64,000 bases of DNA from Calothrix sp. C42_A2020_038. GTDB lineage: Bacteria > Cyanobacteriota > Cyanobacteriia > Cyanobacteriales > Nostocaceae. This document shows, piece by piece, positions 1 to 64,000 of the stretch. The position numbers and the translations under genes are program-made. The stretch covers positions 186,001 to 250,000 of the forward strand of contig JACYLQ010000005.1 in assembly GCA_015272395.1 (NCBI GenBank), given 5' to 3'. Under the pieces are notes generated by a model that did no database searches, was not told where the DNA came from, and saw nothing but the letters and a program-made list of their open reading frames with translations. How positions within the stretch are numbered: position 1 is the stretch's first letter; every line of letters begins with the position of its first letter.

Positions 1-3000
1 TTGGTTGCTGGGTTTGAATCATTCAATGCTGACTTGTATCGGAAAGCGTCAGAGATAGCTGTTTTGCGTTGTCCTGAGTTAGAAGTGCGTGTGTTTAGCG
101 ATAGGGATATAAATAGCAAACGAGATGATGTTGAAACAGCATTGATCGGCGCCGATGTGTTTTTTGGCAGTTTAATATTTGATTATGACCAAGTGATTTG
201 GTTGCGTGAGCGAATAGCCCAAATCCCAATTAGACTTGTATTTGAGTCAGCCTTAGAATTAATGGCACTAACTAAGATAGGCGCCTTTTCTATTGGTGAT
301 AAGCCCAAAGGAATGCCGAAGCCAGTAAAGTTTATACTTGATAAATTCAGTAATGGGCGCGAAGAAGACAAACTTGCAGGTTATATTAGCTTTTTGAAGA
401 TTGGTCCGAAACTCCTCAAATATATTCCCGTCCAAAAAGTTCAAGACCTTCGCAACTGGTTAATTATATACGGATATTGGAACGCTGGCGGCGCCGATAA
501 TGTCGCATCACTATTTTGGACACTTGCTGAAAAATACTTAAATCTCCAAGTTGGAGAAATACCCCCACCGATTGAAACTCCCAACATGGGGTTATTACAT
601 CCTGAATATGAAGGATATTTTGAATCACCGCGCGAGTATTTGGAATGGTACAAAAAAACCCAAAAATCCAAAACCCACAATGCAGTTGTTGGAATTCTGT
701 TATATCGTAAACACGTTATCACCAAACAATCTTATATACCTCAACTAATTAAGAAATTTGAGGATGCTGGGTTAATACCGTTACCAATATTTATTAACGG
801 TGTGGAAGGACATGTTGCAGTTCGAGACTGGATGACAAGCGAATATGAAATGCAACAGCGTACTTCTGGTAATATAGAAACACCCTCGCTTTCTAAAGAA
901 GCTGTTCAAGTCGATGCTATAGTCTCCACTATTGGCTTTCCACTTGTAGGTGGACCTGCTGGTTCAATGGAAGCTGGCAGACAAACAGAAGTAGCAGTAA
1001 GAATTTTAACTGCTAAAAACATTCCATACTTTGTGGCTGCACCGCTACTAATTCAAGATATTCATTCGTGGACTCGACAAGGAATTGGTGGATTACAAAG
1101 TGTTGTTTTATACGCATTGCCGGAATTGGACGGCGCCATAGATACTGTTCCTTTAGGTGGATTAGTAGGGGAAAATATTTATTTAGTGCCGGAACGATTA
1201 AATAGATTAATCGGTAGAGTTATAAGCTGGATTAATTTGAGACAAAAACCAACATCGGAACGTAAAGTCGCTGTAATACTATATGGTTTTCCTCCAGGTT
1301 ATGGCGCCACTGGTACCGCAGCTTTGTTAAATGTGCCTCAGAGTTTGGTTAAGTTCTTAGAAGCTTTACAAGCACAAGGTTATACGGTTGGGGAATTTCC
1401 AAAAGATGGTGAAGAGTTAATTAAACAAGTTAAAGAAGCTGATGAATTTAACCCTCTTGTAGAACAACGCAAAGTCCGAGCGGAGGTTTCCTCCAATTGG
1501 AAGTTTGTAAAACAGGCAGGATGCTTGTCATTGTTGGAGGACGGGCAAGATGCCCATTTCACAAAAGATACCTATTCCACAAGAAGTGTGAGTGTAAAGA
1601 CTTTAGAAAAATGGTTAGGTTATCTACACACTACGCGCGTTGAGAAACAGTGGAAATCTTTAACAGGCAGTGGAATTAAAACTTACGGTGATGAATATCA
1701 TATTGGTGGTATAAAATTTGGTAATATCTGGATTGGTGTACAACCACCATTAGGTATTCAAGGAGACCCGATGCGGTTGATGTTTGAACGTGATATGACT
1801 CCGCATCCCCAGTACGCTGCTTATTATAAATGGTTACAAAATGAGTTTCAGGCTGATGCGATAGTTCATTTTGGAATGCACGGTACTGTTGAATGGTTGC
1901 CTGGTTCCCCTTTGGGTAACACTGGTTATTCTTGGTCGGATATTTTGTTAGGTAATCTGCCTAATTTGTATATATATGCAGCAAATAACCCTTCGGAGTC
2001 AATATTGGCAAAGCGTCGCGGTTATGGTGTGTTAATTTCTCATAATGTTCCACCTTATGGACGCGCGGGGTTATATAAAGAATTGGTTGCTCTACGAGAC
2101 TTAATTGCTGAGTATCGCGAAAACCCTAAAAAGAATTATGTGTTAAAGGAAGCAATTTGTAAGAAAATTGTAGATACAGGGTTAGATACTGATTGTCCAT
2201 TCTCAGAAGCACGTAAGTTGGGTATTAGTTTTAGTCCTGAGAATGTCAAGATGTTTAGCGCTCATGTCTTTGATGATTATTTGGTGAAGTTGTATGAGTA
2301 TTTGCAGGTCTTAGAAAATCGGCTGTTTTCTTCAGGGTTGCATGTTTTGGGTGAGGCACCTAATGAGGAGAGAATGCAGTCTTATTTAGAGGCTTATTTT
2401 GGGGAAGAAATGACGGGTAAGATGCCCATCCCACAAGAACAACAAATTAGAGACTTGTTAATGCAGACGACTGATGAGTTGACCAATCTTTTGCGGGGTT
2501 TGAATGGTGAGTATATTCCTCCGGCGCCTGGTGGTGACTTGTTACGGGATGGTGTTGGAGTGTTACCAACAGGGAGAAACATTCACGCTTTAGACCCTTA
2601 TCGAATGCCTTCTCCTGCTGCCTACGAACGAGGTTGTTCAATAGCCAAAAAAATCATCGCGCAGCATTTGCAAACAAACGGGGAGTATCCAGAAACCGTG
2701 GCGGTGATGTTATGGGGTTTGGATGCAATCAAAACGAAGGGTGAGTCATTGGGTATTTTGTTAGAATTAGTTGGCGCCGAACCAGTCAAAGAAGGTACAG
2801 GACGCATTGTTCGTTATGAGTTGAAACCTTTGGAACAACTTGGGCGCCCGCGTATTGATGTGTTGGCTAATTTATCGGGGATTTTCCGCGACAGTTTTGT
2901 TAATATTATCGAGTTACTGGACGATTTGTTCGCACGGGCGGCAGAAGCGGATGAATCACCAGAGCAGAATTATATTAGAAAACATGCTTTGGCTTTAAAA

Positions 3001-3744
3001 ACACAAGGTATAGAAAATGCCTCAGCAAGATTATTTTCTAACCCAGCAGGTGATTTTGGTTCCCTGGTGAATGACCAAGTTGTTGATGCTAACTGGGAGT
3101 CTGGAGACGAACTTGCAGACACTTGGCAGAGTCGCAATGCCTTTAGTTATGGTAGAAACGATAAAGGACAAGTGCGTAAAGAAGTGTTAAACACTTTACT
3201 TCAAACAACGAGTCAAATAGTTCAGGAAATAGACTCTGTAGAGTATGGTTTAACAGATATTCAAGAGTATTATGCAAATACAGGTGGTTTGAAAAAAGCC
3301 GCAGAAAAGCAGCGTGGTCAAAAAGTCACAGCTAGCTTTGTTGAGAGTTTTTCTAAAGATACTACACCTCGACAATTAGATGACTTATTACGGATGGAAT
3401 ATCGTACTAAATTACTCAACCCCAAATGGGCTGATGCGATGGCAAACCAAGGAAGTGGTGGCGCCTATGAAATTTCCCAACGGATGACAGCATTAATAGG
3501 TTGGGGTGGTACTGTCAACTTTACAGACGACTGGGTTTATGACCAAGCAGCTGATACTTATGCATTAGATGCTGAAATGGTAGAGAAATTACGTAAAGCT
3601 AACCCTGAAGCTTTTCGTAATATTGTTGCTAGAATGTTAGAAGCACATGGACGTGGTTTTTGGAATGCCAGCGAAGATAAATTACAAAAGCTACGCGAGT
3701 TATATGAGTTAACTGATGAACAATTGGAAGGAATCACTCTTTAA
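1..3744 (+). CDS. chlH: Magnesium chelatase subunit H paralogue (ChlH/BchH), 5' partial
   Basis: This is the large porphyrin-binding subunit of Mg-protoporphyrin IX chelatase, the first committed step to chlorophyll. It works with ChlI and ChlD, neither of which is in the window. About 1247 residues are visible. The reading frame is open at base 1 and the first residues (VAGFESFNADLYRKA) fall inside the usual N-terminal region, so the real start lies upstream and the TTG at base 1 is probably an internal codon. The central block HFGMHGTVEWLPG followed by GNTGYSWSDILLGNLPN and AANNPSESILAKRRGYG is typical of the CobN/Mg-chelatase family. The end GFWNASEDKLQKLRELYEL matches ChlH C-termini rather than CobN. 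The wording of the central block is nearer BchH-type paralogues than the main cyanobacterial ChlH as I remember it, so this is probably a second copy. Family membership is firm; the paralogue status is inference. Confidence 0.85.
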   Translation: MVAGFESFNADLYRKASEIAVLRCPELEVRVFSDRDINSKRDDVETALIGADVFFGSLIFDYDQVIWLRERIAQIPIRLVFESALELMALTKIGAFSIGDKPKGMPKPVKFILDKFSNGREEDKLAGYISFLKIGPKLLKYIPVQKVQDLRNWLIIYGYWNAGGADNVASLFWTLAEKYLNLQVGEIPPPIETPNMGLLHPEYEGYFESPREYLEWYKKTQKSKTHNAVVGILLYRKHVITKQSYIPQLIKKFEDAGLIPLPIFINGVEGHVAVRDWMTSEYEMQQRTSGNIETPSLSKEAVQVDAIVSTIGFPLVGGPAGSMEAGRQTEVAVRILTAKNIPYFVAAPLLIQDIHSWTRQGIGGLQSVVLYALPELDGAIDTVPLGGLVGENIYLVPERLNRLIGRVISWINLRQKPTSERKVAVILYGFPPGYGATGTAALLNVPQSLVKFLEALQAQGYTVGEFPKDGEELIKQVKEADEFNPLVEQRKVRAEVSSNWKFVKQAGCLSLLEDGQDAHFTKDTYSTRSVSVKTLEKWLGYLHTTRVEKQWKSLTGSGIKTYGDEYHIGGIKFGNIWIGVQPPLGIQGDPMRLMFERDMTPHPQYAAYYKWLQNEFQADAIVHFGMHGTVEWLPGSPLGNTGYSWSDILLGNLPNLYIYAANNPSESILAKRRGYGVLISHNVPPYGRAGLYKELVALRDLIAEYRENPKKNYVLKEAICKKIVDTGLDTDCPFSEARKLGISFSPENVKMFSAHVFDDYLVKLYEYLQVLENRLFSSGLHVLGEAPNEERMQSYLEAYFGEEMTGKMPIPQEQQIRDLLMQTTDELTNLLRGLNGEYIPPAPGGDLLRDGVGVLPTGRNIHALDPYRMPSPAAYERGCSIAKKIIAQHLQTNGEYPETVAVMLWGLDAIKTKGESLGILLELVGAEPVKEGTGRIVRYELKPLEQLGRPRIDVLANLSGIFRDSFVNIIELLDDLFARAAEADESPEQNYIRKHALALKTQGIENASARLFSNPAGDFGSLVNDQVVDANWESGDELADTWQSRNAFSYGRNDKGQVRKEVLNTLLQTTSQIVQEIDSVEYGLTDIQEYYANTGGLKKAAEKQRGQKVTASFVESFSKDTTPRQLDDLLRMEYRTKLLNPKWADAMANQGSGGAYEISQRMTALIGWGGTVNFTDDWVYDQAADTYALDAEMVEKLRKANPEAFRNIVARMLEAHGRGFWNASEDKLQKLRELYELTDEQLEGITL

Positions 3745-4061
3745 ATTTTCATTAATTTGGTTTGGCTCTTACTTACTTAGTGGGGTAAAAAATCTATTTA
3801 AATTCCCAAACACTTGCTTCGACAATGGTTACATGGGTTAATTTCTAATAGTTTAGCCCACTAAGTACGAAAGATCTGCGAACTGATACATCTCATCAAA
3901 ATCTTAGTTTTACATTAAAACGTCAATTAGGTTGATGAGAAAAAATAAAGTTTCAAGAAATAAATCTGGTCTAAATCACCAGACTATATACATACATACA
4001 TAACATAAAATCCTTATCATATCAACATTTTCATAGTTACGAATTCCGCAAGTATATTTTA
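3745..4061. other. Intergenic region, no gene seen
   Basis: This is AT-rich spacer between two convergent genes. It holds a 10-bp perfect inverted repeat (acttagtggg at 3775-3784 and its complement at 3857-3866) with a 72-base spacing, and a short catacatacataca run near 3990. No open frame or RNA gene was recognised. Confidence 0.5.
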
Positions 4062-4880
4062 TTACTTTGACAAAATTCTATGTGTAGGAATCCATATCCA
4101 TCCATGTAGTGGAATAAAAATTAACAATATACTACTGAAAGCAATCCATATAAAAATTTTACTTTGCTTATTGTTAAGATAATTAGATGCATCTAAAAAT
4201 TGTTTTCTGGTTTGTTGAATGTCTTTTAACTGATCTAACAATTCTTTTTGCTCAGGTATGGGGTGTGGTGGAATTTCTAGTTGAGATAACTTATCCGGTG
4301 GTGGGTCTTGATATCCTACTACACTTTTTGCAAAACCCAAAAAGCCCTTCGACTTTTTGACGGGAAAACTTTTTAATACTTTTGAATATACTTGATAATA
4401 ATCTATATTGACTTTCGCTAGCTGTTGTTCAACTAGTTCCTTTTGCTTCTCAACACCTATACTTTGATGAATATTGAAACCTATCGATATTGTGCATAAG
4501 ATGGATACGGCGCCTAATCCTGTACGTATTCGATGTATCTTTTTATCTTCCTGAGCAATTCTTCCTAACATGATATTGACTTTCGCTTTCAAAACTTCGC
4601 GCGTCAAATTGTGATAACTTGCGGTATTTTCTATCCACGAGTCAACAAGTTGTATGTATGGTTCGTATAATTCCGAAGCGTCAGCAAATTGCGCTATTGA
4701 TTTCGCATAGTGATAATCTTTAGCATACATTCTCAACTGTTGCAGAATACTGGCGCCAGAGCGTTGCAAGTTATAAGTGAAACTATCACCTACAGAATGC
4801 TGCCACAATTCCTTATCAACTCGCTCTAAAGCATAAAGGACTTTATCCGGGCTGCTATTATAGATTGACACCATAAGCAT
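4062..4880 (-). CDS. Hypothetical protein with two membrane segments
   Basis: A 272-residue protein of unrecognised family. Residues about 1-115 are helical and polar. There is one hydrophobic segment at about 124-140 (GAVSILCTISIGFNI) and a second near 245-263 (IFIWIAFSSILLIFIPLHG). Between them is a long charged region containing a Pro-rich stretch (PPPDKLSQLEIPPHPIPEQ) and probable coiled coil (KELLDQLKDIQQTRKQF). The layout suggests a two-pass membrane protein with a loop of roughly 100 residues. Translation could start at either of the first two Met codons (4880 or 4874). Its 5' end lies 33 bases from a ParE toxin remnant on the other strand, which suggests rearrangement at this spot. 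No function is proposed. Confidence 0.6.
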   Translation of the reverse strand: MLMVSIYNSSPDKVLYALERVDKELWQHSVGDSFTYNLQRSGASILQQLRMYAKDYHYAKSIAQFADASELYEPYIQLVDSWIENTASYHNLTREVLKAKVNIMLGRIAQEDKKIHRIRTGLGAVSILCTISIGFNIHQSIGVEKQKELVEQQLAKVNIDYYQVYSKVLKSFPVKKSKGFLGFAKSVVGYQDPPPDKLSQLEIPPHPIPEQKELLDQLKDIQQTRKQFLDASNYLNNKQSKIFIWIAFSSILLIFIPLHGWIWIPTHRILSK

Positions 4881-4913
4881 ACCAACGAAATCACTTCAAG
4901 TATTATCTCGCGT

Positions 4914-5066
4914 ATGCGTACCAAAATAGTCTCTAAGTTTGAAAATTATCTGAAAATATCTGTGGATGATTATTTGATTTTTTATCGTCAAATTGAAGAT
5001 GGAATTGAAATTACACGGTTTGTTAGTGGATATCGGGATTTAGATGCATTATTTGATGAAGACTAA
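4914..5066 (+). pseudogene. ParE/RelE-type toxin, C-terminal remnant
   Basis: A 50-codon frame starting at ATG 4914 and ending at TAA 5064-5066. It encodes ISVDDYLIFYRQIEDGIEIT followed by RFVSGYRDLDALFDED. This is the C-terminal signature of plasmid-stabilisation ParE toxins (VDDYLIFYR, then a basic core and GxRDLxxLF). The N-terminal half of the roughly 95-residue family is absent; in-frame sequence upstream does not resemble it. No antitoxin frame is seen. It is probably a decayed toxin-antitoxin locus cut at the 5' side, next to the divergent gene that begins at 4880. A short functional peptide is unlikely. Confidence 0.6.
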
Positions 5067-5284
5067 ATCATATCCCTGAAAACCGCGTGTATAAATACTT
5101 CATCACAATTTGCGACTGCATTGCTTGCTTCTAACCTTAGTCTGTTTACCGTTCCCAAATAAAAATATTGTAGGTAACTAAAAATAATTAATTAGTTATT
5201 TGATTTTTTCAAAAAATACTTAATTACTAATCCCAATTTTCAAAACTACTATTTAAATTATGAAATAACTCAAAGGAGAAATTT

Positions 5285-5536
5285 ATGTCTAATACTTCTA
5301 GTCACTTAATGAAAAAGAAAATCTTGTTGCCACTTGCTGCAATGATTATCGGTAGTTCTGCTATTTTTAGCTTTGCTAGCCAAGCTTTAGCTGGAGATGT
5401 TATCGCAGGGCCCATCTGGAACAATGAACACGCAAAAGAAAGATGTCCTCAAGTTTGTAGTTCAGTCGGGTTGAGATGGAATGGTAACTGGTACACATTC
5501 GACCCAGGCAAAAATTCGGTTTGTGGTTGTGACTAA
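5285..5536 (+). CDS. Secreted single-domain lectin-like protein (MVL / mannan-binding family), copy 1
   Basis: An 83-residue precursor. An AGGAG at 5274-5278 fits the start at 5285. A signal peptide (KKKILLPLAAMIIGSSAIF through SQALA) is followed by a mature part of about 46 residues beginning GDVIAGPIWNNEHAKERCPQ. The pattern AGPIWNN...GxxWNGNW matches one repeat of the Microcystis viridis lectin MVL, which reads AGPLWSN...FTGQW. MVL proteins bind oligomannose and usually carry two such repeats; here there is one. Unlike MVL, the mature part has four cysteines (C-P-Q-V-C and C-G-C), suggesting two disulfides. The next gene is a close duplicate, and a DsbA-like oxidoreductase lies 0.9 kb downstream on the same strand. 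Lectin family membership comes from motif recognition; sugar binding is inference. Confidence 0.7.
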   Translation: MSNTSSHLMKKKILLPLAAMIIGSSAIFSFASQALAGDVIAGPIWNNEHAKERCPQVCSSVGLRWNGNWYTFDPGKNSVCGCD

Positions 5537-5652
5537 AATCCTATAAATTTCATCTTTGGAAACAACTGTAATGCTCACTCATATGTTCTAAAGGTGACAA
5601 CACATAAAAATTCACACTGTTCAACGTAACTAATTTATTAAAGGAAAAAATC

Positions 5653-5892
5653 ATGTCTATGAAAAAGAAAATCTTGCTGCCACTTGGCGCCATGATTATC
5701 GGTGGTTCTGCTATTCTTGGCTTTGCTAACCAAGCTTTAGCTGGATGGGTTGTCGCAGGTCCTATCTGGAACAATGAACACGCAAAAGAAAGATGCCCTC
5801 AAGTTTGTAGTTCAGTTGGTTTGAAATGGACTGGTCACTGGTATACACACGACCCAGGCAAAAATTCAGTTTGTGATTGTGTAGGTCAGTAG
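5653..5892 (+). CDS. Secreted single-domain lectin-like protein (MVL / mannan-binding family), copy 2
   Basis: A 79-residue duplicate of the gene at 5285. The signal peptide is nearly identical (MKKKILLPLGAMIIGGSAIL ending in ANQALA). The mature part starts GWVVAGPIWNNEHAKERCPQ and keeps all four cysteines and the GLKWTGHW element. Differences cluster at the mature N-terminus (DVI to WVV) and at the C-terminus (CGCD to CDCVGQ). An AAAGGA motif lies 6 bases before the ATG. The 5' leader contains TTCACACTGTTC (5611-5622), of which TCACACTGTTC recurs before the third gene at 6038-6048, so the duplicated unit includes upstream DNA. The probable role is an extracellular or periplasmic sugar-binding protein, unproven. 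Confidence 0.7.
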   Translation: MSMKKKILLPLGAMIIGGSAILGFANQALAGWVVAGPIWNNEHAKERCPQVCSSVGLKWTGHWYTHDPGKNSVCDCVGQ

Positions 5893-5971
5893 AGTTTTAA
5901 CTCGAAAGTGTTTCAGTTACTCAACATCAGTAATATTTAGGTATTTTATAATACCTAATTTTCTCTGATAT

Positions 5972-6010
5972 ATCCAGGTTGACCGCCCACCAGAGCGGTT
6001 ATACCTGGAT
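5972..6010 (+). terminator. Hairpin terminator after the second lectin-like gene
   Basis: Arms ATCCAGGT (5972-5979) and ACCTGGAT (6003-6010) pair perfectly, continued by ACCGC/GCGGT across a small asymmetric bulge, with an 8-base loop. Downstream sequence is T/A rich. It probably ends transcription of the lectin genes, or attenuates it before the gene at 6079. Confidence 0.6.
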
Positions 6011-6078
6011 TTGTTAAAAAAATTATTTAAAAACAACTCACACTGTTCTATTTAATTCAAATCCTTAATGAGAAAGTT

Positions 6079-6339
6079 ATGTTAACAAACTGTAACAAAA
6101 AATTTAAAAATACACTTCTGCTGCGTTTTGGCTCACTTATTATTTTCGGTTCTGCTATTTTTGGCTTTTCTAATCAGGTATTTGCTGGAGAAGTTAATAT
6201 TAATCAAAATGTATGCTTCCAACCTAATAAACCGAATATAGATAGTCATAACAAATATGACACTTATATAAAACTAGGTTCAATGACTATCTTTATTCCT
6301 GAAACAATATTTGTTGACAATGACTATTGTACTCCCTAA
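6079..6339 (+). CDS. Small secreted protein with a lectin-type leader but a different mature part
   Basis: An 86-residue precursor. Residues about 10-37 (NTLLLRFGSLIIFGSAIFGF, then SNQVFAG) resemble the leader of the two preceding lectin-like genes, including the SAIFGF core and the FAG/LAG cleavage site. The mature part of about 50 residues (GEVNINQNVCFQPNKPNIDS...) has no AGPIWNN or GxW motif, only two cysteines, and a hydrophobic patch (SMTIFIPETIFV). I do not recognise the mature domain. The upstream DNA shares TCACACTGTTC with the copy before 5653. The gene therefore looks like a duplicate whose mature part was replaced or diverged beyond recognition. It ends 55 bases before the DsbA-like gene on the same strand. 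Confidence 0.6.
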   Translation: MLTNCNKKFKNTLLLRFGSLIIFGSAIFGFSNQVFAGEVNINQNVCFQPNKPNIDSHNKYDTYIKLGSMTIFIPETIFVDNDYCTP

Positions 6340-6393
6340 TCTTCAATATTTCACTATATACAATAGTTTCATTTTGTAATTAGGAGATTTATT

Positions 6394-7182
6394 ATGAACA
6401 AATTATTCAGTCGATACAATGTTTCTAGAAAGAGGGTACTTACAGCAGCGGGATTGCTGTTGTTGTGCTTAGGATTGAATAACTATTTAATGCCTACTGT
6501 TGCTGGAAATTCTCAATCAGTAGATTCACAATTAGAAGTCAAGATTTTGCAAGTCATTCGCAAGCATCCAGAAGTTGTTATGGAGTCCGTTAAGGCATAT
6601 CAACTGAAAAAACAGGAACAACAACAGAAAGCACAAATGGCTTTTTTGAAAAGAATGAAAGCTAACCCAAAATCTGTGATTGGCTTTTCTCCAACTACTG
6701 TTGCCCCTGAGCAAAAAATTGTATTGGTCAATTTCTCTGACTTTCAATGTCCTTATTGTGCAAAGGCACATAAAGTCCTCAAACAATTTATGACAAAATA
6801 TAAAGATAAAGTCACCTTGGTGTACAAACATTTTCCTTTGAACTCAACTCACCCAGAAGCAACACCCTCAGCCAAAGCTTCTTGGGCAGCACAGCAACAA
6901 GGAAAATTTTGGGAGTTCCATGATGCGCTGTTTGAAAACCAAGACAAGTTGAGTGAATCTTTTTATATTGCAACTGCCAAAGCTCTGAATTTAGATATAA
7001 AGCGGTTTAACCAGGATCGTAATAGTAGTGCTGCTACAGAGGCTATAAATAATGATATTGAATTGGCACAAGAGATTGGAGTCGATGCTACTCCTAGGTT
7101 AGCGATGAATGGAGAACCTGTGAACGGAGATATTCAAATTGATAATTTGGAGGCAATTCTGACCCAGATAAACAAACGGTGA
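6394..7182 (+). CDS. DsbA-family thiol-disulfide oxidoreductase, secreted or membrane-anchored
   Basis: A 262-residue protein with an N-terminal hydrophobic segment (VLTAAGLLLLCLGLNNYL, about residues 15-33) followed by a helical Gln-rich linker and a thioredoxin-fold DsbA domain from about residue 105. The active site is CPYC within FSDFQCPYCAKAHKV. The cis-Pro region is DATPRLAMNG near residue 233. The family oxidises or isomerises disulfides outside the cytoplasm. A good Shine-Dalgarno (TTAGGAGA) precedes the ATG at 6394. The three genes just upstream encode small secreted proteins with two or four cysteines each, so they are plausible clients; that link is inference from order and spacing. 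The 3' end faces the convergent CCA-adding gene across a shared hairpin. Confidence 0.85.
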   Translation: MNKLFSRYNVSRKRVLTAAGLLLLCLGLNNYLMPTVAGNSQSVDSQLEVKILQVIRKHPEVVMESVKAYQLKKQEQQQKAQMAFLKRMKANPKSVIGFSPTTVAPEQKIVLVNFSDFQCPYCAKAHKVLKQFMTKYKDKVTLVYKHFPLNSTHPEATPSAKASWAAQQQGKFWEFHDALFENQDKLSESFYIATAKALNLDIKRFNQDRNSSAATEAINNDIELAQEIGVDATPRLAMNGEPVNGDIQIDNLEAILTQINKR

Positions 7183-7204
7183 CGCATAAAATAATCAGAA
7201 TAAT

Positions 7205-7242
7205 CTGAACTACCCCACGGATAAATCCGGAAGGTAGTTCAG
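7205..7242. terminator. Bidirectional hairpin between convergent genes
   Basis: CTGAACTACC (7205-7214) and GGTAGTTCAG (7233-7242) form a perfect 10-bp stem around an 18-base loop. It sits in the 62-base gap between the DsbA-like gene (+) and the CCA-adding gene (-), so it can serve both. Confidence 0.7.
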
Positions 7243-7244
7243 TA

Positions 7245-8492
7245 CTACATATATCTCATCAAATGACGCGCGTATTCAATTGCATCGTCGCGCGTTAAAA
7301 CCTTGCCTTCAACTTGTGCAATCGCAATTTCGGTAAGAAGTCTACCAACCAGTGGCGAAGAGGGTATGTTTAGTGCTATAATGATTTCCTTCCCACTCAA
7401 CAAAGGAGTGGGATGAGCAACCGGATCATCAGGGTTAAGGTAGTGGGATATTATGGGTGCAATTCCCTCTACCAAGATATCATGAGCAATTGCCATAACG
7501 CATGTCGCAGGGAATACAATTCCTGCTTCTTGGAACAAAAAATATTGTTCGCGTAAAGACATTTGCTGTTTTTGTAGTTGAGTATAAAGTCTTAGAACAG
7601 TAATAACAGATTTGATTTCAGCGCGACTGTAGGTCAGTGCATTCAATTCTGCTTCCGCCGTTTCTAAATCAGAACTCACCATACATGCGAGTTTAGCAAT
7701 ACCGAGCCAAGTAGTCTTGATGGTATTGCGCACACGCTCATTTAATTGTACTCCAAGTTGATGCCATTTTTCCGACAATTTACTTGCTGCATCATCAATT
7801 TTTATAAGGCACCTACATCCAGCGTCAGTGATATTTTTGAAGAAAGGTGTCAGTAGTTTATCCTCTACTGCCTTAACTATCCAAGGTGTACCTTGAGAAT
7901 TTACTAACATGTAACCAAGCTCGGTACGTACTCTTTCTGCGGAAATTCGACTCAACTGTGGCGCCAGTGTACGAATAGTGTAGAGAGTATGATTTTCAAT
8001 CTCAAATTGTAATTGTGCAGCTTGTCGATATCCCCGTAGTAACCGTAAGGGGTCATCTTCAAGGTTTTGCTGTGATATCATGCGTAGAGTACGGGCGTTT
8101 AAGTCAGCGTAACCTTGGAGTGGGTCAATAATTTCTTGTGAGTAAGGGTTGAATGCAATCGCGTTAACAGTAAAATCGCGTCGGCGCAAATCGGTTTCTA
8201 AATTATCTCCTTCTTGCTGGGCAATATCTACAGTAACTTTCGGAAATACTATCCTTGCAATTTGCCTTTCTCTGTCAAGAAGTACAAACCCAGCTTTATA
8301 ATGTGCGGCGATTTTTCTGGCAGTGCTAACCGCGTTCTCTGGCAAAATAAAATCTAAATCTAAATACTCGCGCTTTCTTCCTAATATCGCATCCCGCACG
8401 GCGCCACCAACAAGATAAACAGGTTGTGGCAAAAAATCCAAACTAAAAGGATAATTTTCAGGTGATAAAGAAGATACGGCCAAGTTTTGCAT
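7245..8492 (-). CDS. cca: CCA tRNA nucleotidyltransferase / poly(A) polymerase family
   Basis: A 415-residue class II nucleotidyltransferase that adds C and/or A to tRNA 3' ends. N-terminal motif LVGGAVRDAILGR (about residues 27-39) is followed by the metal-binding YLDLDFIL (D-x-D), then RRDFTVNAIAFNPY and the RNA-binding DDPLRLLRGYR. The C-terminal half is helical, as expected. Some cyanobacteria split the activity between a CC-adding and an A-adding enzyme, and motif reading alone cannot say which type this is. The start MQNLAVSSL is the only upstream Met. The gene is monocistronic as far as can be seen. Confidence 0.88.
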   Translation of the reverse strand: MQNLAVSSLSPENYPFSLDFLPQPVYLVGGAVRDAILGRKREYLDLDFILPENAVSTARKIAAHYKAGFVLLDRERQIARIVFPKVTVDIAQQEGDNLETDLRRRDFTVNAIAFNPYSQEIIDPLQGYADLNARTLRMISQQNLEDDPLRLLRGYRQAAQLQFEIENHTLYTIRTLAPQLSRISAERVRTELGYMLVNSQGTPWIVKAVEDKLLTPFFKNITDAGCRCLIKIDDAASKLSEKWHQLGVQLNERVRNTIKTTWLGIAKLACMVSSDLETAEAELNALTYSRAEIKSVITVLRLYTQLQKQQMSLREQYFLFQEAGIVFPATCVMAIAHDILVEGIAPIISHYLNPDDPVAHPTPLLSGKEIIIALNIPSSPLVGRLLTEIAIAQVEGKVLTRDDAIEYARHLMRYM

Positions 8493-8611
8493 TATTACTT
8501 ACATTTCCATATTCATTCATACATCTTAATAAAAATAAGTCAAAAGTTTAGGTCAATAACTGTTTCGCTTAAGTTAGATTAACAATACAAGGTTATGGAG
8601 TTGATTCTCTT

Positions 8612-8860
8612 ATGTGTGTTTGTGTCAACTGCCACTATGTAGACCGCTGCTTGACCTACCATGCGGTAGAAACGCAGCACGAACAGCCTCATTTGACCGA
8701 AACACCCGATTTCGAGCCGAATGAACCATCTATCAATGTTAACATCCGTCCCCGTGAGGATGTAATTGAAATGGAATGGGACGTAGTTGGCTGTCTTAGC
8801 TTTAAAGAAGAGAAGGGCAAATGGTCTAAGTTACGTCCAGGTGAACTAGTACCCACTTAA
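8612..8860 (+). CDS. ycf34: Ycf34 family protein
   Basis: An 82-residue protein beginning MCVCVNCHYVDRCLTYH, with the conserved C-x-C-x2-C-x5-C cluster, then QPHLTETPDFEPNEPSINVN and the C-terminal EMEWDVVGCLSF ending WSKLRPGELVPT. These match Ycf34, conserved in cyanobacteria and algal plastids. Published work on the Synechocystis protein describes Fe-S cluster binding and a link to photosynthetic electron transport. The length is normal for the family. It stands alone, with a terminator hairpin just after its stop. Confidence 0.9.
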   Translation: MCVCVNCHYVDRCLTYHAVETQHEQPHLTETPDFEPNEPSINVNIRPREDVIEMEWDVVGCLSFKEEKGKWSKLRPGELVPT

Positions 8861-8888
8861 CAATTTCAAAAATGTTTTGTCATCAATG

Positions 8889-8916
8889 CGACTACTGGTA
8901 CCCAAAACAGTAGTCG
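8889..8916. terminator. Bidirectional hairpin after ycf34
   Basis: CGACTACTG (8889-8897) pairs with CAGTAGTCG (8908-8916) around a 10-base loop, followed by TAATCTTTT. It lies between the convergent ycf34 and HugZ-like genes. Confidence 0.7.
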
Positions 8917-8923
8917 TAATCTT

Positions 8924-9427
8924 TTAATCTATTTCTTCCTCGTCAGTAACTTGAGTTAAAACATCAAGGTCGGATGCAGAAACATTATATGCGGCGCCAA
9001 ATCCAATTACAAACTTACCTTTATTGGGTTTGAGTTGAAAAATTCGGAAATCAGGTAAGTCACGGAATGTTTTAATTATCTCACCAAAGCGTTCTTCATA
9101 TCTTTGTAGTACTTCGTTCCATAACTCAGTATCACGCTCTACCAAAGCAGCACTACAATCATAGGTTAATCGGCGCCGTGCGAAGATTTGTTGACTTTGC
9201 AACTCATCTTCAATAAACATTACACTAGCTAAAGGTGCCGTATAGAGATTTTGTGTGTGAGTTGAAAGTCCGCTGACGTAGATATAAATATTCTTACTTT
9301 CATCAATAACAAACGGTGTATAGCTAACGTTAGGTATACCATTTTTGCTAACAGTACCCAGCATTAAACTTTGAAACTCCGAAACAAAAACTCGATAAGC
9401 AGCAGTAGCAACTTCGATTTGTGACAT
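8924..9427 (-). CDS. HugZ/HutZ-like haem-degradation family (pyridoxamine-phosphate-oxidase fold)
   Basis: A 167-residue split-barrel protein. It starts MSQIEVATAAYRVFVSEFQS and carries GTVSKNGIPNVSYTPFVID, then SGLSTHTQNL, IFARRRLTYDC and a terminal VIGFGAAYNVSASDL. The block FGAAY close to the C-terminus and the ARRRLT element are typical of HugZ/HutZ proteins, which cleave haem to release iron. The last 40 residues contain no histidine, whereas characterised HutZ/HugZ proteins use a C-terminal His as haem ligand, so the haem chemistry may differ. The divergent neighbour is a siderophore/haem-type ABC ATPase, which supports an iron role. Confidence 0.7.
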   Translation of the reverse strand: MSQIEVATAAYRVFVSEFQSLMLGTVSKNGIPNVSYTPFVIDESKNIYIYVSGLSTHTQNLYTAPLASVMFIEDELQSQQIFARRRLTYDCSAALVERDTELWNEVLQRYEERFGEIIKTFRDLPDFRIFQLKPNKGKFVIGFGAAYNVSASDLDVLTQVTDEEEID

Positions 9428-9530
9428 AGGGAAACTTATTTATCGTGCTAAGGTAATGTTTACACTCACATACACATATAATAAATTAGCACGAATTATA
9501 GTTTATACTTGTTTTTCCAACTACCAATTT

Positions 9531-9546
9531 TACGTAATATTACGTA
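9531..9546. promoter_or_regulatory. Perfect 16-bp palindrome in a divergent promoter region
   Basis: TACGTAATATTACGTA is a perfect palindrome between the divergent HugZ-like and FecE-like genes, 128 bases before the ATPase start. Its place and symmetry suit a dimeric repressor or activator. It does not look like a standard Fur box. A second inverted repeat (CGTGCTAA at 9444-9451, TTAGCACG at 9486-9493) lies in the leader of the HugZ-like gene. Confidence 0.45.
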
Positions 9547-9673
9547 TTAAAATTTTCGTTAATATTTTCTTTATAAATGTATACGTAGGGTACGACCTAA
9601 ACATCAAAAATTAAATATAATAATTGCAAATATTTCGCTATAATTAACAAAATCGAGAATAAAAAATTGTTAC

Positions 9674-10468
9674 ATGAAAGCACTATCAACCAAAAGTCTC
9701 GCATTAGCATACGATGGAAACACAATTATCCGTGATCTAAATTTAGCGATACCTGGGGGAAAAATTACAGCGTTAGTTGGTGCAAATGGTTGTGGTAAAT
9801 CTACTTTACTGCGAGGACTCGCGCGTTTATTGAAGCCGCAAACAGGTGCAGTTTACCTTGATAGTGCTGCGATGAATAAGCTTTCGACAAAAGACATAGC
9901 TAAACAATTGGGGATTTTAACACAGGCGCCGATAGCACCTGAAGGATTAACAGTTCATGACTTAGTAGCACAGGGTCGTTATCCTTATCAAAGCTGGTTA
10001 CAGCAATGGTCGCAAAAAGATGAGCAAATGGTAGAAATAGCATTGGCAACAACCGACTTAACTGAAATGGCAGACCGTGCGCTCGAAACTTTATCTGGTG
10101 GACAACGACAACGTGCTTGGATAGCAATGGCGTTAGCACAGGATACAGATATATTACTACTTGATGAACCAACTACATATTTAGATTTAGCCCACCAAAT
10201 CGAAGTATTAGATTTACTCCTAGACTTAAATCGCGCTCAGGGACGTACCATTGTGATGGTACTGCATGATTTAAACCAAGCATGTCGCTATGCAGATTAT
10301 TTAGTTGCAGTTAGTGATGGAAGAGTCTATACAGCAGGGGAGCCAAACTCAGTAATGACCCAAGAAATGGTGCGTGACGTATTTGGTTTAGAATGTCGTA
10401 TCATTCCCGACCCAGTAGTAGGGACACCAATGTGCGTACCAATAGGAAAAAGAGGTAGAAACAATTAA
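9674..10468 (+). CDS. Iron-siderophore/haem-type ABC transporter ATP-binding protein
   Basis: A 264-residue ATPase of the FecE/FepC/FhuC group. Walker A is [11 protein letters not shown] (about residue 36), the Q-loop region is [16 protein letters not shown], the signature is [18 protein letters not shown], and Walker B is [20 protein letters not shown]. The H-loop is [15 protein letters not shown]. The TTYLDLAHQ wording is characteristic of ferric-siderophore and haem importers. The usual permease and substrate-binding genes are not adjacent: the next gene is an RCCR homologue. The ATPase must therefore serve a permease encoded elsewhere. It is divergent from the HugZ-like gene, with a palindrome between them. 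Confidence 0.85.
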
Positions 10469-10573
10469 GCTAACCCAAAATCAATAGCTGTATTTAACCA
10501 GCTTGGAATTTACTGTCAGTTATCTTTAAAACACTTAGATGTATACTTGACTATATATTTACGTAAAAGCTAT

Positions 10574-11299
10574 ATGTCTTGGTTTGAAGAATTTTGGGGC
10601 ATCACTGAAAATCTTAAAAAGCAACTAGATGCTCATTTTAGTCTGAATCTAGAGTCATCCACACATGATTTAGCAAACTTTAGCAGTAATGATGGTAACT
10701 GCAATGGTTCGCTGACTGCCTACACCGGAAATCAAGTTGAACGGCTAGTACATGGATACATAAGAAAGTCACAGTCACCAAGTTATAGTACAATGCGTCT
10801 AACCACTTGGTTAAAACCACATATTGATGTTCCCCACTTAGCTTTTGAATTTGGTACCAGGCAACATTTTTTATTTTATATAGACTATATCCCGCGCGGA
10901 GATTTAATGACTGATTTAGATTATATCCAAAAATACTACGAGCCAGTTAACGCCACATATCTAAAGTTGAGAGACGAGCCTAACCTAACCAAATTTATTA
11001 GTACCAGCCCTTACATCCGTTCATTGCAATCACCCATAAGTTTATGCTATGTTTGCGCTCCTAACGTAGATAGTTTGGAAATGATTCGTGGAGTTGCAAA
11101 AGAAATGCTCGAACGCTGGTTAAAATGGGTAGACAACGCACAAATACTACCAGAAAAGACTCAACCTCAGTTAGCCGCGCGTGATTTTTCCATTCGTCGC
11201 TCCAGTGCCGAACTCGACCCAGGTAATAAATTCGCTGTACAAATGCTTGGTAGTGAAATGACAGATAAACTTGTTCGCACACTTTGGGGTGGTGCATAA
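10574..11299 (+). CDS. Red chlorophyll catabolite reductase (RCCR) family protein
   Basis: A 241-residue homologue of plant RCCR (ACD2), a ferredoxin-dependent bilin reductase in chlorophyll breakdown. Supporting blocks are FEFGTRQHFLFYIDYIPRGD, LMTDLDYIQKYYEP, STSPYIRSLQSPISLCYVC and the C-terminal AARDFSIRRSSAELDPG with FAVQMLGSEMTDKLVRTLWG. These parallel plant RCCR blocks as I recall them (DYLKEYY, SP..FVRSAFSP, RRDKSFRRKSIE). MSWFEEFWGI at 10574 is chosen as the start because it begins the conserved part; a start at 10547 would add nine residues. Its cyanobacterial substrate is not known to me. It could reduce another linear tetrapyrrole. It follows a haem/iron pair, which keeps to a tetrapyrrole theme. 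Confidence 0.75.
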   Translation: MSWFEEFWGITENLKKQLDAHFSLNLESSTHDLANFSSNDGNCNGSLTAYTGNQVERLVHGYIRKSQSPSYSTMRLTTWLKPHIDVPHLAFEFGTRQHFLFYIDYIPRGDLMTDLDYIQKYYEPVNATYLKLRDEPNLTKFISTSPYIRSLQSPISLCYVCAPNVDSLEMIRGVAKEMLERWLKWVDNAQILPEKTQPQLAARDFSIRRSSAELDPGNKFAVQMLGSEMTDKLVRTLWGGA

Positions 11300-11661
11300 A
11301 TTTAACAAAATTCGGAACGCCGAAACTAGCGGTTTTAAGTAGCTAGACCTTGTTTATAAAAAATTACCCACCCGTTACATCCGCTACATCGGTTGCTCCC
11401 CCAACCTATCAAAACTTATTACATAGTCCACTAGAAGTACTAATATAACTTGTTTCACTGTCAGAAAACTGCATAAGCTTCTCTCTTCCTGAAATATATT
11501 TATAACAGACTCTCTAAAAGGGTGTCACAGGCAAAATTGCAATTCTGATGAGGAGGTGGAAAAATTGATAGTAATTAGCGTTGAGTAAAATCACTGTGGT
11601 CGTCATATCTAAATATTGCGAATTTGTCAAACTTTCTAGTAACGGTAGGCGCCTGGTTGAA

Positions 11662-13002
11662 ATGATTATCGCTGCTAAAGACTATTTACAACAACAGTTT
11701 CCTAGACTCGCTGATGTGACGGATGCAGAAATACAGCGTCAACTTTGGCAACAAATGCGGGTACAAGCTGCTAGTAGCATTGCTGAAATTTGTTTACGCT
11801 GTTATGTCTCGAACCAAATCTATCAGGTTTGTTTCGACTTAGGCGCCAAATTCGGTAGGCAAAATGGGTTTACTTATCAAGAACTACTACCACTGGTGTT
11901 GGCAGATGAAGTTTTGCTTACAACACAAACAGGAAAAGCTAGTTCTTACGAGTCTTTAGCGACAACGATATTAAAAACATACAATCCAGATAAAGGTTCC
12001 CTCAACACTTGGATCAGTCGCTATGTTAAACAACATCCTGATATCAAGCGATTTCTACTCCAACATGGCGTTTTTCTAGTTAGCGATTGGGCACTTTTGA
12101 ATGATACAAATCCTAAAGAATTAGGACGAATTTTGACACAAATGTATCGTTTACCCGCGTTGGAAATAAGTTGTGCTTGTGAGCTATTGGTTAGCTACCA
12201 TGCAGTATACCGTTCAGACCGTTTACAACAGCGTCTTAAAGGTTCAACTTTACCATGTCAGGCGCCGACAGATGAGCAACTATCTCGTATTGGTCAAGAC
12301 TTACAAGCGAGAACAAGTAAAAGTCTGAGTAACGACACAATTTTAATGCGATTGCAGTCAATAGGAGCTAAATTGCGACGATATCGAATAGCTGCTCAAG
12401 GTGGTGCAATTAAAACACTACGTTATGATCAACCGGAAATTCAACCAATGGTTGAGCGTGAAGCCACAACATTAGATAACCAAGATCAAGAAGAAAACGA
12501 ATTTATTAAAATATACCAGCAACAGTTGGTAGAATCTTTAGACCAAAGTCTTTCTGAGGTTATAGAAGAGTTTATCAACAAAATGCAACGTCGGCGCCCG
12601 TCCAATGTCGAAGCATTGCTCAAGGGTTTGAAATTATTTCACTGTCGAGGAGAGTCTATGACTCAAATTGCACCACAAATTGGTTTAACAAAACAGTATG
12701 AAGTAACTAGGTTATTAAAATTAAACGAATTACGTGCTGATGTTCGACAGCGATTGTTAAATATTTTGCGTACCAAAGTTATTGATATTGCCAAACAATT
12801 TACCAATATCGAACAATTACACCTGTTAGACCAAAAAATTGAGGAGGCATTACAAGAACAAATTACCAAAATTATCGAGCAAGCAGAGTCTGAAGGCCGA
12901 AACCCTGTTCGCAATCAACCCCTGCGTAGTCTCTTCGCACATCGTCTTTGTCTTTATTTGGATCAAAGAGCAAATCCATTCCCAATTTCTAACTTTCCAT
13001 GA
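11662..13002 (+). CDS. Sigma-70-like factor of the DUF1822/CHAT-CHASE2 locus
   Basis: About 446 residues from ATG 11662; a longer form could begin at TTG 11581, and neither start has a clear Shine-Dalgarno. Residues 94-140 (SYESLATTILKTYNPDKGSL, NTWISRYVKQHPDIKRFL) resemble a sigma region 2 core as seen in ECF-like cyanobacterial factors. Near residue 330-358, GESMTQIAPQIGLTKQYEV followed by TRLLKLNELR looks like a region-4 helix-turn-helix. The remainder is helical and Gln-rich. The stop codon TGA overlaps the next start (ATGA), so expression with the DUF1822 gene is coupled. The expected job is to recruit RNA polymerase to a small regulon, with activity set by downstream partners. The sigma assignment is motif-based and moderate; an atypical transcription factor is the alternative. 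Confidence 0.6.
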   Translation: MIIAAKDYLQQQFPRLADVTDAEIQRQLWQQMRVQAASSIAEICLRCYVSNQIYQVCFDLGAKFGRQNGFTYQELLPLVLADEVLLTTQTGKASSYESLATTILKTYNPDKGSLNTWISRYVKQHPDIKRFLLQHGVFLVSDWALLNDTNPKELGRILTQMYRLPALEISCACELLVSYHAVYRSDRLQQRLKGSTLPCQAPTDEQLSRIGQDLQARTSKSLSNDTILMRLQSIGAKLRRYRIAAQGGAIKTLRYDQPEIQPMVEREATTLDNQDQEENEFIKIYQQQLVESLDQSLSEVIEEFINKMQRRRPSNVEALLKGLKLFHCRGESMTQIAPQIGLTKQYEVTRLLKLNELRADVRQRLLNILRTKVIDIAKQFTNIEQLHLLDQKIEEALQEQITKIIEQAESEGRNPVRNQPLRSLFAHRLCLYLDQRANPFPISNFP

Positions 13003-14246
13003 ATCAAAACACTCCCCTTTCCGAATACCTTGACTGGCAATCTCTTGGTAATACTAGCGTGCAGTTGGCGCCGGAACAAATTCGTCGTGCAGCACAGTTG
13101 AGTTTATCGATTACTTATCCTCAACAATGTTGGCATGTTTACCGTTGTGCTTTAGGTGTGATTGGCTTTGAACAATGGCTATCAGAACGGTCACCGGATT
13201 TACAAGTTCAAGTTAACCAGTCTTCGATTTGGCAACCTGCTTACGCAAATTTACTATCTGCGGCTTCTAATATCCAAGTTGGCGCCTTTAAAATTTGTAT
13301 AATTACTGCGAGCCAAGTAGGAGACTTACACAGTATTCCTCTGGCTGTATTAGATGTTGCAAGTTTGACAGCGCATTTTTATGTACTGATGCAGGTTGAG
13401 GAAGAACTACAGCAAGTCAGTGTATTTGGGTTTACTAGCTATGGGGAGTTACAGTCGCAGCGAAATAAGTTGCAAGTTGAAGAATGGAATTACTGTTTAC
13501 CAACAAACAAGTTGAACTTTGACCCAGATGCACTCTTACTAAATTTACGTTGCCTGGATACCAGTGCAATTGAGTTACCTGTTTCAACTGTTCAAACTGA
13601 TTTAACCACAAACCTACAGCAAAAGCTAGCTAATTTACAATCAGGTTTCAAGCAGCATCCTGCACAGTTTTTAACATTGCCAGAAGTAAGAGTACTGTTT
13701 AGTAACTCTGATTTCATTAATAGGTTATATGCACTCACGCACGTTCAACCCCAACCATTAGTCAATATTGGTCTTTGGCTACGTAATCAAATTGATACCG
13801 TTGCCTCTGAGTTAGGGTGGATGTTAATGCCAACCCTAGCTCCGTCTGCAATGCGAAATTTTGATGATTTTAAACGAATACGAGACGGATTGGAAGCACG
13901 CAAAATATATATTCCCTCAACCGCACGAGGCGCCTCGCGTGAATTAAAATCAGAATGTGGCGGTGTTAAACTTTATGCAATTGTATGGAAGCTAGATGAA
14001 AATCCAAACCCAGAATGGATGATGTTAATAACATTGGGTTGTATCGCTGATATACCAATGCCAAAAACATTGAGGTTACAAGTTCGCGACCAAACACAAG
14101 AATTATTTAACCAGTATCAAGAAGACACAACCAATGGGATACTTTATGCAAAGGTGATTGGTGATAGTAATGACCGTTTTTGGATTACAGTAACTGCTGA
14201 TGATACTGCTGTCTTTGAGCTTCCACCTTTTGGTATGGGAAGTTAG
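12999..14246 (+). CDS. DUF1822 family protein
   Basis: A 415-residue cyanobacterial protein starting MNQNTPLSEYLDWQSLGNTS. It has the features I associate with DUF1822: a start VQLAPEQIRRAAQLS, then QQCWHVYRCALGVIGFEQWL, then SNIQVGAFKICIITASQVGD, and a C-terminal LGWMLMPTLAPSAMR. There is no signal peptide or membrane segment, so it is probably cytoplasmic. Function is unknown. It overlaps the sigma-like gene by four bases and is followed, after 193 bases, by the CHAT-CHASE2 gene. Because it is coupled to the sigma-like gene, it may be an anti-sigma factor, adaptor or protease target; that is inference from gene order. Confidence 0.7.
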   Translation: MNQNTPLSEYLDWQSLGNTSVQLAPEQIRRAAQLSLSITYPQQCWHVYRCALGVIGFEQWLSERSPDLQVQVNQSSIWQPAYANLLSAASNIQVGAFKICIITASQVGDLHSIPLAVLDVASLTAHFYVLMQVEEELQQVSVFGFTSYGELQSQRNKLQVEEWNYCLPTNKLNFDPDALLLNLRCLDTSAIELPVSTVQTDLTTNLQQKLANLQSGFKQHPAQFLTLPEVRVLFSNSDFINRLYALTHVQPQPLVNIGLWLRNQIDTVASELGWMLMPTLAPSAMRNFDDFKRIRDGLEARKIYIPSTARGASRELKSECGGVKLYAIVWKLDENPNPEWMMLITLGCIADIPMPKTLRLQVRDQTQELFNQYQEDTTNGILYAKVIGDSNDRFWITVTADDTAVFELPPFGMGS

Positions 14247-14365
14247 ATACATTAAATATTGCTTTTTGTCAAAAAAATTAAAGTAAAATTTAAACTTATT
14301 TAAGACAACAGTAAGTAAAAATACAACATGCAACTAAATATTGAGGTGCTGTTAACTAAACAGCA

Positions 14366-14383
14366 GGACTGACGTAAGTGGCA
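14366..14383. repeat. Solo copy of a dispersed repeat end (GACTTACGTAAGTGGCA family)
   Basis: The sequence GGACTGACGTAAGTGGCA matches, with one change, the right terminus of the element at 52296-52397 and the copy at 39293. No partner end is evident nearby. Confidence 0.4.
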
Positions 14384-14439
14384 TATAAAAATCTAAATTG
14401 TATTTTTATATCTATCCCTCATCCGTATTCAATCTAGCT

Positions 14440-16833
14440 ATGACTTCATCACACTTATTTCATCTCAAAGTTCAAAAGGTAGAACAAACATGTTTGTTCG
14501 AGTTGTCCTGGGGCCAAGGGCAACGGTTAACTGCACAAGTTAGTTATCCAATTGCTTTGTCGGAGCTATACCAAGACTGGAAAAAGGCATATCTTAACTT
14601 TTACCAGTCAGATGAAATGCGAGGAAGAGTTATAGATGGTGGTATTGCGGAACTAACTATTGACTGGCACGCAGAACTCGTTAAAGCTGAAACAAAGTTA
14701 ATGTATGAGTTTAATAGTTGGTTACGAAGTGCTGAGTTATATGATCTACGCGCGCGCATCGGTCAACCTGTCAGCGGTTCTCAAAATCAGCAAATAGTAA
14801 CAGTGTTCTTGACATGTGCGCCAATTGAACTAGATAGATTTCCGTGGGAAGCTTGGGAAAGCGAATTTAATAGTGCTGGAACAATACAAATTATTCGCTC
14901 TCCTCTTCATATTAGTAGCCCACATCAAGGGCAACCACAGGGACGTACTCGAATTTTAACAATATTAGGTGATAACACAGGCTTAGATTTTCAAGAAGAG
15001 AAAACTGCGATTAGAGAGTTATCGAAGGTAGCAGATGTACAATTTGTTGGGTGGCAGCCAAATAAAACTGCTTCTCAGGTTATTGAAGAAATTACAACAG
15101 CAATAGCTGATGAACGAGGATGGGACTTACTGTTCTTTGCTGGACATAGCGATGAAACAGACTTAACGGGGGGAGAGTTAGGTATTGCTCCAGGAGTTTC
15201 GATATCAATTAGTGAAATTGCAACTTTATTGAGTAGCGCGCGCGAGCGTCGGTTAAAAGTCGCTATATTTAATTCATGCAGTGGGTTAAATATAGCTGAA
15301 TCTTTAATTGACTTAGGGTTTAGTCAAGTAATGGTTATGCGTGAACCAGTACATAACCGTGTTGCACAAGAATTTTTAGTTAAGTTTTTGCAAGGCTTGG
15401 GTAAATATTTGGATATATATGAATCAATGATGGAAGCGCGGCAATTTCTGCGGTTAGAGAAAAGCCATACTTATCCTTCATCTTACTTGTTGCCTTCGTT
15501 GTTCTGTCATCCAGGCGCCAAGTTGTACAAAATTCCTTCTTTACAACCTTGGCATGTCCGTTTACGGCAAGTTGTACTACCCAATAGTTTAGTGGAAGCT
15601 GCTGCTTTAGTGGCAACTATAGCTGTAAGTACGATGCTTCCAGTTCAGGATTTTTTACTTGATGGCAGAATCTTCTCGCAAGCAGTGTACCGTAATCTTA
15701 CGAGTCAAATACCTAATCATGAGGCGCCACCAGTTGCATTAGTAGAAATTGATACTGAATCAATCACAAAGCGGAAGTTACCTGCTTCTCAGATTTTACC
15801 GATGAACCGCAGCTATATTGCAGAGTTAATGGAACATGTGCGAAAGTTAAATGCACCTGTCATTAGCTTGGATTTTTTGATTGATACACCACAAAAATAT
15901 CCTCCACAAGCAGATAAAGATTTGGGAACAGCGGTGAGTCGCGCGGTCAGTGAAGATAAGTGGGTTATTTTTGGTACCGTTTTACATGATGGTGAGGAAG
16001 CGAGTGTTAATGACGCGAATGGAATTCGTAACCGAAACTGGACTTTGCAAGGTTACACCGAGTCATACCCTTACCATGTTGAGTTACCTGCTTCAGACTG
16101 TCGTCAAACATGTCCTATGCCTTATTTGATAGCACTTACTCAGCTGGCAACGCAGGAAATCACTGATTTACCCAAACCTAAAACTAGTGGTAAAATTAAT
16201 TTACGAAAGCAGTTACTTGATGCTATTGAGCAAAACTTGCCCCTCAAAGGTAACTTAACCGCTTTAAAAAATTGGCGCCCGTTGTTGGGACAACAACCGA
16301 TAATTGATTTTTCTATACCTCCCCACCAGGTATACACTAAAATATCAGCCTGGAAGTTGATGGATAATCCAGATGCTAACAAGTTTCCTCTTGTATCCAA
16401 ACAAGCAGTATTAATTGCGACAGGAAATGATGAACGTTTAGGGAAAGCACCAGGTGAACCAGACCGAATGCCAATTCCCACAGCAATGAAATATTGGACA
16501 GGACAGTCATGGATGACAGGAGGTCAATCTTTATCTTATACCACACACCATTTTATCCGGCGCCATTTAATTACCCCAATACCTGATATTTGGTTGGTTA
16601 TAGTTGCCGTTCTTATCAGTAAAATTATGGTATATACTCTCAAATCTAAGTCGCCGTTAAAACCACAAATCCGTCTACAAATACTGTCAGGTGTCTTAAT
16701 CAGTGTTGTTTTATATGGAATAGTAGCACTGCAAGTATATGTATCTGCGGCATTATTACTTCCTTGGTTTTTACCATCATCGGTGTTTCTAGCTTATATA
16801 TTATCTGCAACAAGGAAACAAAACTATGCTTAA
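14440..16833 (+). CDS. CHAT caspase-like protease fused to a CHASE2 sensor domain
   Basis: A 797-residue protein from ATG 14440 (MTSSHLFHLK). The frame extends back to TTG 14398, but that lacks conserved sequence. Residues 1-160 form an N-terminal domain. Residues about 160-375 are a CHAT peptidase domain with His236 in LLFFAGHSDETDL and Cys280 in FNSCSGLNIAES, the expected catalytic dyad of clan-CD cysteine proteases. A membrane segment lies at about 392-412 (VEAAALVATIAVSTMLPV), then an extracytoplasmic CHASE2 domain at about 415-690 (VALVEIDTESITKRKLPAS, APVISLDFLIDTP). Three C-terminal membrane segments follow. CHASE2 normally senses signals for kinases or cyclases; here the output is a protease. 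It overlaps the next gene by 8 bases and lies downstream of the sigma-like and DUF1822 genes. Confidence 0.8.
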   Translation: MTSSHLFHLKVQKVEQTCLFELSWGQGQRLTAQVSYPIALSELYQDWKKAYLNFYQSDEMRGRVIDGGIAELTIDWHAELVKAETKLMYEFNSWLRSAELYDLRARIGQPVSGSQNQQIVTVFLTCAPIELDRFPWEAWESEFNSAGTIQIIRSPLHISSPHQGQPQGRTRILTILGDNTGLDFQEEKTAIRELSKVADVQFVGWQPNKTASQVIEEITTAIADERGWDLLFFAGHSDETDLTGGELGIAPGVSISISEIATLLSSARERRLKVAIFNSCSGLNIAESLIDLGFSQVMVMREPVHNRVAQEFLVKFLQGLGKYLDIYESMMEARQFLRLEKSHTYPSSYLLPSLFCHPGAKLYKIPSLQPWHVRLRQVVLPNSLVEAAALVATIAVSTMLPVQDFLLDGRIFSQAVYRNLTSQIPNHEAPPVALVEIDTESITKRKLPASQILPMNRSYIAELMEHVRKLNAPVISLDFLIDTPQKYPPQADKDLGTAVSRAVSEDKWVIFGTVLHDGEEASVNDANGIRNRNWTLQGYTESYPYHVELPASDCRQTCPMPYLIALTQLATQEITDLPKPKTSGKINLRKQLLDAIEQNLPLKGNLTALKNWRPLLGQQPIIDFSIPPHQVYTKISAWKLMDNPDANKFPLVSKQAVLIATGNDERLGKAPGEPDRMPIPTAMKYWTGQSWMTGGQSLSYTTHHFIRRHLITPIPDIWLVIVAVLISKIMVYTLKSKSPLKPQIRLQILSGVLISVVLYGIVALQVYVSAALLLPWFLPSSVFLAYILSATRKQNYA

Positions 16834-17572
16834 ACTAAAAATACTCAATTACCAAAAATCACTATTAAGCTTAACACTTCTTTTAGTAACTACATGTCTT
16901 GTCGCTACAGATAGTTTTACTAACCTAAAATCAACTCAAACGTTTGCCCAAGCGAGAGTTGCAGATTTCTTTTCGTTGTGGCAACGGAGTAAAGAACGAA
17001 GAATAGCTAGAATTTCTCGTAACACAAGCATTTGTGCCATCACACCTGGTGTATTAGAAACATATGTAGTTTGGCACAACCGTCCAATATTTATATGGAA
17101 ATCATTTAACAATCAAGAAGTGCAACTAATTTTACGTGAATATGAGAGCCAAGTTGAAGTGTGGAAACAACCAATTAATCCAAGAGAACAAAAGCTTGTG
17201 TATACCGGAGAAAAAGCACTCGAGGCCGGTAAACTTTACCAGTGGCAATTAGTTAATAAATCGCGCGTTATTAATGAATCAGTTACATTTCAAATTATGC
17301 CAGAAGCAGAGCGCGCTAAAATTCACAATGACTTAGTTGCATTAGAGCAAAACTCAAAACTCGTAAAATCCTCACCTGAAGAAATAGCTCTGAAAAAAGC
17401 TAACTATTTTCTTGCATATGAAGTTAAAACGCAAAATAACACTAAGAAGCATGTAGCTTGGTCTGATGCATTACAGTCGCTTTACGAAGTTAAAAATCCC
17501 TCCCCTGCTTTTATCGAACAACGTGAGAAATTTGTGACTTCGTTTTGTCAAGCTAATTCTACGATCAACTGA
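16826..17572 (+). CDS. Secreted protein closing the CHAT-CHASE2 operon
   Basis: A 248-residue protein with a signal peptide or anchor (SLLSLTLLLVTTCLVAT, about residues 12-28). After a basic stretch (LWQRSKERRIARISRN) comes SICAITPGVLETYVVWHNRP, then FIWKSFNNQEVQLILREYE, then VYTGEKALEAGKLYQWQLV: a beta-rich domain where a Cys sits early and another in the C-terminal FCQAN. A helical tail follows. The layout recalls DUF928 proteins, which accompany CHASE2/CHAT genes in cyanobacteria, but I cannot confirm the motif. It starts inside the CHAT-CHASE2 gene (8-base overlap), so translation is coupled. It may sit outside the membrane and present a signal to the CHASE2 domain; this is inference. Confidence 0.6.
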   Translation: MLKLKILNYQKSLLSLTLLLVTTCLVATDSFTNLKSTQTFAQARVADFFSLWQRSKERRIARISRNTSICAITPGVLETYVVWHNRPIFIWKSFNNQEVQLILREYESQVEVWKQPINPREQKLVYTGEKALEAGKLYQWQLVNKSRVINESVTFQIMPEAERAKIHNDLVALEQNSKLVKSSPEEIALKKANYFLAYEVKTQNNTKKHVAWSDALQSLYEVKNPSPAFIEQREKFVTSFCQANSTIN

Positions 17573-17608
17573 TATTATATCCTGTTAATAGCCGATAATA
17601 TCCACAAC

Positions 17609-17637
17609 GTAGAGACGCGATTTAATTGCGTCTCTAC
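17609..17637. repeat. 29-bp palindromic repeat, possible terminator
   Basis: GTAGAGACGC (17609-17618) and GCGTCTCTAC (17628-17637) pair perfectly around GATTTAATT. Relatives are at 41746-41774 and 54439-54466. It lies between convergent genes, so it may also terminate the operon that ends at 17572. Confidence 0.65.
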
Positions 17638-17669
17638 GGGATATACAACAAATTTCAGGTAATTACAGA

Positions 17670-17939
17670 CTAGTAAGCTCGACGAGTAAAAAAGTTATAC
17701 AAGAAAATAGCGATTATTGCACCAATAACAGCAACAGCAATACCACCGAAAGACAAACTCGTTGCCGTTAAAGTAAAAGTACCCGTCTCCAAGAGTTGGA
17801 ACAATGTACCTCCAACAAAAGCACCCACGATACCTAATAACATAGTACCTAAGATTCCACCACCTTGTGAACCGGGATAAATCATCTTAGCAATGGCGCC
17901 TGCAACTAAACCTAGAACAATCCAAGCAAGGATATTCAT
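17670..17939 (-). CDS. GlsB/YeaQ/YmgE family membrane protein (transglycosylase-associated)
   Basis: An 89-residue protein with three hydrophobic segments. Conserved glycine-rich blocks are MNILAWIVLGLVAGAIAKMI, then YPGSQGGGILGTMLLGIVGA, then FVGG. The C-terminus (AVIGAIIAIFLYNFFTRRA) is typical. These are small inner-membrane proteins induced by stress in enteric bacteria; the molecular role is not settled and the name 'transglycosylase-associated' is historical. A good Shine-Dalgarno (GAGGAG) precedes the start. It is a single gene. Confidence 0.88.
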   Translation of the reverse strand: MNILAWIVLGLVAGAIAKMIYPGSQGGGILGTMLLGIVGAFVGGTLFQLLETGTFTLTATSLSFGGIAVAVIGAIIAIFLYNFFTRRAY

Positions 17940-18096
17940 ACTGTACTCCTCTAAATTTATTGATGTGAATCTTTCAATTAGTAGATGTGTCCTAAACTTT
18001 GCTAGACTTAAAATATAGTCAACGTTTCAACATGATTTTAATTTAGCAAGGTTAATGATTCATATCCACCATCTACAGTTAGAAGATACTTCCATC

Positions 18097-20763
18097 TCAA
18101 GGTAGAGATGATGTTAACGAAGTTTGCAAATCTTCATATTGTTGATAGCTCTCTCCACAATCATAGATTAATTTTGCTACTAATCCAGTCCAACCAGTTT
18201 GATGATTAGCTCCTAAGCCAGCACCATTGTCTCCATTTAAATATTCATAGAATAAAATTAAATCGCGCCAATGAGGATTAGTTTGAAATAGTTTATACGC
18301 TCCATGAATCGGTCGATTACCCGCTTGATTACAGAGAAAAATGCTCATCAATCTGTGAGATAACTCAGTTGTAACTTCTGCCAAAGTAATAAAGTTTCCA
18401 CTGTTTGCAGGACATTCAACTTTAAAGTCTTCTCCAAAATATTGATGAAACTTTTGTAGAGACTCAATCATCAAAAAATTCATTGGCATCCATATCGGAC
18501 CACGCCAATTAGAGTTACCTCCAAACATACCGCTAGTAGACTCTGCTGGTTCATAATCAACACGATGTTGTTCTCCATCAACATCAAAAATGTATGGATT
18601 ATCAGCATGATATTTAGAAACAGAGCGAATACCATACGGACTCAAAAACTCAGTTTCATCAAGCATTTTTTGCAGAATAGCTTTGAGTTGATCTGGGTTG
18701 ACAATAGCTAATAATCTCTTAGCCCCACTTCCTTGTACTTCTAAAGAAGCAATATTTTGTTGTAATTTTGGACGATTTGCAATAAACCATTCAAATCGTT
18801 TTTTAAATCCAGGAAAAGCATCTAATACGTTTGCTTCTAAAATTTCTACCGCAAACAATGGAACTAATCCCACCATCGAACGAACTTTCAAACGATGACG
18901 CGCGTCATGAGGTGTATGCAATACATCATAGAAAAACTGGTCTTCATCATCCCACAAATGAATATCTTCTCCACCAATATGATTCATTGCATCGGCAATG
19001 AAAAGAAAATGTTCAAAAAATTTACTTGCGATATCTTCATAAGTCGGATTAGACTTTGCCAGTTCCAGAGCAATAATCAACATGTTCAAACAGTACATTC
19101 CCATCCAGCTTGTACCATCAGACTGCTCCAAATATCCACCTGTAGGTAACTGAGAACTACGGTCAAAAATACCAATGTTATCTAAGCCTAAAAAACCACC
19201 TTGAAAAACATTATTACCATTATTATCTTTACGGTTGACCCACCAAGTAAAGTTTAGTAATAATTTTTGAAAAACTCGTTCGAGAAAATTAGTATCAGCA
19301 CGACCATAAAATTCTTTTTCAATTTGATACACTCGCCAAGTTCCCCAAGCATGAACAGGTGGGTTAACATCGCTAAAATGCCATTCATAAGCAGGTATTT
19401 GTCCATTTGGATGCATATACCATTCGCGCGTAAACCTATCCATCTGTAATTTAGCAAAGTCAGGGTCAATCATCGCCAACGGAATCACATGAAAAGCTAA
19501 ATCCCATGCAGCATACCAGGGGAATTCCCATTTATCAGGCATGGAAATAATATCATCATTAAAAAGATGTATCCACTCTTGATTTCGAGCATTATATCGT
19601 TGTGGAACTGGTTGAGTCGCATCACCTTTGAGCCAATCTTCTATCACATAATGATAATACTGCTTCGTCCACAGCAGCCCAGCAAAAGCCTGACGTTGGA
19701 CATTACGAGCATCTTGAGAACAATTTTTCGGAGAAATGCGTTGATAAAATTCATCTGCTTCTTGCCGACGCGCGTCAAAAATCCGATTAAAATCTGCTCC
19801 GTATTGTGCTACTTTCTGATCACTAAGCCTCAAGTAAATTGTTTTACTTTCTCCCGCACCAAGCGTTATCTCATAGTGGGCAGATACTTTTGTACCTGTT
19901 TGATTGTTAATCGCATCTTTGTCGCCATTAACTATATAGTTATTAATTCCATCTTTGACGTAGGGAGATTTATTTGACGTTCCGAATAAACGTTCGGAAT
20001 TTGTTTCATTCTCAGTAAACAAAAACTCTTTACAATCATTGCAAAAAAACCAGCGTTCACCCAGACTAGGATGAGAAGCATAAACCACATCAGTAGAATC
20101 AAGATTTAAAAAAGGTTTCTGACTATTTTCTTCCCAAGACCAAGTGTTGCGAAACCATAGAGTTGGTAAAACATGCAATGTTTGGCTTTCATTGCCTCGG
20201 TTGACCACACAAATCTTAATTAAGATATCTTCCGGTGATGCCTTTGCATATTCAACAAACACATCAAAATATTTATCATCATCGAAAATACCAGTATCGA
20301 TCAATTCAAACTCTGGTTCATAATATCCCCGATGTTGATTTTCTTCTACCAACTTTTGATAAGGAAACGCTTGATAAGGATATTTATAAAGATATTTCAT
20401 ATATGCATGAGAAGGTATATTATCAAGATAAAAGTAATATTCCTTAACATCTTCACCATGATTACCTTCTGGACCAGTCAGTCCAAATAACCGTTCTTTT
20501 AAAATTGGGTCTTGCCCATTCCACAAAGCCACAGCAAAACACAAACGTTGATGATTATCAGAAATACCAGCAATACCATCTTCCCCCCAACGGTAAGCAC
20601 GGGAACGAGCATGGTCATGGGGAAAATAATTCCAAGCATTACCATCAACACTGTAATCTTCACGTACCGTTCCCCACTGACGCTCACTTAAATAAGGTCC
20701 CCATCGGCGCCAGTAAGCTTTGCGAGCAAGGTTTTCTTGTAATCTTTTTTCTTCAGCAGTCAT
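18097..20763 (-). CDS. GH63-type (MGH1-like) alpha-glycosidase
   Basis: An 888-residue cytoplasmic enzyme starting [20 protein letters not shown]. It has [18 protein letters not shown] and [20 protein letters not shown] at the N-terminus. The (alpha/alpha)6-barrel region carries [38 protein letters not shown] and [20 protein letters not shown]. Towards the end are [20 protein letters not shown] and [10 protein letters not shown]. These are features of the MGH1-like/GH63 group, which hydrolyses alpha-glucosidic bonds, including compatible-solute derivatives in bacteria. The substrate here is unknown. A second carbohydrate enzyme of similar fold (39524-41665) lies 19 kb away. There is no signal peptide. 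The gene is preceded by a hairpin that isolates it from the phospholipase-D-like gene. Confidence 0.85.
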
Positions 20764-20781
20764 ATCATTTCCTAACGTAGA

Positions 20782-20819
20782 GTGCGTGACACCACAAAAA
20801 AACTCTTTGTGTCACGCAC
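20782..20819. terminator. Hairpin terminator / GTGCGTGAC-type repeat
   Basis: GTGCGTGACAC...CACAAA pairs with TTTGTGTCACGCAC around AAAACTC with a small bulge. It lies downstream of the phospholipase-D-like gene on the minus strand. The arm is shared with other intergenic copies (45758-45816, 53335-53397). Confidence 0.6.
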
Positions 20820-20914
20820 CGACTCCGATATGAAAAGTAACTAAAAAATGTGAACTCAATGTGACTTCAAATTTGTTATTAATATCGCAAGGTGAAAATC
20901 TCATATGCAAAACA

Positions 20915-22237
20915 TTATAACAAAGGCTTGACAATTAGCCCCAGTTGACCTTGTATTCTTTCTAATACTGGACGATTTTCCCATTCGGCATAGCTAAGAC
21001 AATGACTTGAACCCCATGCATCTGCAAAAAAGCTGCTAATTTTCTGAACTAGCTGTGGATTACTTGTAGACACATTTAACTCATCATTGTGATGATAGCT
21101 GCGGGGATCAAAGTTTGCACTTCCGGCGCTGACCCAGTTGTCATCAACTAAAGCAGCTTTCGCGTGCATCATACTAGGTTGATACTCACAAATTTGTACT
21201 CCTGCTTGTAAAAGTTCACCATACAACTCGCGCGAAGCAAAACGAACAATTGGCTTATCATTTTTTCTTCCCATCGTTAATACACGTACATCAACACCTT
21301 GTTTTTTCGCTTGAATTAATACATTACGTGTATTAGTATCCGGAACAAAATAAGGACTACCAATCCAAACCCTTTTTCTCGCTGCTAAAAAGCTGATTTG
21401 AAACAGCATTCTCATTGTAGATTCACTGAGTGTAGAAGTATCATTTGTGATATAAAACTTGTCTTCTGGCTCTGTTTCTGAACTAAATACAACTTCTGCA
21501 AGATCTACTGTTCCACCAACATAAGCCCAATTTTGGAGAAAATTACCCTTCAAAACAGTAACAATTTCTCCTTCATAACCGACTTCAAACTCCAACCAAG
21601 GAGCATTATCACCAATTTCCGGGTCACCATCCCATTCGTCAGAAACTCCTGCACCTCCTATCAAAGCTTTCTGACCATCTATTAACAGTAACTTTCGATG
21701 AGTTCGAGAGTTATATTCCAGAGGTGCCCGCCAATCAAATCCACGAAAAAAGCGCACCTCTGCACCAGCTTGACGCAAACGTTGCCAATACTCATCCGGA
21801 ATAGAACCTGTACCAAAATCATCTATCAAAAGTTGTACTTTTACACCAGCATTCGCGCGTTCAATTAGTGCAGCTGCGAACTCATCAGCACGGCGCCCAG
21901 GTTTCATATAATAAGTTTCAAAGCGAATTGTATTTCGAGCATTACGAATTGCATCTAGTCGAGCAGCATAAATTGCATCTGCTCCAGTCCAAAAATTAGT
22001 AAAACGACCGCTAGTAGTTAAAGCATTCGACAAACTAACCACCAACAGTGGAAAACGATTATCTTCCAAACTAGGAACATTAGCAATTGTATACTCTGGT
22101 TCTTGACGAAATACCCCTCTTAAATAAAGAAAACCAAAAGCAAGAATCAACAGAGAAACAATACCACCACCAAACCAAAATAATAACTTTCCCTTAGATG
22201 TCTGTGGTTTTCTTTGGTTTCTTCTTTCCGTATACAT
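20915..22237 (-). CDS. Phospholipase D-like / cardiolipin synthase family protein
   Basis: A 440-residue protein with one N-terminal membrane segment (LLFWFGGGIVSLLILAFGFL) and two PLD catalytic motifs: HRKLLLIDGQKALIGGAG near residue 183 and HAKAALVDDNWVSAGSANFD near residue 355, each with H-x-K-x4-D. The full pair and the anchored N-terminus match bacterial cardiolipin synthases (condensing phosphatidylglycerol) and membrane phospholipases D. Cyanobacteria are generally poor in cardiolipin, so a phospholipase or head-group-exchange role is equally possible. A PAP2 phosphatase (23.6 kb) and lipid kinase (25.5 kb) lie close by, forming a loose membrane-lipid neighbourhood. Confidence 0.8.
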   Translation of the reverse strand: MYTERRNQRKPQTSKGKLLFWFGGGIVSLLILAFGFLYLRGVFRQEPEYTIANVPSLEDNRFPLLVVSLSNALTTSGRFTNFWTGADAIYAARLDAIRNARNTIRFETYYMKPGRRADEFAAALIERANAGVKVQLLIDDFGTGSIPDEYWQRLRQAGAEVRFFRGFDWRAPLEYNSRTHRKLLLIDGQKALIGGAGVSDEWDGDPEIGDNAPWLEFEVGYEGEIVTVLKGNFLQNWAYVGGTVDLAEVVFSSETEPEDKFYITNDTSTLSESTMRMLFQISFLAARKRVWIGSPYFVPDTNTRNVLIQAKKQGVDVRVLTMGRKNDKPIVRFASRELYGELLQAGVQICEYQPSMMHAKAALVDDNWVSAGSANFDPRSYHHNDELNVSTSNPQLVQKISSFFADAWGSSHCLSYAEWENRPVLERIQGQLGLIVKPLL

Positions 22238-22806
22238 AATTGCCTATAAATAGCTTTTTATATAAATGTGAATAAAATTTTTATACTAATACAATTAAAT
22301 ATCAAGTACCAAAAGGAATAAACTCACGATTAAATAAGTCTTATTATTGGGTGTGTCAACTTACCAGCGGTAGTTTGCAATAAATTTAAATTCCTACTTC
22401 ATTAGACATAAGTCATATATATCCTTAGAAATAAAACTAAAAAACAAATTAAATTTTGCTATTTTTGACTGCAATTTTGTCAAAATAAAAGTATAGTTAT
22501 ATTATCTAAAAGCTCCGAGACAAGTATAACTAAGGGGGTGCTTTAAAAGTCTAAAAATATACATGAAATCCCTTTGGTAAACCTCTCCCCGCACCGGGAA
22601 GAGGCTTTAAAACCTGTATTTTCTCGCCTTCCCTGGTAGAGAAAGGGTTAGGGGTTAGGTTCGAGCGTTAACATTAATACTTTTCAAACAACCTCTAATA
22701 GTTGATGCGTAACACTCATACAACCACATTTTAGTAATGTAGTTGTATTGCACACCCCATCAACATTTGTATGCACTGTGTAACTCTGATCACGAAGGAT
22801 AACAAA
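22238..22806. other. Long intergenic region with repeat remnants, no gene seen
   Basis: AT-rich spacer between divergent genes. An imperfect hairpin (CCTCTCCCC at 22582-22590, GGGAAGAGG at 22596-22604) is followed by GAGAAAGGGTTAGGGG; both look like remnants of the CCCTCTCCCC-type intergenic repeats frequent in filamentous cyanobacteria. The last part is the leader of the pentapeptide lipoprotein gene. Confidence 0.5.
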
Positions 22807-23352
22807 ATGAGTAAATTCATATCTAGACAATTCTTTTTTTTGGCATCAACAGCAACATTATTGACACTTAGTGCTGGTTGCAATAATGCACAACCTCCCC
22901 AAGTTCAACAAGAACAAACACCACCTGCTGCTCCTGTTGTTCAACAAGAATCTCCAGGCGTAAATCCACCAGTAGCCCAAAATACATCCAACGAAGTTTC
23001 ACGTCTGTTACAAACTAAACAATGTCCCGGATGTAACTTATCAGGAGCAAATTTGCAGAATGCAGATTTAGAGAATGCTAATTTACAAGGTGCTAACTTA
23101 AGCCAAGCAAATCTTCAACAAGCAGATTTAGAGAAAGCTAACTTACAGGGAGCAAACTTGCAAGGTGCCAATCTCACAAATGCTAATTTAGAAAGAGCTA
23201 ATCTACAACAAGCTAATCTACAGCAAGCTAATCTCCAAAGAGCTGACTTGGAAGATACAAACTTAAAAGGAGCCAATATCACTGGAGCTAATTTACAACA
23301 AGCAAGTTTTGAAGACACCATTATGCCTGATGGAAGTGTAAGACGACGCTAA
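22807..23352 (+). CDS. Pentapeptide-repeat lipoprotein
   Basis: About 181 residues from ATG 22807, which has GAAGGA 10 bases upstream; an earlier ATG at 22771 would place 12 odd residues before the signal peptide. The lipobox is TLSAGC, so the mature protein is lipid-anchored at about Cys25. A Pro/Gln-rich linker (VQQEQTPPAAPVVQQESPG) precedes a CPGC pair. After that there are about 20 uninterrupted pentapeptides of the A(N/D)Lxx type (SGANLQNADLENANLQGANL...). Such repeats fold as a right-handed quadrilateral beta-helix. It probably lies in the periplasm or thylakoid lumen side. The function of most cyanobacterial members is unknown. Confidence 0.88.
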   Translation: MSKFISRQFFFLASTATLLTLSAGCNNAQPPQVQQEQTPPAAPVVQQESPGVNPPVAQNTSNEVSRLLQTKQCPGCNLSGANLQNADLENANLQGANLSQANLQQADLEKANLQGANLQGANLTNANLERANLQQANLQQANLQRADLEDTNLKGANITGANLQQASFEDTIMPDGSVRRR

Positions 23353-23440
23353 TTAGAGACATATTATATCAACCCTATATAGGCAAAGAATAATTGCCGC
23401 TCGTTCTCATCTTAGCAAATTTCTAAGCTTTCTTCCGGTA

Positions 23441-23472
23441 GCCTCACCAGTCTAGGGCAGAGGCGCCTTTTT
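23441..23472 (+). terminator. Probable rho-independent terminator
   Basis: GCCTC (23441-23445) and GAGGC (23460-23464) form a short stem followed by GCCTTTTT. It lies about 90 bases after the pentapeptide lipoprotein stop. The stem is short, so confidence is moderate. Confidence 0.45.
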
Positions 23473-23605
23473 GCAAATTTAAATTCAATTTTGCCATTTT
23501 TGGTTCATATTTTTGATAAAAGATAAATATGATATATTAAGTTTAGAGATATAAAATTTTTTAATATTTTTTAATATACCAAATTTGGACTTAAACATCT
23601 TGAAC

Positions 23606-24472
23606 ATGACAATTGAAGCGCTTTGGAGTCCAGAGCCAATAATTTACATCCAAAGATTTTTTGGTAAAAGTTGGGATTGGTTCTTTCAAACAATCACACA
23701 ACTAGGAGAAGTCACGGGTATAGCAATAGTTTTCGCATTATTATTTTGGTTATTGGGCAGGCACCAAGCTTGGTGTTTAGTTGGTGCTGTAGTTGTAATA
23801 ACAGCAGTCAATATGTTAATTTGGTCGGCTGTTGATATCCCACGTCCAGATCATCCAGAAATTAAAGTTTACAGAGAAGTAAGTTTATCTTCGTTTCCTA
23901 GTGGACATACTGGTACAGCAACAATTCTTTGGGGAATGTTAACTAAGCTTGGTCATGTACAATTAGTGATTAGTGTAATAGTTATTATATTGGTAATGCT
24001 ATCTCGTTTATATCTAGGTGCCCACTATATTGGAGATGTAATTGGTGGTTTAATAATTGGGTTAATATTATTACAGATTTATCCGCGAATATGGGGTGTA
24101 GTATGGCAATGGTTCAATGGACGGACATTTAAAATATTCTTAGTTCTGGGTCTTTCTATACCAATTGTCGTTTTTCCCTTTGCTGACTCTTTCCCAGAAG
24201 GATGGGAAGTTTTTGGTGCTGCCACAGGAGCAGCAATAGGTGTACCACTCGAATTGTGGTATGTTCAATACTCTCCAGCTAAAATATCCACCCAAAAACA
24301 GATATTTAAGTTAGTCATGGGTTTAGGAGTATTGGCTGTAATTATCTTTACTTCTCATTTCTTGATCGAAAACGAAGCATTACATGATACTATTAGTTTT
24401 AGCTTAGGAGCATTTTGGATTTTGTTTTTAGCACCAATGCTATTTAAACGTGCAGGATTCTCTAGAAATTAA
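23606..24472 (+). CDS. PAP2-superfamily phosphatase
   Basis: About 288 residues from ATG 23606 (MTIEALWSPEPI); a TTG at 23585 is the alternative. The phosphatase signature is complete: IPRPDHPE (Arg-Pro motif), SFPSGHTGTATILWG (Ser-Gly-His) and SRLYLGAHYIGDVIGG (Arg...His...Asp). Six or more membrane segments are visible. An extra C-terminal membrane bundle (IFLVLGLSIPIVVFPFA, LVMGLGVLAVIIF, FWILFLAPMLF) extends beyond the minimal domain. Family members dephosphorylate phosphatidate, phosphatidylglycerophosphate or undecaprenyl-pyrophosphate. The lipid kinase at 25536 and PLD-like gene at 20915 support lipid substrates. It ends 7 bases before the convergent AI-2E gene. Confidence 0.85.
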   Translation: MTIEALWSPEPIIYIQRFFGKSWDWFFQTITQLGEVTGIAIVFALLFWLLGRHQAWCLVGAVVVITAVNMLIWSAVDIPRPDHPEIKVYREVSLSSFPSGHTGTATILWGMLTKLGHVQLVISVIVIILVMLSRLYLGAHYIGDVIGGLIIGLILLQIYPRIWGVVWQWFNGRTFKIFLVLGLSIPIVVFPFADSFPEGWEVFGAATGAAIGVPLELWYVQYSPAKISTQKQIFKLVMGLGVLAVIIFTSHFLIENEALHDTISFSLGAFWILFLAPMLFKRAGFSRN

Positions 24473-24479
24473 CTAAGCG

Positions 24480-25517
24480 TCAATGTTTTCCTTGCATTTC
24501 TTCGATTTCAAACAAACTAATCAGTACTCCTGCAATTGGTATAGACAAAAACACTCCTACTAAACCCGCAATTTGGGCGCCTACTAATAATGCAAAAAAC
24601 ATAAAAACAGGATTCATATTAATTGAACCTTGCATAATTCTTGGCATCAGTAAGTTTTCTTCTACCTGTTGCAGCAATACGCAACCAACCAATACTTTTA
24701 TCGCTTGCCAAATTCCCTGTGGTAAAATGATCAAACAAACTAAAGAAATTCCAATTGTGGCGCCAATTCCAGGTATCAGATCAAATACACCTGCAATAGC
24801 AGCCAAAGCAACAGCATAAGGTAACTGTAAAATAATAAATACAATAAATACGGAAACTCCAAAAAATAAAGATAATAGTAATCTACCCCAGAAGAAACCT
24901 AAAAAGTTCTTCTGAATCGCTTTATTCAACTTATTACGAAAATTTTCAGGAAATACTTTTAACACAAAATTCCAGGCACGTTCACCATCCAAAAGCATAA
25001 AGAATGCGACAACCAGAATCAAAACTAAATCTAGAAAATTAAATAATAGAGCTTGAATTGTAGTAAAACCATTTCCTAAAAAGGCTAGTGTCTGATTTCT
25101 AATTTGTTCTTCAATACCTTGAAAATCAACTTGGAAATTTAACCCAGTTAAAAACTTTTGTAATTGTTCTATCAAAGAAATTCCAGACTCGATAAATTGA
25201 GGAGCTTGGTCTACTAACTGTTGTGCTTGAGAAATGATTGTAAAACCTAATGTCGCTATTAAACCTCCCACCAACAACAAACTTAGTAGAAAAACAATAG
25301 TTACTGCCACCCCATGAGGTAAAAAACGCTCAACCCACCTAACTGGGTAACTGAGTATAAACGCTAACACCCCCGCAAATATAAAAATTATCAGTACAGT
25401 TTCAAAATAAGCTAATATTTGTACGATTGCCCAACCAAGGGTAAACAGTAACAAATAACGAATCAGCTTGGCGTTGTTCAACTTTTCCCAAAATATTTTG
25501 AGATTCGGTTCATCCAT
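24480..25517 (-). CDS. AI-2E family transporter (PerM-like)
   Basis: A 345-residue membrane protein. Residues 1-90 have several hydrophobic helices (YLLLFTLGWAIVQILAYFET, VTIVFLLSLLLVGGLIATLG). A soluble helical segment at about 105-155 (SQAQQLVDQAPQFIESGISL) is followed by five or more helices. The block GIGATIGISLVCLIILPQGI with VEENLLMPRIMQGSINMNPV is characteristic of the family (the E-x2-L-x-P-R/K-I motif). Members export diverse small molecules; autoinducer-2 export is known for E. coli TqsA and cannot be assumed here. It is separated from the upstream lipid-kinase gene by 18 bases and transcribed the same way, so the two are likely one operon. Confidence 0.85.
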   Translation of the reverse strand: MDEPNLKIFWEKLNNAKLIRYLLLFTLGWAIVQILAYFETVLIIFIFAGVLAFILSYPVRWVERFLPHGVAVTIVFLLSLLLVGGLIATLGFTIISQAQQLVDQAPQFIESGISLIEQLQKFLTGLNFQVDFQGIEEQIRNQTLAFLGNGFTTIQALLFNFLDLVLILVVAFFMLLDGERAWNFVLKVFPENFRNKLNKAIQKNFLGFFWGRLLLSLFFGVSVFIVFIILQLPYAVALAAIAGVFDLIPGIGATIGISLVCLIILPQGIWQAIKVLVGCVLLQQVEENLLMPRIMQGSINMNPVFMFFALLVGAQIAGLVGVFLSIPIAGVLISLFEIEEMQGKH

Positions 25518-25535
25518 ATATTCACTTAATTGATT

Positions 25536-26435
25536 CTACGTCGGCACTAAAACAGTAAGACTACGTGGAATGCAATATATTTCAACATTTGTAGATTCTA
25601 TACTATCACCGTCCAATGACACTTTTTGTAAAGGTTTTGTTTTTACTTTTACGTTCTTGGCTCTCAAATATTGAATATCATTTCGATTCGTTGCATCATC
25701 CGTAAAACCAGACCTTAACAAGTGATAGGCGCCGAAAAAAGCATTTGTGCGATTTTTAGGAGCAAAAATTGTTACATCAAGTAAACCATCATCAGGAATT
25801 ATGGATGCAGGTCCGTGTGCGAGCAAAGAAGTGGACGCTGCTGTATTAGCAACGGTAACAGCAATTGCTCGCAAATTCATCATTTGATTTTCTGTTTCAA
25901 TCACAGCTTCAAAAGTATTGAATTCTCCAAGTTCTTTGATACCTGCTAAAAGAAACGATATCATTCCGAAGCGTTTTTTCAGCCTGCGGCTACTTTGTAC
26001 AATTGTTTCTGGTTCCAAACCAATACCTGCAAGTACTATCATTGGTTTACCATTACAAGTAGCAGTATCGACACGATGGGGTCTTCCCGAAAGAATTGTT
26101 TCACAGGCAGCCTCTATATCAATGGGAATATTTAATGCTTTCGCAAATGCATTAACAGTTCCTCTTGGTATAATACCTACAGGAATATCTTTACCTATCA
26201 ATGGTTCAATGACAGATGAAATTGTACCGTCACCTCCAGCAATCAAAATCATTTCCGCACCTTCATTTATAGCTTGTTGCATTGTTTCATTTGCACTTAA
26301 CCCTTTGTGAAGTGGACAAATATCCAAGTTAATTTTCGGCTCTAAATGTTTTCTGATTATTTCTAAATCTTCAACTGCGTCATTTTGTCCCGAACTTGGA
26401 TTAAAAATTAGAGATGCTTTCATAGTCATAATCAT
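25536..26435 (-). CDS. YegS/DagK-type diacylglycerol or lipid kinase
   Basis: A 299-residue kinase of the diacylglycerol-kinase catalytic family. The N-terminal KASLIFNPSSGQNDAVEDLE is followed by the nucleotide motif ILIAGGDGTISSVIEPLIG, then VGIIPRGTVNAFAKALNIP and the C-terminal PDDGLLDVTIFAPKNR with KTKPLQKVSLDGDSIE. Translation may start at Met5 (26423), since MIMTMKAS offers several Met codons. It phosphorylates a lipid, probably diacylglycerol, giving phosphatidate; the nearby PAP2 phosphatase could run the reverse step. It is the upstream gene of a probable two-gene unit with the AI-2E transporter. Confidence 0.87.
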   Translation of the reverse strand: MIMTMKASLIFNPSSGQNDAVEDLEIIRKHLEPKINLDICPLHKGLSANETMQQAINEGAEMILIAGGDGTISSVIEPLIGKDIPVGIIPRGTVNAFAKALNIPIDIEAACETILSGRPHRVDTATCNGKPMIVLAGIGLEPETIVQSSRRLKKRFGMISFLLAGIKELGEFNTFEAVIETENQMMNLRAIAVTVANTAASTSLLAHGPASIIPDDGLLDVTIFAPKNRTNAFFGAYHLLRSGFTDDATNRNDIQYLRAKNVKVKTKPLQKVSLDGDSIESTNVEIYCIPRSLTVLVPT

Positions 26436-26539
26436 AGAACAAGAATCAAAAGTTATTTATCCCTCATTTTTAATTTTAGATGGGTTATTTAAACTTGAAA
26501 TCTATCACCTTAAATCTTAAGGAATATTTTTTGGCACAT

Positions 26540-27886
26540 TCACTTTTTTAATAAAAACAACGGAATACCTGCTAACACAACCAAAACTCCCACAACGGCA
26601 CCAACTCCGGTATATATCAAACTAGAATAAAGCAAATATCCGCATACCAGACAAAATACTAACGGAGTCCAAGGATAAAATGGTACTTGGAAAGGTCGAG
26701 CAATATCTGAGTCTCGCCTTCGCAGTACAAACAAAGAGAGAACAGAAAGCAAGAAAAAGAACCAGAATATGGGCGCCGTGTAATCAACCATCGTTTCAAA
26801 GCCGTTACGAGTAACAGTACCCAAAAACACCAATGCCAAAGAAGCCATACCTTGGAGTAACAAAGCTTGGACAGGAGCTTCTTTTCCTTGTTGCCAACGT
26901 CCCATAAAGCTAAATAATGAAAAATCTTGTCCCAGAGCAAAATTAGAACGCGCGCCTGTTAAAATAGTGGCGTTAATTGCTCCCAAAGTGCAAATTGCAA
27001 CTAAAATACTTAAAAATAACGCTCCTGCTGTACCAGCAGTTTTATCCATCAAAGCCGCAGCTACAGCTTCAGATTTAGCCATTGCAGTTAATCCCAAACC
27101 TCGTAAATATGCGAGATTAATCAGTAAATAAATAGTAGTAATGATACCAATACTCCACAGCAAAGAACGCACCATATTACGGCGCCTATTCTTAATTTCT
27201 GCTGAAATATAAGCAGCTTCATTCCATCCACCGAAAGAAAGCAATACAAATACCATTGCCAGTCCCCAATTAGAAGAAGTGGAGTTTGTCGAAAAATCAG
27301 GAATAGAAACAGCGGAGTTCGAGAAAATACCAATTCCAACAACTAGAAGTAATCCCAGTATCTTTGCCGCAGTCAGCCAATTTTGCGTCCACTTACCTGG
27401 ATACAAACCAAAAATATTCAAACCTGTCAGCAAAATTATCGACAAAGCTGCATATATCGAAGATGAATAGGCGCCTAATGGCAACAACCCAGAGAAGTAA
27501 TCTCCAAATACAAACGCCAGTAGAACAATAGAACCAGTTTGAATTACCGTCATCCTTGCCCAAGCAAACAAAAAAGCAATCGGGTGCCCAAACGCGCGTT
27601 TAATATAGTGGTAAGTTCCACCTACATCAGGATAAGTAGTTGCTAGCTCTGCGTAACATAGCGCTCCAATAAAAGAAACCGCACCCCCCAATAACCATAA
27701 CAGCAATACAGCAATATCACTACCTGCATTCGCTGCAACAAACGCCGGAGTTTGAAAAATTCCTGCCCCAATTACAATTCCGACAATAATTGCCACTGCA
27801 TCAAAAAGTCCTAGAGAAGCTCTTTTCTGTGCAGTTGGCATAATCGCAACAATATCCTCTACACTGCTATAGCGTTGTCTACTCAC
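26540..27886 (-). CDS. APC-family amino acid permease
   Basis: A 448-residue, roughly 12-helix permease. After a cytoplasmic start (MSRQRYSSVEDIVAIMPTAQ), helix 1 carries GLFDAVAIIVGIVIGAGIFQ with the unwound GAGIF motif of the amino acid-polyamine-organocation superfamily. Helix 2 region CYAELATTYPDVGGTYHYIK and FGGWNEAAYISAEIKN in helix 6 are also typical. C-terminal PFQVPFYPWTPLVFCLVCGY matches the family. Substrate cannot be assigned from sequence alone. It is a single gene. Confidence 0.87.
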   Translation of the reverse strand: MSRQRYSSVEDIVAIMPTAQKRASLGLFDAVAIIVGIVIGAGIFQTPAFVAANAGSDIAVLLLWLLGGAVSFIGALCYAELATTYPDVGGTYHYIKRAFGHPIAFLFAWARMTVIQTGSIVLLAFVFGDYFSGLLPLGAYSSSIYAALSIILLTGLNIFGLYPGKWTQNWLTAAKILGLLLVVGIGIFSNSAVSIPDFSTNSTSSNWGLAMVFVLLSFGGWNEAAYISAEIKNRRRNMVRSLLWSIGIITTIYLLINLAYLRGLGLTAMAKSEAVAAALMDKTAGTAGALFLSILVAICTLGAINATILTGARSNFALGQDFSLFSFMGRWQQGKEAPVQALLLQGMASLALVFLGTVTRNGFETMVDYTAPIFWFFFLLSVLSLFVLRRRDSDIARPFQVPFYPWTPLVFCLVCGYLLYSSLIYTGVGAVVGVLVVLAGIPLFLLKK

Positions 27887-28260
27887 ATTAGCTCCTGTTT
27901 TATTAACAAATTTGACAAAATTTCTATAATTTTGGTGATTGATTAATTATTCACAATGAAGATGACATAAAAGTGACAGAAATTATCGTTACTATAAATT
28001 AGTGCATATTGGGTAATTATTCAGTTCAATTTATTAATATCTCCTCTCTCCGTAGGTAGAGATTATAGCAATCCGTAGTATTAACATCAATTTTTTGATT
28101 AACCTAGAATTAAATACTAGAAAATATAAAAAAATTACCTCTACCTTAAGTAAATCTAACCTCTTACAGACGTAAAGTTATGTAAATTCATCTAAAATAT
28201 TACTTAAGATACTGTTTTAACATACTTAAATAATTAAATTATTAAGTCTGGATTATCGCC
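27887..28260. other. Intergenic region between divergent genes
   Basis: AT-rich DNA of 374 bases carrying the promoters of the permease and RND genes. A short imperfect inverted repeat CTCTCTCC...GGTAGAG is visible around 28044-28066. No gene, RNA or strong operator was recognised. Confidence 0.45.
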
Positions 28261-29862
28261 ATGTCTTTGCATAAATCAATTCATTCTCAATCAACCACAA
28301 AAGAGACAACTAAAGCATCTGTTGTAGTTAAAAACGAATTAGATTTAAAAGATAACAAAGTTACCGATTCCTTAGAAGAAAATCAACCAAATTCTCAAAA
28401 AAATAATCAAAGCAATAAATTATTAGCCTTTATCAAAAAAAACTGGTGGTTACTTCCTATAATCGGAATCGTACTAGCAATTGCTTCTCTAACAGTTATT
28501 CGTTTACGAGAAAACTCCACAGAACCAACGACAGCCACAGAAATAGCACCTTTATCTGTACGAACAACACCAGTTCAACAACAACCATTACAAGCTTGGG
28601 TGTCAACGCAGGGTGTTGTTCGAGCAGTCAAATATCAACACCTCTCCTTTCAAGTCGAGGGAGATGTGACTTATCTCGCAAGTCGTGGTAATCGAAGCCT
28701 GCGTTCCGGTGATCGAGTTACTAGAGGAGAATTACTAGCACGAGTTGACGATAGGGAGTTACAGGCAGATGTCCAACAAGCGCAAGCCGCCATTGCAGAA
28801 GCACAGAAACAGAGAGCCGCAGCCGCTTCTCAAGTTTCAACTGCTCAAGCACAAGTAGCCCAAGCTCAGTCTCAAGTTCGACAGGCACAAGCACAACTTA
28901 CCAAAGCAATAACGAACCGTAATCTTGCTCAAACCGAACTGCAACGTTACCAGTTATTATTTAACGAAGGAGCAGTTGCTGCCAGTGAATTAGACACCCG
29001 TAGAAATGCTGTTCAAGATGCTGATGCAAATGTTCAAGCAGTACAAGCAGAAATTGCAGCAGCTGAAGCTCAAGTAAAAGCAGCCCGCGCGCAAGTAGAA
29101 ACTGCAACACAGCAACTCAATGCAACTCAATCTGGTGTAACTACTGCCCAAGCACGGTTAAGTCAAGCACAAGTTGCCTTGGAAAGAGCCAGTATCTACG
29201 CTCCTTTCGACGGTATAATTACTAATCTCAACATCCGACAAGGCGAGTATTTTTCACCACAATTAGTCACTTCTCAACTCGGAGGTAGTTACCAAGGAAT
29301 CTTAGAGCGAGTACCAATAGTAATTATCGACCCTAGCGAGTTTGAAGTCATAGCAGATATTGCCGGGTCGAGCGGTGAGAATGTTAGTACAGGTCAAACA
29401 GCGCTCGTTGGTGCAGGTAATAACATCACAGGTGGCACAAATTCAAATACCAACACCGACAACCAAAACTTAATTGCAGGCGCCAGAGCTAGAGGTGAAG
29501 TTTTCGCTGTCAACCCCGCGATCAGTCCCGGAGGTCGTGCGATCGAAGCTAGAATTCGTCTTGACCCACAAGCATCTGGGAAGCTACGACATGGGGAACA
29601 AGTGACAACTTGGATAGCTGTTGCAGAAAAACAAAACGCCACAGTTGTTCCTTTAAATGCTGTCGTTCGTCGTAACCAACAATCATATATATTCGTTGTT
29701 GATCAAAATAAAGGAGTGGTTCAACAACGACAGGTAGAATTAGGAATTACAGGTATATCCTCTCAAGAAATTATCAAAGGTGTCTCTTCTGGAGAATTAG
29801 TTGTTACACAAGGACAAAACCGCCTTGTTGATGGTGCTGCCGTAAGGATTGTAGGACAATGA
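28261..29862 (+). CDS. RND efflux pump periplasmic adaptor (membrane fusion protein)
   Basis: A 533-residue protein. A hydrophilic N-terminus of about 58 residues precedes one membrane anchor (WWLLPIIGIVLAIASLTVI). The barrel-sandwich part reads FQVEGDVTYLASRGNRSLRS and SGDRVTRGELLARVDDREL. A long Ala/Gln-rich coiled-coil hairpin runs from about residue 165 to 310 (QAQAAIAEAQKQRAAAASQV and similar). It is followed by ERASIYAPFDGIITNLNIRQ and a C-terminal beta domain. It bridges the inner-membrane pump to an outer-membrane channel, which is not in the window. The stop overlaps the pump start (ATGA at 29859), so translation is coupled. Confidence 0.9.
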   Translation: MSLHKSIHSQSTTKETTKASVVVKNELDLKDNKVTDSLEENQPNSQKNNQSNKLLAFIKKNWWLLPIIGIVLAIASLTVIRLRENSTEPTTATEIAPLSVRTTPVQQQPLQAWVSTQGVVRAVKYQHLSFQVEGDVTYLASRGNRSLRSGDRVTRGELLARVDDRELQADVQQAQAAIAEAQKQRAAAASQVSTAQAQVAQAQSQVRQAQAQLTKAITNRNLAQTELQRYQLLFNEGAVAASELDTRRNAVQDADANVQAVQAEIAAAEAQVKAARAQVETATQQLNATQSGVTTAQARLSQAQVALERASIYAPFDGIITNLNIRQGEYFSPQLVTSQLGGSYQGILERVPIVIIDPSEFEVIADIAGSSGENVSTGQTALVGAGNNITGGTNSNTNTDNQNLIAGARARGEVFAVNPAISPGGRAIEARIRLDPQASGKLRHGEQVTTWIAVAEKQNATVVPLNAVVRRNQQSYIFVVDQNKGVVQQRQVELGITGISSQEIIKGVSSGELVVTQGQNRLVDGAAVRIVGQ

Positions 29863-32800
29863 AAACAGATATTATTACCAATGCAAATCAACAGCCAAAA
29901 CCTGCTGAGAATCAAAAAACTTCACCATTAGCGAGGTTTCTTTTTCTTAATCCTATTTTCGGTATTCTTCTAAGTTTACTATTAATTGCTGGCGGGGTAC
30001 TAGGTTATTTTTCTCTAGTTAAACAATCAAACCCAGATATTGATATTGCTGTTGCGACTGTTACAACTGTTTGGCCCGGCGCCGATCCTCAAACCATAGA
30101 ACAGCAAGTTACTACAAAAATTGAAACAGAAATTAATTCTGTTCAAAACGTTAGGCAAGTTAGAAGCGCTTCTTATACTGGCTTCTCAGTCATTAACGTT
30201 GAATTCGTCTCCGATGCTGATGTCCAAACCTCTCTTACAGACCTGCGTGATGCGGTGTCTCAAGCCCAAGCAGAGTTACCAGCAGACGCAGAGCAACCTG
30301 TAGTTAGGCAAATATCTTTTGATGATGCCCCAATTATTACTATCGCATTGTTTGGGAATCTCGACTCGACCGTAATTAGCAGTGCCGCACAAAGAATTCA
30401 AGACCGTTTAGAACAAGTAACAGGTGTCAGCGAAGTTACCCTTGGTGGCGCCAGAGAAGAAGTTATTCAAGTACAAATGAATCCCTTTAGATTGGCAGAG
30501 TTAGGCATTTCACCAGTAACTATCGCCAACCGAATTCGCACAGCCAACCAAGATACTCCTCTAGCTGATATTGAAAGCGATGTGATTGGTTCTCAAGTAC
30601 GTTTTTACGGTCGATTTCGCACTGTCGAAGACTTACGCGAATTACCCATTACCCGTTTAGAAGGTCGAGTTGTACGTTTAAACGAAGTCGCGACAGTCAA
30701 CCAAGAATTGGAAAGAGAAGAAAGTCGTGCTTTCATTAGCACCAAAGGTAACCCATACCAACCAGTTGTTAGTGTCAGTATTACAAAAGTACCAGGACAA
30801 GATTCGATTGCGGTAATTGATAATGTCATCGCAGCAATGGAGCAAATCAAACAAAATCCAGACTACTGGCCTTTTGGGATGGAATATCTTGTTACTGCTG
30901 ATGAATCGGAAACTATTTGGGAACAGTTAACTAACGTATTTAATAATGTCTGGCAGGCAATGCTGGCAGTATTTGTTGTTTTATTTATTGCATTATCGTG
31001 GCGTGAAGCTTTAATTGCTGGACTATCTATCCCCCTAACTTTCTTAGGCACTTTAGCAGTTCTGTGGCTAACAGGTCAAACCCTCAACATCATGGTTTTA
31101 ATTGGTATGGTGTTAGCTTTAGGGATTTTGGTAGATGTATTTATTTTAATGATGGAGGGTATGCACGAAGCAATTTTCGTCAAAGGCTTAAGCTTTAATC
31201 AAGCAGCTCTACAAACAGTCAAAACCTACGCTTTACCTGCCTTCTCCGGACAATTAACAACTATTTTAGCGCTTGTACCATTGTTAGCAATTAGTGGTAC
31301 ATTAGGTAAATTTATTCGCTTGTTACCATACACAACCATTATTTGTTTATTATTAAGTTTTACTATTGCTCTTTTAATCGATATACCTTTATCTCGTTAT
31401 TTACTCGCAAATCTCAAAGGAGTCGAGAAAAAATCTTTTATCGACCGACTCACGGAGAAAGCATCCCATAAATTTACAAGATGGAGTTTAAACCACACCG
31501 TCAGAAATCAAGCTACTGCCATCGCTTGGACAGCCGGAGCAATCTCATTATTTATTTGTGCTATACTTGCCGCATCACAAATTCAAGTTGAATTTTTCCC
31601 CCAATCTGACGAACGCAACTTTAGTGTTAACGTTGAATTACCCCCAACTACAACTCTTGATGCTTCTCAACAAGTTGCTGATGATTTAGGGGAAATTTTA
31701 CGGCAAAAAACTTATTTAGAAAGTGTTATTAAATACGTCGGACAACGTAGCACCTTAGTTAGTACTGGAGAATTACAACCGAATGAAGGTAGTTATTTAG
31801 TTGGTTTTTCTGGTGTCTTTACTCCAGAGAAGCAACGCGACCAACTCTCTTTTGAATACCTCAACGATTTACGTCGGGAGCTAGAAACAGCACTCAACAA
31901 CTATCCCGGAGCATCACTCGTACTAACTGGACAACAAGCGGGAGGCGCCCAAGAGCCAATTCAAATAGTCATTTCTGGGACTGAAATTAATCAGTTACGT
32001 GAAATTTCTCAAGAAGTGCAAGCAGCATTAAGACAAATACCAGGAGCTATCGATGTCCGTGATAACTTAGGAGCTTTAGTACCAGACTTACGTTTAATAC
32101 CCAGGCGTGAAGAATTAAACTTTTACGATATTACCGAAGAAGAACTAGCAACCCAGGCTAGTTATTATACCAGAACTATTGATGTTGGTGACTTTCCCAT
32201 TGGTGGAAACCAAGAAGACATCGAAATTCGTCTCAGTACAGCGTGGCCATCTCGGAATGGTGCCGTCGGAGGTCCTACGCGCAGAGATGAATTACTAGCA
32301 GTACGATTTTTTACAAATAACCCTAACCAAGAAGTAATATCCGCAGGAACTGTAATTGAAGCAGTTCAAAGCGAAGCTCCACTTTCAATAACTCGTAGAA
32401 ACGGGCAACGCACAGTAACAGTTTTAGCTAAAAACGAAGGACGTACCGTAGGCGACATACTAACAGCTTTACAGCCAAGACTAGAAGAACTAAAAAAATC
32501 TTGGCAACAAGGTTACGATTATAACTTCGGAGGTGAAACAGAAGACCAAGCAGAAACCTTTGGTTCAGCAACTTCAGCCCTTGGTTTGGCAATTTTTCTA
32601 GTATTCGCCGTCCTTGTACTACAACTGGGTTCTTTCCGCCAACCATTCATCATTATGCTAGCCGTACCCTTTGCTATGATAGGTACAATTGGTGGATTCT
32701 TCCTTGCAGGAATTCGTTTTTCCTTCGTGGCTTTCATCGGCATCATAGCTTTGGTAGGGATTGTAGTAAATGATGCAATCGTCATGGTAGATACCATGAA

Positions 32801-33047
32801 TAGCTATCAACAACAAGGAATCAATAAAAAACAAGCAGCAGCTAAAGGAGTATCTGATAGACTCAGACCAGTAATTACAACATCCGTAACAACAATTATT
32901 GGTTTAATTCCCCTTGCTCTAAGCGACCCAACTTGGATGCCTTTATGTAGTGCAATAATTTTCGGCTTGCTAACAGGTACCCTAAGCGCGTTGCTAGTTG
33001 TACCATGCTTGTACCTATTAATCACACCCAAAGCGCAAAAATTGTAA
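29859..33047 (+). CDS. RND efflux permease (HAE1/AcrB-like)
   Basis: A 1062-residue inner-membrane pump with the 12-helix RND plan: helix 1 at about 30-50, a large periplasmic loop (TVWPGADPQTIEQQVTTKIE), helices 2-6 from about 340, a second loop, and helices 8-12 near 900-1050. Helix 4 reads GMVLALGILVDVFILMMEGM: it has LGILVDVFI where AcrB-type pumps have the proton-relay pair GLLVDDAIV, so the second Asp is replaced by Val. Helix 10 retains GIVVNDAIVMVDTMN. The pump is driven by proton flux, exporting drugs, solvents or lipids; the substrate is unknown. It is coupled to the adaptor by a 4-base overlap and terminated by a hairpin at 33052. Confidence 0.9.
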   Translation: MKTDIITNANQQPKPAENQKTSPLARFLFLNPIFGILLSLLLIAGGVLGYFSLVKQSNPDIDIAVATVTTVWPGADPQTIEQQVTTKIETEINSVQNVRQVRSASYTGFSVINVEFVSDADVQTSLTDLRDAVSQAQAELPADAEQPVVRQISFDDAPIITIALFGNLDSTVISSAAQRIQDRLEQVTGVSEVTLGGAREEVIQVQMNPFRLAELGISPVTIANRIRTANQDTPLADIESDVIGSQVRFYGRFRTVEDLRELPITRLEGRVVRLNEVATVNQELEREESRAFISTKGNPYQPVVSVSITKVPGQDSIAVIDNVIAAMEQIKQNPDYWPFGMEYLVTADESETIWEQLTNVFNNVWQAMLAVFVVLFIALSWREALIAGLSIPLTFLGTLAVLWLTGQTLNIMVLIGMVLALGILVDVFILMMEGMHEAIFVKGLSFNQAALQTVKTYALPAFSGQLTTILALVPLLAISGTLGKFIRLLPYTTIICLLLSFTIALLIDIPLSRYLLANLKGVEKKSFIDRLTEKASHKFTRWSLNHTVRNQATAIAWTAGAISLFICAILAASQIQVEFFPQSDERNFSVNVELPPTTTLDASQQVADDLGEILRQKTYLESVIKYVGQRSTLVSTGELQPNEGSYLVGFSGVFTPEKQRDQLSFEYLNDLRRELETALNNYPGASLVLTGQQAGGAQEPIQIVISGTEINQLREISQEVQAALRQIPGAIDVRDNLGALVPDLRLIPRREELNFYDITEEELATQASYYTRTIDVGDFPIGGNQEDIEIRLSTAWPSRNGAVGGPTRRDELLAVRFFTNNPNQEVISAGTVIEAVQSEAPLSITRRNGQRTVTVLAKNEGRTVGDILTALQPRLEELKKSWQQGYDYNFGGETEDQAETFGSATSALGLAIFLVFAVLVLQLGSFRQPFIIMLAVPFAMIGTIGGFFLAGIRFSFVAFIGIIALVGIVVNDAIVMVDTMNSYQQQGINKKQAAAKGVSDRLRPVITTSVTTIIGLIPLALSDPTWMPLCSAIIFGLLTGTLSALLVVPCLYLLITPKAQKL

Positions 33048-33348
33048 TTGCCGTGGGGTACCTGGCGCCACGCACCCCACGAAAACATTTAGTACAGGTT
33101 GGCGGAAATAAAGCGACCTTTAAAAATAACTGGAAAGTTCGTAAAATCAACTTTCTTTCTTTTTAATTTTGACTTTTGACTTTTGCCTTGTTGTACTAGT
33201 GCGACGCAACACAAGGTTAGGAAACCAAAATCTAAGAATCTTCATACCTTACTAGTGTGAACGGATTGATAAAATTTTCAAAGACGAATTCACATCAAAA
33301 TTCCTACCCAATATCTTTGAAAAACAAAGAATCCAACATAGGGGAGCA
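33048..33348. other. Intergenic region with terminator
   Basis: This 301-base gap begins with the hairpin at 33052-33081. A TTTTGACTTTTGACTTTTGCC tract (33165-33187), a low-complexity motif common in filamentous cyanobacteria, follows. No gene was recognised. Confidence 0.45.
33052..33081 (+). terminator. Hairpin terminator of the RND operon
   Basis: CGTGGGGT (33052-33059) pairs with ACCCCACG (33074-33081), and the loop contains a TGGCGCCA palindrome. It starts 5 bases after the pump stop codon and is followed by AAAACATTT. Confidence 0.6.
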
Positions 33349-34353
33349 ATGCTATTATTTTTTCAATTCATCTTGTGTGCTACCTTAATATTCCTCACTG
33401 CAACACAACTTTCCCAAAGCGCGGATATACTTGCAGAAAAAACAGGCTTAGGACGGACTTGGGTCGGCGCCATCTTATTAGCAGGTGCCACGTCCTTACC
33501 CGAACTCGCAACAGGTATCAGCGCTGTAGTAATATTCAACGCACCAGATCTAGCAGCAGGAGGTATATTTGGTAGTTGCTTATTTAACTTACTGATACTA
33601 GCATTTCTAGATATATTTGCAGGTCCGACCCCCTTACTGCAACGGGCACAAGTTGGTCACGCACTCGCTGCAGGTCTAGGCTCCATTCTCCTGGGTATTG
33701 GGGCAATTGGTATCATCCTTGCAGAAAACAAAAAAAACCTTACCTTTGGTTGGGTCGGCGCCCCTAGCATATTACTTCTATTAGTATACTTTACCAGCGC
33801 CCGTATAATAGCTCAATTTGAAATCAAAAGACGTATCGAAGCCTTAGAAGAAGCAGAAATCTTACAGTACGAACATATTAAGCCAAAATTAGCATATTTA
33901 AGATTTGCATTACTTTCGCTTGCAATTACTATACTAGGAGTGTGGCTAGCATCATTAGGACAAGAAATAGCAACAGTTACAGGATTAGGCGAAAGTTTTA
34001 TTGGCTCCTTACTGCTAGCAGCAACTACATCATTACCCGAAATCATTGCCGGATTCGCAGCCATCCAACTAAACGCAGTGGACTTAGCAGTATCCAACGT
34101 ATTCGGTTCCAACATCTTCAACATGGCAATTCTAGCCATCTATGACTTAACCTACATTCGAGGCGACCTCTGGTCAAACATCAGTTCCGTACATATCTTT
34201 ACAGCCATCATCGCAATGATGATGACTTCCGTAGGAATCATCGGACTAATATATAGTGCAGCACATCGTCCCTCCAAACTATATATCACCTGGGACGGAA
34301 TAGTCCTAATTTTACTCTACATCACTGGTATGTACATAATCTACATTAGCTAA
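33349..34353 (+). CDS. Sodium/calcium-type cation antiporter (CaCA family)
   Basis: A 334-residue membrane protein with two inverted halves. The alpha-repeats are visible: LLAGATSLPELATGISAVVI near residue 44 and LAATTSLPEIIAGFAAIQLN near 225, each with the TSLPE core, followed by GSCLFNLLILAFLD and FGSNIFNMAILAIYD. About ten helices are present, with a charged loop (KRRIEALEEAEILQYEHIKP) at the centre. The family exchanges Ca2+ for Na+ or H+. The start MLLFFQFILC is preceded by AGGGGAGCA. Specificity is not determinable by eye. Confidence 0.85.
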   Translation: MLLFFQFILCATLIFLTATQLSQSADILAEKTGLGRTWVGAILLAGATSLPELATGISAVVIFNAPDLAAGGIFGSCLFNLLILAFLDIFAGPTPLLQRAQVGHALAAGLGSILLGIGAIGIILAENKKNLTFGWVGAPSILLLLVYFTSARIIAQFEIKRRIEALEEAEILQYEHIKPKLAYLRFALLSLAITILGVWLASLGQEIATVTGLGESFIGSLLLAATTSLPEIIAGFAAIQLNAVDLAVSNVFGSNIFNMAILAIYDLTYIRGDLWSNISSVHIFTAIIAMMMTSVGIIGLIYSAAHRPSKLYITWDGIVLILLYITGMYIIYIS

Positions 34354-34536
34354 ATCTTATACAATATATTTAGAAATGACGAAAAACTATTTTTCTTGAT
34401 TCGGATCAAACTACCCTTGGTTATAATTAAAAAAGGGGTCTAATAGTCACAGTTAATACAATAAAAACTAATAACGCAGACCGCTAGATATGAGGTAAAC
34501 TTTTATTAGTATAGTACACAATCGTAAAACAACTCC

Positions 34537-37500
34537 GTGTCTTGGAAGCGTAATATCAAAATACTTCTAATCATCGTTGGAATTCTGCTGTTTTTGGAAC
34601 TGTTGTCCCGTATAGTAGCAGAAGTCCTTTGGTTTCAGGAAGTAGGCTACATCAGAGCATTTTTACTCAGGCTAATAACTCAGAGTCTTTTATGGATAAT
34701 AGTTTCCGTTAGCACAGCTTGGTACTTACTCAAAAACCTATCAATCGCAGAAAAACATAAATATCCTCACCCCACCTCAGAAAAAACGTCACACAAAAGC
34801 GAAGAAGCTTCCATTTATCTTCCTTATATTCTCACATCCCCCCCTGTATCTAGTTCTCCCAAAACCCGTAAATACTTAAAATTCCGCTGGTTTCTAATTT
34901 TAGTTATTGCCATCAGTTTGTTATTAACTTTATTATTAGCTCACTACGGGCAAATAGCAATTTATTATATCCAATTCCTAAATACTCAACCAGTATCGGC
35001 TACCCCCATCAACCCCATACTTTTCCAACCAGAAGAAATCTGGCAACTTGGTCAACAAATAGTCTCTAAAATTTGGTATGTTGGCATAGTTACGGGAATT
35101 ACAATCGCGCTGTTAATCTATCCTCGCTTTCTGTTAACGGTATCAGCAATTTTACTAAGTATCACGCTAGGAATGGTCTTTAGCGCTCAGTGGGGGAAAA
35201 TACTACAATACTTTTACAGTACATCCTTTAATAACACTGACCCTTTATTTGTCAAAGACATCGGCTTTTATATTTTTAATATCCCTGTTTGGGAACTTCT
35301 AGAATTCTGGGCAATGGGATTGTTTTTATATAGCTTAATCGCAGTTACCCTTACTTACTTATTATCAGGTGATAGTATCAGCCAAGGATTTTTCCCTGGC
35401 TTCTCATCACAACAACAGCGTCATTTATGCGCTAATGGTGGTTTGTTGATGCTGGTTGTTGCGTTTAGTTACTGGCTAAGTCGTTACGAACTACTATACT
35501 CTCCGCGCGGCGTTACTTTCGGTGCCAGCTATACTGATGTCACAGCCCAACTACCAGCATACAATATTCTCAGCTTCTTCGCACTAATAATCGCAGCTTA
35601 CCTTATAATCAGAGCAATTTATTGGCGCCCGAAATTTTCCTTCTGGAGAATAACATATTATGGACTAGGAACTTTTGTAATACTATCCATAACAGGCATT
35701 ATCGTACCAATTGCAGTGCAGTACTTAATCGTTCAACCAAACGAATTAGCACGAGAACAAACTTACATCCAACGTACCATTGCCTTAACCAGACGAGCAT
35801 TCAATTTAGATACAATTGCAGCGGAAACCTTTAACCCACAAGGACAGTTAACACAAGCAGCTATCGCAGCAAACGACTTAACAATTCGTAACATTAGACT
35901 ATGGGATAAGCAACCACTGCTACAAACAAACCGTCAGCTACAACAAATTCGACTTTACTATCAATTTCCGGATGCAGATATCGACCGCTACACCTTGCAA
36001 ACAGACGTAGCAACTCGCAGACCAGCAGCACCACAACAACCTCCGGAACCAAATTTAAATGCAGAAACGACAGAGCGGCGCCAAGTATTAATCGCAGCAA
36101 GAGAATTGGATTATAATGCAGTACCTCAACAAGCTCAAACTTGGATCAACCGCCACTTAATCTACACTCATGGCTATGGGTTTACCCTAACTCCTGTAAA
36201 CGTAGTAGGAGCAGGTGGACTACCAGAATATTTTGTGAAAGATATTGGTGGAAGTGAGGGAGAAGCCCTTTCAACTTCCAGCGAGTCCATCCGCGCGAGT
36301 ATCCCCATTGGACAACCTCGGATATATTTCGGAGAAATTACTAACACATATGTAATGACTGGCACTAGGGTAAGAGAATTCGATTATCCAAGTGGCAGTG
36401 AAAATGTCTACAACGTTTATAGTGGGCAAGGAGGAATTAGCATTGGTTCACTCTGGCAAAAGTTAGTATTTGCAACATATTTCAAAGACTGGCGAATACT
36501 ACTAACACGAGAATTTTTACCCCAAACAGAGATTTTATTCCGACGTAACATCAAAGACAGAATTCGGGCTATTGCTCCATTTTTGCGCTACGACAGCGAC
36601 CCTTACCTGGTAACAGTCGATAAAAATCCCCTTCAGAACCAATCAGGATTTCCTCCCGATCAAAATTACCTTTACTGGATTGTTGATGCTTACACCACAA
36701 GCGAACGCTACCCTTATTCAGATCCAAGTACAGATGGTATAAATTATATCCGTAATTCAGTAAAAGTAGTCATTGATGCCTATAATGGCTCAGTAAACTT
36801 TTATATTGCTGATGCAAGTGACCCAGTAATTGCTTCCTGGCAGAAAATTTTCCCGAACATGTTCAAACCGCTCAATGAAATGCCAACAAATCTAATTAGG
36901 CATATTCGCTACCCCGTAGACTTCTTTAAAATTCAATCTGAGCGGTTAATGACATACCATATGACAGATACGCAAGTATTTTATAACCGTGAAGACCAAT
37001 GGCAAATTCCCCAAGAAATCTACGGTAGCGAACCGCGTCCAGTAGAGCCATATTATTTGATCACTAGCCTACCATCTGTACCTTTTGAGGAATTTATATT
37101 GCTTTTACCATATACCCCCAGAGGTAGAACCAACCTCATCGCTTGGTTAGGAGCGCGCGCGGATGGAGAAAACTATGGTAAATTAATCTTATACGAATTT
37201 CCTAAAGAACGTCTAATTTACGGGCCAGAACAAATTGAAGCTCGTATAAACCAAGACCCAATCATATCTCAACAAATTTCCTTATGGAATCGTCAAGGTT
37301 CAAGAGTAATTCAAGGAAACTTACTAATAATCCCAATCGAACAATCTTTACTATACGTCGAACCAATATATTTAGAAGCAACTCAAAACAGCTTACCAAC
37401 ATTAGTGCGAGTAGTAGTTGCGTACGAAAACAGGATTGTCATGACACAAACACTACAACAAGCACTACAAGCTATTTTCCAGCCAGAAACAACACCAGCT

Positions 37501-37542
37501 CCTCCCATCATCCGACCATTAGAAGAACCAGCACCATCATAA
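34537..37542 (+). CDS. UPF0182 (COG1615) large membrane protein
   Basis: A 1001-residue protein that begins at GTG 34537. About seven membrane helices fill the first 400 residues ([40 protein letters not shown], and others), followed by a long soluble extracytoplasmic region. Diagnostic blocks are [79 protein letters not shown] and [20 protein letters not shown]. Length and layout match UPF0182, widespread in cyanobacteria and actinobacteria, whose role is unknown. The Pro-rich C-terminus ([19 protein letters not shown]) is unstructured. It is a single gene. Confidence 0.9.
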
Positions 37543-37663
37543 TGTAAATTCCGGCGCCAAGTAATCTTGCATAATAGCTTAAGTTCTAGTTTTTTGGTTG
37601 CGTTACGCACCCTAATATCCCATTTTTGATTCAATAAGAAAAGAGTTCTATATATTTTTGCTA

Positions 37664-37951
37664 ATGAGTCAGCGACGAGAAGAGCGCTTACAAATCCCTG
37701 CTTTAGGTGAATACTACGACGATTTGCTGGATATTGATGCGGAATTGAATAACCGTACTAGAGTTCAGCAAGCACAAAGTTTACTTTCCGAGAAACTTCA
37801 AGAACGTATACCCAGCATTAAAGAAAGGGTTCAGTACCTAGCAGATAAAAATGGTATGACCTTTGACCATATGTGGGGTGAAATTCTAGCGAAGCGAGGT
37901 AAAGTCACAAATTTTACCAATATCCCCGTTGAAGAAAACAAGGAAAATTAA
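37664..37951 (+). CDS. Small conserved protein, paralogue 1
   Basis: A 95-residue acidic, helical protein beginning MSQRREERLQIPALGEYYDD. The start is set by comparison with its paralogue at 52405-52698 (MNQRREDRLQIPALGEYYDD); an upstream TTG at 37658 would add only two residues. The shared core is LDIDAELNNRTRVQQAQSLL, then SEKLQERI, and MWGEILAKRGK near the end. No membrane segment or enzyme motif is seen. I do not recognise the family. The two copies are about 65-70% identical by eye and lie 15 kb apart in opposite orientations. Confidence 0.75.
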   Translation: MSQRREERLQIPALGEYYDDLLDIDAELNNRTRVQQAQSLLSEKLQERIPSIKERVQYLADKNGMTFDHMWGEILAKRGKVTNFTNIPVEENKEN

Positions 37952-38052
37952 AAACTAAGAGTAAAAAGTAAAAAAATAAGAGTAGGGCAACCCTTATGTA
38001 TAGTTATATATGTATGTATTGAGGTAATTTCAACTTTTTGTTTTTTTACTTT

Positions 38053-39198
38053 TTATTTGACTTCTGTCCATCCAAGCGCGCGTTCGTATAAAATTTCATA
38101 AACTGAACTAATTTTGTTGCCCGTCAGGCGCCTAGACTGGTGAATAACTTCGATGGGGTATGCGATTGAGTCGTTTAGCTTTGCAGAAAAATCTACACCT
38201 AAAATACCAATAAAGTCAAACTGTGCTGCTACCTCTCTCAGTGCTTCCAAAAGGTCGCTGTCGTCAAGAGGACCAGCAAAACATAAGTAGTTACAATATG
38301 CGGAATATTCTTCCCACTTGGCAAAGTATTCAAAATCATTCATACAACTAATGATTTTGATACCAAACAAGTCTTTAGACTGTTTTAAATTCCACCGCAC
38401 TACACCTACTAAGTCCAAATGCAGAATTTTAGTTTTTCCTAGCATTTGTATTTCTTGATGAGTTGCCCAATGCTTAGGAGGATGTTCCGTATCTGTATAA
38501 TCACACATCCATGTGTAATCTTCTTTCAAAGCACGTTTAATGGTAGAAGCAATTTGACTATTTGTAAAGCCACTACTAATTCCTGGTATTGCTTCAGTTT
38601 CCACTTCGTTGTGAGTTCTTTCAATAAAAGTATCAAACGATGCTCCCTTCCATTGTCCTAAATACTCAACTTTTCCCTCTTGTCCTTTGTGTGGGCGCCC
38701 GCGATTTGAGCGTGCTTCTGTAATAGGTGGTCTATAATCTTTTTCTATACGCCGACATTCGGCAACAGTTGCATCACCTGAAAAAACACGCTTCTTCAAA
38801 GTTTCAAATACTGGTGTTGGCGCCTGACGTTGAAGTTTTTCCAGTTTTTCTAAAGCTTCGGGTGGTATTCTCGCTGCCTCATGAACTTGGTCTAAATCTT
38901 CATACCCTGTTAACTTGAGAAAATATTTAGCAGCTTTAATAAATCGCCACAATAATGAAGGTTCACGGTCGTTAGTAACTGCTAACTGCCGTACCCAAGC
39001 AGAAAAAGAGGAAAATCCCCCTTGCCTATAAAGCTTTTGCTGCTGTACATTTAATGTGAGCTTCGCCATTTCAGTCCAGTCTGCACGACTTTTTGTTAAT
39101 AATTGTGACAGACGGGTTTCGATATCTTTTAACTTAGTCTCTTCTGGTTGAGATTGATTATCACCATTTAGTGTTGACAACTTCTTTGCGGCTCTCAT
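38053..39198 (-). CDS. Two-domain protein with a degenerate PD-(D/E)XK-like C-terminal half
   Basis: 381 residues. The N-terminal part (about 20-125) has helices such as TKSRADWTEMAKLTLNVQQQ and GGFSSFSAWVRQLAVTNDRE with LLWRFIKAAKYFLKL, a layout like DNA-binding or plasmid-type regulators. A basic linker with RSNRGRP (AT-hook-like core) sits near residue 166. The C-terminal part reads KILHLDLVGVVRWNL, FGIKIISCMNDFEYFAKWEE, YSAYCNYLCFAGP. This resembles MmcB-type nucleases (DxW..., VECK-x5-DF-x4-KWxEY-x3-C). However, where the catalytic E-x-K is expected the sequence is K-x-I, so cleavage activity is doubtful. Family assignment is tentative. Confidence 0.5.
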   Translation of the reverse strand: MRAAKKLSTLNGDNQSQPEETKLKDIETRLSQLLTKSRADWTEMAKLTLNVQQQKLYRQGGFSSFSAWVRQLAVTNDREPSLLWRFIKAAKYFLKLTGYEDLDQVHEAARIPPEALEKLEKLQRQAPTPVFETLKKRVFSGDATVAECRRIEKDYRPPITEARSNRGRPHKGQEGKVEYLGQWKGASFDTFIERTHNEVETEAIPGISSGFTNSQIASTIKRALKEDYTWMCDYTDTEHPPKHWATHQEIQMLGKTKILHLDLVGVVRWNLKQSKDLFGIKIISCMNDFEYFAKWEEYSAYCNYLCFAGPLDDSDLLEALREVAAQFDFIGILGVDFSAKLNDSIAYPIEVIHQSRRLTGNKISSVYEILYERALGWTEVK

Positions 39199-39523
39199 TT
39201 TAGTACGGTTAGCTAAATTAATTCATGTTTGTTTTAAAATTTAAATAATATAAAATCAGGAAACCTCAACTCAAAATTTATAACAGTTATAAGACTTACG
39301 CAAGTGGCAAATCAAAACCATAGGTCTGAACAGGCGAAGAAATTACAGCAAATTGTATGTTGATGGGACACAGAGACTAGGAAAATCTCCTGAGTACCCA
39401 ACAAAAAAAAATTTGTTGGGATTGCGTACTCATTGGTATTCTTGAAATTTGGTATTTTTTGTCGTTTCTTGTTCTTTATCTGTGGCAAGGAATACAGAAA
39501 ATGATCAAATCATTGATGTCAAT
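39199..39523. other. Intergenic region, no gene seen
   Basis: 325 bases between two minus-strand genes. It contains one end of the GACTTACG repeat at 39293 and a poly-A stretch near 39405. Nothing else was recognised. Confidence 0.45.
39293..39310. repeat. Solo copy of a dispersed repeat end (GACTTACG family)
   Basis: GACTTACGCAAGTGGCAA matches the right terminus of the element at 52296-52397 (reading inward, GACTTACGTAAGTGGCAC), with two changes. The opposite end is not found nearby. Confidence 0.45.
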
Positions 39524-41665
39524 TTACCAAGGTTGCCAAGTTTGCTGTTTGATTGTAACTTTACCTTTAGTTACATTTGCATCCCAGTGGGTAGTATCTC
39601 CTTCTCGCCAAAACTTAATGTCAACACAAGATTTGCCAATTTCTAATTGACGCAATGTAATATTAGATAGCCAGTCTGGTAGATATGGGTCAACGAAAAG
39701 CTGGTTATTAGGCGCCGAAGCTTGTAAACCCAGCATTGCTTGGAGTAGATGGAAGACAGATGAGGCTGCCCATGCTTGTGGTACATTGGCTTGAATATAA
39801 GGAACAGGAAAAGCTCCAGGTTCTCGGTCAAGTCCAGCATAAACTTCCGGCAAACGGTAACTGGCAAAGAATTTACTAGCATCAAAAATTCCACTGGCAA
39901 CTTGTGCAACTTCTTTTACGTAACCATAGCGCTTAAATCCCATTGCAATGATACTGTTGTCGTGGGGCCAGATAGAGCCTAAATGATACGAGTGAGGATT
40001 ATAGGCAGGATTTTTCTTGCTTAATGTCCGAATACCCCAGCCACTCCACATATCCGGTTGAAGTAGTCTTTTGACTACACTAGTTGCGCGCTGGGGACTT
40101 ATAATTCCACTCCAGAGACAATAGCCAGGGTTTGATGCAATTGTACTAACCTTTTGTTTATGGGAGTCAAGGCAAAAGGCATAGAAATTACTATCTTCGC
40201 ACCAAAATATTTCTTCAAACTGTGATTGTAATTTTGCAGCTTTACTACGTAATTCACTAGCAAATTGACTATCACTTAACACATCAAAGACTTCAGACAT
40301 CCGCATCCAAGCATCAAAGACGTAGCCTTGTAATTCACATAAAGCTTTTGGCGCCTTTACTTGGCTACCATCTGGATAAACTACGGCATCTCCTGAATCT
40401 TTCCATGCTTGGTTCTCAATTCCATCTTGGGAACGTTTTTGATACTCTTGGAAACCATCTCCATCTAAGTCACCGTATTTATCAATCCACTCTAAACAAC
40501 GTAATATGATATCTCGATATTGCGTTAGTAAATTGTCATCCCCTGTCCATTTCCAAGTTTCATGGAGAGTGATGAGAAATAACGGTGCTGTATCAGCGGC
40601 GCCATAATAAGGTGTGTGAGGTATTTTTTTGAAATAAGATAGCTCTCCCATGCGAATTTCATGTAAAATTTTGCCTGGTTGAGCATCTCGCGAGTCATCA
40701 AACTCTGTAGCTTGTAGTTGTGCTAATTTTTCTAGTGTACCTTTTGCAAAACCGGGATGAATAATCATGTTTTGCAAGCTAACAGTTAAACTATCACGGC
40801 CGAATAATGTTACATACTTAGGTACACCAGCTGCAGGTATCCAAGTTTCTTCTTCAAATTCGTAATCGTAGAGACGTAATGCTCCTAAATCTTCTATAGA
40901 TTGGCTATAAAGTCGGTTTAAGTCTTCATCTGACGAAGTAATATTGGTTACTACTGCCCGCCATTTACTATGAGTATTATTTAATCCAATTTCTATTGCT
41001 TCTCGATAAGATACATCAGCTGGCTGACGAGTATTTTTATTATCAGATAATATATACTCACAATATGTGTTCCAAGTTTCTCCAGGCTCTAAGGTAATCT
41101 CAAAAATAATCCTGCCATTACCATAATGGGGTTGAACTGAGCAATTTTTCACACTATAGTTTAAGCAGCGGAAAAAATCTTTATTAGTATAAGTTGTACT
41201 TAGTCTATTTTGTTCTTTATCCCAGCGAGTTTCTATATATCCGCGACGAGTAAAGCTTTGACGCTCAACTTCAAAAATATCAGCAAAATCAGAACGTAAT
41301 AAAATTTCTAAGTTAAATTTAACTTTCTTTAGTCCGTAATTTGTAAGTTCTAATTCTTCGCGAATACCTTCACTGGCGACTCGACTAATAATTAATGATA
41401 AACTGCCTTTAGGAATAGAGCCATCTTCAATAGAAAGTACTGGGTTTGTAAGATAAACCCGCGCAGTGTAGTGTGTGGTAGTTGTAGAGGTCAGACGTGT
41501 CCAATCTAAACCGTTTATATAACAATTATAGTGACTTAAAAACCTCGTATCGTCTGAAAAAATACCTTGTTGACTATTTTGAGAAATATTACCACATAAA
41601 TCAGTTACCATGAAAGTTCGGCTGTGGTTAATTGTCAAAACTGCTGGGCCTACATTTACTCGCAT
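39524..41665 (-). CDS. Glycogen-debranching-type amylo-alpha-1,6-glucosidase
   Basis: A 713-residue protein. The N-terminal domain (MRVNVGPAVLTINHSRTFMV, then QQGIFSDDTRFLSHYNCYIN) is the bis-type glycogen-debranching N-terminal domain. A (alpha/alpha)6-barrel follows, with WIPAAGVPKYVTLFGRDSLT, GKILHEIRMGELSYFKKIPH, YYGAADTAPLFLITLHETWK, then WKDSGDAVVYPDGSQVKAP and WGIRTLSKKNPAYNPHSYHL with GSIWPHDNSIIAMGF. These match the amylo-alpha-1,6-glucosidase family (GDE_N_bis plus a GH15/GH133-like catalytic part). Substrate in cyanobacteria is not established; debranching of glycogen or hydrolysis of another alpha-glucoside is likely. The LLM oxidoreductase and lipoprotein genes upstream run in the same direction. 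Confidence 0.85.
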   Translation of the reverse strand: MRVNVGPAVLTINHSRTFMVTDLCGNISQNSQQGIFSDDTRFLSHYNCYINGLDWTRLTSTTTTHYTARVYLTNPVLSIEDGSIPKGSLSLIISRVASEGIREELELTNYGLKKVKFNLEILLRSDFADIFEVERQSFTRRGYIETRWDKEQNRLSTTYTNKDFFRCLNYSVKNCSVQPHYGNGRIIFEITLEPGETWNTYCEYILSDNKNTRQPADVSYREAIEIGLNNTHSKWRAVVTNITSSDEDLNRLYSQSIEDLGALRLYDYEFEEETWIPAAGVPKYVTLFGRDSLTVSLQNMIIHPGFAKGTLEKLAQLQATEFDDSRDAQPGKILHEIRMGELSYFKKIPHTPYYGAADTAPLFLITLHETWKWTGDDNLLTQYRDIILRCLEWIDKYGDLDGDGFQEYQKRSQDGIENQAWKDSGDAVVYPDGSQVKAPKALCELQGYVFDAWMRMSEVFDVLSDSQFASELRSKAAKLQSQFEEIFWCEDSNFYAFCLDSHKQKVSTIASNPGYCLWSGIISPQRATSVVKRLLQPDMWSGWGIRTLSKKNPAYNPHSYHLGSIWPHDNSIIAMGFKRYGYVKEVAQVASGIFDASKFFASYRLPEVYAGLDREPGAFPVPYIQANVPQAWAASSVFHLLQAMLGLQASAPNNQLFVDPYLPDWLSNITLRQLEIGKSCVDIKFWREGDTTHWDANVTKGKVTIKQQTWQPW

Positions 41666-41745
41666 ATTTTACTCCTGAATATTAGTTAGTAATAGAAGAT
41701 ACAGAGATTTTTAACTGAGTGAGATACAAATTGGATGTATAGAAG

Positions 41746-41774
41746 TAGAGACACAATTTAATTGCATCTCTACA
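41746..41774. repeat. 29-bp palindromic repeat, second copy
   Basis: GTAGAGACACAATTTAATTGCATCTCTAC, split here as arms 41746-41755 and 41765-41774, is a degenerate copy of the element at 17609-17637, with the same length and loop. It sits in the gap between the debranching-type gene and the small lipoprotein gene. Confidence 0.6.
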
Positions 41775-41876
41775 TGTTTTAGAATGATGTTAAGGGGTTA
41801 GATTTTTTCACATAGTGTGAAAAGATTGTAAATTAGTTGATCACAATTAAACAAGTTAAAACAGTGAAAATAGGTT

Positions 41877-42038
41877 TTAAGGGGTAGTTGGTGGAGGTGT
41901 TGTTCCTGCTGGTGGAACTGTTGTTGGTGGAGTTGCTTCTGGGGCAGGTGTAGCACCTGGTTCGTTACCAGTTTCACAGGCGCCAGTGAGCAAGCTGAGT
42001 CCAAGGACTGGGATTAAAAAAACTAATTTTCTGTTCAT
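41877..42038 (-). CDS. Tiny Pro/Thr-rich lipoprotein
   Basis: A 53-residue frame from ATG (complement of 42036-42038) to TAA (41877-41879). The N-terminus MNRKLVFLIPVLGLSLLTGA ends in the lipobox LTGAC. The mature part is almost only E, T, P, A and G (CETGNEPGATPAPEATPPTT, then VPPAGTTPPP). The signal sequence and lipobox make it a believable lipoprotein; the low-complexity tail resembles a cell-wall or periplasm-spanning linker. No homologue is recognised. It lies 45 bases downstream of the LLM oxidoreductase stop and is transcribed the same way. It is easily missed because of its length. Confidence 0.6.
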   Translation of the reverse strand: MNRKLVFLIPVLGLSLLTGACETGNEPGATPAPEATPPTTVPPAGTTPPPTTP

Positions 42039-42083
42039 AAGGTTACTACCAATCAATATTAGACTGAAACTACAAGGTAATAA

Positions 42084-43085
42084 TTACCTGGAGGTGATTA
42101 AAGAAGGAGTTTGAAGGTTTTTTCCCTGAACAAGCGTAGGAAGAACTTTTTCTCCAAACACTTCAATAAATCGCTGTTGCTGCTTATTGACATTATGTAA
42201 AGAAATATTCTCAAAACCGAGTTCGATGTACTGTTGCAACCAATTGATGTGTTGTTGTGTGTCACTAGAAATTTTGACAAACTCGTACATATCGTCCGGT
42301 TTAACAAACTGTGCAGCATAATCAAATTGCTGTGGACTCTGGAGATCAGTGAGCAATGGGCTTTTAAAGATATTTGTCCGCCATTGTTCGTGTGCTTCTT
42401 GAAGGGCTGTTTCCTCGTCTTTGGCATAGGAAAGCTGTACTTTTAAATACATAGCTTTACCTTCACCTCCACCTCTACGGAAAGCATTTACCACTTCTTT
42501 TAGCATTTCATAGGGATGAGAAACGGTAATCAAAGCATCAGCCCAGCTTCCTACCCACTCAGCTGTTTGAGGAGTAATTGCGGCACCAACAATTAGAGGT
42601 GGAATTTCTGGACGAGTATATAGTTTTGCCATTTCTACACGCACTAAACCATTATGGGTAACTGTTTCCCCTGCCCAAAGCGCGCGTATTATATCTACGC
42701 ATTCTTTCAGACGAGCGTTGCGTTTTTCTTTAGAAGGCCATGCTTCCCCTGTAATATTTTCATTTAGTGCTTGACCACTTCCTAAAGCTATCCAAAAACG
42801 TTGGGGAAACATTTCTGCTAAAGTTGCAGCAGCTTGAGCAATGATGGCAGGATGATATCTTTGACCGGGAGCGCATACAACACCAAAAGGTAAGGGTACA
42901 GCTTGCATTGCGGCGCCTAACCAAGACCAAGCATAACCACTTTCACCTTGCCTTTCACTCCAAGGGTAGAAATGGTCTGAGCTAGATATACCATTAAAGC
43001 CTGCCTGATAAGCCATTTGTGCATACTTTAAAAGTTCACTGGGCTTAAATTGTTCATGAGAGGCATGGTAACTAAACTTTGCCAT
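42084..43085 (-). CDS. LLM-class flavin-dependent oxidoreductase (TIGR03885-like)
   Basis: A 333-residue luciferase-like TIM-barrel enzyme. It starts MAKFSYHASHEQFKPSELLK and carries AGFNGISSSDHFYPWSERQG, PLPFGVVCAPGQRYHPAIIA, QRFWIALGSGQALNE and IPPLIVGAAITPQTAEWVGS. The wording fits the group described as non-F420 flavinoid or FMN-dependent LLM oxidoreductases. Reaction unknown. In this group of genes, a carbohydrate enzyme (39524) lies downstream on the same strand. The GCGCGC at 42680 is part of the genome-wide word bias, not a site. Confidence 0.85.
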   Translation of the reverse strand: MAKFSYHASHEQFKPSELLKYAQMAYQAGFNGISSSDHFYPWSERQGESGYAWSWLGAAMQAVPLPFGVVCAPGQRYHPAIIAQAAATLAEMFPQRFWIALGSGQALNENITGEAWPSKEKRNARLKECVDIIRALWAGETVTHNGLVRVEMAKLYTRPEIPPLIVGAAITPQTAEWVGSWADALITVSHPYEMLKEVVNAFRRGGGEGKAMYLKVQLSYAKDEETALQEAHEQWRTNIFKSPLLTDLQSPQQFDYAAQFVKPDDMYEFVKISSDTQQHINWLQQYIELGFENISLHNVNKQQQRFIEVFGEKVLPTLVQGKNLQTPSLITSR

Positions 43086-43409
43086 AATAGCTCCTCTAAT
43101 TGCACTCTTAAAAATCTATACCAAGTAAATCAAGAAAATAGAGAATTGCAAAAACCTTAAAGAAGACTCCGGATAATTTTTTTTTCTAAGCTCGAATGTT
43201 CTTAATTTTGTAAGAAGATTTTTGCTAGAAAAGTTCAAGCTACCAGCAGCTAAGAAGCAAAGATAAATGACAAAACTCTATGATTATTATTATTTCCAGG
43301 GTTACTTAGTATTAATAATCTCCTTTAACGTTTACTCATAGGATAAGTAGTATGCTGCATTCTAACCTCCTTCATAAGTAGTAGTGGTCGAGTCATCATA
43401 AGTGTTGTC
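43086..43409. other. Intergenic region, no gene seen
   Basis: 324 bases of AT-rich spacer upstream of the LLM oxidoreductase gene and downstream of the CAP-domain gene. A poly-T run occurs at 43170-43177. No RNA gene, repeat family or open frame was recognised. Confidence 0.45.
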
Positions 43410-43955
43410 TTATCGCCGTAAAAATAACTGGGTAATATAGTAAGTATTATTAACTTGCCAAACACCTACACCTGTCTCGGCAAAATAGGAACGCAAGATA
43501 TTCGCGCGATGTCCCGGACTTTCTAACCAACCCTTGACTGCAATATTTACAGGATCTTGTAGATTCCTTCCTCGAAACAGGTTTTCTCCAACAGCCCAGT
43601 AAATAATACCTGCGGCTTCAACTCTTGACGCAGGAGTACTACCATCTACCCCAGTGTGGCTAAAGAAATTTTTTTCTGCCATTTTTCTACTGTAGTTGCG
43701 AGCCACTTCTGCTAGTCTTTCGTTGTTTTTTAAAGGTTGAAGTTTTTGTTGTTGACGTACTTGATTAATGCTTGTACGGACAGCTACCTCAATTTTTGTG
43801 GTATTGGCAGATTGAGGAGAAGTTGGTTTTCGGGTTTGTTCGGATGGTATCTCGACTCTGGGCAAGGGTGGTAAGTAATCAATTGCCCTTTCGCACCCCA
43901 TCAGTAGAAATACAAGCGCTGTAATTGGAAACCAGATTTTTCTTGAAGTATTCAT
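43410..43955 (-). CDS. CAP-domain (SCP-like) lipoprotein
   Basis: A 181-residue protein whose N-terminus (WFPITALVFLLMGCERAID) carries a lipobox LLMGC, so it is lipid-anchored. A Pro-rich linker (LPPLPRVEIPSEQTRKPTSP) leads to a CAP domain from about residue 60: RQQQKLQPLKNNERLAEVAR, KNFFSHTGVDGSTPASRVEA, AVGENLFRGRNL and WLESPGHRANILRSYFAETG. The His of SHTG and of GHR and the Glu of GEN are in the usual places of the CAP cavity. Bacterial CAP proteins act outside the cell, but their activity is mostly unknown. It lies 53 bases downstream of the rhodopsin gene on the same strand, where Anabaena has the rhodopsin transducer gene. Confidence 0.87.
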   Translation of the reverse strand: MNTSRKIWFPITALVFLLMGCERAIDYLPPLPRVEIPSEQTRKPTSPQSANTTKIEVAVRTSINQVRQQQKLQPLKNNERLAEVARNYSRKMAEKNFFSHTGVDGSTPASRVEAAGIIYWAVGENLFRGRNLQDPVNIAVKGWLESPGHRANILRSYFAETGVGVWQVNNTYYITQLFLRR

Positions 43956-44008
43956 TATTTACTTGTCATAAGTCAAGAACCATTGGTTCCCATTATTACT
44001 GTACTTGT

Positions 44009-44815
44009 TTAATCTATTCCTCTTGATGTCGAGTTTAATCCTCTGCGAGATACTTGACTTGGTGAATTGATTGTGAAGTTACCAAGAAAATGTAAGGCAC
44101 TGCCAGCAAAGCGATCACCACTTGTTTGACGGGAAGAATGTTGAAGATTACGCAACCCATGTAAATCTAGGAAGCTAAATCCGACTTTGGAGAAGAATGG
44201 TAATAAACAGAATAGAAAAGTATCAAAAGTCTGATTTATCCACCCAAAGCCACTTGGACCGATAATCCATACAATCGGATAGCCAACCCAAAATACAGTA
44301 AAGTAAGTGACAAGCTTATCATATAGATTTGATAATTCTTGTCCTTGTTCTCTTGTTTTCGCCCGTAAAGGACTCCAAATACCCCAAAGAACAATAAAAA
44401 AGGCGAATACCCCACACATATACCACAGATATCTTACCCACGGACGCACTGATAAATCCGCAATCAAACCTGTTGCAATTACAACAACCTGTGTACTCAT
44501 TAAAAATCCAATGAGTGTCCAATCTTTTTTGATAAATTGCATTGCAGTCCAAGATAAAGCCAGCAGTAGTAAAGGGGTAGTGACAATCCAATCTACGTAT
44601 CGAGCATAGTGTGCTGTTTGACCTGCTGCTATAACTTTGCCCTGGTCTATTGCCATTGCCATGTAAGCAAGTCCTGACCAAATGGGAATGAACATTGCAA
44701 CTAAATATTCATATTGCGGAACACCGCGCGGGTTACGACTCAGAGTCCAAAAATGTAATGCTCCAACTGTCATACCTCCGACATAAACCCAATGGAAGAT
44801 TGCTTGCCAGTCCAT
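44009..44815 (-). CDS. Sensory rhodopsin, orthologue of Anabaena sensory rhodopsin (ASR)
   Basis: A 268-residue seven-helix retinal protein that aligns without gaps to ASR over at least the first 217 residues. Lys210 (FFSKVGF) is the retinal-linked Lys. Asp75 and Thr79 lie in ARYVDWIVTTPLLLLAL. Pro206 (LLPFFSK) and Asp217 (FSFLDLHG) keep the ASR hallmarks, including the cytoplasmic Asp217 proton acceptor. Two positions differ from ASR as I recall it: residue 86 is Ala where ASR has Ser, and residue 123 is Val where ASR has Glu. ASR photocycles between all-trans and 13-cis retinal and signals through a soluble transducer. No transducer gene is seen in the window; the downstream gene encodes a CAP lipoprotein. 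Confidence 0.93.
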   Translation of the reverse strand: MDWQAIFHWVYVGGMTVGALHFWTLSRNPRGVPQYEYLVAMFIPIWSGLAYMAMAIDQGKVIAAGQTAHYARYVDWIVTTPLLLLALSWTAMQFIKKDWTLIGFLMSTQVVVIATGLIADLSVRPWVRYLWYMCGVFAFFIVLWGIWSPLRAKTREQGQELSNLYDKLVTYFTVFWVGYPIVWIIGPSGFGWINQTFDTFLFCLLPFFSKVGFSFLDLHGLRNLQHSSRQTSGDRFAGSALHFLGNFTINSPSQVSRRGLNSTSRGID

Positions 44816-45362
44816 TATTTCACCTCAAGTTTTTCAATGAGTTATTGATTAAAAAGAAAAGTTATAATTTCTGATGGATTATCTATTGTTTCTACGTTCT
44901 TATAGCAAACATAATTACTACAGAGATGCCGACAATACATAAGTAATAATTAAAAAAATTGACGATAGTAATGTATGTATAAAAGTAGTTTAAAAAACAA
45001 ATGTGATTAAAAAGTGATAACAATAGAAAATATTTCATCAAATATTTCATCAAATATTTCATCAAATATTTCATCAAATATTTCAAAATTTAATTTCAAA
45101 AAAATTTTCAAATAGTTCAGTAGTTCTATTTTTCTTACTTATGATCAGTTTTCTATCTTCTTCAGAAAGTTACGAACCTTGGTAGTATTGCTTTTGGAGT
45201 ATATTCATTTTATCTATAAGCAACACTATTGATAGATATATCAGTAATTAATTTTTGTTAAATCTTTAATTATGAATCAAAATTAATGTATGTTTGCAAA
45301 TATTTTGGGTGTAATTTTATTACTAAATATTTGTAAAATCATAACAGATGAGGTGAACTAGC
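44816..45362. other. Intergenic region upstream of the rhodopsin gene
   Basis: A 547-base, very AT-rich region between divergent genes. It contains the tandem repeat at 45028-45084. A repetitive Met-Lys-Tyr-Leu frame on the minus strand comes only from that repeat and is not proposed as a gene. Nothing else was recognised. Confidence 0.45.
45028..45084. repeat. Tandem 12-bp repeat (AAATATTTCATC), four full copies plus a partial
   Basis: AAATATTTCATC is repeated perfectly at 45028, 45040, 45052 and 45064, with a ninefold-base partial copy at 45076-45084. It lies about 210-270 bases upstream of the rhodopsin start, in the shared region between divergent genes. Twelve bases is near one helical turn. 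Confidence 0.9.
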
Positions 45363-45752
45363 ATGTACACTCCTGATTTAAATACTCAAAATCTGACATC
45401 ATTAGAGTTTTCGCGCTCAAGCGCACAACAAGAGGTAAGAATACAAGAAAACGTACAAAATCAAGTAGGAATCCCTCAAACTTTAATCATTCAAGGAGGA
45501 GGAATTATTGCTTTCATCGTGTTTTGGACTAGTTTTTTGATGTTGTTGTCTAAAATTACGAAAGGCACATTCGATAATAATTTATCTTTTCCAGTCAATT
45601 CATTACAAACACATCGTTGTACTAAATGTCAATATTTTTCAAGAAATCATTTGCTAAATTGTGCGGTGCAACCTGCTGTTGTGATGACAGAAGAAGCGAA
45701 ATATTGTTCAGATTTTTATCCCAGTAAAATCAATTCTCGGTTGCGGAGATGA
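45363..45752 (+). CDS. Membrane protein with a four-cysteine ribbon
   Basis: A 129-residue protein. The N-terminus of about 42 residues is polar. One membrane segment is at about 43-63 (IIQGGGIIAFIVFWTSFLML). The C-terminal domain contains HRCTKCQYFSRNHLLNCAVQ and EEAKYCSDFYPSK, that is C-x2-C-x9-C and a fourth Cys about 15 residues later, suitable for Zn or Fe-S. Similar short cysteine-ribbon proteins (C-x2-C-x-YF...C-x-DF) occur in cyanobacteria. Function unknown. GATGAGGTG lies just before the start. Confidence 0.65.
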   Translation: MYTPDLNTQNLTSLEFSRSSAQQEVRIQENVQNQVGIPQTLIIQGGGIIAFIVFWTSFLMLLSKITKGTFDNNLSFPVNSLQTHRCTKCQYFSRNHLLNCAVQPAVVMTEEAKYCSDFYPSKINSRLRR

Positions 45753-45757
45753 CATAG

Positions 45758-45816
45758 GGTGCATGACGCTATCAAATTCTTGACTTCGTTCTGGAATTGT
45801 AATGGCGTTACGCACC
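45758..45816. repeat. Inverted repeat of the GGTGCGTGAC family
   Basis: GGTGCATGACGC (45758-45769) and GCGTTACGCACC (45805-45816) form imperfect arms (10 of 12). It lies 6 bases after the preceding stop codon, so it may also act as a terminator. Relatives are at 20782-20819 and 53335-53397. Confidence 0.5.
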
Positions 45817-45940
45817 TTCAAAATATTACTGGTGTCACTATGGATTTTATTGTTGCGTTGATGGTTGTTTCATGGCGCCAAGTACTGGACGTTTTTATAA
45901 TTAACTGTAAACAATATTTTATACTCTAATTAATAGACAG

Positions 45941-47449
45941 GTGAAACGTAAGATTCAACTATTTAATCCTTATGTCCATTCTATTTTACATGATGTTGGT
46001 TTACTATTACATGTGCCAGGTGTAATGGCATTGGTGTCTTTACCTGTTTGTTTATGGTTTAGAGAATATTATGTAATTTGGGCATTTTTAATAACTGCAA
46101 TTGCTTCTTTGCTCTCTGGTCAATTGCTTTACCGAAATTTTGATGAAACTGGACAAGCTCGCTTACGTCATGCAATGATTATTGCTGCTGTAAGTTGGGG
46201 AATTATTCCGTTTTTTGGAGCGATTCCGTTCTGGGTTGTTGCTTTTGAGCTTGGTAATTCTGCCCAAACTCCACAAACTGTACAAGAGTTCCAAAATTTC
46301 TGGAATGCTTTATTTGAATCGGCTTCTGGTTTTACTAGTACAGGACTCACTGTAACTCTGAATGAAAGCGAGTTGCCATATAGTTTGCAATGGTGGCGTT
46401 CGTTTATGGAGTGGATTGGTGGTGTCGGTGTGATTGTGTTGGTTCTTTCAGTATTGGAGCCAAGTACAGATTCTTACCAATTATATTGTGCTGAGGGACG
46501 CTCAAAGCGTATTGCTTCGACTGTGAGTGCAACAGTGCGTCGGATTTGGTGGATTTACTTGCTTTACACTGGATTCAGTATTTTGTTGTTGCGCATTACT
46601 GGCATGTCTTGGTGGGATGGAATTAATCACGGCTTGACAAGTATTTCTACAGGTGGATTTAGTATACGTGATGACAGCATTGCTAGTTATAGTCCAGTAA
46701 TTCAACTTGCTGTGATACTGGTGATGACTTTAGGCGCCATTAGCTTTCCGATTCACTATGAATTGATTACATACAGACGCTTATCTGCACTGTGGAAGGA
46801 TTCCCAACACAAAACTTTATGGTTACTGCTGGCTTTAGGTACGATAGCACTTATTTGGGAAAATCTTTGGTTTTTTGGTTCATTTCTTTGGTTAGATAGT
46901 TTGTTTCAATGGGTATCTGCGTTAGGAACTTGTGGGTTTGAAACGGTTGATTTACAGTCTTGGAGTCCGAGCGCTAAACTATTGATGAGCTTGGGAATGA
47001 TAGTGGGTGGCGCCGCAGGTTCTACTGTGGGTGGATTAAAGATACAACGTTTGGTATCACTTGGTAAAGCTGTTGTATGGCAGTTTCAAAAATTAGCGCT
47101 TCAACCAGATGAGCTGATGCATTACAAAATAGAAGGTGAAATTGTTACGGAAGTAGAAGCGAATCAAAAAATAGCAGCTACTACTGCTTTGTTAGTTCTT
47201 TGGGTAAGTGCGATTGCTCTGGGGGTAGTATTTTTGTTACATGTGGCGCCAGATTATAGTTTGATAGATGTTATCTTTGAAGTTACTTCTGCTCTTGGGA
47301 GTGTGGGTTTATCTGTGGGAATCACTAATCCTGATTTGTATTGGTCTGGTAAACTGACTTTAATCGTATTAATGTGGTTGGGAAGATTAGAAATTATTCC
47401 AGTTCTAGTTTTGTTCTTGTCTTTGGTAAATGGGAAACGACGCACCTAG
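45941..47449 (+). CDS. TrkH-family potassium uptake protein
   Basis: A 502-residue K+ channel-like transporter beginning at GTG 45941. It has the four pore-loop filters of the Trk/Ktr/HKT superfamily: FESASGFTSTGLTV, NHGLTSISTGGFSI, WVSALGTCGFETV and VTSALGSVGLSVG, each with the filter Gly. Between them are paired membrane helices. The IVGGAAGSTVGGLKIQR block before pore 4 is typical of TrkH/KtrB. The regulatory TrkA/KtrA subunit is not in the window. A hairpin follows the stop. It is a single gene. Confidence 0.9.
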   Translation: MKRKIQLFNPYVHSILHDVGLLLHVPGVMALVSLPVCLWFREYYVIWAFLITAIASLLSGQLLYRNFDETGQARLRHAMIIAAVSWGIIPFFGAIPFWVVAFELGNSAQTPQTVQEFQNFWNALFESASGFTSTGLTVTLNESELPYSLQWWRSFMEWIGGVGVIVLVLSVLEPSTDSYQLYCAEGRSKRIASTVSATVRRIWWIYLLYTGFSILLLRITGMSWWDGINHGLTSISTGGFSIRDDSIASYSPVIQLAVILVMTLGAISFPIHYELITYRRLSALWKDSQHKTLWLLLALGTIALIWENLWFFGSFLWLDSLFQWVSALGTCGFETVDLQSWSPSAKLLMSLGMIVGGAAGSTVGGLKIQRLVSLGKAVVWQFQKLALQPDELMHYKIEGEIVTEVEANQKIAATTALLVLWVSAIALGVVFLLHVAPDYSLIDVIFEVTSALGSVGLSVGITNPDLYWSGKLTLIVLMWLGRLEIIPVLVLFLSLVNGKRRT

Positions 47450-47906
47450 CTTGAATAATGATCTGATTTTAACCTATTCCTCAACCCCCTTTTTAGCCAG
47501 AAAAGGGGGAAGAGGTCGTGACAATTCAGAAATAATCATTGGAATAATCATTAAATATAAATTTGTATAACGATAGTATTGACATACTTGTGATTAGTTC
47601 ATCGAAATTTCAAGATTTTGTGAAATAATTTTACAATTAAAATATAACTACAAAGTTAAGCTTTGATATAAAGTAAATCTAAAGCTGTGAAAAGAAACTT
47701 GAAAATTATTTTTGTATCGAAAATACATAATAGTTTTGACAAGACTGGGAAATAAATATATAATCACCAGCAAATATTTATTCTTGTTTACTAGCTTCAA
47801 ATTGCCATATTTTGAACTATTTTTCTTAAAATCAAAACTTGTGCTAGAAGCAATGTAACACTAATAAAAAAGTGAGACTGCATACCTAACAAAGGGAGGT
47901 ACTATC
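47450..47906. other. Intergenic region, trkH terminator then promoter of the ABC operon
   Basis: 457 bases. The first part has the hairpin at 47485. The rest is AT-rich, ending with a strong Shine-Dalgarno AAAGGGAGG before the ABC permease start. No small gene was recognised. Confidence 0.45.
47485..47509 (+). terminator. Hairpin terminator after trkH
   Basis: CCCCCTTTT (47485-47493) pairs with AAAAGGGGG (47501-47509) around TAGCCAG. There is no strong U-tract, so it may be a CCCCCTTTTT-type repeat used as terminator. Confidence 0.55.
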
Positions 47907-49640
47907 ATGCTAAGGCGGACTTTTCCCTCGCCAGAAGCGTTGCGACGCTTCCCATTTGGTTTAGCTGACGTAGCGTTGATTCTCGGTACTTTAGTATTAG
48001 TAGGTGTAATAGCCAATTTAGGTGAGGGGACACTGATCAGTTTTGTACCCCCAAATGTTGTACCCAGTGTTAGCTTAGACCCGATTAATTTGCCATACTA
48101 TGCGGGACGTTCAACCCTGAGAATGTTTATCGCCTTATTTTGGTCAACTTTGTTTACCTTGATATATGGCTATGTTGCATCTAAAAGTCGGCGGGCAGAG
48201 CAAATTTTAATACCCTTACTAGATATTCTACAGTCAGTTCCAGTTTTGGGTTTTTTATCAATTACAGTAACTGGTTTTATTGCTCTGTTCCCTGGTAGTT
48301 TATTAGGCTTAGAAGCAGCTTCGATTTTTGCGATTTTTACCAGCCAAGTCTGGAATATGACGTTTTCCTTTTACCAGTCGCTACGAACAGTTCCACCAGA
48401 ACTTGATGAAGCTGTAAGAATGTATCGTTTATCAGCGTGGCAAAGATTTACAAAATTGGAAGTTCCTTCAGCGATGATTGGGTTGCTGTGGAATGCGATG
48501 ATGAGTTTTGGTGGTGGTTGGTTTTTTGTTGCAGCGAGTGAAGCTATTAGTGTTTTAAATCAGGATTATACATTGCCTGGACTTGGTTCTTACGTTGCAG
48601 CTGCTATTGCCAAAGAAGATTTGCCAGCTTTAGGTTTGGCATTACTGGCGATTGTAGTAGTGATTTTATTGGTAGACCAGTTGTTTTGGCGCCCGTTGAT
48701 TGCTTGGGCAGATAAGTTTCGTTTGGAGACGAGTGCAGCGGCAGAGGCACCGGAGTCATGGCTACTGGATTTAATCAAAACAGCACGACTTCCTAGTTTA
48801 ATTGCCCAGGCTCTAACACCAATAGGGGAAGTTTGCAACCGTTTTTTATCTTCCTTAACTCCACCGCGTCCAGTGTATGATGCGGATGAGAACCAACAGG
48901 TGTTGAGCGATCGTATCTATAAGTTTGCTTTACTGGTGGTTATTGGCGCACTTTTAATTACAGGATTGCACTTTATCCTTACCACAGTAGGATTAAATGA
49001 AGTATTCAAAGCGTTTTTGTTAGGTTTACTAACTTTGGCGCGCGTGTTGGTACTACTTGTAATTGCAACAGTTATTTGGACACCAATTGGTGTAGCGATT
49101 GGCTTTAATCCAAAATTAGCACGTATATTGCAGCCTGTAGTGCAATTTTTGGCATCCTTTCCTGCCAATTTTATTTTTCCCTTTGCGACTCTCTTTTTCA
49201 TTCGCGCCAATATCAGTATTGATTTTGGTAGTATTTTGTTGATGTCACTCGGCGCCCAGTGGTATATTTTGTTTAATTCCATCGCTGGAGCAATGAGTGT
49301 ACCTACTGATTTGCGGGAAATGGCAGCAGATGTAGGTTTACGTGGCTGGAAATTGTGGCGTAAATTAATTATCCCTGGTATTTTTTCTTCTTGGGTAACA
49401 GGTGGTGTTACCGCTAGTGGTGGAGCTTGGAATGCCAGTATTGTCTCTGAGATAGTTAGTTGGGGGCAAACGACTTTAACCGCAACTGGGTTAGGAACAT
49501 ATATTGCCGAAGCAACCTCAGCTGGTGATTGGCCCCGTATCACCTTGGGTATTGGGATGATGAGCTTGTATGTAGTGGGTTTCAATCGATTATTTTGGCG
49601 GAAACTGTATCACTTAGCAGAAACAAAATATCATTTATAG
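47907..49640 (+). CDS. ABC transporter permease, nitrate/sulfonate/taurine type, double-length
   Basis: A 577-residue permease consisting of two fused BPD-type permease halves. The first half has the EAA-like loop ELDEAVRMYRLSAWQRFTKLEVP near residue 175. The second has DLREMAADVGLRGWKLWRKL near residue 475 followed by IIPGIFSSWVTGGV. About 12 membrane helices are present. The double form is usual in this cyanobacterial set. It is followed after 16 bases by the matching ATPase. No substrate-binding lipoprotein gene is adjacent, so the cargo (nitrate, sulfonate, bicarbonate or another anion) is unassigned. Confidence 0.87.
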   Translation: MLRRTFPSPEALRRFPFGLADVALILGTLVLVGVIANLGEGTLISFVPPNVVPSVSLDPINLPYYAGRSTLRMFIALFWSTLFTLIYGYVASKSRRAEQILIPLLDILQSVPVLGFLSITVTGFIALFPGSLLGLEAASIFAIFTSQVWNMTFSFYQSLRTVPPELDEAVRMYRLSAWQRFTKLEVPSAMIGLLWNAMMSFGGGWFFVAASEAISVLNQDYTLPGLGSYVAAAIAKEDLPALGLALLAIVVVILLVDQLFWRPLIAWADKFRLETSAAAEAPESWLLDLIKTARLPSLIAQALTPIGEVCNRFLSSLTPPRPVYDADENQQVLSDRIYKFALLVVIGALLITGLHFILTTVGLNEVFKAFLLGLLTLARVLVLLVIATVIWTPIGVAIGFNPKLARILQPVVQFLASFPANFIFPFATLFFIRANISIDFGSILLMSLGAQWYILFNSIAGAMSVPTDLREMAADVGLRGWKLWRKLIIPGIFSSWVTGGVTASGGAWNASIVSEIVSWGQTTLTATGLGTYIAEATSAGDWPRITLGIGMMSLYVVGFNRLFWRKLYHLAETKYHL

Positions 49641-49656
49641 AAAGGCGGTTTGAGTC

Positions 49657-51015
49657 ATGGTCAAAACAATGCCAGTTACAGAGCAAGTACTTATTGCTGT
49701 TGAGCAGGTAAACAAAAGCTTTCCCCTCCCCGATGGCAAAGGTGAATTTACTGTCCTGCGCCAAATTAACGCTACAGTATCTTCGGGTGAGGTTGTTGCT
49801 TTACTAGGACGTAGTGGTAGTGGTAAGAGTACTCTCCTACGCATTATGGCAGGTTTGATTCCACCCACTGATGGGCGAGTTATTAGTAATGGTAAACCTT
49901 TGCGCGGCGCCAACAAGGATGTGGCAATGGTTTTTCAAAGCTTTGCTTTATTACCTTGGTTAACAGTACAGGAGAACGTAGAACTAGGGCTAGAAGCACA
50001 AGGGTTCAGTCGAGAAATGCGACGAAAACGCGCGCTCAAAGCGATCGACTTGGTAGGTTTAGATGGTTTTGAAAGTGCCTATCCCAAAGAGTTGTCTGGT
50101 GGGATGAAACAACGAGTTGGTTTTGCACGGGCATTTGTGATTGAACCACAAGTTTTATTTATGGATGAGCCATTTAGTGCGTTAGATGTATTGACGGCTG
50201 AGAACCTACGTGGTGAAATTGATGACCTGTGGAATGCTGGTAGTTTTCCATCAAAAAGCATATTAATTGTTACTCACAACATTGAGGAAGCAGTATTTTT
50301 AGCAGACCGAGTAATTATTTTGGGTGCAAATCCAGGGCGTGTTCGTGGTGAAGTGAGAATTGATTTACCTCGTCCCCATGACCGTACTCATCCTCGTTTC
50401 AAGGCTTTAGTAGATTATATCTATACGATGATGACTAATCCAGAAGCTGAAGTCACTGGAGAAGTTACAGTAGTTAAAACTGAAGCACCAAAACAAAGAC
50501 ATCAATCACCCTATGCTAAGTTGCTACCTCATGTTCGAGTTGGTGGAATTAGTGGTTTGTTAGAATTGATTGTTGAACAACCAGAAGCTAAAGAAGATAT
50601 TCCTAAGTTAGCAGAACGACTACAACTAGAAGTGGATGACCTCCTACCGATTTTAGATGCTGCTGTTTTGTTAGGTTTTGCAAAAGTAACACAAGGTGAT
50701 GTCCAACTTACGGATATTGGCGAAGACTTTGCTACCACCACGATTTTACGAAGTAAAGACCTGTTCCGGCAGCAAGTTTTGCAAAATGTTCCGATGTTGG
50801 TAAGTATAGTGCAAACACTACGGGAAAAACGCAATGGGTCCATGCGGGCAGATTTCTTTATGGATTTGCTTGATGAACATTTTCCTCACGCAGAAGCAGA
50901 AAGACAATTTGCTACCGCTGTTGATTGGGGTCGCTATGCAGAACTATTTGAATATGATGCTAGTGAAGATCGTTTATATTTACCGGAGCCTGTTTCGGTA
51001 GAAACTTTAGGTTGA
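49657..51015 (+). CDS. ABC ATPase of the nitrate/sulfonate/bicarbonate class with a C-terminal AAA-associated domain
   Basis: A 452-residue ATPase. Walker A is LLGRSGSGKSTLL near residue 50, the signature ELSGGMKQRVGFARAFVIEP near 143, Walker B VLFMDEPFSALDVLTAENLR, and the H-loop VTHNIEEAVFLADRVIILGA. From about residue 285 a second domain begins (LLPHVRVGGISGLLELIVEQ) and continues with AERLQLEVDDLLPILDAAVL and SIVQTLREKRNGSMRADFFM. This is the AAA-associated C-terminal domain seen in the NrtC-like and related ATPases of this class. The AAAGGCGG Shine-Dalgarno before the start and the 16-base gap tie it to the permease as one operon. Confidence 0.88.
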   Translation: MVKTMPVTEQVLIAVEQVNKSFPLPDGKGEFTVLRQINATVSSGEVVALLGRSGSGKSTLLRIMAGLIPPTDGRVISNGKPLRGANKDVAMVFQSFALLPWLTVQENVELGLEAQGFSREMRRKRALKAIDLVGLDGFESAYPKELSGGMKQRVGFARAFVIEPQVLFMDEPFSALDVLTAENLRGEIDDLWNAGSFPSKSILIVTHNIEEAVFLADRVIILGANPGRVRGEVRIDLPRPHDRTHPRFKALVDYIYTMMTNPEAEVTGEVTVVKTEAPKQRHQSPYAKLLPHVRVGGISGLLELIVEQPEAKEDIPKLAERLQLEVDDLLPILDAAVLLGFAKVTQGDVQLTDIGEDFATTTILRSKDLFRQQVLQNVPMLVSIVQTLREKRNGSMRADFFMDLLDEHFPHAEAERQFATAVDWGRYAELFEYDASEDRLYLPEPVSVETLG

Positions 51016-51119
51016 CTTAAATTTTGTTTGGACTTAAAGTATCTGATTATAAACAAACTTCGATACGTGGCGCCATCTGTTGTCAGGAAAGATTTATTTT
51101 GTTCGTGGCGCCACACCTA

Positions 51120-52163
51120 CTAAAGCTGATTATAAGCTTTTAAAATAATGCGCTCTGTTTCATGCCAATTTATACATTGGTCTGTTACAGAAACACCATA
51201 TTTTAATTCTTTTAAATCACTAGGAATTGATTGATTACCTTCGTGCAAATTAGATTCTAACATCATCCCAACTATAGAAGTATTACCATCTAATATTTGT
51301 TGAATAACGTTTTCAAAAACAGTTGCTTGTAATTTGTAATCTTTGTTGGAATTACCATGACTACAGTCAATCACAATTGCAGGTGATACTTTTGCCTCTT
51401 TCAGTTTTATTTCTACCTGCTGAATATTTGCTGTATCATAATTTGGTTGACCGTTGCCACCCCGCAATATAATGTGTCCGTGGGTGTTTCCTCTGGTTTG
51501 AAATACGCTAACTTGTCCCTGTTGATTAATTCCTAAGAAGTTGTGAGGACTTTGAGCTGCTTGCATTGCGTTTAAAGCAACTTGGATATTACCATCAGTA
51601 CCATTTTTAAATCCAACTGGCATAGACAGTCCACTTGCTAATTCTCGGTGAGTTTGAGATTCTGTGGTACGTGCGCCAATGGCAGACCATGAGACGAGTT
51701 CACTGATATACTGAGGTACTATTGGGTCAAGAGCTTCTGTACCTGATGGTAAACCTAATTCTGCAATTTGTAACAATAGATGACGCGCGATTAACAAACC
51801 TTTTTCTATATGGAATGAGTCATCCATATCAGGGTCGTTAATTAACCCTTTCCATCCAACGGTTGTTCGAGGTTTTTCAAAGTAAACTCTCATAATTAGT
51901 AAGAATTTATCTTTGACTTTTTCTGCCAACTGCTTCAGCTTTCGTGAATACTCAAGCGCAGCTTTTGTATCATGAATTGAGCAAGGTCCAACAACTATAA
52001 ACTTTCTTCTATCTCGAAAATCTAAGATATCTTTAATTTGTTGTCTAAATTCTAAAATGTTTTCTTCTGCCAATTGTGTTAAAGGCAATTTAGCTTTTAC
52101 TTGGTCAGGTGTTAATAAGACATGAGAATTGACAATATTAGTATTTATTAAATTGTTACCCAT
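51120..52163 (-). CDS. aroF: 3-deoxy-7-phosphoheptulonate synthase (DAHP synthase), class I
   Basis: A 347-residue enzyme of the shikimate pathway condensing phosphoenolpyruvate and erythrose-4-phosphate. Diagnostic blocks are FIVVGPCSIHDTKAALEYSR, RVYFEKPRTTVGWKGLINDP, SGTEALDPIVPQYISELVSW, ARTTESQTHRELASGLSMPV and PAIVIDCSHGNSNKDYKLQ. The set is that of the AroF/G/H (type I alpha) enzymes, which are often feedback-inhibited by aromatic amino acids; which amino acid cannot be told. The gene symbol is provisional. The start MGNNLINTN has GGGAG upstream. It is a single gene, convergent with the ABC operon. Confidence 0.9.
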   Translation of the reverse strand: MGNNLINTNIVNSHVLLTPDQVKAKLPLTQLAEENILEFRQQIKDILDFRDRRKFIVVGPCSIHDTKAALEYSRKLKQLAEKVKDKFLLIMRVYFEKPRTTVGWKGLINDPDMDDSFHIEKGLLIARHLLLQIAELGLPSGTEALDPIVPQYISELVSWSAIGARTTESQTHRELASGLSMPVGFKNGTDGNIQVALNAMQAAQSPHNFLGINQQGQVSVFQTRGNTHGHIILRGGNGQPNYDTANIQQVEIKLKEAKVSPAIVIDCSHGNSNKDYKLQATVFENVIQQILDGNTSIVGMMLESNLHEGNQSIPSDLKELKYGVSVTDQCINWHETERIILKAYNQL

Positions 52164-52295
52164 CTTTGATACTCCCCTAACTACTTGTGATACGATTAAG
52201 CTGAATCACTATACAATTTTACAAGAAAAGTTATTTCAAATTTGATTGTAAAATTAATTAATAGTGATTCAGGTATGATAATAATAATTAATTAA

Positions 52296-52397
52296 GACTT
52301 ACGATACTGTCACAAATATAAATCGTTAATAACGCAGGAAGAACATCTACAGCGCATTTTGTTTCCCCACGGTTTTTATGTGCCACTTACGTAAGTC
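52296..52397. mobile_element. MITE-like element with GACTTACG termini
   Basis: GACTTACG at 52296-52303 and its complement CGTAAGTC at 52390-52397 bound 102 bases with no coding capacity. The imperfect match continues inward (GACTTACGATACTGTCAC against GACTTACGTAAGTGGCAC). Related end sequences occur at 14366 and 39293. It lies between the DAHP synthase start and the small conserved gene. Confidence 0.5.
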
Positions 52398-52404
52398 CTA
52401 TTAA

Positions 52405-52698
52405 CTATCCCTCATCTCCAGGTTGATACTGAACGGCGCCTTCAGTAAAAACATTAGATTTACCCCGCTTTGCAAGAATCTCACCCCACATTTGATTGAA
52501 GGTAATACCCCTTTTGTCGGCAAGATACTGTATTCTTTCTCTAATACCTACCAGCCTTTCTTGAAGTTTTTCGGATATTAAACTTTGAGCTTGCTGAACT
52601 TTAGTACGGTTACTGAGTTCTGCATCAATATCTAGTACATCATCATAGTATTCCCCTAAAGCAGGGATTTGTAAGCGGTCTTCCCGTCGCTGGTTCAT
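52405..52698 (-). CDS. Small conserved protein, paralogue 2
   Basis: A 97-residue protein starting MNQRREDRLQIPALGEYYDD, paralogous to the gene at 37664. The conserved core includes DIDAELSNRTKVQQAQSLIS, EKLQERLVGIRERIQYLADK and MWGEILAKRGK. The C-terminal 20 residues differ from copy 1. It has the same length, charge and lack of membrane segments. Function unknown. The stop lies 7 bases from the MITE-like element, whose insertion downstream may provide the terminator. Confidence 0.75.
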   Translation of the reverse strand: MNQRREDRLQIPALGEYYDDVLDIDAELSNRTKVQQAQSLISEKLQERLVGIRERIQYLADKRGITFNQMWGEILAKRGKSNVFTEGAVQYQPGDEG

Positions 52699-52779
52699 CG
52701 ATACTTTATTTAGGTAGCTTTATTTCTATTGAATCAAATAAGGGGTTAAATTGAATCATTAATTCTGACAGCAAAGCTA

Positions 52780-53298
52780 TTAAATTATCTGAAAACGAAG
52801 ATTAGTAATACTTTCTGGTGCGTTTGGATGCTTTAGAATATTGGTAATAATCGATGAATTGGTTTTTGCGTATTTGTTGATGTTTATGCGTTTAGCAATA
52901 CTTTCTAAAATAGACGGCGCCGTATTTTTGCACTGAGCAAGGTGTACGTAAATTTCTATACGTTCAGTTTTGAGTGCAATTTCTTGCAGTTCAATTGACA
53001 ATAGTTTATTGTATCTGAATATCGAATTGTGATGTTGAATAAACCAATTTGTAACAAGTAGTGGGTTTTCAAGTAGAAGTAACGGCATGACGAAGTTATT
53101 AAACACAACATCAGCCATGTTTGGTTCTTGAGTAAAAAAATATTCGAGTAATTCGGTAGATGTATTCGGATTGCTACCAATAGCTTCAATTACTTGACGT
53201 TTGTAACCACGTGTCTTATGTTGAATATAAATTTGGTGAAGTTCTTCAGGTGGCGTACAAGGGTCAGTAGCTTTCTCAAGAATGTCATCAATATTCAT
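52780..53298 (-). CDS. Variant leucine-rich-repeat-like (HEAT/LRV) protein
   Basis: About 172 residues from the internal Met MNIDDILEKATDPCTPPEEL (53298); the frame continues upstream to 53349, but the extra 17 residues look uncharacteristic. Helical repeats carry the AxNPNTSxELLxxF pattern (IEAIGSNPNTSTELLEYFF, then ITNILKHPNAPESITNL) typical of leucine-rich-repeat variant proteins. These usually mediate protein interactions. No catalytic motif is seen. Its neighbours give no clear role. Confidence 0.6.
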   Translation of the reverse strand: MNIDDILEKATDPCTPPEELHQIYIQHKTRGYKRQVIEAIGSNPNTSTELLEYFFTQEPNMADVVFNNFVMPLLLLENPLLVTNWFIQHHNSIFRYNKLLSIELQEIALKTERIEIYVHLAQCKNTAPSILESIAKRININKYAKTNSSIITNILKHPNAPESITNLRFQII

Positions 53299-53334
53299 AT
53301 ATAAGCAGTGCGAACAGCCTATTAAATAATGTAG

Positions 53335-53397
53335 GGTGGGTGACTGCACAAGTCAATCATCAAATCTTAACCAAAATCTAATAAACTGTCACGCACC
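53335..53397. repeat. Inverted repeat of the GGTGCGTGAC family
   Basis: GGTGGGTGAC (53335-53344) and GTCACGCACC (53388-53397) match at 9 of 10 positions when paired, around 43 bases. It lies just upstream of the LRV-like gene (minus strand). Same family as 20782 and 45758. Confidence 0.5.
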
Positions 53398-53532
53398 ATC
53401 AACAATTTATACCAATTTGAAAAATAAATGCGACAGATAGATTTTGGAAAGTATTACCGTGTAAGCATTTTCAAATCCATTCATTGTCGCGCGACTTTTC
53501 TAAAATGGTATTAGCTAACCGCTTCCTCAGTC

Positions 53533-53553
53533 CTCTCCCAAAAAAGGGGAGAG
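53533..53553 (-). terminator. Hairpin terminator of the peroxiredoxin gene
   Basis: CTCTCCC (53533-53539) pairs with GGGAGAG (53547-53553) around AAAAAAG. It lies 19 bases past the minus-strand stop of the peroxiredoxin gene. Confidence 0.5.
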
Positions 53554-53571
53554 AATAAGAATGTGGAATTA

Positions 53572-54210
53572 TTACTTGTTGGGTTGAGGGGTCATACGTA
53601 GGTAAGGTTTAATTTCTTGATAACCTTTGGGGAATTTTTCCTTGAGAACTTCGGGATCTTTAAGTGAGGGGACAATTACACAGTCGTCACCATCTTTCCA
53701 GTCAGCAGGTGTTGCTACGCTGTATTGGTCAGTGAGTTGTAATGAGTCGATAACACGCAAGATTTCGTCGAAGTTACGTCCAGTGCTGGGAGGATAAGTA
53801 AATGATAGACGCAGTTTCTTTTCTGGGTCAATAACGAATACTGAACGCACTGTTACAGTTGCTGCCGCATTGGGGTGAATCATATCGTAAAGTTCAGAAA
53901 CTTTACGATCTGGATCTGCCAATATTGGGTAGTTGAGTGATGTGTTTTGAGTTTCTTCAATATCACCGACCCAACCGTTATGAGAGTCAACGTCATCAAC
54001 ACTCAGAGCAATTGCTTTGACATTACGCTTGTCAAATTCGGGTTTGAGTTTGGCTACTGTTCCAAGTTCTGTGGTGCAAACTGGTGTAAAATCTGCTGGG
54101 TGAGAGAACAATATAACCCAGCTATCGCCTGCCCAATCATAAAAATTGATTTCACCGTGGGTTGATGCTTGAGTGAAGTTTGGTACTGTATCGCCTAAAC
54201 GAAGAGCCAT
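53572..54210 (-). CDS. 1-Cys peroxiredoxin (Prx6-type)
   Basis: A 212-residue thiol peroxidase. The peroxidatic Cys is Cys45 in HPADFTPVCTTELG (T-x2-C motif). Only one other Cys (DGDDCVIVPS) occurs, near residue 175, and no resolving-Cys motif is present, so it is of the 1-Cys class. The long C-terminal extension (TPADWKDGDDCVIVPSLKDP) with FPKGYQEIKPYLRMTPQPN is typical of Prx6. It reduces hydrogen peroxide and organic hydroperoxides; cyanobacterial 1-Cys Prx has been linked to oxidative stress. MALRLGDTVPNFTQAS at the start is the normal N-terminus. It is a single gene. Confidence 0.92.
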   Translation of the reverse strand: MALRLGDTVPNFTQASTHGEINFYDWAGDSWVILFSHPADFTPVCTTELGTVAKLKPEFDKRNVKAIALSVDDVDSHNGWVGDIEETQNTSLNYPILADPDRKVSELYDMIHPNAAATVTVRSVFVIDPEKKLRLSFTYPPSTGRNFDEILRVIDSLQLTDQYSVATPADWKDGDDCVIVPSLKDPEVLKEKFPKGYQEIKPYLRMTPQPNK

Positions 54211-54400
54211 GAGAGATTCCCTGTACTTAAAGAAGCCATAGTGTCTACTTTAAAAATCATGCCATAAAATCCGGTATCCCGATTGGACTGTCGCAGTTTA
54301 TTACAAAATTTTAAGTAAAGCTTCAAATTTGTTTGCAATTTGAAATTAAACTTTGCTTGTTATTAGAGAAACTCAGATTTTGTTCAACGTCTTCAGCTAA

Positions 54401-54496
54401 GATATCATGTCCGGTAGCGTAACCGTAATAAAAACCTTGTAGAGAGGTTACATGTAAAGTCTCTACCGGGGTGGGTAATTAACCGGACTTGATATG
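54401..54496. repeat. Nested inverted-repeat element with a central GTAGAGAG palindrome
   Basis: GATATCATGTCCGGT (54401-54415) and ACCGGACTTGATATG (54482-54496) are imperfect inverted termini (13 of 15). The palindrome at 54439-54466 lies near the middle, so the whole can fold as one long hairpin. It is probably a MITE-like or REP-like element. Confidence 0.45.
54439..54466. repeat. 28-bp palindromic repeat, third copy (GTAGAGA family)
   Basis: GTAGAGAGGTTACAT pairs with ATGTAAAGTCTCTAC apart from two positions. The outer GTAGAGA/TCTCTAC is shared with copies at 17609 and 41746, while the centre differs. Confidence 0.55.
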
Positions 54497-54544
54497 AGTT
54501 CTAAATCTGTGAAAGCTCAGTCTTGGAGAGGAGGCGCCCACTGC

Positions 54545-54805
54545 TTTCAAGGGTAGGTATTTCAACATAGGTGCCTATGACGGTAAGATACCTATATCGC
54601 GTGCATCCGCAGAAACATCTAGGGTACACGCAATTTGTCAGGGTGGAGGAGGTAATGATGCAAGTAGGAAAAAACGAGGAATTAAGGGAATGAACAAGAA
54701 AAGTAATTAAAAAAATGCCGAATCTAACAAAGCCTTAATTCCAAGACTTGATGTTTTCCAAAATACCCTCTCTACTGCCTAAATTTTAAATACCTACCCT
54801 TGAAA
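54545..54805. mobile_element. 261-bp element with perfect 18-bp terminal inverted repeats
   Basis: TTTCAAGGGTAGGTATTT (54545-54562) is the exact complement of AAATACCTACCCTTGAAA (54788-54805). The interior holds further potential stems (GCGTGCATCC near 54599 with GGGTACACGC near 54621; ATAGGT/ACCTAT near 54567-54594) and no reading frame of note. The termini are typical of a non-autonomous transposon (MITE). No transposase is in the window and no target-site duplication was identified. A structured RNA is the alternative. It sits 29 bases downstream of the giant kinase stop (minus strand). Confidence 0.6.
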
Positions 54806-54833
54806 AAGTTGGGGGGTCTAATGAGTTATAGCT

Positions 54834-57800
54834 TCATATTAAATTGGTATTAGGAATTTGAATTATAATCTCTGTACCTTGCTTCGGTTTGGAAATACAT
54901 TTGAATTTACCACGGTGTTTTTCTGTAATAATTTGATAGCTAATCGAGATACCCATTCCGGTTCCTTTACCAACTGGTTTGGTAGTAAAAAATGGGTTTA
55001 ACATGTTTGCTTGAACTTCGGGAGTCATACCAATTCCATTATCTGCGATGGCAATTTCAATCCAATTATTATCAATTACTGAAGTTCGGATTTTGATTTG
55101 TTGAAAATTGCTGAATATTTCGACAGAATTTTCATGGATGATTTTCTCTTCAATTGCATCAATTGCATTATTTAAAATATGCATAAATACTTGATTTAAT
55201 TGTCCGGCATAGCAAGAAATCAAAGGTAATTCACCATAGTCTTTTAGGATTTGAATTGCTGGACGTTCACTTGTTGCTTTGAGACGATGTTGTAATATCA
55301 TTAGAGTACTATCTATACCACTATGGATATCTATCGTTTTAAACTCAGCTTCATCCATGCGGGAAAAAGTTCGTAGGGATAAAATAATTTCTCGGATACG
55401 TTCGCTCCCCACTTCCATTGATTTGAGGATTTTGGGAAGGTCTTCTTGAATAAATTCTAGGTCGATTTTTTCTAATTTTTGTGTAACAGGTGTGAGATGG
55501 GGATAAGCTTCTTGATAAAATTTAATAGTTTGGAATATATCTGCGATATATTCCTGGATATGGGAAATATTCCCGTGGATAAAACTGACAGGATTATTAA
55601 TTTCGTGAGCGATTCCTGCTACTAATTGTCCCAAACTAGACATTTTTTCCGATTGAATTAATTGGGTTTGAGTGCGTTGCAGTTCCTGGAGAGTGGATTC
55701 TAGCTGTACCGTTTTGTCTCTGAGTTCTTGGGTACGTTGGCATACTTTTTCTTCCAAAGTGTTAGAATATTCCTCTAATTGACGATAGAGCTGGGCGTTT
55801 TTGAGAGAAATTGCTGCTTGTGCTGTCAGCAGTTGGATAATTTGTAGGCGATCGGTTGTAAATGCACCCACGGTTAAGTTATTTTCTAGGTAAAGTATTC
55901 CAATTAATTGTCCTTGTTGCTGAATTGAAGTACATAATACCGATTTGGGTTGGTAGTTGGTAATATAGCAATCGTTAGCAAAATCGATCTCATCACTCAA
56001 ATTTTCCCACACTGTTTTCTCTTGTCTGTGCATGACTGAGTAAACTACGCTGTGAGGGATTTCTTGATATGCTTCTAAGGGTATATCTATTCTCCTGGTT
56101 TGTTGGGGATCGGCTTCAGCTACTACCAACCATTGTTCATCTTGTCGCAGAATTAAACAGCCTTTCGATGCACCTACGTTGACAATTGCCATCTGCATTA
56201 AAATTTCAACCAGTTGGTCTAGCTCAATTTCTCCTGATATTGCTTGAGCTGCTTTCATCACCGTCGGTAAATCTAAAAATAAACCTTGGTTACTAACAGT
56301 TGTTAAACTTCCCACTAGGGTTGGTGTAATAGTTTCTCGATGGGTAATGGCAGTAGGAACTTGCAAAATCGTAGCCAGAAGTTGAGAATAATTTGCTTGT
56401 AGATGGATAATTTTAGCTCTTGCACCCCATTTAGCATAGCAGTAGTAAGCTTCCTGCATATAACTTGCGGCGACTTTTTCTTTTCCCCATTCCAGGTAAA
56501 ATTTGGCAGCAAGTTCGTTCGCGAGGGCTTCTTCCTGAATATAACTATTTTCCTTGGCTCCAGCAACCGCGCGGTCATATAGTTCAATAGCTTCATAATA
56601 TTTACCCAGTACTCGACAGTATTCCGCTTCCACTAAGTACAACTTATGTAAATAATTTTCAGGGGCAAGGTTTGCCCACTGCTGAAGTTTTTCCTGATGT
56701 TGCAGCAAACGTTTGCGAATTGCAGATGATTCTTCACCAGCAACCTGATGGAAACTAGCCAATTGCGCTAAGGAATCGTAAAAAGGTAGCAAGGAACTGA
56801 CAAATAAACCCGGAACACCATCCAGATATTGTTCTGCGATCGCAGCTTCAGTAACAGCTTGATCGTACTTACCAAATAGGTAGGAGAGAATCAGTTTATT
56901 GATGTGGAGATGATAAATTGCTGGACGGTCATTAACTTGTAGATGTTGGGGTCGCATTTGTTCTTCATTATAACTACTACCAACTAAACGGTCAGGATTT
57001 TCGCCACAACCTAGTAGATTTAGAACAGCTTGGTGATAAACTTGGTGATAACTCAAAGCTGTCGTTTGTTTGAGTTGAGCAATTATTCTCTCGTAGCTAG
57101 CTAGTTCCTGTTCTAATTCGGTCAGTTCTTTGCCACCGCAATAAGAAGAAAAACCGTAACCAAATATGCACCATACAGCCCATTCTAAATCTCCCATTTC
57201 TAATCCAATCTCATACCCTTGTAAAAATGGTTTGAGGGTCATCCGAAGGGGGTCTTGCCAATGTCTGATACAGTTATTAAATACAGCTTCAATTTTGGCG
57301 CGTAGTTGTTGGGCATTCAACTTTTCCATCAAAGCCAAACCTAATTGCCCAAATTCATAACTTCTTTCTACCGCACCTGTAAAAGCACAAATAATTAAAC
57401 CATAACTGGCATAAGCAAAGGCAGATAATTCTGTATTCCCATATTGCCAAGATAAATTAATTTGCTGACAAATAGTTAAGGGTAAAAGCAACGGACAACC
57501 ATTGTATGCAGCCCCAAACATACTCGATAAAATCCGCATTGAAGCTTTAGCCCAATTATCTGTCATTAAAGGTAAATTGATTAATTCTAAAGGTGCCGTT
57601 TCTGCTAATATTGCGTGGGTGTCTTCGAGTGTTTTACTAACTTCTTCCAGTGTCGGGTTTGCAGGTAAATCAATGCCCAATTCATTGAGAATAATCAGAG
57701 CAGTATCTATTCCTAAACGCAACTGATTTTGAGCAACACAAGCTTGAATTTTTGTCTCATAAATTGGAACTTTATCCAATATATTTTGTGTATGCTGTAA

Positions 57801-60302
57801 AGTAATTTCCCCTAACTCTTCCATTTGCTCAAAGTCAGTATTCAAATAAGCACTTTCTATTGCTTCTGTATAAACAGACAATAATAAATGATAAGCTTCT
57901 TTCCAATCATGATTTGCGAGCAAGTTTCTGGCTGTTTTATAATACTCTACAGCAGTGGCATAGGCTGTAGATTTTTTTGCTCTACGTCCAGCAATTAAAC
58001 ATAATTCTGCAAGATTTGTTTGTTGTTGTCGGTCAGTCACCAAGTCTATACCAAGCGTGAATTGATTGACCACATCGAAAATTTTTTCTTCTAATTCTGT
58101 TTGAGAGGTAGACTCAAGCAATAACTGACCTATTTTCAGATGGGTTGCTGGTTTTTCTTCATCCGGAATGAGTAAATAAGCAGCTTGTTGAACGCGGTCG
58201 TGCAAAAATTGATAATTGATAATCTGGTCATTTATCTCAATATTTGTAACGACTTCACCAACATAAAACTTATAAATTTGACTTTGTGCTAAGATTAATC
58301 CTTCTTGAAGAGCTGACCATAGCTCTGTGGTAATTTCGGTTAGAGACTTTTTAGCAATAATTCCTAATGTATTTAAATCAAATTGGTTGCCGATACAAGC
58401 TGCTAATTTAAGAATATTTTGGGTACTTTCTGGCAATTTTTTTAACTGATTCGCCATAAAATCTACCACATCATCGGTAAGTGCGGCCTCCTGCACTCGA
58501 ACGATATCACATTGCCAATATCTAGCTTGATAATCAAAGTAAATAAAGTTTTCTTGATGAAGTACCTTGAGAAATTGAGTTGAAAAAAAAGGATTACCTT
58601 GAGTTTTTTTAAAGATTAATTTTGTCAATGGCTTGGCGACACTTATTGTACACTTGAGTGTATCAGCAATCAACTGATTGAGACTTGTTTGAGTTAAAGA
58701 TTTCAAGATAATTCTATTTACTTTTATACCAATTTGAATAATGCTATTCACACTCAACGTTAAAGGATGGGTTGCACAAACTTCACTATCTCGGTAAGCA
58801 CCAATCATCAATAAATGCCCAAATTCTGGCTCTGTTATCAATAGTTGCATCAGATTTAAGGAAGCTAAATCTGCCCACTGTAAATCATCCAAAAATATCA
58901 CTAGCGGGTGTTCTGGTTGAGCAAAAACTTGAATAAACTTTTGAAAGAGCAAATTAAATCGATTTTGAGCAGCAACACCCGATAATTCTGGAGATACTGG
59001 TTGCATACCAATAATCTGTTCTAACACAGGAATCACATCAATCAAAACTTGTCCATTTTCACCCACAGCCATTAAAATTTGCTGTTTCCAATGATATAAT
59101 TGAGATCCATTTTCTGTTAATAACTGTTCTATTAAATCTACCAATGCCTGAACAAAACCAGACAAAGGAATGTTACGGTTAAATTGGTCAAATTTACCTT
59201 TAATAAAATAACCCCGTTGTTTGACGATAGGTTTATGAACTTCGTTAACTACCGCAGTTTTACCAATCCCAGAAAATCCGGCAATTAACATCAATTCCTT
59301 ACTCCCTTGGGAAACACGTTCAAAAGCTGCTAAAAGTTGTTCAACTTCAGTTTCTCTACCGTATAATTTTTCAGGAATAATAAACCTATCACTAATATCT
59401 CTTTGTGCAATTACAAAAGTTTCGATGTTACCTGTTGTTTGTAATTGAACAAGACATTTTTCTAAATCATATTTAATTCCTAAAGCACTTTGATATCTGT
59501 CTTCAGCATTTTTTGCCATCAATTTTGTGACGATATCAGAAATAACTTCAGGAATTTTACCTTCTCCCTTTTGGCTTTTGCTTAATTTAGGAGGCTTTTT
59601 TGCAATGTGACAATGCACCATTTCTATCACATCTTCACAGATAAATGGTAATTCTCCTGTGAGTAGTTCATAAAAGGTTACTCCCAAGGAATAAAAATCA
59701 CTGCGATAGTCGATTCCCCGATTCATTCTCCCTGTTTGCTCAGGGGAAATATATGCTAGTGTTCCTTCTAAAACGTTGGGACTTTTAATTTCTTGGGTTT
59801 CTTTAGGTAGTAGGGAAGCAATACTAAAATCGATTAATTTAACTTGTTTGGTTTGGGGGTTGATTAAAATATTGCTTGGCTTTATGTCCTTATGAATAAT
59901 TTGATGATGATAGAGATTGTTTATTATATCACATAGATAAATTGCTATATGTAAAAATTCTTCTAAAGATGGGAGATAGTGCTTGTTGCTGAAATAATCT
60001 TTGAGAGAAATTCCTCCAAAGTCTTCCATTACCAGTATGTAGCCGTTTTGAAACGATTCTAGGCTATAGGTTTGAATGATTCCAGGAAAGTTGAGATTTT
60101 TGGCAATTGTATATTGATTGCGAAATTGGACAAGTTCGCTGAAGCTGGGGTATGGGTTTTTCAATAGCTTGAGAACTACAGGTCGGTTGTCATTTTCCCT
60201 GACACCTCGATACACTATGGTTCTGGAACCGTCATAGACCAACTCATTTATGTGATATCCGGGAATACTAACCTGACTCCTAAGCATACTGTTTCTAATC
60301 AT
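54834..60302 (-). CDS. Giant Ser/Thr kinase - AAA ATPase - GAF - histidine kinase
   Basis: An 1822-residue multidomain signalling protein. Residues about 12-280 are a protein kinase: catalytic loop IIHKDIKPSNIL near 140, then LIDFSIASLLPKETQEIKSP and GTLAYISPEQTGRMN. An AAA_16 ATPase begins near 320 with Walker A IAGFSGIGKTAVVNE at about 344 and a Walker B LVIFLDDLQWADLASLNLM near 480. A long helical region with TPR-like repeats runs from about 750 to 1330. GAF lies at about 1350-1510, followed by a coiled coil, a HisKA H-box LVAGIAHEINNPVSFIHGN near 1565 and a HATPase with NAIDAIEEK, ADNGIGMTPE and GKGTGMGISISYQI. This is the known HstK-type layout of filamentous cyanobacteria. Both kinase activities look intact by motif. 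No response regulator is adjacent. Confidence 0.93.
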   Translation of the reverse strand: MIRNSMLRSQVSIPGYHINELVYDGSRTIVYRGVRENDNRPVVLKLLKNPYPSFSELVQFRNQYTIAKNLNFPGIIQTYSLESFQNGYILVMEDFGGISLKDYFSNKHYLPSLEEFLHIAIYLCDIINNLYHHQIIHKDIKPSNILINPQTKQVKLIDFSIASLLPKETQEIKSPNVLEGTLAYISPEQTGRMNRGIDYRSDFYSLGVTFYELLTGELPFICEDVIEMVHCHIAKKPPKLSKSQKGEGKIPEVISDIVTKLMAKNAEDRYQSALGIKYDLEKCLVQLQTTGNIETFVIAQRDISDRFIIPEKLYGRETEVEQLLAAFERVSQGSKELMLIAGFSGIGKTAVVNEVHKPIVKQRGYFIKGKFDQFNRNIPLSGFVQALVDLIEQLLTENGSQLYHWKQQILMAVGENGQVLIDVIPVLEQIIGMQPVSPELSGVAAQNRFNLLFQKFIQVFAQPEHPLVIFLDDLQWADLASLNLMQLLITEPEFGHLLMIGAYRDSEVCATHPLTLSVNSIIQIGIKVNRIILKSLTQTSLNQLIADTLKCTISVAKPLTKLIFKKTQGNPFFSTQFLKVLHQENFIYFDYQARYWQCDIVRVQEAALTDDVVDFMANQLKKLPESTQNILKLAACIGNQFDLNTLGIIAKKSLTEITTELWSALQEGLILAQSQIYKFYVGEVVTNIEINDQIINYQFLHDRVQQAAYLLIPDEEKPATHLKIGQLLLESTSQTELEEKIFDVVNQFTLGIDLVTDRQQQTNLAELCLIAGRRAKKSTAYATAVEYYKTARNLLANHDWKEAYHLLLSVYTEAIESAYLNTDFEQMEELGEITLQHTQNILDKVPIYETKIQACVAQNQLRLGIDTALIILNELGIDLPANPTLEEVSKTLEDTHAILAETAPLELINLPLMTDNWAKASMRILSSMFGAAYNGCPLLLPLTICQQINLSWQYGNTELSAFAYASYGLIICAFTGAVERSYEFGQLGLALMEKLNAQQLRAKIEAVFNNCIRHWQDPLRMTLKPFLQGYEIGLEMGDLEWAVWCIFGYGFSSYCGGKELTELEQELASYERIIAQLKQTTALSYHQVYHQAVLNLLGCGENPDRLVGSSYNEEQMRPQHLQVNDRPAIYHLHINKLILSYLFGKYDQAVTEAAIAEQYLDGVPGLFVSSLLPFYDSLAQLASFHQVAGEESSAIRKRLLQHQEKLQQWANLAPENYLHKLYLVEAEYCRVLGKYYEAIELYDRAVAGAKENSYIQEEALANELAAKFYLEWGKEKVAASYMQEAYYCYAKWGARAKIIHLQANYSQLLATILQVPTAITHRETITPTLVGSLTTVSNQGLFLDLPTVMKAAQAISGEIELDQLVEILMQMAIVNVGASKGCLILRQDEQWLVVAEADPQQTRRIDIPLEAYQEIPHSVVYSVMHRQEKTVWENLSDEIDFANDCYITNYQPKSVLCTSIQQQGQLIGILYLENNLTVGAFTTDRLQIIQLLTAQAAISLKNAQLYRQLEEYSNTLEEKVCQRTQELRDKTVQLESTLQELQRTQTQLIQSEKMSSLGQLVAGIAHEINNPVSFIHGNISHIQEYIADIFQTIKFYQEAYPHLTPVTQKLEKIDLEFIQEDLPKILKSMEVGSERIREIILSLRTFSRMDEAEFKTIDIHSGIDSTLMILQHRLKATSERPAIQILKDYGELPLISCYAGQLNQVFMHILNNAIDAIEEKIIHENSVEIFSNFQQIKIRTSVIDNNWIEIAIADNGIGMTPEVQANMLNPFFTTKPVGKGTGMGISISYQIITEKHRGKFKCISKPKQGTEIIIQIPNTNLI

Positions 60303-60634
60303 TGAGACTTTTACACTTAGTATTCCCAGATACTGGAGTAGATTAACATCTTTAGTTATCGAGGCGCCAACTTTAAAAGGATTTGGAACAAATTATCATC
60401 AACCGAGTAGGTCGCAACTCTGAGTTTTCTCGCAAATGTGATGCTCAAAACTACATTAGTCTTTTGGAGGTGATTCTACTATTTGCTACTTTTTCAGCAA
60501 ACCCTAAGTAAAGTTACTCAGTTGTTAATTTCTATATTCGTAATCTAATTTTTTGCTTAATACTCAGTAATAATTCCAACTGATATGTAAAAATCAGGTA
60601 AACATTTAGAACGATAACCAACGGAGAGAGTGAC
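60303..60634. other. Intergenic region between divergent genes
   Basis: 332 bases holding the start region of the giant kinase gene and the leader of the DUF937 gene. It includes one GGCGCC word at 60363. The Shine-Dalgarno GGAGAG precedes 60635. No gene or structured RNA was recognised. Confidence 0.45.
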
Positions 60635-61150
60635 ATGGGACTTTTTGACCAAATCCTCGGTGCAGTTTCTAACCCAAATCAACAAGGCAGTTTAAGCCAA
60701 ATCGGGGGTATTATCAACGCAGTGCAGCAAATTAGTGGTAGTACAGGTACTGACCCGTCAACAATGCAAACGCTAATGTCAGTTGTTGGTAGTCAAGTGC
60801 GTTCTGCATTGCAGCAGAAGCAAGTGAATGAAGGTCAAGATGCAGTTCAAAATATCGTTAATCAGTTTGCGGGAAATTCTCCTAACCCTGCTGCTGTAGC
60901 ATCTCTCTTTTCTCCTGGAATGCAACAACAGGTAGCTCAATTGGCGGCACAGCGCACTGGTTTAGATGCAAATATGATTCAACAAATTTTACCCACAATT
61001 GTGCCAATGATACTCAACTTTCTAAAATCAGGCGCCAGTGTTCAAGGTTCAGGAAACTCTGTTCTCAGTAGTTTCTTGGATGCAGACGGAGATGGTGACG
61101 TTGATATCGCGGATATGATGCGAATGGCTAGTCAGTATATGGGAAGATAG
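60635..61150 (+). CDS. DUF937-like protein with a terminal EF-hand-like loop
   Basis: A 171-residue protein without a signal peptide. The main part (MGLFDQILGAVSNPNQQGSL, QQISGSTGTDPSTMQTLMSV, AVASLFSPGMQQQVAQLAAQ, MIQQILPTIVPMILNFLKSG) is an Ala/Gln-rich helical domain of the DUF937 kind. The C-terminus contains SFLDADGDGDVDIADMMRMA, a D-x-D-x-D-G-x-x-D calcium-binding loop as in EF-hands or dockerins. Function is unknown. Calcium binding is inferred from the motif. It faces the Dps gene across a perfect hairpin. Confidence 0.75.
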   Translation: MGLFDQILGAVSNPNQQGSLSQIGGIINAVQQISGSTGTDPSTMQTLMSVVGSQVRSALQQKQVNEGQDAVQNIVNQFAGNSPNPAAVASLFSPGMQQQVAQLAAQRTGLDANMIQQILPTIVPMILNFLKSGASVQGSGNSVLSSFLDADGDGDVDIADMMRMASQYMGR

Positions 61151-61159
61151 TTTCTAGAC

Positions 61160-61185
61160 TCCCGACTTATTGAAATAAGTCGGGA
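61160..61185. terminator. Perfect bidirectional terminator hairpin
   Basis: TCCCGACTTAT (61160-61170) and ATAAGTCGGGA (61175-61185) form an uninterrupted 11-bp stem around TGAA. It lies between the convergent DUF937 and Dps genes. Confidence 0.8.
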
Positions 61186-61200
61186 ATCTTGTCACCGAAA

Positions 61201-61755
61201 TTAATTACTATTTAGTTGGACGTAGGCAAAAGTCAAACTATCTTTCGCTAAGAAGTGAGCTAAGTGGTAAGCTCGCTCTTCAGTTTTAAGAAGAATCTTT
61301 TCATACAAGTAGCGAGTTGCTCTGTCTCCTAGACTTTCTGCTTGTGCAGCTAGGCGCCGAATTAGACTTATTAGTGCTTGTTCGGCAGCTAAGTCATGTT
61401 CAACCATTTGACGACAGGAAAAAACACCGTCTGGTTCTACTTCAAAACAGCACAGTTCAGCTAATTTTGTGAAACTTGCTACTGGTACACCACCAAGTCC
61501 GTCTAAGCGTTCACCGATATCATGAACATGTTCTTGTACAGATTCATAGCTTTCGTTAAAAAACTCATGTAATGAATAGAATTCGGCGCCTTCAACTACA
61601 AAATGATGTTTTTGATACTGTAAGTACAATGCTTGGAAGCTAGCTAATGCTACGTTAAAACCTTCGCAAACGGGTTCAGTAACGCTTTTATCTAATAAAA
61701 CTGGATTGTCGTAAACCTGACCAAAATTACGTAAAACAGTTTGCGATGCACTCAT
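61201..61755 (-). CDS. Dps-family ferritin-like DNA-protection protein
   Basis: A 184-residue four-helix bundle. The ferroxidase region reads [20 protein letters not shown] followed by [16 protein letters not shown], matching the Dps pattern WNVxGxxFxxLHxxF...D-I-A-E-R-I-x-x-LGG, with the His, Asp and Glu ligands in place. The Trp of the pattern is replaced by His. The C-terminal helices read [20 protein letters not shown] and [19 protein letters not shown]. Dps stores iron and detoxifies peroxide; several paralogues are usual in filamentous cyanobacteria. The start [17 protein letters not shown] fits. It is a single gene. Confidence 0.9.
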
Positions 61756-62281
61756 AATTTACCTCTGTATGTGACTTTCTGTATTTTGAATTAACCCATA
61801 CCAACATTTATACAACAGTTTTTTAAATTTTATTCTATTGAAAATTTATTTTGAAGCTTTAATCAATGTAATGATAATTTTTATATGTTAACTCACATAT
61901 AAATCAGAAATATTTGCAAATATTATACTGTCGGCTATGTAACGCTACAAATAAATTTATTGGGTCCTGAATATCATATGCTGCCAGTACCAGCTTCCTG
62001 AAAGAAGTAGGAACGGCAAGTGACAACTTCATAATTTTTATTTTCTGTTGAAGTTTATTGTCGCTTTCATGCGCCATACGTTTTCTGTATAAATTGAATT
62101 ATTTTGAAAAATTCAATTTGTTTAAATTGAACATTTTTTTTGCTTTTATCCAGTAATATATCTAGTATGAATTGTTGCGAAAAATAATCAATTAAGTAAA
62201 AACACTTCGCTATGCATCAAAGCATTGCTGAGGCTAAAAATCAGGGAATATTTGCGTTATTAAATTTATAGTGGAGATAAA
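61756..62281. other. Intergenic region, no gene seen
   Basis: 526 bases of mostly AT-rich DNA between divergent genes. A short imperfect hairpin TTCCTGAAAGAAGTAGGAA lies around 61995. No tRNA-like or coding structure was recognised. Confidence 0.45.
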
Positions 62282-62989
62282 ATGTCAGCTAATTTTAATG
62301 CGCTTTGGGTTAGCGGTAGCCCTTCTTTGAAGTGTTTAAATATGCCTGTATTGGTATATTTAAACCAATTTAAAAGCATCGCCCGCTGGGAATATTTTCA
62401 AACTATCGATGAACCTGCTTCTATCGAGATTGCTGTTAATTTACTGCATCAATTTCTCAAAACCAACCACCCAGTACATTTGATTGGGCATGGAATTGGT
62501 GGCACCATTGCACTAATGTTTGCTCGTCAATATCCACAGTATGTACATTCGTTGACATTACTTGCAGTTGCAGCACAACCTGCAAATACATGGCACACGT
62601 ACTACTATAAGCAGCGCCAATGCTTCAACCTCAACCGTACCCAGGTTTTACTCAATACAGTCCATAATTTATTCCGCGATAGACTTCCGTGTCATCCGCA
62701 TAGATTGATTAATGGTTTGAACAAAGATTTAGAAAATCTACCTCTCATGCACTCTTTATACCAGAGGGAAAATTTACCACAAGGAGGAGTATCAATACCT
62801 TTGATGGTATGTGGTAGCAAAACAGACCCAATCGTTAGTTATCCTGAACTACACGAATGGGAAAAATGGCTGAAACCACAAGATGTACTATGGGAATGTC
62901 CTCAAGGAGGTCATTTTTTCCACTGTTTCTATCCTGACAAAGTTGGCGCTAAAATCTCGAACTTTTGGCAAAACCAAGATTACATATAG
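62282..62989 (+). CDS. Alpha/beta-hydrolase-fold protein with Gly in place of the nucleophile
   Basis: A 235-residue alpha/beta hydrolase fold. The nucleophile elbow reads LIGHGIGGTIALMFARQYPQ, where G-x-S-x-G is expected; the Ser is a Gly (residue about 85), so ordinary ester or amide hydrolysis is unlikely. The acid Asp (CGSKTDPIVSYPEL) and the His (CPQGGHFFHCFYP) are kept. SLTLLAVAAQPANTWHTYYY follows the elbow. Such serine-less members are known for non-hydrolytic or scaffolding roles. The start follows GTGGAGATAAA. The gene lies 46 bases upstream of glcD in the same direction, so co-transcription is plausible. Confidence 0.75.
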   Translation: MSANFNALWVSGSPSLKCLNMPVLVYLNQFKSIARWEYFQTIDEPASIEIAVNLLHQFLKTNHPVHLIGHGIGGTIALMFARQYPQYVHSLTLLAVAAQPANTWHTYYYKQRQCFNLNRTQVLLNTVHNLFRDRLPCHPHRLINGLNKDLENLPLMHSLYQRENLPQGGVSIPLMVCGSKTDPIVSYPELHEWEKWLKPQDVLWECPQGGHFFHCFYPDKVGAKISNFWQNQDYI

Positions 62990-63035
62990 ATTACTATAAG
63001 CATATACGTATTGCATTTAGATATTACAAAAACTT

Positions 63036-64000
63036 ATGTTTACCCAAGAAAAACCACAGCAACGTAACTGGAAACCGATAATAAGAGAGCTTGAAGCAGT
63101 ACTCGGTCATAAGAATGTTGTGCAGCGACGCGAAGAGCTTATTACTTATGAGTGTGATGGTTTAACAAGCTATCGTGAACGTCCAGCGTTAGTGGTGCTT
63201 CCTCGAACTACGGAACAGGTAGCAGCAGCAGTTAAAGTTTGTAATAAATATAATGTAGCTTTTATTGCGCGGGGTTCGGGAACTGGGTTATCAGGTGGCG
63301 CCTTACCAGTTAAGGATTGTGTGTTGATTGTAACGTCGATGATGCGGCAAGTATTGAATGTTGATTTAGAAAACCAACGTGTAGTCGTGCAACCAGGTGT
63401 AATTAATAGTTGGGTAACACAAACTGTAAGTGGTGCTGGTTTTTACTATGCTCCCGACCCTTCGAGCCAAATCATTTGCTCAATTGGTGGAAATGTAGCA
63501 GAAAATTCGGGTGGAGTACATTGTCTTAAGTACGGTGTAACAACAAATCATGTTCTAGGGCTTAAAGTAGTTACAGCCGAAGGTGATGTTGTGGATTTGG
63601 GTGGACTTGTGCCAGAAATGCCAGGTTATGATTTGACTGGTATATTTGTTGGTTCAGAAGGTACGCTAGGTATTGCTTGTGAAATCACGCTGCGGATTCT
63701 CAAAAGTGCTGAGTCAATATGTGTGCTGCTAGCTGATTTTACCAATGTTGAAGCCGCCGGCGCCAGTGTTGCTGATATTATTAGTGCTGGAATTATTCCT
63801 GGCGGTATGGAAATTATGGATAATCTTAGCATCAATGCAGTTGAGGATGTCGTCCAAACTAATTGCTATCCGCGCGATGCTACTGCTATTTTGCTGATTG
63901 AGATTGATGGTTTAGATGTTGAAGTCATTCACAGTAAAAAGCTAGTCACAGAAATTTGTATTCGTAATGGCGCCAGGAATGTGACATCAGCAAGTGACCC
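63036..64000 (+). CDS. glcD: FAD-linked glycolate oxidase/dehydrogenase subunit GlcD, 3' partial
   Basis: An open frame from ATG 63036 to the window end (321 codons), continuing beyond. It begins MFTQEKPQQRNWKPIIRELE and carries the FAD-binding PCMH domain: RPALVVLPRTTEQVAAAVKV, then FIARGSGTGLSGGALPVKD, QRVVVQPGVINSWVTQTVSG, then YAPDPSSQIICSIGGNVAEN and SGGVHCLKYGVTTNHVLG. These are characteristic of GlcD-type 2-hydroxyacid dehydrogenases, which oxidise glycolate in cyanobacterial photorespiration. The reading was followed by hand without stops. The alpha/beta-hydrolase gene immediately upstream may be co-transcribed. Confidence 0.88.
   Translation, partial: MFTQEKPQQRNWKPIIRELEAVLGHKNVVQRREELITYECDGLTSYRERPALVVLPRTTEQVAAAVKVCNKYNVAFIARGSGTGLSGGALPVKDCVLIVTSMMRQVLNVDLENQRVVVQPGVINSWVTQTVSGAGFYYAPDPSSQIICSIGGNVAENSGGVHCLKYGVTTNHVLGLKVVTAEGDVVDLGGLVPEMPGYDLTGIFVGSEGTLGIACEITLRILKSAESICVLLADFTNVEAAGASVADIISAGIIPGGMEIMDNLSINAVEDVVQTNCYPRDATAILLIEIDGLDVEVIHSKKLVTEICIRNGARNVTSASD

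Follow-up and report, generated by a model that had tools for sequence, protein, structure and literature searches.

The nearest described counterpart of the locus analysed here appears in a paper that we take to be the work of Kaur et al. In passages of PMC8195603 (eLife, 2021), EACC2-caspase proteins with CHASE2 tails adjoin an ECF sigma factor and a DUF1822 protein. Cyanobacterial metacaspases in which a caspase-like domain is fused to CHASE2 had been reported in 2010 (passages of PMC2853523). According to passages of PMC10028731, the protease Csx29 of type III-E CRISPR cleaves Csx30, an inhibitor of CASP-sigma. Passages of PMC12288457 state that Anabaena HetF, which a review gives as the H in the name CHAT, can cleave the negative regulator PatU3. 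CHAT genes also occur in the context of ECF54 sigma genes; a review mentions the proposal that these factors are controlled by proteolysis, with no anti-sigma factor taking part.

The present analysis concerns four genes in a 64,000-nucleotide stretch of DNA from Calothrix sp. C42_A2020_038, hereafter the window. The core of this cassette is not new, being already present in passages of PMC8195603. The additions made here are the predicted relation of gene 4 to DUF928, the pairing of DUF928 with CHASE2, the clustering of CHAT genes near gene 1, and a DUF1822 protein that is not predicted to be a TPR protein.

Organization of the locus

The cassette extends over about 11581-17572 on the + strand, and all four ORFs were found in the same-strand order given by the earlier note.

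11581..13002, + strand: gene 1, putative diverged sigma-70-superfamily protein (ORF, family consensus, remote homology by hhalign)
12999..14246, + strand: gene 2, DUF1822 protein, probably cytoplasmic (Pfam E 7.7e-48; AF2 model)
14440..16833, + strand: gene 3, N-terminal module, CHAT, a TM helix, CHASE2 and three further TM helices (Pfam, hydropathy)
16826..17572, + strand: gene 4, predicted exported protein, remote DUF928 relative (Pfam in relatives; hhalign; N-terminal hydrophobic stretch)

Genes 1 and 2 share ATGA (gene 1 stop 13000-13002, gene 2 ATG 12999), and genes 3 and 4 overlap by 8 bases at 16826-16833. The claim of overlapping genes stood for these two junctions but not for genes 2 and 3, where the gap from the stop at 14246 to ATG 14440 is 193 bases. 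No Rfam family was found in the window at gathering scores.

The previous reading of gene 1 from ATG 11662 is probably wrong, because the conserved N-terminus of the family is encoded in frame upstream of that codon and would be dropped. The family consensus there is SRYWxLVRL and the window protein has SKYCEFVKL; the named relatives align from residue 1-5 of the longer reading. The start is probably TTG 11581 or GTG 11596.

Conservation of the gene order

Gene 1 relatives were present in 96 of 291 sampled genomes. From a list of well over 100 matches, itself a lower bound, 80 regions were taken by hand, mostly the strongest; the six named loci were reduced to four by excluding L010 (3.3 kb contig) and L014 (a fragment). 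All four genes occurred in this order in 46 of the 85 examined loci, each chosen for a gene 1 relative and the window included, and gene 2 followed gene 1 in 78. Gene 1 stood alone in seven loci and only with gene 2 in 15; therefore, the protease is not always adjacent. Genes 3 and 4 overlapped in 39 of the 46 full-order loci, a number that may be somewhat overstated because each ORF was taken from its earliest potential start. The pairwise-distance correlations among the four genes were 0.72-0.85, while the highest permuted value was 0.26. The order, proposed earlier as a check across cyanobacteria, is therefore present and far from chance, and these results support the view that the four genes are one conserved module recurring in many cyanobacteria.

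A CHAT-CHASE2 protein with a conserved dyad

The Pfam scan of gene 3 detected CHAT (8.9e-9), from about residue 104 when numbered from ATG 14440, and CHASE2 (2.1e-13). Hydropathy indicated one TM helix at residues 378-396 and three C-terminal ones within 716-788. The His236/Cys280 dyad, reported as intact by the earlier note, was exact in the same numbering and invariant in 62/62 aligned CHAT-CHASE2 orthologues; this alignment (A3) contained 62 of the 67 gene 3 ORFs longer than 700 aa, without L054, L117, L118, L123 and L124. The dyad was also kept in all nine paralogues and variants checked, including L117, L118 and L123. Gene 3 is thus predicted to encode a CHAT protease with an intact His/Cys dyad. 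Conserved columns preceded the CHAT domain among the 62 orthologues, the Pfam and NCBIfam scans brought up no EACC2 model, and the variants carried nSTAND1 (L117) or nSTAND1 with WD40 repeats (L123).

The description of this architecture as an unusual output for CHASE2 needs correction, since caspase-like-CHASE2 fusions have precedents in passages of PMC2853523 and PMC8195603, and the host genome has three more CHAT-CHASE2 genes, one of them ended by the contig end. Comparison of the gene 3 profile with the PDB found no caspase or CHAT structure at E≤1; a small helical protein supplied weak rows that were judged to be chance. Separately, a plasmid search gave 41 records with gene 3 relatives.

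Gene 4 and the pairing of DUF928 with CHASE2

An N-terminal hydrophobic stretch was found in 54/54 members of the gene 4 family. The window protein gave no match to Pfam PF06051 (DUF928) at E≤1 and none above the cut-off of any family. DUF928 was matched at E≤1 in 22 of the 54 members, and in 8 of 10 relatives scanned with Pfam (E 3.7e-6 to 2.8e-3, one above the cut-off). The hhalign comparison of DUF928 with 21 members lacking a match in the local DUF928 HMM gave P 2.2e-8, versus 0.059-0.66 in six control comparisons. It replaced an earlier comparison (P 4.4e-8) of 40 members unrecognised by the local 7-sequence DUF928 HMM at E≤0.1, a part of them weakly recognised by Pfam. The evidence from relatives and profiles relates gene 4 remotely to DUF928. 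Its profile gave weak rows only against the PDB, several of them fibronectin, and these were set aside.

In 12 genomes hand-chosen among gene 1 carriers, at least 73 of 102 DUF928 matches lay within 3 kb of CHASE2 versus 1.4 expected, among the CHASE2 matches listed (150 of 162; the 102 come from 103 DUF928 matches, the second piece of one frame being left out). As DUF928 lies near CHASE2 far above expectation, gene 4 is probably the periplasmic partner of CHASE2. No gene 4 relative was detected beside the six examined CHAT genes without CHASE2. Gene 4 may act as the relay suggested by the earlier note; the link of its family to CHASE2 is strong, and the pairing offers a functional handle on the uncharacterised exported DUF928 family.

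Sigma relationship of gene 1

The claim that gene 1 is sigma-like was borne out through remote homology: hhalign of the gene 1 family against the P0005 family gave P 2.5e-28, and four control comparisons gave 0.058-0.53. P0005 matched Pfam Sigma70_r4 at 8.2e-7 and region 2 at 3.6e-4, the latter below the cut-off, and a conserved region-4-like helix-turn-helix stretch of gene 1 aligned with the P0005 family. That gene 1 is a sigma-superfamily protein holds on this basis. Sigma70_r4 was matched in 2 of 85 gene 1 family members (best 0.008); the window protein itself gave no sigma match at E≤1 in Pfam or NCBIfam, and no Pfam family above its cut-off.

The AF2 model of gene 1 was all-helical, and Foldseek retrieved nothing for it from the PDB at E≤0.001. 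Chain F of two T. thermophilus polymerase entries, presumably sigma, appeared among the best 50 of 97 rows (E 1.7 and 7.0) and was not taken as evidence for a sigma fold. In the profile search of PDB sequences, the top row (DMAP6, E 0.0014) was judged to be chance; the following rows, the HTH of a deoxyribonucleoside regulator (0.056) and sigma F (0.23), are suggestive only.

The DUF1822 protein

Gene 2 was modelled by AF2 with a pLDDT of 90.8 as an N-terminal alpha/beta part, a helical middle and a C-terminal Ig-like beta sandwich. A crude hydropathy scan marked residues 113-131, which lie within the folded alpha/beta part. An ApaG domain (4.6e-4) was the one Foldseek match at E≤0.001. No TPR family was detected at E≤1 in the Pfam scan and no TPR protein among the best 50 of 879 Foldseek rows, so that a TPR protein is not predicted by the model. 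The structure of Csx30 has reportedly been solved. Csx30 was absent from the same 50 rows, and the DUF1822 profile found neither Csx30 nor an anti-sigma factor among PDB sequences at E≤5. The DUF1822 alignment (A4) covered 53 of 81 ORFs. A role of DUF1822 as anti-sigma factor or substrate, as offered by the earlier note, is a guess.

Genes surrounding gene 1

In 23 genomes hand-chosen among gene 1 carriers, at least 26 CHAT genes of another kind lay within 10 kb of gene 1 versus 0.74 expected, among the CHAT matches listed (150 of 601); among the same matches, 20 of 36 gene 1 places had none within 10 kb. The neighbours found include exported-type TPS and TPR-CHAT proteins; the first 30 kb of the window contain no such CHAT or TPS gene.

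The motif search covered the sequence ahead of genes 1 and 3 and of the neighbouring TPS/CHAT genes. The strongest words upstream of gene 1 were conserved coding sequence, TATTGGCA representing YW codons, and those upstream of gene 3 were presumed to be coding too. No promoter motif common to the TPS/CHAT genes survived multiple testing: the best dyad (P 1.1e-5 among 102,732) and the best 8-mer (P 1.4e-6 among 15,049, about 0.02 after correction) were both weak.

Possible mechanism and alternatives

With a probability of roughly 0.4, we propose that the whole cassette is a transmembrane protease-gated sigma pathway, a candidate member of the EACC2-caspase/ECF sigma/DUF1822 systems, in which we infer cleavage, substrate, sigma activity and regulon as follows. 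CHASE2 and the exported DUF928-like protein would sense a condition outside the inner membrane, and the signal would travel via the TM helix to CHAT on the cytoplasmic side. This protease would then cleave DUF1822, which would keep the sigma-like protein inactive, as in Csx29-Csx30-CASP-sigma. The freed protein would redirect RNA polymerase, most plausibly to the exported TPR-CHAT and two-partner-secretion genes often beside the cassette.

The conserved order with its constant gene 1-gene 2 pair and correlated distances, the dyad, the sigma homology, the DUF928-CHASE2 pairing, the CHAT clustering among the matches listed, and the precedents of Csx29-Csx30, HetF-PatU3 and ECF54 argue for this pathway. 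Against it stand the occasional absence of the protease beside gene 1, the failure of the DUF1822 profile to retrieve Csx30 or any anti-sigma factor from PDB sequences at E≤5, the absence of a shared TPS/CHAT promoter motif after multiple testing, the lack of such CHAT or TPS genes in the first 30 kb of the window, and the 20 of 36 gene 1 places that had no CHAT within 10 kb among the matches listed. A wider reading, which we consider doubtful, would make CHASE2 with exported DUF928 a general two-part cyanobacterial envelope sensor, here driving a Csx29-like CHAT/DUF1822/diverged-sigma switch toward an exported TPR-CHAT and two-partner-secretion arsenal.

It is unlikely that the cassette is a cell-death or counter-invader system, in which the triggered caspase-like domain would cut many host proteins or itself and stop growth, the sigma arm being secondary. 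Passages of PMC8195603 place EACC2-caspase genes in that setting, and the nSTAND1 and WD40 variants (L117, L123) are as in conflict systems; however, the CHASE2/DUF928 pair points toward envelope sensing, and the neighbours found include exported-type proteins. In PADLOC, genes 2-4 matched nothing at E≤0.1, and the single match of gene 1 (PD-T4-6, E 0.0016) was weak, so that an anti-phage classification had no PADLOC support.

Equally improbable in our view, the sigma-like protein would itself be the CHAT substrate, destroyed or trimmed to activity, with DUF1822 as a presenting adaptor and no anti-sigma factor. The proposal for ECF54 agrees with this, as does the finding that genes 1 and 2 form the most constant pair, as an adaptor and its client would, whereas in the biochemically studied CHAT-sigma case it is the inhibitor that is cut (passages of PMC10028731).

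Still less probable is that gene 1 encodes a sigma-derived adaptor that has lost promoter recognition. The length of the protein (446-473 aa, with long helices outside regions 2 and 4) is consistent with this. Neither Pfam nor NCBIfam detects a sigma signature in it and Foldseek gives no PDB match at E≤0.001, which speaks for this reading and likewise against the gated-sigma pathway; on the other side, the region-4-like stretch is conserved, and the P0005 family to which it aligns has a member with Pfam region 4 and a weaker region 2. That unrelated genes are adjacent by chance can practically be dismissed: the order is conserved in 46 of 85 loci, 41 of which represent 36 genomes and seven families, and the one weak concession to chance is the gap that parts gene 2 from gene 3 in the window.

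If the gated-sigma pathway is correct, a cyanobacterial caspase-like protease would control genes from the envelope, beyond cell death alone, and the biochemical principle of one CRISPR subtype would be common, considering how widespread gene 1 relatives are.

Comparison with known systems

The coupling of a protease to a sigma factor matches both the proposal in passages of PMC8195603 and the tested analogue Csx29-Csx30-CASP-sigma. The PMC8195603 passages describe a constant N-terminal module before the caspase-like domain, as in gene 3, and a variable tail that includes CHASE2, the tails here being CHASE2, nSTAND1, or nSTAND1 with WD40. The neighbours there are ECF sigma and DUF1822, corresponding here to DUF1822 and a sigma assigned by remote homology, and a transcriptional output is proposed. 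These passages differ in mentioning neither an exported fourth gene nor TPS/TPR-CHAT neighbours, and in labelling DUF1822 a TPR protein, which the AF2 model made here does not support. The proteins in the PMC2853523 passages share the caspase-like-CHASE2 fusion but are classed as metacaspases, and a sigma or DUF1822 context does not appear in those passages. HetF-PatU3 (passages of PMC12288457) is likewise a case of a cyanobacterial protease able to cut a negative regulator, with an effect on a developmental programme, although it is no sigma system and CHASE2 is absent from the passages. In passages of PMC10028731, the CHAT protease is encoded with a sigma factor and with the inhibitor that it cuts; the trigger of Csx29 is RNA-guided, whereas the present cassette has a CHASE2 membrane sensor instead.

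Gene organization and conservation of the cassette

The four genes under study were located on one strand of the window, at 11581-17572:

Gene 1, from TTG 11581: sigma-like protein, 473 aa; overlaps gene 2 by ATGA
Gene 2: DUF1822 protein, 415 aa (Pfam DUF1822, 7.7e-48); 193-base gap to gene 3
Gene 3, from ATG 14440: CHAT-CHASE2 protein, 797 aa (Pfam CHAT, 8.9e-9; CHASE2, 2.1e-13)
Gene 4: putative exported protein, 248 aa; 8-base overlap with gene 3

Pfam gave no match above cut-off for genes 1 and 4. The ORFs confirmed the same-strand order and both overlaps described in an earlier note, and the CHAT dyad proposed there, H236/C280 (numbered from ATG 14440), was positioned exactly. The gene-1 start given there, 11662, probably lies too far downstream: in-frame sequence ahead of it encodes the N-terminus that the family conserves. 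Red chlorophyll catabolite reductases (PF06405) are best known from plants; a protein resembling them (E 1.2e-21) was encoded just upstream of the cassette, at 10547-11299 (+). At 54834-60302 (-), the window encoded an 1822-aa protein with Ser/Thr kinase, AAA_16, GAF and histidine kinase in one chain.

Of 291 genomes sampled from the class, 96 carried gene-1 relatives; those named were Nostoc, Rhizonema, Scytonema and a Nostocales strain. We examined 85 loci, comprising 80 regions (66 genomes, 12 families, 37 genera), four further loci and the window, in which genes were recognised by local profiles seeded with the proteins of the window. The full order of genes 1-4 was present in 46 loci, genes 1-3 in 16 (plus one with a split gene 3), genes 1-2 without gene 3 in 15, and gene 1 alone in seven; as the loci were picked by gene-1 similarity, these counts are not population frequencies. 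Among the 80 regions, 41 full loci represented 36 genomes, 25 genera and seven families. With ORFs taken from the first possible start, overlaps were found in the 46 full loci between genes 3 and 4 (39), 1 and 2 (28), and 2 and 3 (15). The distance matrices of the four genes in 48 loci, chosen by a looser rule allowing inserted genes, showed correlations of 0.72-0.85, which partly reflect shared species history; the highest permuted value was 0.26. Gene-3 relatives also occurred in 41 plasmid records, 34 of them from the ten cyanobacterial genera tallied by name, and 11 of the 41 were typed conjugative.

Gene 1 as a putative sigma factor and gene 2

The sigma-like character claimed for gene 1 held by descent, but not by a model match of its own. 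Gene 1 alone matched no sigma model in Pfam or NCBIfam, and its all-helical AF2 model (pLDDT 90.1, pTM 0.62) had no PDB match at E<=0.001. A paralogue of the cassette, L136, is present in the host genome with the gene order sigma-DUF1822-CHAT/CHASE2-DUF928; its first protein, P0005, matched Sigma70_r4 (8.2e-7) and, below its cut-off, region 2 (3.6e-4). Alignment of the gene-1 family (85 rows) to that of P0005 extended over almost the full length (hhalign P 2.5e-28), compared with P values of 0.058-0.53 in four comparisons of unrelated profiles. Because this family-to-family alignment covers region-2-like and region-4-like helix-turn-helix segments, gene 1 is, judged from sequence, a distant member of the sigma superfamily by descent, encoding a putative sigma factor. 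Two other host loci, L139 and L141, begin with a shorter gene (241 and 223 aa, respectively) beside DUF1822 and CHAT proteins without CHASE2; the first protein of L141 matched Sigma70_r2 below cut-off (E 7e-5).

In the AF2 model of the DUF1822 protein (pLDDT 90.8), the N-terminal part was alpha/beta, the middle helical, and the C-terminal part a beta sandwich. The model's only Foldseek match at E<=0.001 was to an ApaG domain (4.6e-4; target TM-score 0.38), and the published label 'TPR protein' was unsupported for the window member by model and search. The DUF1822 profile retrieved neither Csx30 nor an anti-sigma factor from PDB sequences at E<=5.

The CHAT-CHASE2 protein and its probable partner

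The dyad was invariant in all 62 aligned CHAT-CHASE2 orthologues, and was also kept in six host-genome paralogues and in the CHAT proteins of L117, L118 and L123, of which L117 and L123 carried nSTAND1 tails (Pfam). A crude hydropathy scan of window gene 3 indicated a single helix (378-396) and, further on, a group of three (716-788). Among the 62 orthologues, 58 had no helix within the first 340 residues, the helix preceding CHASE2 reached the threshold in 36, and all had at least one helix beyond residue 600. The simplest predicted topology is CHAT inside and CHASE2 outside. Identification of the N-terminal module as EACC2 rests on architecture.

The fourth protein, described earlier as secreted, had an N-terminal hydrophobic stretch common to all 54 family members, in keeping with predicted export; the same kind of scan with a longer window flagged 3 of 85 gene-1 and 10 of 53 gene-2 proteins. 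Pfam DUF928 was not matched by the window protein itself, but was matched at E<=1 by 22 of the 54 members. Of ten relatives scanned singly, eight matched (3.7e-6 to 2.8e-3), only that of L073 above the curated cut-off. Twenty-one members without any match in a local DUF928 HMM, the window's included, aligned with DUF928 at P 2.2e-8 (six controls, 0.059-0.66).

In 12 genomes selected among gene-1 carriers, at least 73 of 102 DUF928 matches lay within 3 kb of CHASE2, versus 1.4 expected under uniform placement, and 71 of 150 CHASE2 had a DUF928 neighbour, both among the CHASE2 matches listed. In the host genome all five DUF928 matches were paired. The rule has exceptions, since 29 of 102 DUF928 had no CHASE2 within 5 kb among the CHASE2 matches listed. 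The pairing is independent of output, because in host locus L138 CHASE2 is joined to a histidine kinase and a receiver domain; L138 was regarded as a CHASE2/DUF928 sensor with a different output. No adjoining gene-4 relative was detected beside six CHAT proteins without CHASE2 (L117, L118, L123, L139, L140, L141). Given this proximity and this absence, gene 4 belongs with CHASE2 and is most simply read as a putative periplasmic partner. L138 (C24, 6012-14203) encoded in a row TPS, TPR-CHAT (its start resembling a signal peptide), DUF928 and CHASE2-histidine kinase-receiver proteins.

Neighbouring CHAT and TPS genes

Local profiles, built in part from the same 85 loci, detected 59 CHAT ORFs that do not belong to the gene-3 family, spread over 34 loci; ORFs with a TPS domain numbered 19 and came from 14 loci. 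All eight neighbour CHAT proteins scanned by Pfam were TPR-CHAT, all four TPS neighbours scanned matched PF05860, and one further neighbour was a caspase-DUF4384 protein. In 23 genomes, 26 of the strongest 150 CHAT matches listed lay within 10 kb of gene-1 places versus 0.74 expected, and 16 of 36 gene-1 places had at least one CHAT within this distance among the matches listed. The 19 TPS ORFs, some partial, fell in 1.5 Mb of loci; for the background, different profiles gave roughly 1.4 matches per Mb in the 23 genomes (203 over about 146 Mb). The first 30 kb of the window contained neither a neighbour-type CHAT nor a TPS gene. No convincing promoter motif was shared upstream of the neighbouring TPS/CHAT genes, and we therefore only infer their control by the cassette. 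Two 8-mers were mildly enriched there: CGGTAATG occurred in 7 of 70 stretches and in 1 of 546 controls, GCGGTAAT in 6 of 70 and in 0 of 546. Correction for 15,049 words left them at about 0.02-0.03. Host locus L135 (C8, 4482-14321) united all module parts: the genes for a TPS exoprotein, CHAT-CHASE2 and DUF928 shared a strand, and a pair of sigma (P0006) and DUF1822 genes diverged from them.

Comparison with known systems

The available part of PMC8195603 already describes the sigma/DUF1822/EACC2-caspase-CHASE2 core, and caspase-CHASE2 fusions have been on record since 2010 in the portion of PMC2853523 available, so the fusion is not as unusual as the earlier note had stated. In a literature library covering a minority of the subscription journals, DUF1822 was mentioned in two papers, EACC2 in two (one of which is unrelated) and DUF928 in one; no paper there had CHASE2 and 'CHAT domain' together, and none joined filamentous hemagglutinin, 'CHAT domain' and cyanobacteria. 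Neither the pairing of CHASE2 with DUF928 nor the clustering of TPR-CHAT genes appeared in the available published passages on these systems.

By analogy, the best-supported path would lead from an outside signal, perceived by CHASE2 together with gene 4, through CHAT and DUF1822 to the putative sigma factor. The step from protease to sigma is modelled on Csx29: according to the available passages of PMC10028731, this protease cleaves Csx30, an inhibitor of CASP-sigma. As far as the accessible parts of these sources go, the proposed step would agree with the autopeptidase-plus-sigma proposal of PMC8195603, with ECF54 (PMC8999054) and with HetF-PatU3 (PMC12288457).
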